Assembly (NCBI GenBank): GCA_003243975.1
Contig: QHBJ01000018.1
Location: forward strand, 1-37,506
Source: Candidatus Meridianibacter frigidus
Lineage (GTDB): Bacteria > Vulcanimicrobiota > Vulcanimicrobiia > Vulcanimicrobiales > Vulcanimicrobiaceae
Length of the DNA stretch: 37,506 bases
Direction of reading: 5' to 3'
This document shows positions 1-37,506 of this stretch, one piece after another (position 1 is the stretch's first letter; each line of letters begins with the position of its first letter). A program made the position numbers and the translations under genes. The notes beneath the pieces are model-generated. The model did no database searches. It worked only from the letters and a program-made list of their open reading frames with translations, and was not told the origin of the DNA.

Positions 1-19
1 TCAATCTCATCAGCGATAA

Positions 20-127
20 TCAGCTATCTCGACTCTCAGCGGTCGTAACCGGCTGATTGTCAACCTCGCCGAGAGCTACGTCTCATACACCACGCCGCGG
101 GACACGATCCGTGTGAATTTCGACTAG
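20..127 (+). CDS. Possible 3' end of a gene cut by the window edge
   Basis: The reading frame ending in TAG at 125-127 encodes a protein-like tail of about 35 residues (ending ...RDTIRVNFD) with alternating hydrophobic and polar residues typical of beta strands. The same frame has a TAA at 17-19, and no start codon is visible after it. Either a frame change occurs near position 40 or this is not coding. I do not recognise a family. Confidence 0.2.
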   Translation, partial: SAISTLSGRNRLIVNLAESYVSYTTPRDTIRVNFD

Positions 128-375
128 TGCTCCGTTCACAAGGCTGAATATCGTTCCGTTTTCGTCTCTTATCCTATCAAAAGAAAGTCTGCCCCGGCGA
201 CAAGTCCAGTGGCTTTCGCGCGAAGCCGCCAACTTTCAGCCCTTGCGCGGCGCATGGGAAGCTCGTTCTTCCAGGCGTGCGGCGCTCATGTTGCCCATGG
301 CGGATTCCAAATGAAAACGGGCTTGAATATGGACGGTATGCTACCAAACGGGCCGCCGTCTAGGTAAGGAGAGAA
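128..375. other. Non-coding gap, nothing recognised
   Basis: About 250 bases between the possible tail ending at 127 and the hairpin at 376-398. I see no convincing reading frame, RNA gene or repeat here. Confidence 0.4.
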
Positions 376-398
376 AGCCCCATACAAGATCCGGGGCT
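368..398 (-). terminator. Hairpin terminator after the barrel-like gene
   Basis: AGCCCC (376-381) pairs with GGGGCT (393-398) around an 11-base loop. Read on the minus strand, the hairpin follows the stop codon of the gene ending at 403 and is followed by a short pyrimidine stretch TTTCTCTCC. The T run is weak, so this is a probable rather than certain intrinsic terminator. Confidence 0.5.
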
Positions 399-402
399 GA
401 GC

Positions 403-1116
403 TTACATGCCGTCCGGCTGGCCAAAAGTCTCGCGGAGGCCGACGTACGGCGAAGAACGTACTTGTGCGAAACTGTACGGAAGAGTGAACGGCTCCCGAT
501 ATTCGTTGCGGTATCCTGCCACGAGCACCAGGGCCGGTTGAACGATCCGGTAGCCGATTTCAAAATCGCTTGACAAAACGCGATACCGCAAAGTGAAGGA
601 CCGGTATCTGCCGGACACGTTGGGGTAGTAGAACAACGACGAATCAAAGGACAGCCGCCCGCGTGTCCCCGCGCCCCCAATGCCAACGCCAATCCCGGAA
701 AGATCCGGATATCCATAATTCGTCTCAGCGCGAAAGTAGCCGACACCCGCCGCGAACGATTTTGTAACCTGAAAAGACGCTCGAAGTTCTTGCCTCGTTT
801 CGGTTGCACTGAAAAACGGCACCGATGCCGTGCCGCCGGCGAATGTTGGAAAAACCGTGCGCGAACCCGGGCCGTCGTTATCCGTCAAGTACGCACTACG
901 CCCGTAACGGTACTCAATGGCGTATTTTCGATGCTTGTACCTTATACGCACGTCTCCGGACGTTGCATCTTCGGAGCCATCGGACGCGAAAGGACCGTAA
1001 CTGTCCCCCAGCGCTTTCGTTGCTTCGATCGTTATGGCCGGCACTGTCCTGGGCTCTGCGCTCGCGAAGCACGGCGCAGAGCCCACCATCAATGCCATCA
1101 ATAGCGCTACGCGCAA
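403..1116 (-). CDS. Exported protein, probable outer-membrane beta-barrel
   Basis: A 237-residue protein starting at TTG (1116), with an internal ATG 7 codons on as an alternative. Residues 1 to about 20 form a signal peptide ending near ...FASAEP. The rest is rich in alternating aromatic and polar strands, such as IRYKHRKYAIEYRYG and the strand pairs around residues 105-125, 150-180 and 190-205, and contains no helical membrane segments. This pattern suits a small outer-membrane barrel of 8 to 12 strands, but I recognise no named family. The start lies 2 bases after the stop of the upstream lipoprotein gene, so the two are probably one transcript. Outer-membrane location is inferred from strand pattern only. 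Confidence 0.55.
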   Translation of the reverse strand: MRVALLMALMVGSAPCFASAEPRTVPAITIEATKALGDSYGPFASDGSEDATSGDVRIRYKHRKYAIEYRYGRSAYLTDNDGPGSRTVFPTFAGGTASVPFFSATETRQELRASFQVTKSFAAGVGYFRAETNYGYPDLSGIGVGIGGAGTRGRLSFDSSLFYYPNVSGRYRSFTLRYRVLSSDFEIGYRIVQPALVLVAGYRNEYREPFTLPYSFAQVRSSPYVGLRETFGQPDGM

Positions 1117-1118
1117 AA

Positions 1119-1631
1119 TTACGGCAGGCAGATTGTGATTCGCACAATTTCGCTCGCCGAGTGTCCGAGCGTATCGGTCACGGTGATCGTGGTCCCTGGG
1201 CCACCGTTTGTCGTACTCGTGGCCGTGACGGTGAACGTACCCGTTGATTGCGCTGGCGTGACGGTCGCGATCGCCGTGTTGTTGCTTACGGCGTTAAAGT
1301 TCCCGCTGTAGCCGACCTCGGAAGCCGTAAAGGTGCCGCTATGGCCGAAAGAACACGCCGTACCTTGCGCGTTGAGGTCAATCTCGATTGGATTCAACAC
1401 GATCCCCGCTGGGCTTGGCGTGGGAGTCGGAGTTGGAGTTGGTATGGGCGTGGGCGTGGGGGTTGGCGTCGGCACCGGGGTCGGAGTCGGCGCCGGGGTC
1501 GGAGTCGGAGAACCTGAGGCCGTCGGAGTTGGGGAGGGTGACGGGTTGGGAAGCACGCCGGAACTTCCCCCCGGTCCACTGCAACTTGCCGTTAAGAAAG
1601 CGAGCGCAGCAATGGCAAAAAACGCAATCAT
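1119..1631 (-). CDS. Lipoprotein with Pro/Thr stalk and Ig-like domain
   Basis: I chose the ATG at 1631 because it places a signal peptide with lipobox LTASC at the N-terminus. The longer frame from 1712 would put 27 extra residues ahead of it. The mature protein (170 residues before processing) starts with a lipidated Cys, continues with a roughly 40-residue linker of Pro-Thr dipeptides, and ends in a beta-rich domain of about 95 residues that looks like a bacterial Ig-like fold (TATVTP..., TFTVTATST..., [19 protein letters not shown]). Two Cys (in GTACSFG and ITICLP) could form a disulfide. The PT stalk may hold the domain off the membrane. It is transcribed just ahead of the barrel-like gene. 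Confidence 0.65.
1412..1516 (-). repeat. Minisatellite encoding the Pro/Thr stalk
   Basis: On the plus strand this is a run of GGAGTTGG/GGCGTGGG/GGAGTCGG-type 6-base units (complement of Pro-Thr, Pro-Ala and Pro-Val codons) spanning about 100 bases. Such tracts change length easily by slippage in whole codons, so stalk length may vary between strains. Confidence 0.7.
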
Positions 1632-1763
1632 TTTGGGGTTGGAACGCACGGTGACCCGCTTTCTAAGCCGCAAGGGCAAGAGCAGAGGAACTGAATATAA
1701 CCTGTACGCCACCAGACGAGCCGCGCCCTTCGTCTGGGGAGAACACGCGCTGGCGGAGGCTTC

Positions 1764-3359
1764 TTAGTTGTCGCGCCAGAGCATCGCAGCGATCGAGCCT
1801 TGGTCTTGGAAAACCTTTACCACATCCTCAATCCCCGAAATGGGAACGTTGTTGACGACAAGTTCGAAGGTCAGATGCTTCCCGCCCCTGGTGGTAATGT
1901 ATCCGCCGAGAGCTTGTCCCTTCAATACCGGCCCCACTTTCGAACCGGCGACGTAGGTACCCGTCTTTGCGTGCACTTGGCCAGCAGCCCCCGCAAGCGT
2001 TGAGTCTTTTTGAAAATTCTTAACAGATGCAAGCGATCCGTCAACGCCAAGAATGGGCAGCGCGTTGTAGAAAGTTTGGAATTCTCGTGCTTTTGCCAAT
2101 TGGCCGAGCATATGGGTCACGGCGCCATTCGTTGCGGTTGTGTCGCCGCCGCCACTTCCGTCGATGAAATGATATTGGCTGCTCCGAACGCCGTAGCGAA
2201 TTGCAAGGTTCTCCCGCTCGACCTGCAGCGATTTTGACATCGTGTTCACGCCGCGCGTGAGTCCATAAAGCACCAGGCTGGTATCGGCGCCGATGTTGTA
2301 GCTGATTTTCAAGATTAACTTCGCATCCTGAGCGTACGATAATCCGTTAAGTTGCGCGACCTTTGCGTTGGGCCGATAGGATGCTCTTGTCGGAAGCAGG
2401 CGGCTTGGATTCGGCTCGACCGCCGGTCTGTTGACCGCGACTCCGGCAAGCTTCAGCGACTCGATGAAAACGGTCCGCGCGTAGTTCGTAGGCTGAACGA
2501 TTCGCACCGTTCGAACCAGGACCGGCCGGCCCGTGAGCGGCGGGACGAAGTTGCTCGGAAGACTCCCTTTGACTGTTGCACTGCAGGCCGGCATCCCGAT
2601 ACATCGCGGCAACATTGGGTCGATAGCAAGCGTGTTCTTCGAGTTCGGTGCTCCCGTCGTCAGCCGATTATCGATCGCCAGCGCCGCTGACATGGGCCGC
2701 CATGTCAGATTGCCGCGGGTCCCGGGCCGACGCACCGGAACGATCGTAAAATCGACCACGTCGTCGTTGACGAAGATCGGTCTGACCCGAAACTCGCTTC
2801 TGAAATCGAACGGCTGAAACAGCCGGTCGTCAATGATGACATCGCCCGCCACCCGGTCGATGCCGGCCGCCTTGACCGCGCGCGCCAACCGACGGTAGCC
2901 GGCGAGCGGGTCCGGCCGCGTGAGGATTGCGTTGCCGAGACTGTCGGCTTCGTTGTGATCCCAGGTGCTGACCGCGACCGTGCCGTCTGGGTTCGTTCGC
3001 CCTCCCATCGTGAGGTCGCCGGAAGCAACTACGATCAGGCTGCCGTGCAAGACGTTCTTGTTATCGATCGAGCCCTGGCGGTATACGGGAGTGTCGTAGG
3101 TATGCGAAGCCCCGACAGCGTTCAGCAGTGCGCCGACGCTGAAGACCTTTCGCACTGAACCAATGAAGAGCTGACGATCGGAATTGAAGTCGATGAGCAC
3201 GCGTTTTCCGTCCAGGACGCGCAGCCCCCAGGTCGCATTTCGATATGCCGGCTTGTTAAAGACTGCACGGATATCTGAAGGGACGGTCGGCGGAGCCGCG
3301 GAGGCACTGGAAAGAACGCCGACGGCAAATGACAGCGCTACTACGAAACGTAAACCCAT
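1764..3359 (-). CDS. dacB: D-alanyl-D-alanine carboxypeptidase/endopeptidase (PBP4 type)
   Basis: A 531-residue periplasmic penicillin-binding protein that trims or opens peptidoglycan cross-links. The ATG at 3359 has an AGGAGAG ribosome site 2 bases upstream, and a signal peptide (to about residue 22, ...SSASA) follows directly, so the longer open frame to 3854 is rejected. Active-site motifs of the S13 family are all present: SVRK (Ser68, Lys71), SYN (353-355) and KTG (465-467, in HAKTGTYV). The long insertion between the first two motifs is typical of PBP4, and FIDGSGGG near residue 400 also matches the family. It is divergent from the dehydrogenase gene at 3474. Function is well supported; physiological preference between carboxypeptidase and endopeptidase cannot be read from sequence. 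Confidence 0.93.
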   Translation of the reverse strand: MGLRFVVALSFAVGVLSSASAAPPTVPSDIRAVFNKPAYRNATWGLRVLDGKRVLIDFNSDRQLFIGSVRKVFSVGALLNAVGASHTYDTPVYRQGSIDNKNVLHGSLIVVASGDLTMGGRTNPDGTVAVSTWDHNEADSLGNAILTRPDPLAGYRRLARAVKAAGIDRVAGDVIIDDRLFQPFDFRSEFRVRPIFVNDDVVDFTIVPVRRPGTRGNLTWRPMSAALAIDNRLTTGAPNSKNTLAIDPMLPRCIGMPACSATVKGSLPSNFVPPLTGRPVLVRTVRIVQPTNYARTVFIESLKLAGVAVNRPAVEPNPSRLLPTRASYRPNAKVAQLNGLSYAQDAKLILKISYNIGADTSLVLYGLTRGVNTMSKSLQVERENLAIRYGVRSSQYHFIDGSGGGDTTATNGAVTHMLGQLAKAREFQTFYNALPILGVDGSLASVKNFQKDSTLAGAAGQVHAKTGTYVAGSKVGPVLKGQALGGYITTRGGKHLTFELVVNNVPISGIEDVVKVFQDQGSIAAMLWRDN

Positions 3360-3473
3360 GCTCTCCTCTTTTCCGTGCCGTTTCGTTTCCAGTGGATATG
3401 CCGGGCTCCTTGCCTGCGGCGGAGCTCGATTCACTCGGGCGGAGTTTTGGTTGGCCGCGTTGCAGTCGTCCCT

Positions 3474-4355
3474 ATGAAGATTGCCATCGTCGGCACGGGC
3501 CGTATGGGGGCGAACATTGCAAGGCGCCTTGCCGACCGCGGCCACAGCGTCGGCGCGCTTTACGACCATTCCGCCGAAACGGCGCGCGCACTCGCAGCCG
3601 AGCTGAACGCACGTGCGTTCGCCAGACTTGATCTGCTCGAAGCGGCAGATTACGACGCCGTTATTACCGTCGTGACCGACGATCGCGCGATGCAATCCAT
3701 CTTCGGCGCGGAAGCGCTGCTGGCCAAGGCCGAAGGCGCGCTCTTCGTCAATTGCGCAACCATCACGCCGCAGGTCCATGAAGATGTTGAGCGGCTCGCG
3801 GGGAACGCCGGCGCGCAAACGCTTGAGGCATGCATGGCCGGTTCGATTCCACAAGCGCGCGAAGGTCGGTTGTTCCTGATGTGTGCCGGCGACCAGGGCG
3901 CATTCGAGCGCGCAAAGCCCCTCTTGGCTGACATGGCTTCCGAAGCGCGTTACCTCGGTGCGGCGGGGACGGCGGCGAAGGTCAAAGCGCTGGTCAACAT
4001 GTTGATGAATATTAACACCGCGGGCTTGGCCGAAGCACTTGCTCTCGGTGCAGCGCTCGATCTGGATTTAGCGACGCTGCGTGAAATATTCTCGAAGACC
4101 GGCGCCGCATCGCGAGTACTGGAAACCGATGGCGAAGATATGCAAAACCGCGAACACGAACCGTACTTTTCGGCAGCCCATGCGGCCAAAGACTCCAACA
4201 TTGCGCTCGCTTTAGCTCAGCAAGCGCAGCTTCCGCTTCCCTTGGCCACGGCGACGGCTCGACAGTACGACCGCATGGTCAGCGAAGGGATCGGCGAATT
4301 AGACAAATCCGGTATCGCCGAACTGACTTTCAAAGGGAGGTTGGGTCGTGATTAG
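3474..4355 (+). CDS. NAD(P)-dependent beta-hydroxyacid dehydrogenase (3-hydroxyisobutyrate dehydrogenase family)
   Basis: A 293-residue oxidoreductase. The ATG at 3474 starts exactly at the Rossmann fold: MKIAIVGTGRMGANIA carries the GxGxxG dinucleotide motif, so the 33 codons further upstream are not used. The substrate-binding segment CMAGSIPQAREGRLF replaces the usual DAPVSGG-like loop, and the catalytic-Lys region follows as GTAAKVKALVNMLMNIN with the expected Lys and Asn. Family members reduce or oxidise small beta-hydroxyacids such as 3-hydroxyisobutyrate, tartronate semialdehyde or succinic semialdehyde; the substrate here is not determinable. The altered substrate loop makes the exact specificity doubtful. 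It is the first gene of a four-gene plus-strand run and overlaps the next gene by 8 bases. Confidence 0.85.
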   Translation: MKIAIVGTGRMGANIARRLADRGHSVGALYDHSAETARALAAELNARAFARLDLLEAADYDAVITVVTDDRAMQSIFGAEALLAKAEGALFVNCATITPQVHEDVERLAGNAGAQTLEACMAGSIPQAREGRLFLMCAGDQGAFERAKPLLADMASEARYLGAAGTAAKVKALVNMLMNINTAGLAEALALGAALDLDLATLREIFSKTGAASRVLETDGEDMQNREHEPYFSAAHAAKDSNIALALAQQAQLPLPLATATARQYDRMVSEGIGELDKSGIAELTFKGRLGRD

Positions 4356-4794
4356 TGCCGTGGGTTTTGCCGCGATTGCGCTGGCTGGTTTTCCGCCACC
4401 GCACATCGTTCAGACACATAGCAATATTTTTGGAGCGGTGATTTTTTGGGATGCAACTGCGTACGCCGAGAAGTTCGCATCCGCCGGGACGCCTTCGAAG
4501 GACGCGCTCCGCGCAATGGAATACGAGGCCATCAGGATTTTCGTTTCGCGCGCACCCGCATTGGCGCGCGATGAACGCCATCTGCGAATCGTCGCTTCAA
4601 TTACGCGAACAAGTGCCATTAATGCGCGCTACCAAACCGTACGCCTCGAGGGTGCGCAAACGCTCTTCACGCTCGATGGTAAAATTTATCGCAACATGAC
4701 ATTCGCAAGAAACTGGCAGGCCAATGCGAGGCGCGGTTTCCTTCCGGCCGGCATGAAACTTGAGGTTTTGGCCAGCGCACCCGAGGGAAAATAG
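4348..4794 (+). CDS. Small exported protein of unknown function
   Basis: A 148-residue protein starting with GTG at 4348, preceded by GGGAGG about 8 bases upstream and overlapping the stop of the dehydrogenase gene. The first 14 residues are hydrophobic (ISAVGFAAIALAGFPPP), consistent with a short signal peptide. The remainder is mixed alpha/beta with no Cys and no recognised motif. I cannot name a family. Tight packing with the genes before and after suggests co-translation and perhaps a shared envelope role, but that is inference. Confidence 0.65.
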   Translation: MISAVGFAAIALAGFPPPHIVQTHSNIFGAVIFWDATAYAEKFASAGTPSKDALRAMEYEAIRIFVSRAPALARDERHLRIVASITRTSAINARYQTVRLEGAQTLFTLDGKIYRNMTFARNWQANARRGFLPAGMKLEVLASAPEGK

Positions 4795-4805
4795 CCGGTT
4801 TCTAC

Positions 4806-6623
4806 GTGAAGAACATCTCGCGATTTGGGATCGCATCCCTGTGCTGCGTTGCGCTTTGCTCGATTCCCGCGAGAGCGGACGGCCCGGATTTGGTGGGATC
4901 GCCAGAGGTCCGCGTTACTACGATCAGCGGTTCGGGCGTGACCGGTATGGCCGATGGCGCGCGGCAGCAAGCCGAGTTCATCGAGCCGTTCGGTGTCGTC
5001 TACGATGACACCGGGCGGCTTTACGTGAGCGACCGCGGAGCGCAGCGAATTCGTATCGTGGAAAGAGATGGATCGACGCGCACGCTGGCGGGTTCTGGAC
5101 CGTTGACGGCCGACGGTCTGTGGGTTCAGGGCGGATATCGCGATGGCGTCGGGCGCGAAGCTCGATTTAACGGACCGGCCGGGCTCGCCATCGCGCGCGA
5201 TGGAACGCTCTACGTTGCGGATGCGAACAACCACTGCATACGCCGCATCGACGCGAGGGGAGGGGTTTCTACCTATGCCGGGCGAGCAGACATTGCGGGA
5301 CACAACGACGGCCCTCGAGCGAGCGCAACGTTCGACCGCCCCACCGGGCTAGCGATCGATCGTGCCGGCAATCTCTATGTTGCGGATTTCTTTGGAATTC
5401 GCATGATCGCGCACACCGGCGCGGTCGCGACGCTGCAGGGGTTTGGTAGTGGTGCGTTCGGAGTCTCGGTCGTCAGTACACCGTCGGGCACCGTGATCTT
5501 CGCAGCGGACGAACGCGGACTAACGCGTCGCAAGCCCGACGGAAGCGTCGAACGATTCTCAACAGCCGGCGGGGGCTCCGAGAGCCGCGACATTCAGGGG
5601 GAAGAACCGCTCGGGCACCCATTTGCCATCGCTGCGTTTGACGACCACTCCATTGCATTCACGGACGTGCGCGCAAACACCGTGCGTTACTTGAACTGGG
5701 CGGCAGGCGATCTCCAAACACTTGCGGGCGTGCCAACAGATGACGGAGCGGGTTCCGCCGGCGGCTATCGGGACGGCGCCGGAACGTACGCCCGCTTCGA
5801 CGTGCCGCTCGGCATCGCGATGGGAAGCGACGGTTCGCTGGTCGTCGCCGACGGCGCGAATAAACGCTTGCGCAAGATCACAAATCTCGACCGCGCGCAC
5901 GATGCCCAACTAGGATCGGTCTCGCCGCAGCGTTCGAATCGAAGCACCTACCGAATCGCCTTCGTCGGCAATTCGTTTCTGTGGCAGTACACGCGATGGT
6001 CGGATTCAATTCAGGGAATTGTCGAGAACGCGCTGTCAACGGCGCAGGGCGCAGGGCGCATCGCAGTCGATCCCTACGTCTTTCCGGGGTCGGCATTTGG
6101 CGCGGACGAGCAGTATGTCGAGGTGTTAGCCCGAGGCGGTGCGGCGAACTTTTACGTTTTAAACATCAATCCCGGGAACATTTACCCCGCCTCGGACCTG
6201 ACGAATGCTGCGCGCCTCGATGCATTGGCACCAAGCTGGAAGCCGCAAGTGACAGCCACGCTGCGCAAACTGAGCCATGTTCTTGAGGGTTTGCACGCCG
6301 GACTGCTCGTGTACACGACGCCCCTCCCGCAGAATGTTTCCCCCGTGGAGAACGCGTGGCCGCAGTTGCTCTCGCGGGAGGGTCAAAGTCCGCCCGACGA
6401 CCAGTTGGGCATCAACCTGAATAGTGCGGTGAGGGAGTCGGGGGTGAACATGCTGGATCTCTGGACGGTCTTCGCCGGCGACCTTAAGTCGCCGCAGCAT
6501 TTGCCGCTATTTGGAACCAGCGACGTGCACTTTTCGTACCATGGTAGAGCGGTCGTGGCCAGGGAAATCACGAAGTGGTTTCAGCAGCGTAGGCCATGGC
6601 TTTTTCAAAGCGGTAACCGGTAA
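4806..6623 (+). CDS. Secreted NHL-repeat propeller fused to an SGNH-hydrolase-like domain
   Basis: A 605-residue protein starting at GTG 4806, 11 bases after the previous stop. A signal peptide covers residues 1-24 (...IPARA). Residues about 35-370 hold five or six NHL-type blades, recognisable by phrases such as PFGVVYDDTGRLYVSDRG, PAGLAIARDGTLYVADANN and PTGLAIDRAGNLYVAD. From residue about 383 the style changes to a Rossmann-like domain beginning RIAFVGNSFLW (Gly388, Asn389, Ser390, like the nucleophile block of SGNH/GDSL esterases) and ending with SDVHFSYHG (Asp573, His575), which resembles the Asp/His block but with DxH spacing instead of DxxH. An esterase or O-deacetylase acting at the cell surface is plausible, but the imperfect last block leaves activity open. 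Confidence 0.75.
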   Translation: MKNISRFGIASLCCVALCSIPARADGPDLVGSPEVRVTTISGSGVTGMADGARQQAEFIEPFGVVYDDTGRLYVSDRGAQRIRIVERDGSTRTLAGSGPLTADGLWVQGGYRDGVGREARFNGPAGLAIARDGTLYVADANNHCIRRIDARGGVSTYAGRADIAGHNDGPRASATFDRPTGLAIDRAGNLYVADFFGIRMIAHTGAVATLQGFGSGAFGVSVVSTPSGTVIFAADERGLTRRKPDGSVERFSTAGGGSESRDIQGEEPLGHPFAIAAFDDHSIAFTDVRANTVRYLNWAAGDLQTLAGVPTDDGAGSAGGYRDGAGTYARFDVPLGIAMGSDGSLVVADGANKRLRKITNLDRAHDAQLGSVSPQRSNRSTYRIAFVGNSFLWQYTRWSDSIQGIVENALSTAQGAGRIAVDPYVFPGSAFGADEQYVEVLARGGAANFYVLNINPGNIYPASDLTNAARLDALAPSWKPQVTATLRKLSHVLEGLHAGLLVYTTPLPQNVSPVENAWPQLLSREGQSPPDDQLGINLNSAVRESGVNMLDLWTVFAGDLKSPQHLPLFGTSDVHFSYHGRAVVAREITKWFQQRRPWLFQSGNR

Positions 6624-6647
6624 CGCCGGCGCGGAGGCCAACAGTAT

Positions 6648-7184
6648 ATGCAGCTCATACGAATATTTTTATTACTCGCACTCGCTTGTTTCGGCTCGCT
6701 CGTGGCAGTAGACGCGAGCGCGGCGCCACCGGACCCGCCGGCTCCCACCGCAACGGCAACTCCCGTCTCCGCGAGCCCGTCACCCTCCGCGACCCCGTCC
6801 CCCTCGGCCAGCCCATCACCGTCCGCCAGCCCATCGCCCACGCCGATGCCGCAGTTTCACTTTGTCACTCGCTTGCCGCAGGCCGCGGCCGATGGCACTC
6901 AACCGCAAATCCTTGAAATCGATTTGAACGATCAGCGTCTTTCCGCTCCTGGTCCGCTTGCGGTCCGCGTTTTGACTTCACCGAATGTTGCCGTGGTAAA
7001 CGTGTCGGTGTCGGGGAAGAGCGCATCAATTCCCGTCGTTGCTCCGGGCGACTTCGAAGCGACAACCGCCTTGCCCGACCTCCCTTCCTTCCTAAAAGGG
7101 AAATCCTACGTCGTTCAATTTGAGGCCGTCACGGCTCAAGGGCGCAGACAATCCACCGAAGTTACCGTTTTCATAAATCGATAG
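6648..7184 (+). CDS. Exported protein with Pro/Ser linker and beta-rich domain
   Basis: A 178-residue protein with ATG at 6648, 24 bases after the propeller gene. Residues 1-26 form a signal peptide (hydrophobic core IFLLLALACFGSLVAV, cleavage near ASAAP). Residues about 27-68 are a Pro/Ser/Thr linker with SPSPSA-type units. The remaining 110 residues look like a beta-sandwich (LAVRVLTSP, VAVVNVSVSG, YVVQFEAVTAQG) and end in a strand. No lipobox Cys is present, so it is probably soluble or held by partners. No family recognised. Confidence 0.65.
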   Translation: MQLIRIFLLLALACFGSLVAVDASAAPPDPPAPTATATPVSASPSPSATPSPSASPSPSASPSPTPMPQFHFVTRLPQAAADGTQPQILEIDLNDQRLSAPGPLAVRVLTSPNVAVVNVSVSGKSASIPVVAPGDFEATTALPDLPSFLKGKSYVVQFEAVTAQGRRQSTEVTVFINR

Positions 7185-7205
7185 GTCTTTGCGGCAACCC
7201 ACGAT

Positions 7206-7236
7206 ATCGTCTACGTTTTTGTGCAGACGTAGCGAT
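7206..7236. repeat. Inverted repeat between convergent genes
   Basis: ATCG-T-CTACG (7206-7215) pairs with CGTAGCGAT (7228-7236) apart from one bulged T, with a 12-base loop that contains TTTTT. It spans the last codons of the minus-strand gene ending at 7211 and sits 22 bases past the plus-strand stop. It could help end transcription from both sides, although no T run follows the stem. Confidence 0.35.
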
Positions 7237-7675
7237 CTTTAAACGACTTTCCCCGTTGCAATCCGGCGACGTCTATCGTGTACTTCGTATCGGTTAGGCG
7301 GTTAAAGGCGACCGTTGTACTCGCACCGGGTGGGTAAACCGCGTGAAATGCCGCGTGAGTACTCGACCCCGTTCCGCGCATAACATCAGAGCTGCCATCG
7401 GTAAAATAGTCGACCACGGTCATGGAATTGCTGTTCCGAGCGTACGCCAACGTGTGCTCCTGCGTTTCCTTGCCCTGATCGGTCGCACGCATAACAACGC
7501 CGCCTAGAGCATATGCCCACGTTTCTCTGAACTTCTCATTCGCCGACGAGCAGTTCCAGGTGCCCACCAGGTAGCCGAGTTGCTTCACTGAGGTAGCCTG
7601 CGACGTTGCGGGCGCGATAGCGATCGCTATCACGCCAAAGCTGGCGCAAAGCAGGGGTAAAGACCGTTGGTGCAT
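7211..7675 (-). CDS. Exported protein resembling the DUF1579/lipocalin-like group
   Basis: A 154-residue protein if started at ATG 7675, which gives a clean signal peptide (...IAIAPATSQA). A GTG at 7708, only 3 bases after the upstream stop, would add 11 residues and cannot be excluded. The mature part opens with QLGYLVGTWNCSS, the Leu-x-Gly-x-Trp signature often seen at the start of small beta-barrel proteins annotated as DUF1579, and continues as alternating strands. One Cys near the start and one at the end (YVCTKT) may form a disulfide. It is the last gene of a three-gene minus-strand operon with the M48-like/RDD protein. A ligand-binding role is only a guess. Confidence 0.65.
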   Translation of the reverse strand: MHQRSLPLLCASFGVIAIAIAPATSQATSVKQLGYLVGTWNCSSANEKFRETWAYALGGVVMRATDQGKETQEHTLAYARNSNSMTVVDYFTDGSSDVMRGTGSSTHAAFHAVYPPGASTTVAFNRLTDTKYTIDVAGLQRGKSFKDRYVCTKT

Positions 7676-7711
7676 CGATTTTTCTGCGTTAGAGATAGCC
7701 GCTTTCACGCG

Positions 7712-9208
7712 TCATGGAGTAGGTACGAGCAAAGGAGCTCGTTCAAAAGAGCGTTCGAGGCGAACGACGCGCGTCCCTGATAACCGGTCGTGCAGTTCGA
7801 CGCGCACAAGCGGCCCCAGTACAAACGAGAGCACGCCCAGGGGCGTAACGACGGCTCGCCACAGCGCTTGCCAAAAGGGCGGCCTCGCAAACTTCGTGGT
7901 CGTAACCTTTACGGCTAAGATCATCATTCCGAGCGTCTGCCCGCCCAGTGCGATCAAGACGAACGAATAGATCAGAAACTCCTGCGGAAATCCCTGCAGC
8001 GGCGCAAAAATGTAGGTCGTGTGCGTACCATTCACGGAGCGGATACCGCCAAGCAAACGAAGCAGCGTGTCCCCGGAAACGACGGCGCCCGCTTTTTTTA
8101 GCTTTGCACGCGCCGCTGCATCAATGGGCTGCCCATTGGTAGTTTCTTCAACGACCTTATCGAGCGTTTTTTGGTCGATTTTTGCCACGCTTGAAGAGGG
8201 GCGCGTGGTCGCCGCCGGTTCCGGAGCATCTGAGGTTACCGCAGCGGCCGACGACTGCTGATTGGCGATCGGCGTCAACGAGAAGATCGACCAGACGACG
8301 AAGCAATCGATGAGCACGACTCCGAATCTACGGCCGAAACCCGAGCAGTCGGCACGCTCCACGCGCCCTTGCCGCGGCACCGAGGTGAACGCAGGCACGA
8401 CGGTGGGATTCTTGGTCATCTCGTCTTCCCAGTACGCAAAGAGGGTCGAGTCGCGAAAACGTTTTAGGTGTTCCATTCGATTCGTCGCGTATGGTTGCGA
8501 CGAAAGCCATTCGCCCATATTCAAAATAGAGTCTCGGCCGAATGCTTCCCGTTGCGATGCAAACGCCGCGACGTCGACTTGGCGTCCGAAGCTGTGGAAG
8601 GTTGCCATTGTGATGGCGCGATTCGCTCCCTCAAGCGAGCCACTGCAAAGCAGACCGAAACGGTCGGCGGTGTACTCCGTGCGCCGCAGCCACGCCCCAA
8701 AAATGACCGATATCAACGCATTTTCGCGCCCGTTCACGCTGAGTAGCGACGTAATGCGGGTATGCCCGGCCGCTATATTTCCCAGCTCGCGACCCACCAT
8801 GAACGTCAGTTCATCCGCTTCGAATTCTTTGAGCCAGTGACTTGAAAGCACCAGTGAGTACGGTTCACCGAACCCCAGTGCAACCACCGGAACCAGCATG
8901 TCGTCGCGCACGAAGACCAGCGGCATGGGAATACCGATTTTTGCCGAGCACCGCTCGACCACTTCCAGAATCTCGGGAAAGTGGTTCTTGTGAATCAAAA
9001 CGCTGCTGCCAAGCAGTTGGCCGCGCGCGAGCGTCACGTAGATCATGGCCAGAACGGCCAAGAGAATAACCGTCGTTCGGCCTACGGCCTCGTGCACGAA
9101 AAGACCGGCGAAGCTCAGTGCGGCCGGAAGAACCAGCAGCGTCAGCCACAAACTCAACCACTCTCCCCGGGTGCGAAGCGATGTTTTTCCGCGGAAGTAG
9201 TCGCGCAA
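7712..9208 (-). CDS. M48-like membrane protein with lost zinc motif, fused to an RDD domain
   Basis: A 498-residue membrane protein starting at TTG 9208. Two membrane segments lie at about 18-38 and 45-62, followed by an M48/HtpX-like domain (70-260). Where the family has HExxH it reads Arg140-Glu141-Leu-Gly-Asn144 (codons CGC and AAT), so both zinc-binding His are gone. The downstream third-ligand segment Glu178-Tyr-Thr-Ala-Asp182 is kept. Residues about 288-490 form an RDD-family module: GRRFGVVLIDC, a low-complexity Ala/Ser/Thr loop of about 100 residues, GGQTLGMMILAVKV, and HDRLSGTRVV with the conserved Arg and Asp residues. The gene is packed between two exported-protein genes. It is probably a non-catalytic, inactive-protease-like protein; a role in membrane or envelope regulation is inference. 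Confidence 0.8.
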   Translation of the reverse strand: MRDYFRGKTSLRTRGEWLSLWLTLLVLPAALSFAGLFVHEAVGRTTVILLAVLAMIYVTLARGQLLGSSVLIHKNHFPEILEVVERCSAKIGIPMPLVFVRDDMLVPVVALGFGEPYSLVLSSHWLKEFEADELTFMVGRELGNIAAGHTRITSLLSVNGRENALISVIFGAWLRRTEYTADRFGLLCSGSLEGANRAITMATFHSFGRQVDVAAFASQREAFGRDSILNMGEWLSSQPYATNRMEHLKRFRDSTLFAYWEDEMTKNPTVVPAFTSVPRQGRVERADCSGFGRRFGVVLIDCFVVWSIFSLTPIANQQSSAAAVTSDAPEPAATTRPSSSVAKIDQKTLDKVVEETTNGQPIDAAARAKLKKAGAVVSGDTLLRLLGGIRSVNGTHTTYIFAPLQGFPQEFLIYSFVLIALGGQTLGMMILAVKVTTTKFARPPFWQALWRAVVTPLGVLSFVLGPLVRVELHDRLSGTRVVRLERSFERAPLLVPTP

Positions 9209-9216
9209 CGCGTGAC

Positions 9217-10023
9217 TTAGCCCGAAGGCGAAGGCGCGAGAACTTGCAACACGTCGTCAACCTTCCGGTAGCCGCGGGGAACGGCAAAGACGCTCTCATC
9301 CGGGGTACCCAAGGATGCCGAAGTCAGATCGAGCTTGACCATGCCAGCGTGCTCGCCGGTCCCAGTAAACCATAACCGAACCGGAATGCCTGAAAGGTCG
9401 TCTGCCAACGCCACATCACCGATGAGGTCCTGCGCCGCACCGCCGTGCTTCTGGCCATGCATCATCAGATGGAAGACGCTCGCGGTGTGACCATTAACCG
9501 GCTCGTGACCGACCAAGGTGAGCGATTGGTTGAAAACGTCGTACTCCGTCATCGACTTCGCCCCGCGCAGAAATTGATCGAGCGGGGATGACGGCGCGGC
9601 GATTGGTTGCGGCGACGGTGTAGATGTCGCCATCGGTAGCGCACGCGTCTTCGTTTGGTAGTATACACGCTTTTGGTCCGACCAAAACGTTGCCACACGC
9701 GCCCGCTGATCGTAAACGAATGTGACCGCGCCCCGCGGCAAGAACTGCGCGATTAACGCCCCGGCAGTCGAATCTCCGCCAAAGAATTCAAGATGAATCA
9801 CGTCCAGCCGCACCCGGCGCCGGCTGGCCATCACTGCTAGCTCCGCCGAGAATCTGACCTGGGCGCCCGTGACCTGCGCTTGCGCAGTGAACGTCGCCCG
9901 GCCGGAAAATCCCTGAATAGGCGTGGGCGGCGCGGTTTGCGCCATCGCTGGAAGCGCAGTGCAACATGTTCCTGCAGCCGCAGCGCAAAGAACGACAGCC
10001 AGGGATGGGCGCGTCTGCCTCAT
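9217..10023 (-). CDS. Exported protein of unknown function, first gene of the M48-like/RDD operon
   Basis: A 268-residue protein with ATG at 10023 and a signal peptide to about residue 28 (...LPAMAQ). The body is rich in beta strands with alternating residues (ATFTAQAQVTGAQVRFSAELAV, VTFVYDQRARVATFW, KRVYYQTKTR), interrupted by a Pro/Ser loop at about 133-147. The layout is reminiscent of LolA-like or DUF4412-type half-barrels that bind lipid or hydrophobic ligand, but I see no diagnostic motif. The stop is 8 bases before the M48-like/RDD gene, so the two are surely co-transcribed. Confidence 0.6.
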   Translation of the reverse strand: MRQTRPSLAVVLCAAAAGTCCTALPAMAQTAPPTPIQGFSGRATFTAQAQVTGAQVRFSAELAVMASRRRVRLDVIHLEFFGGDSTAGALIAQFLPRGAVTFVYDQRARVATFWSDQKRVYYQTKTRALPMATSTPSPQPIAAPSSPLDQFLRGAKSMTEYDVFNQSLTLVGHEPVNGHTASVFHLMMHGQKHGGAAQDLIGDVALADDLSGIPVRLWFTGTGEHAGMVKLDLTSASLGTPDESVFAVPRGYRKVDDVLQVLAPSPSG

Positions 10024-10060
10024 GAGCAGCCCTTTTCTGCTTTCCGCCTTGCGACCTTCA

Positions 10061-10102
10061 AAACAAAGAGGGCCGCGATTTTCGCGGCCCTCCTTGTTTT
10101 TT
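10061..10102 (-). terminator. Strong intrinsic terminator
   Basis: An 11-base perfect stem GAGGGCCGCGA/TCGCGGCCCTC (10068-10078 and 10082-10092) with a 3-base TTT loop. On the minus strand it follows the stop at 10114 and is trailed by TTTGTTTT. On the plus strand it is trailed by CTTGTTTTTTG, so it could stop transcription in both directions. Confidence 0.88.
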
Positions 10103-10113
10103 GTTGTCTTACG

Positions 10114-10572
10114 CTAGCACTTGCAAGCGCGGATCATGTACCGGACATCTCCGGCGGCCGCGCGATCATGAGTTAGCGCAGTTGCCCGGTAGACATTTAC
10201 GGTCGGATTTCGCTCACCCGGTCCAAGCAATTGGTCGACCGCCACGAGCTCGTAGATCACGTGGTGCAGCATCGCTGATTCGCTCGCGATGCGAGGCGGA
10301 ATAACAGTCGTTTGCGACCTTGCAACGCTGGTACCGACAACGTTGTCCAATGCTCCAATTGCCGAATAAAGATTGCTCAACGCAGGACGCAGATCAACGC
10401 CACCGGCGCGCGTCTTATCGGTATGTTCCAGATAGTAGCGGGCATCGAGCAAGTACACGAGTGACTGCCGGTAGCGTGGTTCGGCAGATCGCGGCGCACC
10501 GGCCATCGCGACCTGTGCGGTGATCAAGAGTAAAGCCAGTATGCTGTAGATGCTTCGAAGAGCGGTTTTCAT
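10114..10572 (-). CDS. Small exported helical protein of unknown function
   Basis: A 152-residue protein with ATG at 10572; GGAGG lies about 12 bases upstream. The signal peptide ends near residue 24 (...QVAMAGAP). The mature part is helical (YRQSLVYLLDARYYLEHTD, LRPALSNLYSAIGALDNVV, SAMLHHVIYELVAVDQLLG) and ends in CKC. No family recognised. It is followed by a strong terminator and preceded by another small exported protein on the same strand. Confidence 0.6.
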   Translation of the reverse strand: MKTALRSIYSILALLLITAQVAMAGAPRSAEPRYRQSLVYLLDARYYLEHTDKTRAGGVDLRPALSNLYSAIGALDNVVGTSVARSQTTVIPPRIASESAMLHHVIYELVAVDQLLGPGERNPTVNVYRATALTHDRAAAGDVRYMIRACKC

Positions 10573-10614
10573 GGTATTGGCTGACCTCCGAAAAATAGCA
10601 GTTGTGGTGGGTTG

Positions 10615-11028
10615 TTAGCAGCCGTGCGGCCGTGGGACGCGCGCACAATAAGCGCGGCGCTGGGCAATTACTTGACGCGCATGATACGCGGCGTACGCCC
10701 GGCGCGATGCCAGGATGCGCTCTTGCTCTATTGCTCGCGAACGGCTGGCCGTTACACGATTGCGTTCCAAAGCGCGTGAGCGGCTAGCGTCGATGCGTTG
10801 CTCCTCAAGATTGCGCGAACGGATGGCGTCGAGACGCATCTCTTGCGCCTCCCGAGCCCGAATCGCGTCAAGCCGGCGCTCGTTTGCTGCGCGTTGCTGA
10901 GCGACGATGCGCGCGTGGTATTGAGCGTAGGTTTCAGCATTCGCCTTCAGTGGGCCAAGCAGGGTGCTCCCCAGGATGGCCAGGGCGAGCGCTGCGGTTG
11001 TGGCTTTTTGGATAAAATTGCTGTGCAT
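10615..11028 (-). CDS. Exported Arg-rich protein made of 13-residue repeats
   Basis: A 137-residue protein. The ATG at 11028 is chosen over the one 6 codons upstream because GGAGGAG sits directly ahead of it. The signal peptide runs to about residue 31 (...PLKANA). Residues 52-116 are five 13-residue units starting R-[LIV]-x-A-[IS]-R and rich in Arg, Glu and Ala, predicted as one long charged helix. The C-terminus holds the only two Cys (Cys128 and Cys137 in AYCARVPRPHGC), which may form a small disulfide loop. Strong positive charge suggests binding to an acidic partner such as LPS, nucleic acid or cell-wall polymer; that is speculation. No family recognised. Confidence 0.65.
   Translation of the reverse strand: MHSNFIQKATTAALALAILGSTLLGPLKANAETYAQYHARIVAQQRAANERRLDAIRAREAQEMRLDAIRSRNLEEQRIDASRSRALERNRVTASRSRAIEQERILASRRAYAAYHARQVIAQRRAYCARVPRPHGC
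10681..10875 (-). repeat. Five 39-base tandem repeats coding for 13-residue units
   Basis: The five units are RLDAIRAREAQEM, RLDAIRSRNLEEQ, RIDASRSRALERN, RVTASRSRAIEQE and RILASRRAYAAYH. Neighbouring units differ at several codons, so the array is old rather than a fresh expansion. Confidence 0.8.
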
Positions 11029-11097
11029 ATATCTCCTCCGCCTCATAAACGCGCCCAGAGGCCGTCGCGTTCCAAGGAAGCGGCGCGCCGCCCGGGC

Positions 11098-13527
11098 CTA
11101 CGGTGCCAGCGCGAGGCCTACCGGCGAGGTGATTCCGGTGTTCGGTCCGATGATCGTGCGAATCGGCGCGACGTTTCCATTTGCGCCGGCAGCAAAGACC
11201 TCGACGCTATTATTGCCGTCATTGTCGACATAAATGTTGCCGCTACTATCCAACACGATGCCGCCGGTCTGAGCAAGACCGGTGTTGGAGCCCGCAATCG
11301 TGGCGATTGGAGCGGCGTTTCCGTTCGCACCCGGGGCATACTTCGTAATTGAATGCGCCGTGGCATTGCTCACGTACAGGTTTCCGGCTGCATCGACAAC
11401 ATCGAAAACCGCTCCCGACATTCCCGTAGCGTTGCCGGTGATCGCGCGAATCGGCGCCACATTGCCGTTCGCGCCCGGCGCGTACACGGTGACGCTGTCA
11501 ACGCCGCCGAATTGACTCTTGTTATTCACCACATACAGGTTCCCGGCCGAGTCCAGGGTAAGGCCGTACGTTTGACCTAGCCCCGTGTTGCCTCCGGAAA
11601 TCGTGCGAATCGGCGCAACGTTGCCGTTCGCGCCGGGCGCGTAGACCGTGACGATGCTCGCAAAGAAATTGCTGACGATCAAATCTCCGCTGCTGTCGAT
11701 CGCGAGACCGAGTGGGCCGTTCAGTCCCGTACTACTGCCATTGAGCGTGCGGATCGGCGCGACGTTGCCATTCGCACCGGGGGCATAAATCGTGACCGTC
11801 GCGTTCCGGAGGCCCGATGCATAGGAGTCGCCACTGCCGTCCACCGTGATGCCATAGGGCTGACTCAACTGCGTGTTGGCTCCGATTATCGTGCGAATGG
11901 GTGCGGCGTTGCCATTCGCGTTCGACGGCGTAACGGTAACCGAATCGTTCCCGAGTTGCGTCATGTAAAGATGCAACCCCGGCGGCGGCGCCGACACCGG
12001 CGGAGCGAACTTCACACCGGTCGGCAACGAGAGCCCGGACGTTATCGTGAGCGCCGGGCTTCCGGTGAACGGCGGCGCCAGAAAAATGATCTTGTTGGCC
12101 TGATACTCAGCTACCACGAGATTGCCGTTGGGATCGAAGGCGAGGTCGTTCGGGCTTGCATTGGCAGGCAGAGCGATCGTTGCGATCGGGGCACCCGTGT
12201 AGGGTGGAGCAAACTCCACCACGGTATTTCCCGCAAAATTTGCCACGAAGAGGTTCCCAGATCCATCGAACGTCATTCCACGCGGACCGTTGAGTCCGGA
12301 TGTGACGGTAGCTATTGGGGACCCGTTGTACGGGGGCGTGTACTCGCGCACGGAATTCGCGTCGGAAACAAAGAGGTTGCAGGCCGGGTCCAGCGCCACT
12401 CCGGTCGGTGAATTTAAACCGGTAATGATGGGAACTGCGGCCGCGGGGTGCGGCGACGCGGACTGAAGGACACGGTTGTTGCCAAAGTCCGCTGCGAACA
12501 GATTGCCTTTGTTGTCAACGGCGACTCCCTGCGGAGTCCGAAACTGTCCGGAGCCGATCACTGCGGAGGGCGAACCCGTATACGGCGGGGCGTTCTCCTG
12601 CACGAAGCCGGCCCCCGCAACCGAAACGAAGAGGTTCGACTGCAGATCAAAAGCGAGATTGTCGGGATTCAAGGCACTGTACAACATCTTCGGCGCCGAC
12701 GTATAGGGTGCCGGAAACTGTAACACGGGACCCGTGACGTCCCCGAGATTTGTCACGTAGAGACTTGTTCCCGTTCCCGAAAGCGTAACGCTCTGGGACG
12801 GAGCTCCGGGCGCCGACGCAATGAGCGTGGTTAGGTTCGCGCAACTCGCCGCGCTGTTGTGAGAAATCGTAATCGATTGTCCGGGGCCCGTAAAACTCGT
12901 GGCCGAAAGCGTAAAGGCACCGCTCTTGTCGCCATTTGTGATCGTAATCGGATTGGCAAAACCACCTGGACCGGTGATGACGTTGCCGTCGGCATCCTTT
13001 GCAACCGCGGTCAGCGTGGCCGTGTTGGTTCCCGGATTGAGACTTGGGGTCGACAACGTGAGCATATACGAAGCGACCACCGCGTTGACCGTCGCGGTAA
13101 CCGAAAAGCCGGAAGGCGTAACGTTTGCGGTGGCGGAGGCGCTCCCCAGTTGGTTGCCGGTGGCATTGGGGCCATCGAAGATCACGATCGCGAACGTGTC
13201 GTTGCCGAGGGGCGCCTGGACGGTGATCGTGCAAGTGCGGCTGCCCGCCGAGCCGGTGCAGTTGGGCGAACCGGCAGAAATGTCCGCAATCGTCGCGGGT
13301 AGCGCACCATTAGCGGTTATTGAAACCGACTTTGCCGAGGGTGAAATGAAGCGCGGCTTCGCGCGTGATCCCGTCGTCGACCCCGGCAAGATCGAGCCCG
13401 TCGGCCCAACAACCAGCTTCAAAGTGCCCGCCGAGCGTTGCACGGGATTCGGCGGCGCGCCGAACCCGCCGCCCCCGCCGCACGCGGAGAGAAACGCAAC
13501 AATCAGCAGAGCATAATACGCACGCAT
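11098..13527 (-). CDS. Lipoprotein with Ig-like domains and two NHL propellers
   Basis: An 809-residue surface or periplasmic lipoprotein. The ATG at 13527 is chosen because it gives a signal peptide with lipobox LSAC followed by a Gly stretch; 24 upstream codons are dropped. Residues about 30-260 form beta-rich Ig-like segments (SVSITANGAL, TCTITVQAP, QSITISHNSA). Then come two propeller blocks. The first has about five blades marked by APPYTGSP-type phrases. The second has six blades of 48 residues marked by YAPGANGNVAPIRTI and GLALDSSGNLYV. Such propellers usually bind proteins or sugars; no catalytic residues are evident. It is divergent from the cyclase/STAND gene, with an 87-base gap. 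Confidence 0.8.
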   Translation of the reverse strand: MRAYYALLIVAFLSACGGGGGFGAPPNPVQRSAGTLKLVVGPTGSILPGSTTGSRAKPRFISPSAKSVSITANGALPATIADISAGSPNCTGSAGSRTCTITVQAPLGNDTFAIVIFDGPNATGNQLGSASATANVTPSGFSVTATVNAVVASYMLTLSTPSLNPGTNTATLTAVAKDADGNVITGPGGFANPITITNGDKSGAFTLSATSFTGPGQSITISHNSAASCANLTTLIASAPGAPSQSVTLSGTGTSLYVTNLGDVTGPVLQFPAPYTSAPKMLYSALNPDNLAFDLQSNLFVSVAGAGFVQENAPPYTGSPSAVIGSGQFRTPQGVAVDNKGNLFAADFGNNRVLQSASPHPAAAVPIITGLNSPTGVALDPACNLFVSDANSVREYTPPYNGSPIATVTSGLNGPRGMTFDGSGNLFVANFAGNTVVEFAPPYTGAPIATIALPANASPNDLAFDPNGNLVVAEYQANKIIFLAPPFTGSPALTITSGLSLPTGVKFAPPVSAPPPGLHLYMTQLGNDSVTVTPSNANGNAAPIRTIIGANTQLSQPYGITVDGSGDSYASGLRNATVTIYAPGANGNVAPIRTLNGSSTGLNGPLGLAIDSSGDLIVSNFFASIVTVYAPGANGNVAPIRTISGGNTGLGQTYGLTLDSAGNLYVVNNKSQFGGVDSVTVYAPGANGNVAPIRAITGNATGMSGAVFDVVDAAGNLYVSNATAHSITKYAPGANGNAAPIATIAGSNTGLAQTGGIVLDSSGNIYVDNDGNNSVEVFAAGANGNVAPIRTIIGPNTGITSPVGLALAP
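11152..11922 (-). repeat. Six NHL-blade DNA repeats with a 144-base period
   Basis: The phrase GATCGTGCGAATCGGCGC and close variants recur at about 11152, 11296, 11440, 11599, 11743 and 11887. Spacings are 144, 144, 159, 144 and 144 bases; the longer one adds five residues in one blade. High identity at the DNA level points to recent duplication or gene conversion. Confidence 0.8.
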
Positions 13528-13600
13528 GGATTCGCCTATTCGCCGCGTTCCGCGCCTATGCTTCTGAGGATTACGCCGGGCGGGGCCCCTTCTTTTCATG

Positions 13601-13606
13601 TATAAA
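13601..13606 (+). promoter_or_regulatory. Possible -10 element, perhaps giving a leaderless mRNA
   Basis: TATAAA lies 8 bases before the ATG at 13615, and no ribosome-binding site is visible in between. Transcription would start almost at the start codon. No good -35 hexamer is present, so support is weak. Confidence 0.3.
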
Positions 13607-13614
13607 ACGACGAT

Positions 13615-16392
13615 ATGAGCGCAATCGGGCCTTCACCCGGGCGTCTCGGCAACGACGGCCCGTGGGGGCTGCCGAGCGGGACGGTGACCTTCTTGTTTAC
13701 CGATATCGAAGGCAGCACGGTACGATGGGAGAGACGGCCCCAGGCGATGCAGGTGGCGTCGCGCACCCATGACGACATCATTCGTGAGGCGATCGAAAGC
13801 CGGCGCGGCAGCGTCTTCAAGGCGCTTGGCGATGGATTTTGCGCCGCTTTCCCGTCGGCATCGGATGCGGTCGCAGCTGCGCTCGATGCCCAGCGAAAAC
13901 TTGATGCTGTCGATTGGTCTGCGATCGATGGCTTGCGAGTTCGGATGGCAATCCATAGTGGAACGGCAGACGAACGCGACGGCGACTACTTTGGACCGGC
14001 GGTCAATCGCGTTTCGCGCTTGCTCTCCATCGGCCACGGCGGCCAAGTGCTGATCTCAGGGGTGGCGGCGGATCTGGCCCTGGAGGATATGCCAGAACAA
14101 TGTTCGCTGCGCGATCTCGGGCCGCACCGGCTCAAAGATTTGTCCATGCCCGAACAGGTTCACCAACTGACGGCGCCCGGGCTGCGGGCCGAGTTTCCGC
14201 ATTTGCAATCGCTTGATGCACTGCCGAATAATCTTCCCCTACAACTCACCAGTTTCATCGGCCGCGAAACCGAACTCGCCGCCATTCGCGATTTGCTGCA
14301 GCGTTCGCGCCTCGTAACTTTGGTAGGTTCGGGGGGCGTTGGAAAGACCCGCGTCTCGCTGCAGATTGGAGCCGAGGTTCTCGACCGTTTTGAGCACGGC
14401 GTCTACTTGGTCGAACTCGCCACCCTCACGGATAGCGCCCTAATTCCTACGAGAATCGCGGCGGCCATTGGTCTGGACGATCCGGGCGAGGCCACGAGCG
14501 CCTCGCTGATCCGTGATCTCAAAGAAAAACATATGCTGCTCATTCTCGACAACTGCGAGCATCTGGTCAGGCCGGTTGCTTCGATTGCGGACGAATTGCT
14601 GCACGGCTGCCGTCGCCTGCGCATCCTGGCTAGCAGCCGCGAAAACTTGGCCATCCCCGGCGAAAGCATCTTTCGAATGCCTTCCTTGGAAGTTCCACCG
14701 AAGGACGCAGAAGTGACGCCGCAATCGGCGTTCCGGTATTCCGCAGTTCAACTCTTTATCGAGCGCGCATTCGACGTGACGGGCGACTTCCAGATGACGG
14801 CTGCGAACGCGCCAATCGTCGCGAATATCTGCCGCCAGCTCGACGGTATCGCGCTGGCGATCGAACTGGCTGCGCCGCGGCTGAAGGTTCTGTCGGTCAA
14901 ACAGCTCGACGCGCGCCTGACGCAGCGATTCCGCCTGCTTACCGGCGGAGCCCGCACCGCGCTTCCACGACAACAAACCCTGCGCGCACTCATCGATTGG
15001 AGTTACGACCTACTCACCGAAGCCGAACGCTCGCTCTTCAGACGCATCGGCATCTTCTCCGGTGGATTCACTTTGGATGCCGCAACGGAAGTGTGCGGCG
15101 ATGTTTCAACCGAGTCGTGGAGTACGGTCGATCTGCTCTGCGCTTTGGTCGGCAAGTCGATGGTGGTCGCCGAGCTCGAGCGCTCCGAAGCACGCTACCG
15201 CCTCCTGGAGTCCACGCGGCAGTACGCGCTCGAGCGGTTGCGAGAAACTGGTGAATATCAAAACATTGCGGAGCGCCACGCGGTGTTCTTCGCGCGCGTG
15301 ACTCGCGACGCCGAGATGCAATCCTTGGCGGAGCCGGATGAAAAGTGGCTGCCCGCGCTCAAACAGGAAGCAGACAACTTGCGGGCCGCGATGGACGCCT
15401 CAATGTCCGGCGAGATCCCATTTGAGATCGGCGCGCGGATGGTAGCGGATCTCTTCCCGTTTTGGTTTCACCGCGTTCCGGAAGGCGTTCGCCGCATAGA
15501 AGCCGCCCTCGCGGACGCTCGCACCACCGACCCGGAACTTCGTGCGGCCTTGCACTTGGCAGACGCCAGCATGGCACTGGTGCAAAACGCGTATGACCGC
15601 GCGCGCCCGGCTGCCATCGCGGCTCTTCATTTCTATAAGGAGAAAGGCGACCGCCTACTGGCGGCTCTCGCCTCGGTTCGATACGCCCGAGCGTATACGC
15701 GAATTCAGCCCTTGGAGGCGACCCGCGCGGCGTTGAGCGAGGCCTTGACACTCTTCCGCCAACACAAACTGACCCGGACCGTCTCCGCCGTGCTCTCGTT
15801 TCTGGGAACGGCCGAACACCAGGTCGGCGACCCGCGGCGCGCCCGGGAGTACTTTGAAGAATCCGTTGCTATTGCGGATCGCATCGGCGATGCACGAGGC
15901 GCGGCGCGGAGTCGAATCAATCTGGCCGAGGTGCTCTTTCAGCTCGGCGAGTACGAAAGCGCCCTGCGAACTTCCGAAGGCATCGATCCGGCGGATGAAA
16001 CCCCGTACAATATGGGCGTCAACCTGCTCAACCAATCCGCCTATCTGATTGCGCTGAAACGGTATGCGGAAGCCAAAGTGCGCGCGCGCAAAGCCATCCC
16101 GTTCGGGCAGGAACTAGAGAATGAGCCGCTGATCGCCGTGGCGCTGCAACACGTGGGAACCTCGGCATTCTATTCCGGCAGCAGTGCGGCCGCGTGCGCA
16201 ACGATTCTCTACGTGACCGATCGTATACTAGCCGGACACGAAGTGAAACGCGATCCTACCGAATTCATGCTGCACCAACGCGTCACGGCGCTGCTGGCCC
16301 AGCGACTCGGGCGCCAGGAACTGCAGAACGCGCGGGCTGCCGCCGGCCCGCTGACGCTTGAGGATGCCATCGAACGCGCTCTGGCGCTGTAG
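13615..16392 (+). CDS. Class III adenylyl cyclase - STAND ATPase - TPR signalling protein
   Basis: A 925-residue multidomain protein. Residues 20-185 are a class III nucleotide cyclase catalytic domain. All six key positions fit the family spacing: metal ligands Asp30 (FTDIEGST) and Asp73 (GDGF), adenine-selecting Lys69 and Asp124, and transition-state Asn131 and Arg135 (VNRVSRL). It should therefore make cAMP as a dimer. Residues about 210-560 form a STAND-type NTPase with Walker A GSGGVGKTR (238-246) and Walker B LLILDNCEH. Residues about 600-920 are helical TPR-like repeats for protein contacts. There is no DNA-binding or membrane domain. Similar cyclase-ATPase-TPR proteins are common in actinobacteria and soil lineages; the input signal is unknown. 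Confidence 0.9.
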   Translation: MSAIGPSPGRLGNDGPWGLPSGTVTFLFTDIEGSTVRWERRPQAMQVASRTHDDIIREAIESRRGSVFKALGDGFCAAFPSASDAVAAALDAQRKLDAVDWSAIDGLRVRMAIHSGTADERDGDYFGPAVNRVSRLLSIGHGGQVLISGVAADLALEDMPEQCSLRDLGPHRLKDLSMPEQVHQLTAPGLRAEFPHLQSLDALPNNLPLQLTSFIGRETELAAIRDLLQRSRLVTLVGSGGVGKTRVSLQIGAEVLDRFEHGVYLVELATLTDSALIPTRIAAAIGLDDPGEATSASLIRDLKEKHMLLILDNCEHLVRPVASIADELLHGCRRLRILASSRENLAIPGESIFRMPSLEVPPKDAEVTPQSAFRYSAVQLFIERAFDVTGDFQMTAANAPIVANICRQLDGIALAIELAAPRLKVLSVKQLDARLTQRFRLLTGGARTALPRQQTLRALIDWSYDLLTEAERSLFRRIGIFSGGFTLDAATEVCGDVSTESWSTVDLLCALVGKSMVVAELERSEARYRLLESTRQYALERLRETGEYQNIAERHAVFFARVTRDAEMQSLAEPDEKWLPALKQEADNLRAAMDASMSGEIPFEIGARMVADLFPFWFHRVPEGVRRIEAALADARTTDPELRAALHLADASMALVQNAYDRARPAAIAALHFYKEKGDRLLAALASVRYARAYTRIQPLEATRAALSEALTLFRQHKLTRTVSAVLSFLGTAEHQVGDPRRAREYFEESVAIADRIGDARGAARSRINLAEVLFQLGEYESALRTSEGIDPADETPYNMGVNLLNQSAYLIALKRYAEAKVRARKAIPFGQELENEPLIAVALQHVGTSAFYSGSSAAACATILYVTDRILAGHEVKRDPTEFMLHQRVTALLAQRLGRQELQNARAAAGPLTLEDAIERALAL

Positions 16393-16428
16393 GCAAACGG
16401 GACCTACAGCGATCCGTTTGCCAGCGCC
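16383..16428. terminator. Long two-step inverted repeat between convergent stops
   Basis: GGCGCT (16383-16388) pairs with AGCGCC (16423-16428), and inside it GGCAAACGG (16392-16400) pairs with CCGTTTGCC (16414-16422) around a 13-base loop. The structure covers the stop codon of the cyclase gene and the stop of the convergent gene at 16404. There is no T run, so it may act as a processing or roadblock hairpin rather than a classical terminator. Confidence 0.5.
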
Positions 16429-17222
16429 GCCTCTCCCTCGCCGAGCGTCGCAAAATGTTTGAAGTGATCGACGATACCGGTGAAGCTCGCCGTACCGCTG
16501 AGAATGAACGCATGCCCGCTATACGTTTCGTCGATGCGCGTAACGTACCAGAGGCCGGGTAGAACCTCGGAGCTGGTTTCGGTGACCGAACCGGAGCTGG
16601 CGTGCGGAGGATACGCATTAGGAACGTAGGTGAGCTTTATCACATGGGCATCGGCACTCCGAACGCACATCGTTCCGCTACCGTGCTGGATGTCTTGTAC
16701 CGGGCTCTTGAAGCTGACCGCGATCGTTCCCGCAGCACAGGCGGCGCTCGAGCCGGGTAGTGTAAAGGAATAATCGCCGGAATAGCGCCGGTCGTACGGC
16801 TCTTTAAAGAAAACCTTGCCGGCAGCCCAGTCGCTGTTGGTTTGGCTCTCGCGCTTTGCGAGGTCGCCCGCTGAAAATGCGCGGCCGTCGCGAACGATGC
16901 GATAGTACTTGATCTTCACATAAGCGCCATCGTCAGTTAGTAAGCCGCTCTCGCTCTGCTCGGTATGGTGAACGGGGCCGCCATTAATGACGGTGGCGAA
17001 GTGTCGCTGCATACCGATAATCCCGCGCACGCTATAGGTGGAGAGGACACGTTGCACGAGCGATGGCTGAGCCGGCAAACTCGGCGCCGTCTGCGCGGCG
17101 CTCGAGACGCTTGCCAGAGCAAGCACCAGCGCCACGAGTAGTCCCAAACGACTCAGCAAACGTTCAGCCGCCGGGCATATCCTGGCACCACTAGCATTCC
17201 CTGAGAGAGGTATCGTCATCAT
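16404..17222 (-). CDS. Exported protein of unknown function
   Basis: A 272-residue protein if started at the paired ATG codons (17222 or 17219), which have AAGGAG 4 to 7 bases upstream. The hydrophobic core LGLLVALVLALASVSS sits rather late (about residues 25-40), so a later TTG inside the frame is possible. The mature part is mixed beta structure (GAYVKIKYYRIVRDG, YSGDYSFTLPGSS, HVIKLTYVPNAYP) with two Cys (in SAACAAG and TMCVRS). I recognise no family; the overall style resembles the exported protein at 9217-10023. Its start codon overlaps that of the divergent lipoprotein gene. Confidence 0.6.
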   Translation of the reverse strand: MMTIPLSGNASGARICPAAERLLSRLGLLVALVLALASVSSAAQTAPSLPAQPSLVQRVLSTYSVRGIIGMQRHFATVINGGPVHHTEQSESGLLTDDGAYVKIKYYRIVRDGRAFSAGDLAKRESQTNSDWAAGKVFFKEPYDRRYSGDYSFTLPGSSAACAAGTIAVSFKSPVQDIQHGSGTMCVRSADAHVIKLTYVPNAYPPHASSGSVTETSSEVLPGLWYVTRIDETYSGHAFILSGTASFTGIVDHFKHFATLGEGEAALANGSL

Positions 17223-17679
17223 GAATCTCCTTCGAACTACGGCGATGACCGCAATCGCGCTCGTTCTAACGGCTTGCGCCGGAGGTACCGGTGGGTTAGG
17301 CGGCATTATCGGCGGCGGCGGCTTTCAGTGTAATCCGGGCACGCAAGTGCAACTCGCCCGTCCCCAAAATCAAGCCTTTGCGAGCAACGTTAGCTCGCTG
17401 GAAATCGTCGCAAGCGACAACAATACCGTGCTGGGGCAATCCCCCGGCTCGTGGTTCTTACAGGCACAAGGTAACTTTAGCGGACAGCCGGTATTCACCA
17501 GCGCGCTGGGCGCCGTTCCGGACCCGGGCGGCTTTCACCCGTTCCCGAATGACTTCTTCTTCTCTGGCAGTCTCGGAACGACGCTGCCTGCGGGCGAAAC
17601 GTGGACGGTTTCGTTGGTCCAGGGACAAGCGGGCAATGCAACGTGTACGCCGCTGACTCTCGGCGAGTTTTCGACCTGA
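17221..17679 (+). CDS. Small lipoprotein of unknown function
   Basis: A 152-residue protein from ATG 17221, with GAGAGG about 10 bases upstream. A second ATG at 17245 would remove the only positive charge of the signal peptide, so the first is preferred. The lipobox is LTAC, followed by a Gly-rich stretch (AGGTGGLGGIIGGGGF). The remaining 115 residues are beta-rich with two Cys (QCNPG and NATCTP) that may pair. No family recognised. Confidence 0.65.
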   Translation: MNLLRTTAMTAIALVLTACAGGTGGLGGIIGGGGFQCNPGTQVQLARPQNQAFASNVSSLEIVASDNNTVLGQSPGSWFLQAQGNFSGQPVFTSALGAVPDPGGFHPFPNDFFFSGSLGTTLPAGETWTVSLVQGQAGNATCTPLTLGEFST

Positions 17680-17732
17680 TCTAACCCGTCGTCCTAGCAT
17701 GGCGGTTCGCGCGGAAGGCCGAAGCCCAATGG

Positions 17733-18320
17733 GTGCTTTCGATCGAAACCATTGCCGCCATCGCATCGGTAGGGACGTTGTTCGTGCTGGGCGCCGGCGC
17801 TATCGCCGCTGTCGTCCAGCTTCGGCACGTGCGCAACAGCTATCAGCTGGATGCGCTCCTTTCTCTGCAGAAAGATTTCAAAAGCTCCGAAATTCAAACC
17901 GCCTTGTGCTACGTGCAGGAAGAGCTTCCGGAGAAGTTGTCCGAGAAATCGTATCGCGACGAGTTGGAGGTTCTCGGATTCATCAACATGACCAAGCATC
18001 CCGAATTGGTGGTGTGCAACTGGTTCAACGAAATCGGGACGCTGATCAAGAACGATCTGGTAAGCACGCACCTATTCATGGAGCTTTTCGGAAAACTGGT
18101 GGTGTACTACTGGAAGATTCTTACGCCGGTCATAGCGATCGTCCGGCGCAACCGCGGCGATTGGCAGTATCACGACTTCGAGTACCTGGCCATCCATGCC
18201 GCTGCGTGGCTCAAGGCATACCCGCGCGGACGGTTCGATCCGCGCCTAAAGCGTGACCGTCTCCACGACCCGTTCGCAGAATTGGACCAAACGCCGATTA
18301 CTGCCACCCAGTGCGAGTAA
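17733..18320 (+). CDS. DUF4760-like membrane-anchored protein
   Basis: A 195-residue protein starting at GTG 17733. Residues 5-29 are a single N-terminal membrane helix (ETIAAIASVGTLFVLGAGAI). The cytoplasmic part, beginning LRHVRNSYQLDALLSLQKDF, is helical and matches the general layout of DUF4760 proteins. Function unknown; such proteins often sit near phage or signalling genes, but nothing here shows either. It ends in TAA at 18318-18320, directly ahead of TPR-like codons in the same frame. Confidence 0.65.
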   Translation: MLSIETIAAIASVGTLFVLGAGAIAAVVQLRHVRNSYQLDALLSLQKDFKSSEIQTALCYVQEELPEKLSEKSYRDELEVLGFINMTKHPELVVCNWFNEIGTLIKNDLVSTHLFMELFGKLVVYYWKILTPVIAIVRRNRGDWQYHDFEYLAIHAAAWLKAYPRGRFDPRLKRDRLHDPFAELDQTPITATQCE

Positions 18321-18464
18321 CCGGGCGAGGGGTCTCTAGCGGACTGCCGAGACGCCGCGCGGAGTTCACGGCGCGCCGTAGAGGCACACGCCCGCGGTAA
18401 CCTTGGGGCGGCTCTACGCGATGCCGGCGACCTACAGGCGGCGTATGACCAGCTGCAGGCCGCG

Positions 18465-18833
18465 ATGCAAATTCGCAAAGCCAATGAGGAATCGCCCGAC
18501 CTTGCCGAAGACGCTGCCGACTTGGCCCTGGTGCTCTTGCTGCTCGGGGAGAAAGACGCGGCACTTGAGGTCGCAGCGGAAATCGAGGGTTTCCAGCCGC
18601 CTGCCTCGGCACGGTATCCGCAAGATGCATGGTGGATCATGTCGCGGGTCTATCGCGCACCCGACAAGCAAGAAGAAGCTCAGCAGGCGGCCGCCCAAGC
18701 GCGCGCGCTGATGGACGAGCGTTTACGGCGCATCAGCAACCCGACGTATGCCGACCGTTATGCTCGCGTCCGCTACAACCCCGAAATCTTGGCCGCTAGC
18801 AGTCCACGAGCGGCGGGCGTGATTGGCCGCTAA
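18465..18833 (+). CDS. TPR-repeat protein, possibly a 5'-truncated remnant
   Basis: The first usable start in this frame is ATG 18465, giving 122 residues. The same frame is open and reads as good TPR helix sequence for about 40 codons before that ATG (for example GNLGAALRDAGDLQAAYDQL), back to the TAA at 18318 that ends the previous gene, with no ATG, GTG or TTG between. The start therefore cuts a repeat hairpin in half. This suggests a fragment of a longer TPR protein, or an unusual start. Two TPR-like hairpins remain (LALVLLLLGEKDAALEVAAEI and a second). No function assigned. Confidence 0.45.
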   Translation: MQIRKANEESPDLAEDAADLALVLLLLGEKDAALEVAAEIEGFQPPASARYPQDAWWIMSRVYRAPDKQEEAQQAAAQARALMDERLRRISNPTYADRYARVRYNPEILAASSPRAAGVIGR

Positions 18834-18872
18834 CGCGAAAAGAACAGCCACGACCCCGTCTTCCACCCGTTC

Positions 18873-18974
18873 TCATCGGATGCGGTGCTCCGCGCCCACG
18901 TAAGCAATTGCGATCAAGCCGAACATGAGGACGAAAAAGAGCACGGTGCCGATAAGAAGGTAGCGGCGGTTCAC
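18873..18974 (-). CDS. Candidate 33-residue single-pass membrane protein
   Basis: From GTG 18974 to TGA 18873 the minus strand encodes a compact protein with positive start (NRRY), one 20-residue hydrophobic helix (LLIGTVLFFVLMFGLIAIAY) and a charged tail (GAEHRIR). This is the classical architecture of small membrane proteins. There is no clear ribosome-binding site, so translation is uncertain. It lies divergent from the lytic transglycosylase gene and fills an otherwise empty gap. Confidence 0.4.
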   Translation of the reverse strand: MNRRYLLIGTVLFFVLMFGLIAIAYVGAEHRIR

Positions 18975-19040
18975 AAGCGCAGCTTGGCACCCGAAGAGGG
19001 GGCTGCCTGCTAAAGTATTTCCTCGAGCGGCCGAAGGTTC

Positions 19041-19709
19041 ATGAGTATGCAAAAGACCGGTGCGCTAGCAAGCGCCGCCCTTTTTACCGTTTTGGCGTTT
19101 TCATTAGCGCCGGACCGCGCCGCCGCGGCAATTACGCCGCCGGGTGATCCCGGCAATATCGGCGCCTACGCGCGGGTCCTGCGCAAGATCAATCCGCGAT
19201 TGCAATCTTGGCAGAGCACCGACCTCGCGCATCACGTGCTCATCAGCGCCGCGCGCTGGAACGTCGACGCAAACCTCTTGGTAGCGCTGGTGACGGTGGA
19301 ATCGCGCTGGCGACCATCCGCTCGGTCGCGCGTCGGCGCGCTCGGATTGGGTCAGCTAATGCCGGGAACGGCGCACGCATTGCGAGTCAATCCCCGCGTT
19401 GCCGATCAGAATTTGGCAGGCTGCGCCCAGTATCTAAGCGGACTAATCTCCAAGTACGTCAACCACCCGAATCGATTCGCGCTGGCATTTGCAGCGTACA
19501 ACGCCGGCCCCAAAGCCGTCTCGCGGTATCACGGCATCCCGCCTTTTAGCGAAACGCAACACTATGTGGTGCGGGTGATGCGCATGTGGGGGCACCTCAC
19601 GCGTACCCTTCGGCTGCCGTTGCTACGGCCGGAACCCCTAGAAATTCCCGCAAACCCTTCGGCGGCAGCCGAAGCCGCGGCACCGCCCGCAGACCAACCG
19701 CAACGCTAA
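19041..19709 (+). CDS. Lytic transglycosylase (SLT family)
   Basis: A 222-residue periplasmic enzyme that cleaves peptidoglycan glycan strands with formation of 1,6-anhydro ends. A signal peptide ends near residue 30 (...RAAAA). The SLT domain follows with the catalytic Glu87 in VESRWRP, the GLGQLMPGTA motif (102-111) and AAYNAGPKAV (151-160), then the TQHYVVRV strand. The C-terminal tail of about 40 residues is Pro/Ala-rich. ATG 19041 has GAAGG 3 bases upstream. It overlaps the convergent gmhB by 4 bases. Identification is secure to the family level. Confidence 0.92.
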   Translation: MSMQKTGALASAALFTVLAFSLAPDRAAAAITPPGDPGNIGAYARVLRKINPRLQSWQSTDLAHHVLISAARWNVDANLLVALVTVESRWRPSARSRVGALGLGQLMPGTAHALRVNPRVADQNLAGCAQYLSGLISKYVNHPNRFALAFAAYNAGPKAVSRYHGIPPFSETQHYVVRVMRMWGHLTRTLRLPLLRPEPLEIPANPSAAAEAAAPPADQPQR

Positions 19710-20248
19710 TCGGCTAAGACTTGCTGCACGGCGTCTGCAAGGGTCGTGCGCTCGTCGATCAAAATCGAGCGCGCTCCGGCATTGCGCGCGGCCTCCACGT
19801 CGCTGGCTTTGTCTCCAACCAAAATGCAATCTGGGCCTCGTACGCCTGCGCGTTCGGCAGCATCTAAAATAAGTTTGGGTGAGGGTTTGCGACATTCGCA
19901 GTTCGCCTCGGAGGTGTGCGGACAGTAGAAGAAACCGGCGAACGGTCCGAGCAATTCGTCCACTCGCGCATTCACTGATTCAACTTGCTCGACCGTAATG
20001 AGTCCGCGCCCCACTCCGCTTTGATTGGAGATGACCGCCGTGATTATGCCTACGGCGCGCAATGAATCCAGCAGCTCGCGCGCTTTGGGCACCGGCCTCA
20101 CGAGCTCGGGATCCCCATTGTACGGGACATCCTCAATTATCGTTCCGTCCCGGTCGAAGAGAACGGCGCGAACTTTCGGGGCTACTGGTGATTCCAGTAG
20201 ACGAACATCAGGATTGCCGCCAGGCCCATAAGCGCCACCGTGATCCAT
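19706..20248 (-). CDS. gmhB: D-glycero-beta-D-manno-heptose-1,7-bisphosphate 7-phosphatase
   Basis: A HAD-superfamily phosphatase (about 180 residues) that removes the 7-phosphate during ADP-heptose synthesis for LPS core. Motifs: FDRDGTI (nucleophile and acid/base Asp), SNQSGVGRG, the zinc-binding cluster CPHTSEANCECRKP and VGDKASDVEAARNAG. The start is uncertain: ATG 20248 overlaps the upstream Nramp-like gene by 67 bases, while homologues usually begin about 10 residues before FDRDG, which would correspond to a rare CTG at 20197. The zinc cluster distinguishes it from histidinol phosphatase-like relatives only in part; heptose versus histidinol phosphate cannot be settled without its partners, which are not in this window. 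Confidence 0.85.
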   Translation of the reverse strand: MDHGGAYGPGGNPDVRLLESPVAPKVRAVLFDRDGTIIEDVPYNGDPELVRPVPKARELLDSLRAVGIITAVISNQSGVGRGLITVEQVESVNARVDELLGPFAGFFYCPHTSEANCECRKPSPKLILDAAERAGVRGPDCILVGDKASDVEAARNAGARSILIDERTTLADAVQQVLAD

Positions 20249-21453
20249 GCCCACAGGTTCGCCAGCAGCGAGTTGGTCCACCGCCCCATGATTTTCGAAT
20301 TATTGGCAATCAGGGTGATGGCCACGATGAGGGGGACGGCTGCGACCCCATTAAAGACCGCGGACCAAAAGAGCGCTTTGATCGGATCGATCCGCAAGAA
20401 ATTCATGACCATACCCGCTAAGATGCCGGCGCCCAGTATCGCGTAAAATCTGGATGCGCGGTGTGGCGCTTCGTTGAGCCCCTGACGAAAAGACAACATT
20501 TCCGCGGCCACGTAGGCCGAAGAACCTGCTATGGCCGGGATCGCCAACATGCCGGTTCCTATGAGTCCAAAAGAAAACAAGAGATACGCAAACCTCCCCG
20601 CCAAAGGCCTTAGGGCATCGGCGGCATCCTGCGCTGAGGCGATATCGTGCCGCCCGTGGGCACCCAATGTTACCGCCGTCGTCACGATGATAAAGAACAT
20701 AACCAAATTGGAGAACACCATACCGGTGTTCACGTCAGCGTGCGCGTCAACGATCTCTTGTTGCGTCGCGCCGCGGCGCTCCGCAATCGTCTTACGGCCC
20801 AGGCCCTTCTCTTCTTCGACCATGAGGGACGACTGCCAAAAGAACAGATACGGCGTAATGGTTGTGCCCAAAACCCCCATGACCGTCGTAATCCAGTGCC
20901 CGTTGAGGTGAACTTCAGGGACGACCGCGTGGCGAAGCACGTCAACCCAATTAGGATGCACGATGAATGCCGTTACGATATACGCAAGCAGCGTGGCACA
21001 GAGCCACTTTAAAATATTGCTCAGAACGCGGTACGAGAGATAGATCTGGGCTGCCAGTAACGCAGCGCCAAAGACAAGCACCCAAAGAAGAACCGGGAAG
21101 CCGAAAACCATGTGCGCCGCTGCAGACATTCCAGCGAAGTCGGCGCCTACGTTGAACGTGTTGGCAACCACTACTAACAACGCCAGCGCAAAAGCCAACC
21201 ATGGCGGGAAGACCTTCTTGATCATAGCCGCGAGGCCGGTGCCCGTAACCGAGCCGATTCGCGCGCACATGCCCTGCACCACGGCCATCATGGGCGTCGT
21301 GATGAGCGCCAGCCACAGCATCGAGAGCCCCGCGGACGCGCCGGCCACCGAATACGTCGAAATCCCCGAAGGATCATCGTCGGAAGCACCGGTGATTAAA
21401 CCGGGGCCCAAGTTTTTCAGGTAGTGAAGGAAACCGCGGCGAGACTTACTCAT
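20182..21453 (-). CDS. Nramp-related divalent cation transporter with altered metal motifs
   Basis: A 423-residue inner-membrane transporter with about 11 helices. The N-terminal helix reads LGPGLITGASDDDPSGIS: Nramp/MntH normally has DPGN, here Asp27-Pro-Ser-Gly. Helix 6 reads TTITPYLFFW (Thr200-Pro-Tyr) instead of the usual MPH. Both metal-coordinating residues that select transition metals (Asn in helix 1, Met in helix 6) are therefore missing, while the fold markers remain. Such divergent members are known among Nramp-related proteins, some of which carry Mg2+. The substrate here is open. ATG 21453 is preferred over the upstream TTG. It runs into gmhB. Confidence 0.8.
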   Translation of the reverse strand: MSKSRRGFLHYLKNLGPGLITGASDDDPSGISTYSVAGASAGLSMLWLALITTPMMAVVQGMCARIGSVTGTGLAAMIKKVFPPWLAFALALLVVVANTFNVGADFAGMSAAAHMVFGFPVLLWVLVFGAALLAAQIYLSYRVLSNILKWLCATLLAYIVTAFIVHPNWVDVLRHAVVPEVHLNGHWITTVMGVLGTTITPYLFFWQSSLMVEEEKGLGRKTIAERRGATQQEIVDAHADVNTGMVFSNLVMFFIIVTTAVTLGAHGRHDIASAQDAADALRPLAGRFAYLLFSFGLIGTGMLAIPAIAGSSAYVAAEMLSFRQGLNEAPHRASRFYAILGAGILAGMVMNFLRIDPIKALFWSAVFNGVAAVPLIVAITLIANNSKIMGRWTNSLLANLWAWITVALMGLAAILMFVYWNHQ

Positions 21454-21476
21454 GCCCAACGCAGCGTTTCAAAAAG

Positions 21477-21508
21477 AAGAGGGAACTTTTCTGGTTCCCT
21501 CTTGCCTG
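21477..21508 (-). terminator. Intrinsic terminator after the hemerythrin-like gene
   Basis: AAGAGGGAAC (21477-21486) pairs with GTTCCCTCTT (21494-21503) around a 7-base loop. On the minus strand the stem follows the stop at 21510 and is trailed by CTTTTTG, separating this gene from the Nramp-like gene. Confidence 0.85.
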
Positions 21509-21509
21509 G

Positions 21510-21971
21510 TTACCCCTTGACCGGCGCACCGGCGCGCTCTTTGCCCGCGGCTACCCGCTCGCCCATTTCTTCGAGTTCCTTGCGGTTGAAAAGGTCGCGC
21601 GCCATCGGGAACATCTCTTTCTCTTCCTCGTCGGCGTGGTGCTTGACCGCCTCCATGAGCACCTGCAGCTTCGCCTTGTAGCGCTCGTCGGTCGGCTCGA
21701 GTTTTTCAAGTTCCTTGATCAAGCGCTTTGCCACAGCGTGCTCCTCGTAGGCCTCGAGCACCTCGTCTTTCTCATCGCTCTTCTTCGCGCGCTTCTTGAA
21801 GGCGGGATAGAAGATTTTCTCTTCGAGCTGGCTGTGCAAGGTCAGTTCTTCATCAATCTGTTGGAACAGCGAGCGGCGACCGCTGGTCGCCCGATCGCCC
21901 AGCTTCTCCACCTTCTCGAAAAGCGCTCGGACCTTATTGTGATCCTCGGTCAGCATCGTCAACACGTCCAC
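21510..21971 (-). CDS. Hemerythrin-like (HHE) protein
   Basis: A 153-residue four-helix protein of the hemerythrin HHE cation-binding family. I chose GTG 21971 because GAGGAGGGGG lies about 9 bases upstream; the frame opens earlier at 22001. Likely iron ligands are in EDHNKV, LHSQLEEKIFYPAF, EEHAVAK and HHADEEEKEMFP, the usual His/Glu pattern of a di-iron site. Such proteins bind O2 or NO or take part in iron or oxidative stress handling; the precise role is not visible. It stands alone with its own terminator. Confidence 0.85.
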   Translation of the reverse strand: MDVLTMLTEDHNKVRALFEKVEKLGDRATSGRRSLFQQIDEELTLHSQLEEKIFYPAFKKRAKKSDEKDEVLEAYEEHAVAKRLIKELEKLEPTDERYKAKLQVLMEAVKHHADEEEKEMFPMARDLFNRKELEEMGERVAAGKERAGAPVKG

Positions 21972-22056
21972 CGTTAAAAGCCCCCTCCTCAAGCAATGCA
22001 AGATTTATAAGGGGTCTTACCCGAAACGCTTATCTCCCAAAAGAAACAACCGGGCG

Positions 22057-23930
<1,874 letters not shown>

Positions 23931-23957
23931 TTACAAGAACAGCAAGCGCGTTAAGGA

Positions 23958-24899
23958 TTGCCGCAAGAAGTACCGCCCCGGCACGGGAGTGCCGCTTATC
24001 TGATCCTAGGCAGCGCCCAATTAGCCGTGGGCGCTGCCGCCATTTTTGCGCGCTTCGCGCTCTCGGGGGCGCAACCGCTTGCCGTCTCCGCCCTACGCCT
24101 CTTAATTGCGAGTGCGATTCTCTTTGGATTCGGTTTTGCGCAGCGCGCGACTCCAGGGCGAAAACTTTCGCGCACCGAGCAGCTCGGGCTATTTCTTGGC
24201 GGCCTGTTGCTGGCCGCTCACTTTACCGGCTGGATCTGGTCTCTCAAGTACACGACAGTCGCAGTTTCTACGCTGCTGGTCACAACGACGCCGCTGTGGA
24301 CGACGCTTTACGATGCGACGGTGCTCAAGCGACGCTTCGGTGCGCCCGTCTGGGTTGCGTATGCAACGGCTGCGGCCGGCCTGATACTCGTAGTCGGAGT
24401 GCGCGCCAGTCCGCCGCCCGTTCCGGGGCATCAGTGGCTCGGCATTGGGTTGGCGCTGTTTGGCAGCGTTGCTATCGGCGCATACTTTACGTTGATTCGA
24501 AACGTGCGCGGCGACCTCGGGACGCGCCGCATCGTTACGGCGACCTACGGCTGGGCAGCTCTGATCCTGGCGATCGCCGCACTCGCCGCGCGCCAACCAC
24601 CGCCGCCGGCTGGAGCAAGCGTCGCTTGGTTCGGAGTCGTCGCAATGGCCCTCGTTTCGCAGTTGCTGGGCCACACCGCGCTCAACGCCTCGCTGCGCTG
24701 GTTCTCTCCTAACGCAATTGCCATGACAACGCTGCTGGAACCGGTCTTCGCCGCCATCCTTGCGGCTGCAATCTTTCGGGAGCGTCTTTCGCTGGCAGCC
24801 GTCGCGGGCGGCGCCCTACTGCTGGCGTCGATTGGCGTGGTACTGCAGCAAGAATTGAACGGGGGAACCCCGAGAGCCGGCGGAAGCACCGCAGCATGA
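23958..24899 (+). CDS. EamA/DMT-family transporter
   Basis: A 313-residue inner-membrane protein with ten predicted helices arranged as two EamA halves (about 10-145 and 158-298). The typical end-of-half phrases are present (TTTPLWTTLYDATVLKRRFG and LLEPVFAAILAAAIFRERLS). The start is probably TTG 23958, since TAA lies just upstream in frame and no other start precedes the first helix. Substrates of the family range over amino acids, nucleotide sugars, cofactors and metabolites, and cannot be read here. It overlaps aceE by ATGA and is divergent from thiC, so a link to pyruvate metabolism or thiamine is possible but unproven. Confidence 0.85.
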   Translation: MPQEVPPRHGSAAYLILGSAQLAVGAAAIFARFALSGAQPLAVSALRLLIASAILFGFGFAQRATPGRKLSRTEQLGLFLGGLLLAAHFTGWIWSLKYTTVAVSTLLVTTTPLWTTLYDATVLKRRFGAPVWVAYATAAAGLILVVGVRASPPPVPGHQWLGIGLALFGSVAIGAYFTLIRNVRGDLGTRRIVTATYGWAALILAIAALAARQPPPPAGASVAWFGVVAMALVSQLLGHTALNASLRWFSPNAIAMTTLLEPVFAAILAAAIFRERLSLAAVAGGALLLASIGVVLQQELNGGTPRAGGSTAA

Positions 24900-27559
24900 G
24901 CACCCAGCCCATCGAAACCGACGTGCAGGAAACCCAAGAGTGGATTGAGGCCCTGGACGGCGTGCTCGCACACGAGGGTCCCGCGCGCGCGAAAGAGCTG
25001 TTGGAAGCTCTGGTGTTACGCGCGCAAAGTGCCGGCGCGCATATCTCGCTCGGCGTACAAACGCCGTACATCAATACCATTCCTCCGAGCGAACAAGAGC
25101 CGATGCCCGGCAACGACGAACTGGAAACGCGCATCCGTCACTACGTTCGCTGGAATGCTCTTGCGATGGTCGTCAAAGCGAACGAAGAATCGTCCGAACT
25201 CGGCGGCCACGTTGCCAGCTTCGCATCCTCAGCGACGCTGTACGATGTCGGGTTCAATCACTTCTTTCGCGCCCCATCGGACAGCCAGGGCGGCGACTTG
25301 GTGTTCTTTCAAGGCCACTCTTCGCCCGGATTTTATGCGCGCGCCTTTGTCGAAGGCCGCATCGACGAAGAGCATCTGCTCAACTTTCGTCAAGAAGTCG
25401 ATGGGAAAGGACTGTCGTCTTACCCTCACCCCTGGCTGATGCCCGATTTCTGGCAATTCCCGACCGTGTCGATGGGATTGGGCCCATTGATGGCCATCTA
25501 TCAAGCGCGCTTCATGAAGTATCTGCACAATCGCGGCATCGCCGACACGGAAGGCCGCAAAGTTTGGGCCTACTTAGGCGACGGCGAAGTAGACGAACCC
25601 GAATCGCTGGGGGCCATATCGGTGGCGGCGCGCGAATCCTTGGACAACTTGATCTTTGTGGTGAACTGCAACTTGCAACGGCTCGACGGTCCCGTGCGCG
25701 GCAACGGCAAGATTATTCAAGAGCTGGAGCGCGTCTTCTCCGGCGCCGGCTGGAACGTCATCAAAGTGATTTGGGGCAGCAACTGGGATCCGCTTCTGGC
25801 CAAAGACAAAACCGGGCGTCTCGTGCAGCTCATGAACGAATGCGTGGACGGCGACTATCAAACTTTCAAAGCCAACCACGGCGCGTACGTGCGCGAGCAT
25901 TTCTTCGGCCGCTATCCGGAAACGGCCGAGCTCGTAAAGAACATGACCGACGAGCAGATTTGGGCGCTTCAGCGCGGTGGCCACGATCCACGCAAAGTGT
26001 ATGCCGCCTACGCCGCCGCGGCCAAGCACAGTGGGCAGCCCACCGTTATTCTCGCCAAGACGATCAAGGGTTACGGGATGGGCAGCTCTGGTGAAGCCCA
26101 AAACATCGCACACCAGCAGAAACACATGGAAGTCAAGTCGATGCGTGCGTTTCGCGATCGCTTCTCACTGCCGATCGCGGATGAAGCGTTGGAGACGGTA
26201 CCATTTTACCGCCCGCCGGAGCAGAGCCCGGAGATGCAGTACCTACGCGAGCGCCAGCGCGCACTGGGACACTTGCCGCAGCGCCGGCGCAAAGCGGCCG
26301 CGTTGCCCGTGCCGGAGCTTTCGGCTTTTGACGCGCAACTCAAAGATACGGGCGAGCGCGAAATCTCAACGACGATGGCATTCGTGCGGATTTTGAATGC
26401 AGTCATTCGCGACAAGGCCATCGGCAAGCGGGTCGTGCCGATCGTTGCCGATGAATCGCGTACATTCGGCATGGAGGGAATGTTCCGCCAGCTGGGCATC
26501 TACAGCCGAGTCGGCCAGCTTTACAATCCGCAAGACGCGGCTCAATTGATGTACTATCGCGAAGACTTGCACGGGCAGATCTTGCAAGAAGGAATCAATG
26601 AAGCGGGCGCATTCTCATCCTGGATGGCCGCCGGCACGTCGTACTCCAACAATAACGAACAGATGATTCCGTTCTACATCTTTTACTCGATGTTTGGATT
26701 CCAGCGCATCGGCGACTTGGCTTGGGCAGCCGGCGACATGCGCACACGCGGATTCCTAATCGGTGGAACGTCCGGACGCACGACACTTAACGGCGAGGGG
26801 CTGCAGCACGAAGACGGCCACAGCCAAGTGCATGCCTCGTTCATTCCAAACTGTATCTCATACGATCCAACCTATAGCTACGAGTTGGCCGTCATCATTC
26901 AAGACGGATTGCGGCGCATGCTCGCCGATCAAGAGGATGTGTACTACTACATCACGGTGATGAACGAGAACTACCATCACCCCGAGATGCCGGCAAACTC
27001 GCGCGAAGGTATCTTACGCGGTATGTACTTACTCAAGGACGCGGGGCCGATCGAGAAAGATGTTCCCCGGGTCCAACTTCTAGGTTGCGGCACCATCCTG
27101 CGCGAGGTTCTTGCGGCCGGCGAACTGCTGTCGACCGACTTCGGCGTCGCCTCGGACATCTGGAGCGTCCCAAGCTTTAATGAGCTACGAAGTGACGGCC
27201 TGGCGACGGAACGACACAACCTGCTGCACCCGGAAACGTCTCCGCGGCGTAGCTATCTACAAGAGATCATGGCGGACCGCGTAGGGCCCGCGGTAGCGGC
27301 AACCGATTACATCAAGACGTACGCCGAGCAAATTCGGCCATTCATCGGCCGGCGCTATGCCGTGCTCGGCACGGACGGTTTCGGCCGTAGCGATTTTCGG
27401 CGCAAGCTGCGCGAGTTTTTCGAAGTCGACCGGCACTTTGTGGCGCTCGCGGCGCTCAAGGCCCTAGCAGACGAGAATGTCATCGCATCCTCGCGCGTAT
27501 CGGATGCCGTAAAGAAATACGGCATCAACCCCGAAAAACCCAATCCGGTGCTCGTGTAG
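24896..27559 (+). CDS. aceE: Pyruvate dehydrogenase E1, homodimeric type
   Basis: An 887-residue TPP-dependent E1 subunit that decarboxylates pyruvate and acetylates the lipoyl group of E2. The length matches the single-chain AceE type of proteobacteria and actinobacteria, not the alpha/beta type. The TPP/Mg site reads GDGEVDEPE...NCNLQRLDGPVRGN. Further AceE blocks are GHSSPGFYARAF, SMGLGPLMAIYQARF, TIKGYGMG and LNGEGLQHEDGHS. The ATG overlaps the EamA gene by 4 bases and the stop overlaps the aceF GTG by one base, so all three are translated together. No lpd (E3) gene is in the window. Confidence 0.97.
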   Translation: MSTQPIETDVQETQEWIEALDGVLAHEGPARAKELLEALVLRAQSAGAHISLGVQTPYINTIPPSEQEPMPGNDELETRIRHYVRWNALAMVVKANEESSELGGHVASFASSATLYDVGFNHFFRAPSDSQGGDLVFFQGHSSPGFYARAFVEGRIDEEHLLNFRQEVDGKGLSSYPHPWLMPDFWQFPTVSMGLGPLMAIYQARFMKYLHNRGIADTEGRKVWAYLGDGEVDEPESLGAISVAARESLDNLIFVVNCNLQRLDGPVRGNGKIIQELERVFSGAGWNVIKVIWGSNWDPLLAKDKTGRLVQLMNECVDGDYQTFKANHGAYVREHFFGRYPETAELVKNMTDEQIWALQRGGHDPRKVYAAYAAAAKHSGQPTVILAKTIKGYGMGSSGEAQNIAHQQKHMEVKSMRAFRDRFSLPIADEALETVPFYRPPEQSPEMQYLRERQRALGHLPQRRRKAAALPVPELSAFDAQLKDTGEREISTTMAFVRILNAVIRDKAIGKRVVPIVADESRTFGMEGMFRQLGIYSRVGQLYNPQDAAQLMYYREDLHGQILQEGINEAGAFSSWMAAGTSYSNNNEQMIPFYIFYSMFGFQRIGDLAWAAGDMRTRGFLIGGTSGRTTLNGEGLQHEDGHSQVHASFIPNCISYDPTYSYELAVIIQDGLRRMLADQEDVYYYITVMNENYHHPEMPANSREGILRGMYLLKDAGPIEKDVPRVQLLGCGTILREVLAAGELLSTDFGVASDIWSVPSFNELRSDGLATERHNLLHPETSPRRSYLQEIMADRVGPAVAATDYIKTYAEQIRPFIGRRYAVLGTDGFGRSDFRRKLREFFEVDRHFVALAALKALADENVIASSRVSDAVKKYGINPEKPNPVLV

Positions 27560-29235
27560 TGGAAGTTCGCGTTCCCGACATCGGTGAGTTCACGAATGTG
27601 CCGGTCATCGAGGTCCTGGTAAAGCCGGGCGACCGCATAAAAAAAGAAGATCCGCTTATTACTTTGGAATCCGAAAAGGCGTCGATGGAGGTGCCCGCCC
27701 CTTCCGAAGGCGTGATCAAGGAATTGCGCGTCAAGGTCGGCGATCGAGTATCTCAAGGGAGTGAAATCCTGGTATTGGACTCGGCTAGCGAAACGCAGTT
27801 CGCTGCGCAAGCAGCACCGCAAGAGCAAGCGCCGCCCAACCAAGAGCAAACCTCCGAAGAGGTGGACACCGAAGAGAGTTCCGAGGTGATGGAAGCGCCG
27901 GACGCGCCGCCGGATGCGCCCCTGGCCCCCACGCCGAGCGAGCGCGTCGTCGAACTGCGAGTGCCCGATATCGGCGATTTTCACGACGTTCCGGTCATCG
28001 AAGTCATGATCAAGCCGGGCGACAGAATCGAGCGCGAAAGCTCGCTGGTCGCTCTGGAATCGGAGAAGGCCACGATGGAAGTTCCCGCTACGAGCGCGGG
28101 CACGATTAAAGACGTCGCCCTGAAAGTAGGCGACAAAGTCGCCAAAGGTGCACTGATCGCCACGGTTCTGAGTCCGGACGCAACTACTGTCCCGACATCA
28201 AGTCTCAGTTCAACCCAAAGTGTCAGTTCGAGCCCCAGTGTCACCCCGAGCTTGTCGACGGGTCGGGTTGACAATGCGGACGCTACCGGTAACGCGGCCG
28301 AAAATGGGGGCACGGAAGCTGCGCGGAGTAATGGCGAGGTGCATGCATCGCCGTCCATTCGGCGGTTTGCGCGCGAGCTCGGCGTGAACCTAGGCGCGAT
28401 CGCGGCCTCCGGGCCAAATGGGCGGATTACCCGCGACGACATTCAAAACTTCGTTAAGCGTTCGCTGAAAGAAGGCGCCTCACAGGCAGCGCCAACGAAT
28501 GGCATGCATCTGGCGCCGTGGCCGAAGATTGACTTCGCGCAATACGGACCGGTCGAGGTAACGCCTCTCTCCCGTATCAAGAAGATTTCGGGCCTCAATC
28601 TCCACCGCAATTGGGTCATGATTCCGCACGTCACGAACAATGACGATGCCGACATCACGAAATTGGAGTCCTTCCGTCAGAAGCTCAACGCCGAACGCGC
28701 GAAGACCGGCGGCAAGGTGACGATTCTCGCCTTTCTCATCAAAGCGGCGGTCGCCGCGCTCAAAACCTATCCTGACTTCAATGCATCGCTCGAGGGCGAC
28801 ACACTCGTGCGGAAAAAGTACTACAACGTCGGTTTTGCGGCCGACACGCCCGGCGGTCTCATGGTGCCCGTGCTCAAGGGCGCCGATAAGAAGGGTGTGC
28901 TTGAAATTGCGCGCGAAACCGCGGAACTGGCAGCCAAGGCGCGCGAGGGAAAATTGCCACTTTCCGACATGCAGGGCGGCACATTTACGATATCCAGTTT
29001 GGGCGGAATCGGCGGCACGTATTTTACGCCCATTATCAATGCGCCGGAAGTAGCGATCCTGGGCGTGTGCCATTCAGAGATGAAGCCGGTCTGGAACGGG
29101 AAAAAATTCAAGCCCCGCTTGGTGTTGCCGCTTTCGCTCTCCTACGACCACCGCGTCATCGATGGAGCGGCGGCGGCGCGCTTCAACGTTACTTTATCCG
29201 AGGTACTGGGCGACATGCGCCGCGCGATGCTCTAA
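27559..29235 (+). CDS. aceF: Dihydrolipoamide acetyltransferase (PDH E2) with two lipoyl domains
   Basis: A 558-residue E2 core of the pyruvate dehydrogenase complex, starting at GTG 27559. Two lipoyl domains lie at about 1-74 and 131-205, with lipoyl-Lys at 40 and 170 (ESEKASMEV and ESEKATMEV). An acidic Glu/Pro linker joins them. A Ser/Thr linker (205-260) leads to a peripheral-subunit binding domain (about 262-302, ASPSIRRFARELGVNL). The catalytic domain ends with SYDHRVIDG (His531, Asp535). Part of the second linker is built from an 18-base tandem repeat and a palindrome. It overlaps the convergent TMEM175-like gene by 4 bases. Confidence 0.97.
   Translation: MEVRVPDIGEFTNVPVIEVLVKPGDRIKKEDPLITLESEKASMEVPAPSEGVIKELRVKVGDRVSQGSEILVLDSASETQFAAQAAPQEQAPPNQEQTSEEVDTEESSEVMEAPDAPPDAPLAPTPSERVVELRVPDIGDFHDVPVIEVMIKPGDRIERESSLVALESEKATMEVPATSAGTIKDVALKVGDKVAKGALIATVLSPDATTVPTSSLSSTQSVSSSPSVTPSLSTGRVDNADATGNAAENGGTEAARSNGEVHASPSIRRFARELGVNLGAIAASGPNGRITRDDIQNFVKRSLKEGASQAAPTNGMHLAPWPKIDFAQYGPVEVTPLSRIKKISGLNLHRNWVMIPHVTNNDDADITKLESFRQKLNAERAKTGGKVTILAFLIKAAVAALKTYPDFNASLEGDTLVRKKYYNVGFAADTPGGLMVPVLKGADKKGVLEIARETAELAAKAREGKLPLSDMQGGTFTISSLGGIGGTYFTPIINAPEVAILGVCHSEMKPVWNGKKFKPRLVLPLSLSYDHRVIDGAAAARFNVTLSEVLGDMRRAML
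28201..28273 (+). repeat. 18-base tandem repeat and dispersed palindrome inside the aceF linker
   Basis: Three 18-base units start at 28201, 28219 and 28237 (AGTCTCAGTTCAACCCAA, AGTGTCAGTTCGAGCCCC, AGTGTCACCCCGAGCTTG), encoding SLSSTQ, SVSSSP and SVTPSL. The last unit merges into an imperfect palindrome from TGTCA (28239) to TGACA (28273). The block TGTCAGTTCGAGCCCC matches 15 of 16 bases of the intergenic element at 35090-35105 (opposite strand). Confidence 0.65.
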
Positions 29236-29894
29236 GCGCTGTCGGCAGGGCCCGCGATCTGCTTGCTGAGCCGCCCTCCGATCATACGACCCAAGCCGGA
29301 GAAGACCACGATAAGCAGCGGCAGCATTATGTAGATCCGCCCTTCAAAATGGCGTCCGTATGCGAAAACCAGAAAGGCGACGGCGCCGGCCGCCACACCG
29401 AGTTGCCGAAACGCCTGGACATATCCGGAAGCAATCAAGCCCGGTGAGAGGGCCGCGAAGCGCTGCTTAATACCAACCAGATGCACGATGCCGAACAGTG
29501 CGAAAACCGAAGCAAATGTGGTGATGTAGAAATAGAGCGCCAGGATATTATCGTCGGTCGAACTCCTGGCAAAGTGCACGAATAGCTGAAGCGCATACAC
29601 AAGAACGACGATGGTCCCGAGCAGCAGGAAGTTTAACGTTACCGTCAGCCGAGTCGGGACAAAATAATGTGCGAACCACTTGTGATGCCGCATCCACAAC
29701 GCGCAGACCAAACCAAACGTCACACCGAAGGCGAGTAGGGCAATTGGTTTGGAGAACAGATCTTGCATATGAGCGGGAACCGTAAAACTCAAGCCCAACT
29801 GCGCGAGGCTAAAGCCGATTACGATGTCGCTGAACGCCTCCAACCGGTGAACGAAACGCTCATCGTCGCCGTACGCGACGTCTGCCTTGATCAA
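29232..29894 (-). CDS. TMEM175-family (DUF1211) membrane protein
   Basis: A 220-residue membrane protein with about six helices. Its first helix carries [15 protein letters not shown], the Arg-x-x-Ala-Phe-Ser-Asp signature of TMEM175 family K+ channels. Bacterial members form tetrameric, K+-permeable channels. The start is TTG 29894, overlapping the acnA stop (TGA 29893-29891). It is the last gene of an operon whose four genes all overlap. One family repeat only, as usual in bacteria. Ion conduction is inferred from the family. Confidence 0.8.
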
Positions 29895-32644
29895 CTGCGC
29901 GCTTTGAGCTGCCGAAGCACGTACTGGAGAATGCCGCCGTGCCGGTAGTATTCCGCCTCGTCCGGCGTATCGATGCGCAGAAGCGTCTTGAAGGAGAGCG
30001 ACGCCCCTTCGTTGTCGGTGACCTTCACCCGCAGATGCATGCGCGGGCGCACGCCTTCCTCGAGCCCCGTGATATCGTAAACCTCCTCACCGGTAAGCCC
30101 ATACGTCGAACGATCCGCTCCGTCGGTGAACTCCAAGGGCAGAAGACCCATCCCGATAAGGTTGCTGCGATGGATGCGTTCGAATGACTCCGCAATAACG
30201 GCGCGCACGCCGAGCAGCATCGGTCCCTTCGCAGCCCAGTCCCGCGAGGAGCCGGAGCCGTACTCCTTGCCTGCCAGCACGACCAGCGGGATTCCGGCCG
30301 CTTTGTACTTCATGGCCGCATCGAAGATCGGCAACTGCTCGCTTGCAGGTAAATACCGCGTTACGCCGCCTTCCACGCCTGGAACCATCGCGTTGCGCAA
30401 GCGCACGTTGGCGAAGGTGCCGCGCATCATCACTTCATGATTCCCGCGGCGCGCGCCGTAGGAATTGAAATCGGTACGCTGCACGCCCCGCTCGAGCAAA
30501 TATTTCGCTGCAGGCGAGTTCACCGCAATACTGCCGGCCGGCGAAATATGATCGGTCGTGACGCTGTCGCCCAGCACCGCCAGCGCGCGCGCGCCAACAA
30601 TATCTTGCAGCGGCGGCGGTTCTTCGAGCATCGCCTCAAAGTACGTCGGCTTCTTGACGTACTCGGATTCGGCATCCCAAGCATAGCGTTCGCCCGTTGG
30701 GACATTCAAGCTCTTCCAATTTCGGTCGCCCGCGAAAACATCTTCGTACCGCGAGCGAAACATTGCCTCCGAGATCGACGCAGCAATAGCGTCGCTCACT
30801 TCCGCGTTGCTGGGCCAGATGTCCTTAAGGTAAACGGGTTCGCCGGCCTTGTCCGTGCCGAGCGCCTCGGTTGTGAGATCGATGTCCATTCGGCCGGCGA
30901 GCGCATACGCGACCACGAGGGGCGGCGATGCAAGGTAATTGGCCCGGACCTGTGGGTGAATGCGGCCCTCGAAGTTGCGGTTGCCCGAAAGCACGGCCGC
31001 GACGATACTGTCTTGCTCTGCGATGCTCTCGGCGATCTCGCTGGGAAGCGGTCCGCTGTTGCCGATGCACGTGGTGCAACCGTAACCGACCAAGTTGAAA
31101 CCCAGTTCATCCAGGTACGTACCGAGACCCGATTTGTTCAAGTAGTCGGTGACGACTTGCGAGCCCGGCGCCAAACTTGTTTTCACCCACGGCTTGCGCT
31201 GCAACCCGCGCTCCACGGCTTTCTTAGCTACCAGGCCGGCTCCGAGCATGACCGCCGGATTGGACGTGTTGGTGCAGCTCGTGATCGCCGCAATTACAAC
31301 CGAGCCGTCCGCCACTTCCACACTCGGACGGGCGGCCACGGCCGTGCCCCCTCCGCCTTCGTTCTCCAACCGCGCGACGGCGCTGGCCGGCTTCGCATCG
31401 CGTAGTGCCTGCCATTCTTGCAACGCTGCCATGAAAGACGTCTTGACGTCTGACAAAGCAACGCGGTCTTGCGGACGGCGCGGACCAGCTAGGTTCGGAA
31501 CGACGTCATTCAAGTTCAAGGTGAGCGTGTCGCAGAAGATCGGGTCGGGCGCATCGTCCGTTCGAAAGAGACCTTGCGCTTTCGCGTACGCGTCAACCAG
31601 CGCAATATGTTCGGAATCCCTTCCCGTCAGGCGCAGATACTGCAACGTCTGCACGTCGATGGGAAAAATCGCACAGGTTGAGCCGTATTCGGGTGACATA
31701 TTGCCGATGGTAACTCGGTCGGGAACGCCTAAATTCGAAAGCCCTTTGCCGTAAAACTCGACGAACTTTCCGACCACGCCCTTCTTGCGCAGCATCTCGG
31801 TAACCGTGAGGACCAGGTCGGTCGAAGTGACACCTTCGCGCAACCCTCCCTCGAGTTGGAAACCGATGACCTCCGGAATGAGCATCGTCACCGGCTGCCC
31901 GAGCATCGCGGCTTCGGCTTCGATGCCGCCGACGCCCCAAGCCAGCACGCCGAGCCCATTGACCATCGTGGTGTGCGAGTCGGTCCCAACCGCCGTGTCC
32001 GGATATGCAAGTGCGTTCTGGGGATCGAATCGCACGCCGCCGCCGACGGCTCCAAAGACCACGCGCGCTAGATACTCGATGTTGACTTGGTGCACGATCC
32101 CAGTCCCCGGCGGGACAGCGCGGAAATTGGAGAGCGCTTGCTGGCCCCATTTCAGAAAGGCATAACGCTCTCGATTGCGCGCGAACTCGACCTCGGTATT
32201 CTTTCCGAAGGCGCTCTTTTCACCAAAGAAATCGACTTGCACCGAATGGTCTATGACCAATTCGACGGGCTGCAAAGGGTTGATCACTTTGGGGTCGCCG
32301 CCAATTTCCGCCATGGCGTCGCGCATCGCCGCCAAATCGACGACGACGGGAACGCCGGTAAAGTCTTGCAATAGCACGCGTGCCGGCCGGAAGGCGATTT
32401 CACGGGCCCCACCCTCCTTGGGATTCCATTTGGCAAGGGCCTCGATATCTGCGCGCCGCACCGTCGAGGCGTCTTCGAAGCGGAGCAGGTTTTCGAGCAG
32501 GATTTTCAGCGAATACGGCACTCGCGCGAGCTTCGTCAAACCGGCTTCTTCCACAGCCGCCAAGCGGAAGTAACGATAGGATCGGCCACCCACATTTAAA
32601 GTTGCCGCCGACTCAAATGAGTCTTTGGATTGCAATTCGGTCAT
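29891..32644 (-). CDS. acnA: Aconitate hydratase A
   Basis: A 917-residue TCA-cycle enzyme interconverting citrate and isocitrate through a [4Fe-4S] cluster; AcnA also acts as an RNA-binding iron sensor in some bacteria. Cluster ligands are Cys457 ([10 protein letters not shown]) and Cys523/Cys526 (GCTTCIG). Other blocks include [15 protein letters not shown] near the N-terminal third, and the swivel-domain phrase [17 protein letters not shown]. Length and order match the AcnA/IRP1 type, not AcnB. ATG 32644 overlaps the rnd stop as ATGA. Confidence 0.97.
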
Positions 32645-33810
32645 GAGAAGCTAATTCGCGGATCGCCGCTTTGGCGGCCTTCGATGCGCAGAGAACTTTC
32701 GCCCGAGAGCAACCGCCACAGAGGCTCGGCCACCAGTTGCGTGCGCCAGGGTTCCAATTCGAGCATGGCTTGCATCCCCTCAAACGATTCAGGCAATTCA
32801 CGCGCGACGCGTTCCAGCGAAGCGCGCGGTACCAATAACGTGGCGGGCAACCCGTTCGCACGCGCGATCTCACCGATCAGCACGTTCATGACCGCCACCA
32901 GCCCATCACGCTGATTGCCCAATGGACGCGTGGGCCTAACCGGCAGCTCTTCTTCGGCAATCGATTCACCCAGCCGAACCGCAGCCAAAATATCCTGACC
33001 CAACGATTTGCGCGCACCCGCGTCCAGGCGCCGTAACTGCGCGAGATCCTCCACGCGCTGCGGCCGCAGAGCGACTAAGCCGGCGACGACATCGTCGGGC
33101 AAGACGTATTTCAGCGGAACGTCGCGGCGCCGGGCTGTCGCTTCGCGTAGTGCGACCAGTTCGCGCAACACGCCGAGTTCGCGGCGGTTCATGCGCGTCG
33201 CGCCGGGAATACGCAGGTACATCTTGCGCAGATCCACCTGGTAGCGCTCGAGCTGCCCGAGCAAACGGCATTCCTCCAAGGCCCAGTGCAGCCGCCCAGA
33301 TTCTTCCAGGCGCTTCGTTAGTTTGTCGTGCAATTCCAACAAGTGTGCGACGTCATCGGTCAGATACTCGGTCTGCTTGGAGGAGAGCGGGCGCGCACTC
33401 CAATCGCTGACGGTTTGCGACTTCTTGAGACGGACGCCGGCGATGTCGTGAACGAGGTCCGCGAGCGAAACCGATAGTCCGTAGCCGCAGAACGCCGCCG
33501 CTATCTGGGTGTCGAAAACTCGGTCCGGCGCAGCGCCGAAGCGGTCCGCAAAGATCTTCAAGTCGCTGGTAAGGGCGTGGCCGACAACCAGCGTTTTTCC
33601 AAGCGCTTCGACGAGGGGGCGCAGTTCAGGCAGCCTGAGCGGATCGACGATGACCACATCCTCCTCGAAGGCCAGTTGCACCACCATGAGCCGAGCTACG
33701 TAGGAGCGCTCGTTGTGGAATTCGGTATCCAGTCCGACTCGCGCCGCACACGCTACCCGCCGGCAAAGCTGCTCCAGCCCGGATTGCGCATCGACGAGTT
33801 GATGCTTCAT
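32641..33810 (-). CDS. rnd: Ribonuclease D
   Basis: A 389-residue 3'-5' exoribonuclease of the DEDD family, active in tRNA 3'-end maturation. The exonuclease acids are Asp28 and Glu30 (GLDTEF), Asp83 (TSDLKIF) and the Exo III segment YLTDD (Tyr149, Asp153). An HRDC-type helical region follows at about 205-300. ATG 33810 is chosen because it fits the exonuclease N-terminus and overlaps the upstream stop as ATGA; the open frame further upstream to 34464 is a shadow of the VTT gene. Confidence 0.93.
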
Positions 33811-34436
33811 GGTGCCTGCGTCTGCGGAGCGCGATAACGGTGGTGATGGTGTCTCTCGTAGAATTGGTGCGCTCGCGTTCTCACCGTACTCTCGGCGCCG
33901 TGAATAAAGGTGGTGACGCGGTCGCCGAAGATCGCCAGCAGCGTGCAGAGCGGGATGGCAATCGCGCACATCGTCCAAACGTGGACAAAGAGCGGAACGC
34001 GGAACGTTGCCGCAACCGCCGTGGCCAGCGTCCCGCCCAGTCCCGGAATCACGCGCACCGAAAGCAAGAACGCCGGCGACCCGATGCGGAAGCGGGTAAT
34101 CCAGTGCGGCAGCCGCGTGAGCATGCCGTCCAAGTCGAGCAGATGAGACGCCCGCCGGTTGACCTGATAGCCGATGATAGCGGCGAAAACCAGGCCCAGG
34201 GCATTCACGAGTGACCCGAAAAATGGCCCAAAGATCGCGCCGTTCATAACCGCCAGCGCATCGGTTACCGAAAACGGCGCCGACGCGACCACCGCGAAGA
34301 CCGCTATCGCAATCGGGTACGCCGCCCACCCCACCGACCGGATGTACCGTTCGACCTGCGGCTGGTCGCGAATGACCCAGAATGCCAAGAGAAACGAAGC
34401 AGCCAAGATTGCTAGCGCCGCCAAGCGCCGAACCAT
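33807..34436 (-). CDS. TVP38/TMEM64 (VTT domain) membrane protein
   Basis: A 209-residue membrane protein of the VTT/DedA-like superfamily. Typical blocks are MNGAIFGPFFGSLVNALG (re-entrant loop with Gly) and FLLSVRVIPGLGGTLATAVAATFRV (Arg-x-x-Pro). Family members act as lipid scramblases or flippases or in envelope homeostasis. The C-terminal tail is unusually rich in His (ERHHHHRYRAP). ATG 34436 or an upstream TTG 34445 is the start. Only about 18 bases separate it from the divergent VKOR-like gene. Confidence 0.82.
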   Translation of the reverse strand: MVRRLAALAILAASFLLAFWVIRDQPQVERYIRSVGWAAYPIAIAVFAVVASAPFSVTDALAVMNGAIFGPFFGSLVNALGLVFAAIIGYQVNRRASHLLDLDGMLTRLPHWITRFRIGSPAFLLSVRVIPGLGGTLATAVAATFRVPLFVHVWTMCAIAIPLCTLLAIFGDRVTTFIHGAESTVRTRAHQFYERHHHHRYRAPQTQAP

Positions 34437-34454
34437 GGGGCTCAAAGGGAGAGT

Positions 34455-34847
34455 ATGCTCGCAATCCGGCTGATCATGACGGCACTATGCGCCCTCGGGC
34501 TCTACGCCTCCGTCTTCATGCTTCGTAAGGCGCGTTTGGGCGCCCAGGGCCAGCTTGCCGAGCCGAGCGTGGTGCAGCGGCCTGCCGCGCGTTTGTTTTT
34601 CGGCGTGTCCAACGCCGCATTCGGTATCGCCTTTTATGTGATTTCCGCCGCCCTTATCTGGATCGGCACGCCGTGGGCAACCCCGGCGCTGCTTATCGCT
34701 GTCGGACTGGCAGCGCTCACTTCCGTTTATTTGGCATACAGTCTGCTATTTGTAACGAGGATGCCTTGCCCGTTTTGCTGGACCGGGCACTTCGTCAACT
34801 GGCTGCTCGCACTCGGCGCCATCCTGTTGCTGCATCGCGCCGCATAG
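34455..34847 (+). CDS. VKOR-like membrane protein with a single CxxC
   Basis: A 130-residue, four-helix membrane protein. ATG 34455 has AAAGGGAG directly upstream. The C-terminal half matches the VKOR active-site helix: Cys105-Pro-Phe-Cys108 in TRMPCPFCWTGHFVNW. The segment RLFFGVSNAAFGIAFY resembles the VKOR loop end (F-G-x-x-N-A), but the two loop Cys that normally shuttle electrons to CxxC are absent. The only other Cys is Cys12 in helix 1. It may still oxidise or reduce a partner using quinone, or may rely on an external thioredoxin-like domain. Divergent from the VTT gene. Confidence 0.7.
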   Translation: MLAIRLIMTALCALGLYASVFMLRKARLGAQGQLAEPSVVQRPAARLFFGVSNAAFGIAFYVISAALIWIGTPWATPALLIAVGLAALTSVYLAYSLLFVTRMPCPFCWTGHFVNWLLALGAILLLHRAA

Positions 34848-34863
34848 GTGCAAATCGCCGTTA

Positions 34864-34893
34864 TTGTTCGGCCCGGCAGCACGGGAGTATAAT
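34864..34893 (+). promoter_or_regulatory. Promoter for the orphan RNA
   Basis: A perfect -10 TATAAT (34888-34893) with a -35-like TTGTTC (34864-34869) 18 bases upstream. A start near 34900 would put the first hairpin at the 5' end of the transcript. The element lies just after the stop of the VKOR-like gene. Confidence 0.6.
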
Positions 34894-34899
34894 CGCCCT

Positions 34900-35005
34900 C
34901 TCCGGTGAGGTACCGGAGATTTCCAACACTGAACGCCGGCAGCTGAGACTACCGCGCAGTGATCAAAACAAAGAAAGACCCGCGCGAGCGCACGGGCCTT
35001 TTTTT
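34900..35005 (+). ncRNA. Candidate orphan structured RNA, about 106 bases
   Basis: The interval between a TATAAT promoter and an intrinsic terminator holds no reading frame but three stems. Hairpin 1 is CTCCGG/CCGGAG (34900-34905, 34913-34918) with a 7-base loop TGAGGTA. Hairpin 2 has outer stem CACTG/CAGTG (34927-34931, 34957-34961) and inner stem CGGCAG/CTACCG (34937-34942, 34949-34954, one mismatch) with loop CTGAGA. The third is the terminator stem. The next gene downstream is convergent, so this is not a leader. It does not show the conserved blocks of SRP RNA, tmRNA, 6S RNA or the common riboswitches I checked. Family unknown; a trans-acting small RNA is plausible. Confidence 0.55.
34977..35005 (+). 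terminator. Intrinsic terminator of the orphan RNA
   Basis: CCCGCGC (34979-34985) pairs with GCACGGG (34990-34996), with one mismatch and a GAGC loop, followed by a run of seven T after CC. Confidence 0.8.
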
Positions 35006-35058
35006 ACGTTGGATTATGAATGAACTCCGCGGGGACGAGAACGAACGGTGATCGTTGC

Positions 35059-35107
35059 TTCTCGACTCCGCTTGTCCCGAGCTCGTCGAGGGGCTCGAAG
35101 TGACACT
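35059..35107. repeat. Dispersed palindromic element ('PELVEG' type)
   Basis: The sequence around CCCGAGCTCGTCGAGGGGC, flanked by TCGACTCCGC and GAAGTGACACT, belongs to the widespread class of short palindromes whose spurious translation reads PELVEG. One arm matches the aceF linker block at 28221-28236 in 15 of 16 bases. It lies between the orphan RNA and the convergent gene ending at 35112. Confidence 0.7.
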
Positions 35108-35111
35108 GGAA

Positions 35112-35780
35112 CTACATCGACGATTTCATCTTGCCGTTGGCATCGAGACGGTACACAGACGCGAGATCGCCCATCGCTTTTCCAAGGATGACGTGGTACT
35201 GCGCATCCGCCCCAACGCCGTACTTCGCATCGACGTCCTTCATGATCTGCAAGTGCAGCGCGTGTCCGACCAGGTGATCAAGCCCCACTTCAACATTATG
35301 TCTGCTCCCGCCGATGGAGCTTGCACCCCACAGAGCGCCCGCGAGGGCCTCGCCGTTTTTCGGATCGACCGCGGGCTGCGAGGGAAGGGCAACGTGCTTG
35401 ACGGTTACATAGTGGAGCGCATCTGAGATGATGAAGTCGAAAGTCTTGACAAACTGGCCGACGGCGGCCTTGCCGTAGGTCTTTGACAACGAGGCTACTT
35501 CCGCGTTGGTTTTGTCGCCCGCCAATGTCTTGAGCAGCGTCATGGTGCTGTAGTGCTTAGGCCCACCGCCGGCCATCACCACGGCGAGCGTAACGCCAAG
35601 GGCCGGAGCGCCGGTATAGACGCCGGGACCGCCAAAACGTGAGTTCATATTCAGGTTCACGCCGGGCGCCGGCAACATCTTCTTGGCCATGCCACCCATG
35701 TGCGTAGCCGCAAAGCTAGGGGCGCTTGCCGTTAGCGCAGCAGCTAGGGTGACGGCTCCAAAAAAGCGCGATGTATGCAT
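35112..35780 (-). CDS. Exported protein of unknown function
   Basis: A 222-residue protein with ATG 35780; AAAGGA lies 5 bases upstream, so the earlier start at 35813 is rejected. The signal peptide ends near residue 25 (...APSFAA). Gly/Met-rich residues follow (THMGGMAKKMLP), then a mostly helical body (HYSTMTLLKTLAG, VGQFVKTFDFIISDALHYV, NVEVGLDHLVGHALHLQIMKDV) with several His that could bind metal, though no motif is certain. No family recognised. It follows rpiB by 25 bases. Confidence 0.6.
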   Translation of the reverse strand: MHTSRFFGAVTLAAALTASAPSFAATHMGGMAKKMLPAPGVNLNMNSRFGGPGVYTGAPALGVTLAVVMAGGGPKHYSTMTLLKTLAGDKTNAEVASLSKTYGKAAVGQFVKTFDFIISDALHYVTVKHVALPSQPAVDPKNGEALAGALWGASSIGGSRHNVEVGLDHLVGHALHLQIMKDVDAKYGVGADAQYHVILGKAMGDLASVYRLDANGKMKSSM

Positions 35781-35805
35781 ACAATCCTTTCGAGAGTAGA
35801 GATGA

Positions 35806-36270
35806 TTACGCATCAGAAACGGGGCTAAGGGCGTTTGGATTGGGCTCGACCGCGTCGATCATCGCCGCGTAGGCGGAATCTGCGGTGGGCGCCGTGGAGA
35901 ACCACGCGTCCAGTATCTGTTCAGCCGCTGCCGGCGAGGTCCCGGAAAGGCCGAGCGCCAGAACGTTGGCGTCGTTCCATTCGCGCGCTGCGGTTGCCGT
36001 CCGCGCGTCGGAGCAGAGCGCTGCGCGCGCGCCGGGAATCTTGTTGGCCGCAATGGATACTCCAGTCCCCGACCAGCAGCATACGATGCCATAATCCACG
36101 CCGCCATCGGTCACGGACCGCGCGACCGCGTGACCCACCTGCGGCCAGTTCGCAGCGCCGCTGCGGCCCAACGCGCCAAGAAGCAACACTTCATGCCCGC
36201 GGTTTTTCAGGGAAGCGACGATTGCATCGGTTAGCTCGGTGCGCTCATCGCTGCCCAGCGCGACCTTCAT
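35806..36270 (-). CDS. rpiB: Ribose-5-phosphate isomerase B family sugar isomerase
   Basis: A 154-residue isomerase of the RpiB/LacAB family, interconverting ribulose-5-phosphate and ribose-5-phosphate. Family blocks: MKVALGSDE at the start, CCWSGTGVSIAANKIPGARAALC (phosphate and ring-opening region) and AREWNDANVLALG. ATG 36270 is 4 bases after the previous stop. Some relatives act on allose or other aldose phosphates, so the precise substrate is not certain. Confidence 0.9.
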   Translation of the reverse strand: MKVALGSDERTELTDAIVASLKNRGHEVLLLGALGRSGAANWPQVGHAVARSVTDGGVDYGIVCCWSGTGVSIAANKIPGARAALCSDARTATAAREWNDANVLALGLSGTSPAAAEQILDAWFSTAPTADSAYAAMIDAVEPNPNALSPVSDA

Positions 36271-36274
36271 TACG

Positions 36275-36685
36275 TTATTGAATAGTTATTTGGTTTGCGT
36301 TCAGCGAGCCGTCGGAGCTGCCTTGACCGATAACATCGACGTGCTGCCCGGTCGTAATGGTCGCTCCCCGGGGATTAATGGCCGTGCCTTGATGCAGATG
36401 AACGACCCGGTATTGGCCGTTGGCGAAACGCACTTGCATTTCGAAGCGCCGGAAGAACGTTACGTCGCCGCGCACGTGATTGGGATCCCATCCGTAATCT
36501 TGCTTGACGCGTCCCGCGACCGCATTGATCACGGCCTGCAGAATCGGGCTAACCGAAGGCGGCATGGTAGGCAAAGCAGAGGGGGTCGGACTTGGCGCCG
36601 GCGTTGGGTTGCCCTGTGCAAACGCGGCCGGCAGCCCGCACGAGAACAGGACGGCCGCCAGTACGAGCCCAAATCGCGTCTTCAT
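36275..36685 (-). CDS. Exported DUF5666-like OB-fold protein
   Basis: A 136-residue protein with ATG 36685, signal peptide to about residue 23 (...PAAFA), a Pro/Ser/Thr linker (about 25-45), and a small beta-barrel domain (HLHQGTAINPRGATITTGQHVDVIGQG) resembling DUF5666-type OB folds. The longer frame to 37216 overlaps the Nudix gene and is rejected. First gene of the operon with rpiB and the exported protein at 35112. Confidence 0.7.
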   Translation of the reverse strand: MKTRFGLVLAAVLFSCGLPAAFAQGNPTPAPSPTPSALPTMPPSVSPILQAVINAVAGRVKQDYGWDPNHVRGDVTFFRRFEMQVRFANGQYRVVHLHQGTAINPRGATITTGQHVDVIGQGSSDGSLNANQITIQ

Positions 36686-36740
36686 AGACCGAGAACGAAG
36701 GCCCAAATCGCAAGGTTCCGCTATTCGGGACGCTGCCACC

Positions 36741-37506
36741 GTGATGCTCGTTCGCCCTGCGGGCGAGGGCTTCGAAGTTTTGATGTTGCGCCGGAGTTCA
36801 AAGAGCGCCTTCGCAGCCGACGCGTACGTCTTCCCGGGCGGCACGGTCGACGCGCAGGACCGCGACCGGAGCACGCACGCGGGCATCAGCGGGCTCGACG
36901 AGCCGCGGCTCCGGGCACTCTTTCGCTCAGAGATTACGGCATTATTGCCGCGCCCACCAGTAGCGGCGTCCAAACATGAGGATCGCGTGGCCCTCTTGGT
37001 TGCCGCGCTGCGCGAAGTATTCGAAGAATCCGGCGTGCTGCTTGGCGCTAGCAAGATGGTCGCGCCGGCGGCTCTCCAGGGGGCGCGAGCGCGCTTGCAC
37101 GCTGCCGAATGGACGTTCGGTGAAGTACTCGAGCGTTTGAATTGCCGTTTGAATGCCGGCGTGTTGGAGCTCTTCTCACAGTGGATCACACCGCCCAGCG
37201 AGGGGCGCCGCTTCAACGCACACTTTTTTCTGGCAGTGGCGGATGCCGAACAAACGGGCGCAGCCGATCAACTTGAAACGCATGACGCAATGTGGGTAGC
37301 GCCGAACAACGCACTCGAACGCTTTGAAGCAGGAACGCTGGCGATGGTCTATCCGACCGTGAAACATATGCAGCGGCTGGCACGCTTCAAAAACGTCGAG
37401 ACGCTCTTGCATTTCGCGAGGCAGAAGACGATCGTGCAAATCATGCCAAACGCGCAGGCGGACTTTTCGAGCTTCGCCATTCCGGCCGAACTCGAAGGGT
37501 CATGGT
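36741..37506 (+). CDS. NUDT19-like Nudix hydrolase, 3' end beyond the window
   Basis: At least 255 residues, cut by the window edge. The N-terminal part reads VLMLRRSSKS and YVFPGGTVD (Gly33, Gly34). The Nudix helix REVFEESGV (Arg91-Glu92...Glu95-Glu96-Ser-Gly98) follows only after about 57 residues instead of about 14, the long insertion typical of NUDT19-type proteins. The C-terminal part (SQWITPPSEGRRFNAHFFLAV and the later YPTVKHMQRLARF) also matches that group, some of which hydrolyse CoA and CoA esters. GTG 36741 or ATG 36744 is the only standard start, yet the codons before it (IRDAAT) already look like the family N-terminus, so a non-standard start is possible. Confidence 0.82.
   Translation, partial: MMLVRPAGEGFEVLMLRRSSKSAFAADAYVFPGGTVDAQDRDRSTHAGISGLDEPRLRALFRSEITALLPRPPVAASKHEDRVALLVAALREVFEESGVLLGASKMVAPAALQGARARLHAAEWTFGEVLERLNCRLNAGVLELFSQWITPPSEGRRFNAHFFLAVADAEQTGAADQLETHDAMWVAPNNALERFEAGTLAMVYPTVKHMQRLARFKNVETLLHFARQKTIVQIMPNAQADFSSFAIPAELEGSW

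Follow-up and report, generated by a model that had tools for sequence, protein, structure and literature searches.

The window analysed here, a 37,506-nucleotide stretch (contig G000:C38) of the Candidatus Meridianibacter frigidus genome (1.95 Mb, 96% complete), harbours a VKOR-family gene at 34455-34847 on the + strand (PF07884, E 9.7e-11), the closest named relatives of which come from Candidatus Eremiobacterota MAGs. The genes around it are arranged in the order VTT/DedA-like (-), VKOR (+), a small RNA gene (+), a 233-aa protein (-), rpiB (-) and a NUDIX-like frame (+). VKOR lies upstream of the RNA and marks its slot, without being part of it. The 233-aa protein (35112-35813, -) has no Pfam or NCBIfam match and is conserved as a neighbour of rpiB in many of the family's genomes. 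A mechanically called ORF at 34673-35023 overlaps VKOR out of frame.

The intergenic segment downstream of VKOR contains a putative sigma-70-type promoter on the + strand, composed of a -35 element TTGTTC (34864-34869) and, after an 18-nt spacer, the -10 box TATAAT (34888-34893) that the first-pass annotation had pointed out and whose position directly 5' of the RNA is kept in all relatives. The -35 element is weak, matching three of six consensus positions, which explains why a consensus scan missed it. The pattern TTGnnn-16..19-TAnnAT, with a background rate of 1.8e-4 per position, ends at the 5' anchor of the RNA in 38/38 copies compared, giving the RNA its own promoter at a fixed distance, as expected of a stand-alone sRNA gene. 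Judged from the position of this predicted promoter, transcription would start near 34900.

The RNA gene itself occupies 34894-35005 (+), supported by its fold and by syntenic homologues, with a predicted transcript of ~106 nt. Trimmed at the promoter (34894-35006), it folds at -40.7 kcal/mol with a z-score of -3.48, and none of 200 shuffles is equally stable; the two hairpins folded alone reach z = -2.68, and the initially proposed span with the promoter included gives an unremarkable z of only -1.49. The fold of the trimmed RNA yields just the two separate hairpins and the terminator that had been claimed. Hairpin P1 (34899-34919, +), UCUCCGG-UGAGGUA-CCGGAGA, is supported by the fold and by pairing across copies. 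Hairpin P2 (34927-34961, +), supported by the fold and by covariation, consists of an outer CACUG/CAGUG layer (34927-34931/34957-34961) and an inner GGCAG-CTGAGA-CTACC layer (34938-34953) closed by the loop CUGAGA. Both layers of the hairpin described earlier as two-layered are therefore present, but the inner one carries a central C.A mismatch (GGcAG/CUaCC). Likewise, the intrinsic terminator hairpin (34970-35005, +), recovered by the fold and by a terminator scan of the - strand, does end in the expected T7 run (34999-35005), but its stem contains two A.C mismatches on the + strand. These mismatches correspond to G.U pairs on the - strand, so the terminator may also serve the convergent gene and probably works for both strands. 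In addition, the window copy bears an A-rich linker and a U7 tail.

BLASTN of the gap against 60 relatives returned no match besides itself, because the sequences are too diverged, and an exact 34-mer searched in the genome contigs gave no match either. The VKOR-downstream gaps of relatives nevertheless have the same layout of promoter, stems and terminator, with compensatory changes in the stems, an outcome that bears out the comparison proposed as a check in the first-pass annotation. A covariance model built from 11 relatives with the terminator included (R1) finds the RNA in 38 of 149 genomes of the phylum (E <= 1e-4), every one in the same family. Its main match lies right after VKOR in 36 of the 38; in G032 it stands next to what is left of VKOR, and in G109 it falls at the edge of a contig. 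The P2 motif adds nine genomes, namely the window's own, G027 and seven of genus g25, bringing the total to ~47. The P2 core GGNAGCTGAGNCTNCCGC occurs in 10 of 148 genomes, once in each and always 3' of VKOR, compared with five scattered matches of the reversed-pattern control. Overall, the RNA gene has a constant chromosomal position in many genera of a single family of uncultured Eremiobacterota, always on the VKOR strand and directly after VKOR in nearly all carriers, so that the label of an orphan RNA proved too strong. Its length ranges from 88 to 162 nt in the relatives, and its hairpins vary strongly too. Several genomes have VKOR without the RNA, which is therefore dispensable.

The gene 3' of the RNA varies between genomes; it is DUF233 or RpiB, convergent, in nearly all of them and a same-strand NUDIX gene in G011 (L023). 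In several g36 genomes, a ~110-nt palindromic element (CTTTTCG...CGAAAAG) sits directly 3' of the RNA (L090:3547-3660, and from 3547 on in L077 and L101 and from 1577 on in L049). It is single-copy in the four genomes searched, with an identity of 78-100%.

Since R1 also matches ordinary terminators, it is no proof that the window copy belongs to the family: it scores the window RNA at 24.5 bits, below the 27.6-31.1 bits of an ordinary terminator at window 10017-10133. A second model (R2) was therefore built without the terminator, only from the g25 and G027 copies and leaving out the window copy. R2 has a single match in the window, the best in the whole genome, at 34893-34961, with an E-value of 0.039 per genome that is modest taken alone because chance matches reach similar levels in other genomes. 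Taken together with the slot, the promoter and the shared loop motif, this match leads us to regard membership of the window copy as established.

Comparison of the copies revealed that the stems are maintained by compensatory changes. P1 is paired in 131 of 134 cells (98%) over 22 copies, and outer P2, which shows many different but mostly fully paired sequences, in 115 of 119 cells (97%) over 22-24 copies; none of 5000 shuffles of the 3' strands reaches these values, with the caveat that the stem strands were picked by hand, as MAFFT misaligned the P2 flanks. Unassisted RNAalifold on 15 g36 copies gave the strongest support to the terminator, moderate support to P2 and support to the apical part only of P1, and the terminator hairpin of the relatives shows the strongest covariation. 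P1, outer P2 and RNAalifold thus point to a conserved structure as found in sRNA genes, with the hand-chosen strands as the caveat. The P2 loop core AGC-n2..4-AG-n-CU is present in 33/38 copies, counting true P2 loops. In most other genera a further helix, P3, pairs GGCAG with CTGC beyond the terminator, with the variants AACAG/CTGTT, GGCAA/TTGCT and AGCAG/CTGCT; taken by itself, this helix is weak evidence.

The RNA is separable from VKOR. In G032 (L044, G032:C32), internal loss has cut VKOR to its first codons, while the RNA (R1 match, E 5.5e-17) and its promoter are intact, which argues that the RNA is a gene of its own. No conserved reading frame was found in the 38 copies, the ORFs of which differ in frame, start and length, and a coding reading was accordingly ruled out. 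The homologous gaps and this lack of a shared ORF support the proposal of a small transcription unit with no coding frame. That the unit is not a leader also holds in the window, because the next gene is convergent.

At the RNA locus of the window no family reaches the gathering thresholds of Rfam 15, in agreement with the first-pass annotation, and nothing exceeds them at the RNA loci of 18 relatives. The sole above-threshold Rfam match in the window is a TPP riboswitch at 23747-23852 (-), with 57.2 bits. Sub-threshold matches to Leu_leader (RF00512; 20.6-24.5 bits vs gathering 50) and Thr_leader (RF00506; 18.6-20.8 bits vs gathering 55) are driven by the terminator hairpin, as is a weak match to MicC; moreover, the window RNA differs from both leaders in having neither a leader peptide nor a downstream operon on the same strand. 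Like 6S RNA (RF00013), it is a small non-coding RNA on a bacterial chromosome, but 6S RNA forms one long 180-nt hairpin and the window RNA three short separate ones; the 6S model matches other places in relatives and none in the window's genome. The small bacterial SRP RNA (RF00169) is also ~100 nt long, but the genome has its own copy at G000:C8:23215-23313, and the model has no match at the RNA locus. Both the 6S and the SRP identity were accordingly rejected.

The best counterparts are the intergenic trans-encoded bacterial sRNAs, some of which are Hfq-associated. The window RNA shares with them a sigma-70 promoter, a length of ~100 nt, separate hairpins, an A-rich linker and a terminator with U7, and differs in having no sequence match to a described sRNA family in the Rfam searches. 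Such a linker and tail fit Hfq binding, and Hfq is encoded in the window's genome (G000:C9, E 3.9e-26). Hfq was not detected in the RNA carriers G010, G011 and G017, so it would be no general requirement unless these MAGs are incomplete, which is possible. We found no earlier description of an sRNA in Candidatus Eremiobacterota in the open-access literature. The family looks genuine and was previously unlisted, although its kind is already known.

In some genera, the slot is filled by a longer RNA gene with GGAGGGCG, a start codon and the peptide motif M-x-[PS]-QDPP[GK]; the carriers comprise the VKOR-less G007, G028 and G018, in which the longer RNA has a promoter of equal spacing, and the VKOR-bearing G004 and G034. 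A GGAGGG..GATCCACC hairpin, once considered as an RNA module, was discarded when translation revealed a Shine-Dalgarno sequence (SD) and a micro-ORF. This micro-ORF family has the SD GGAGGGCG[GA], a start codon ATG or TTG and MxPQDPPG followed by ~8 residues (consensus MEPQDPPGxxARxxRA), with 27 distinct instances (loci L138-L165). Longer RNA genes in or near the VKOR/VTT slot (L150 in G004, L130 in G007, L131 in G028, L133 in G021, and L159-L160 in G093 and G018) have a CTCGAG palindrome at the 5' end, or a start that is related to it, and some have two micro-ORF copies. The same micro-ORF also precedes rimP-nusA at 17 retrieved loci, one of them in the window's genome (G000:C19:76872-76900, -; L161 1501-1529, -). 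As PPG is a stall motif of the EF-P type, the rimP-nusA copy looks like a PPG-stalling leader peptide. PMC4176338 deals with polyproline stalling.

These features almost certainly define a conserved RNA gene, and we favour a stand-alone, lineage-specific small regulatory RNA that acts in trans, a mechanism to which we assign a probability of about 0.6. We propose that the sigma-70-type promoter downstream of VKOR would drive a ~106-nt transcript, which would fold into P1, P2 and the terminator hairpin. Target mRNAs may then be contacted in trans through the exposed loop, the linker rich in A and the U-tail, with Hfq as a possible helper in some members.

The main rival is an RNA that binds protein as a scaffold or sponge, in which the stems would be conserved as structure, the P2 loop AGC..AG..CU would be the protein recognition site and the RNA would titrate or guide a protein with no mRNA pairing. 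In its favour, pairing and the loop core (33/38 copies) persist although the stem sequences change freely, and Hfq is undetected in some carriers; however, there is no repeated binding motif as in CsrB-type sponges, and both the length (88-162 nt) and the hairpins vary strongly. To our knowledge no partner protein is known, and we consider this role unlikely, if worth keeping in view. It is improbable that the RNA is no more than the VKOR transcript's 3' end together with a bidirectional terminator, with hairpins for mRNA stability or termination. Its constant place directly after VKOR on the same strand would agree with this, as would a terminator whose pairing on the - strand is no worse than on the + strand, but a dedicated promoter separates VKOR from the RNA in 38/38 copies. 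The RNA and promoter kept beside the VKOR remnant of G032 already disfavour such an origin, and longer promoter-bearing RNA genes fill the slot in VKOR-less genomes.

The longer slot RNAs with SD and MxPQDPPG (G034, G004, G007, G028 and G018), among them that of G034, which combines the micro-ORF with a P2 core of the window type, also raise the idea that the window RNA descends from a longer bifunctional RNA with a QDPPG micropeptide, of which it keeps the non-coding part and may be decaying. The window RNA has neither SD nor micro-ORF, however; its promoter, P1, P2 and terminator seem well kept and not in decay, and outside G034 the homology of the long forms to it rests on the slot and the 5' end, which makes this descent quite improbable. 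A riboswitch or attenuator leader is more improbable still: hairpins followed by a terminator do resemble attenuators, and the NUDIX gene of G011 does follow on the same strand, but the next gene is convergent in nearly all genomes and no Rfam riboswitch matches at the RNA locus.

On a broader and rather doubtful view, the slot would house a rapidly evolving RNA gene, bifunctional in some genera with a ribosome-stalling QDPPG micropeptide and a structure shared with the rimP-nusA leader, and a purely non-coding sRNA in the window's lineage, born from a duplicated leader. Through the micro-ORF forms present in sister genera, the relation of an sRNA to a leader RNA can be put to the test. Moreover, synteny together with promoter conservation can recover an RNA that BLASTN and Rfam miss. 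A locus-fixed sRNA gene, present in ~47 genomes and retained even beside a broken VKOR, provides Eremiobacterota with a concrete model of how genes may be controlled after transcription.
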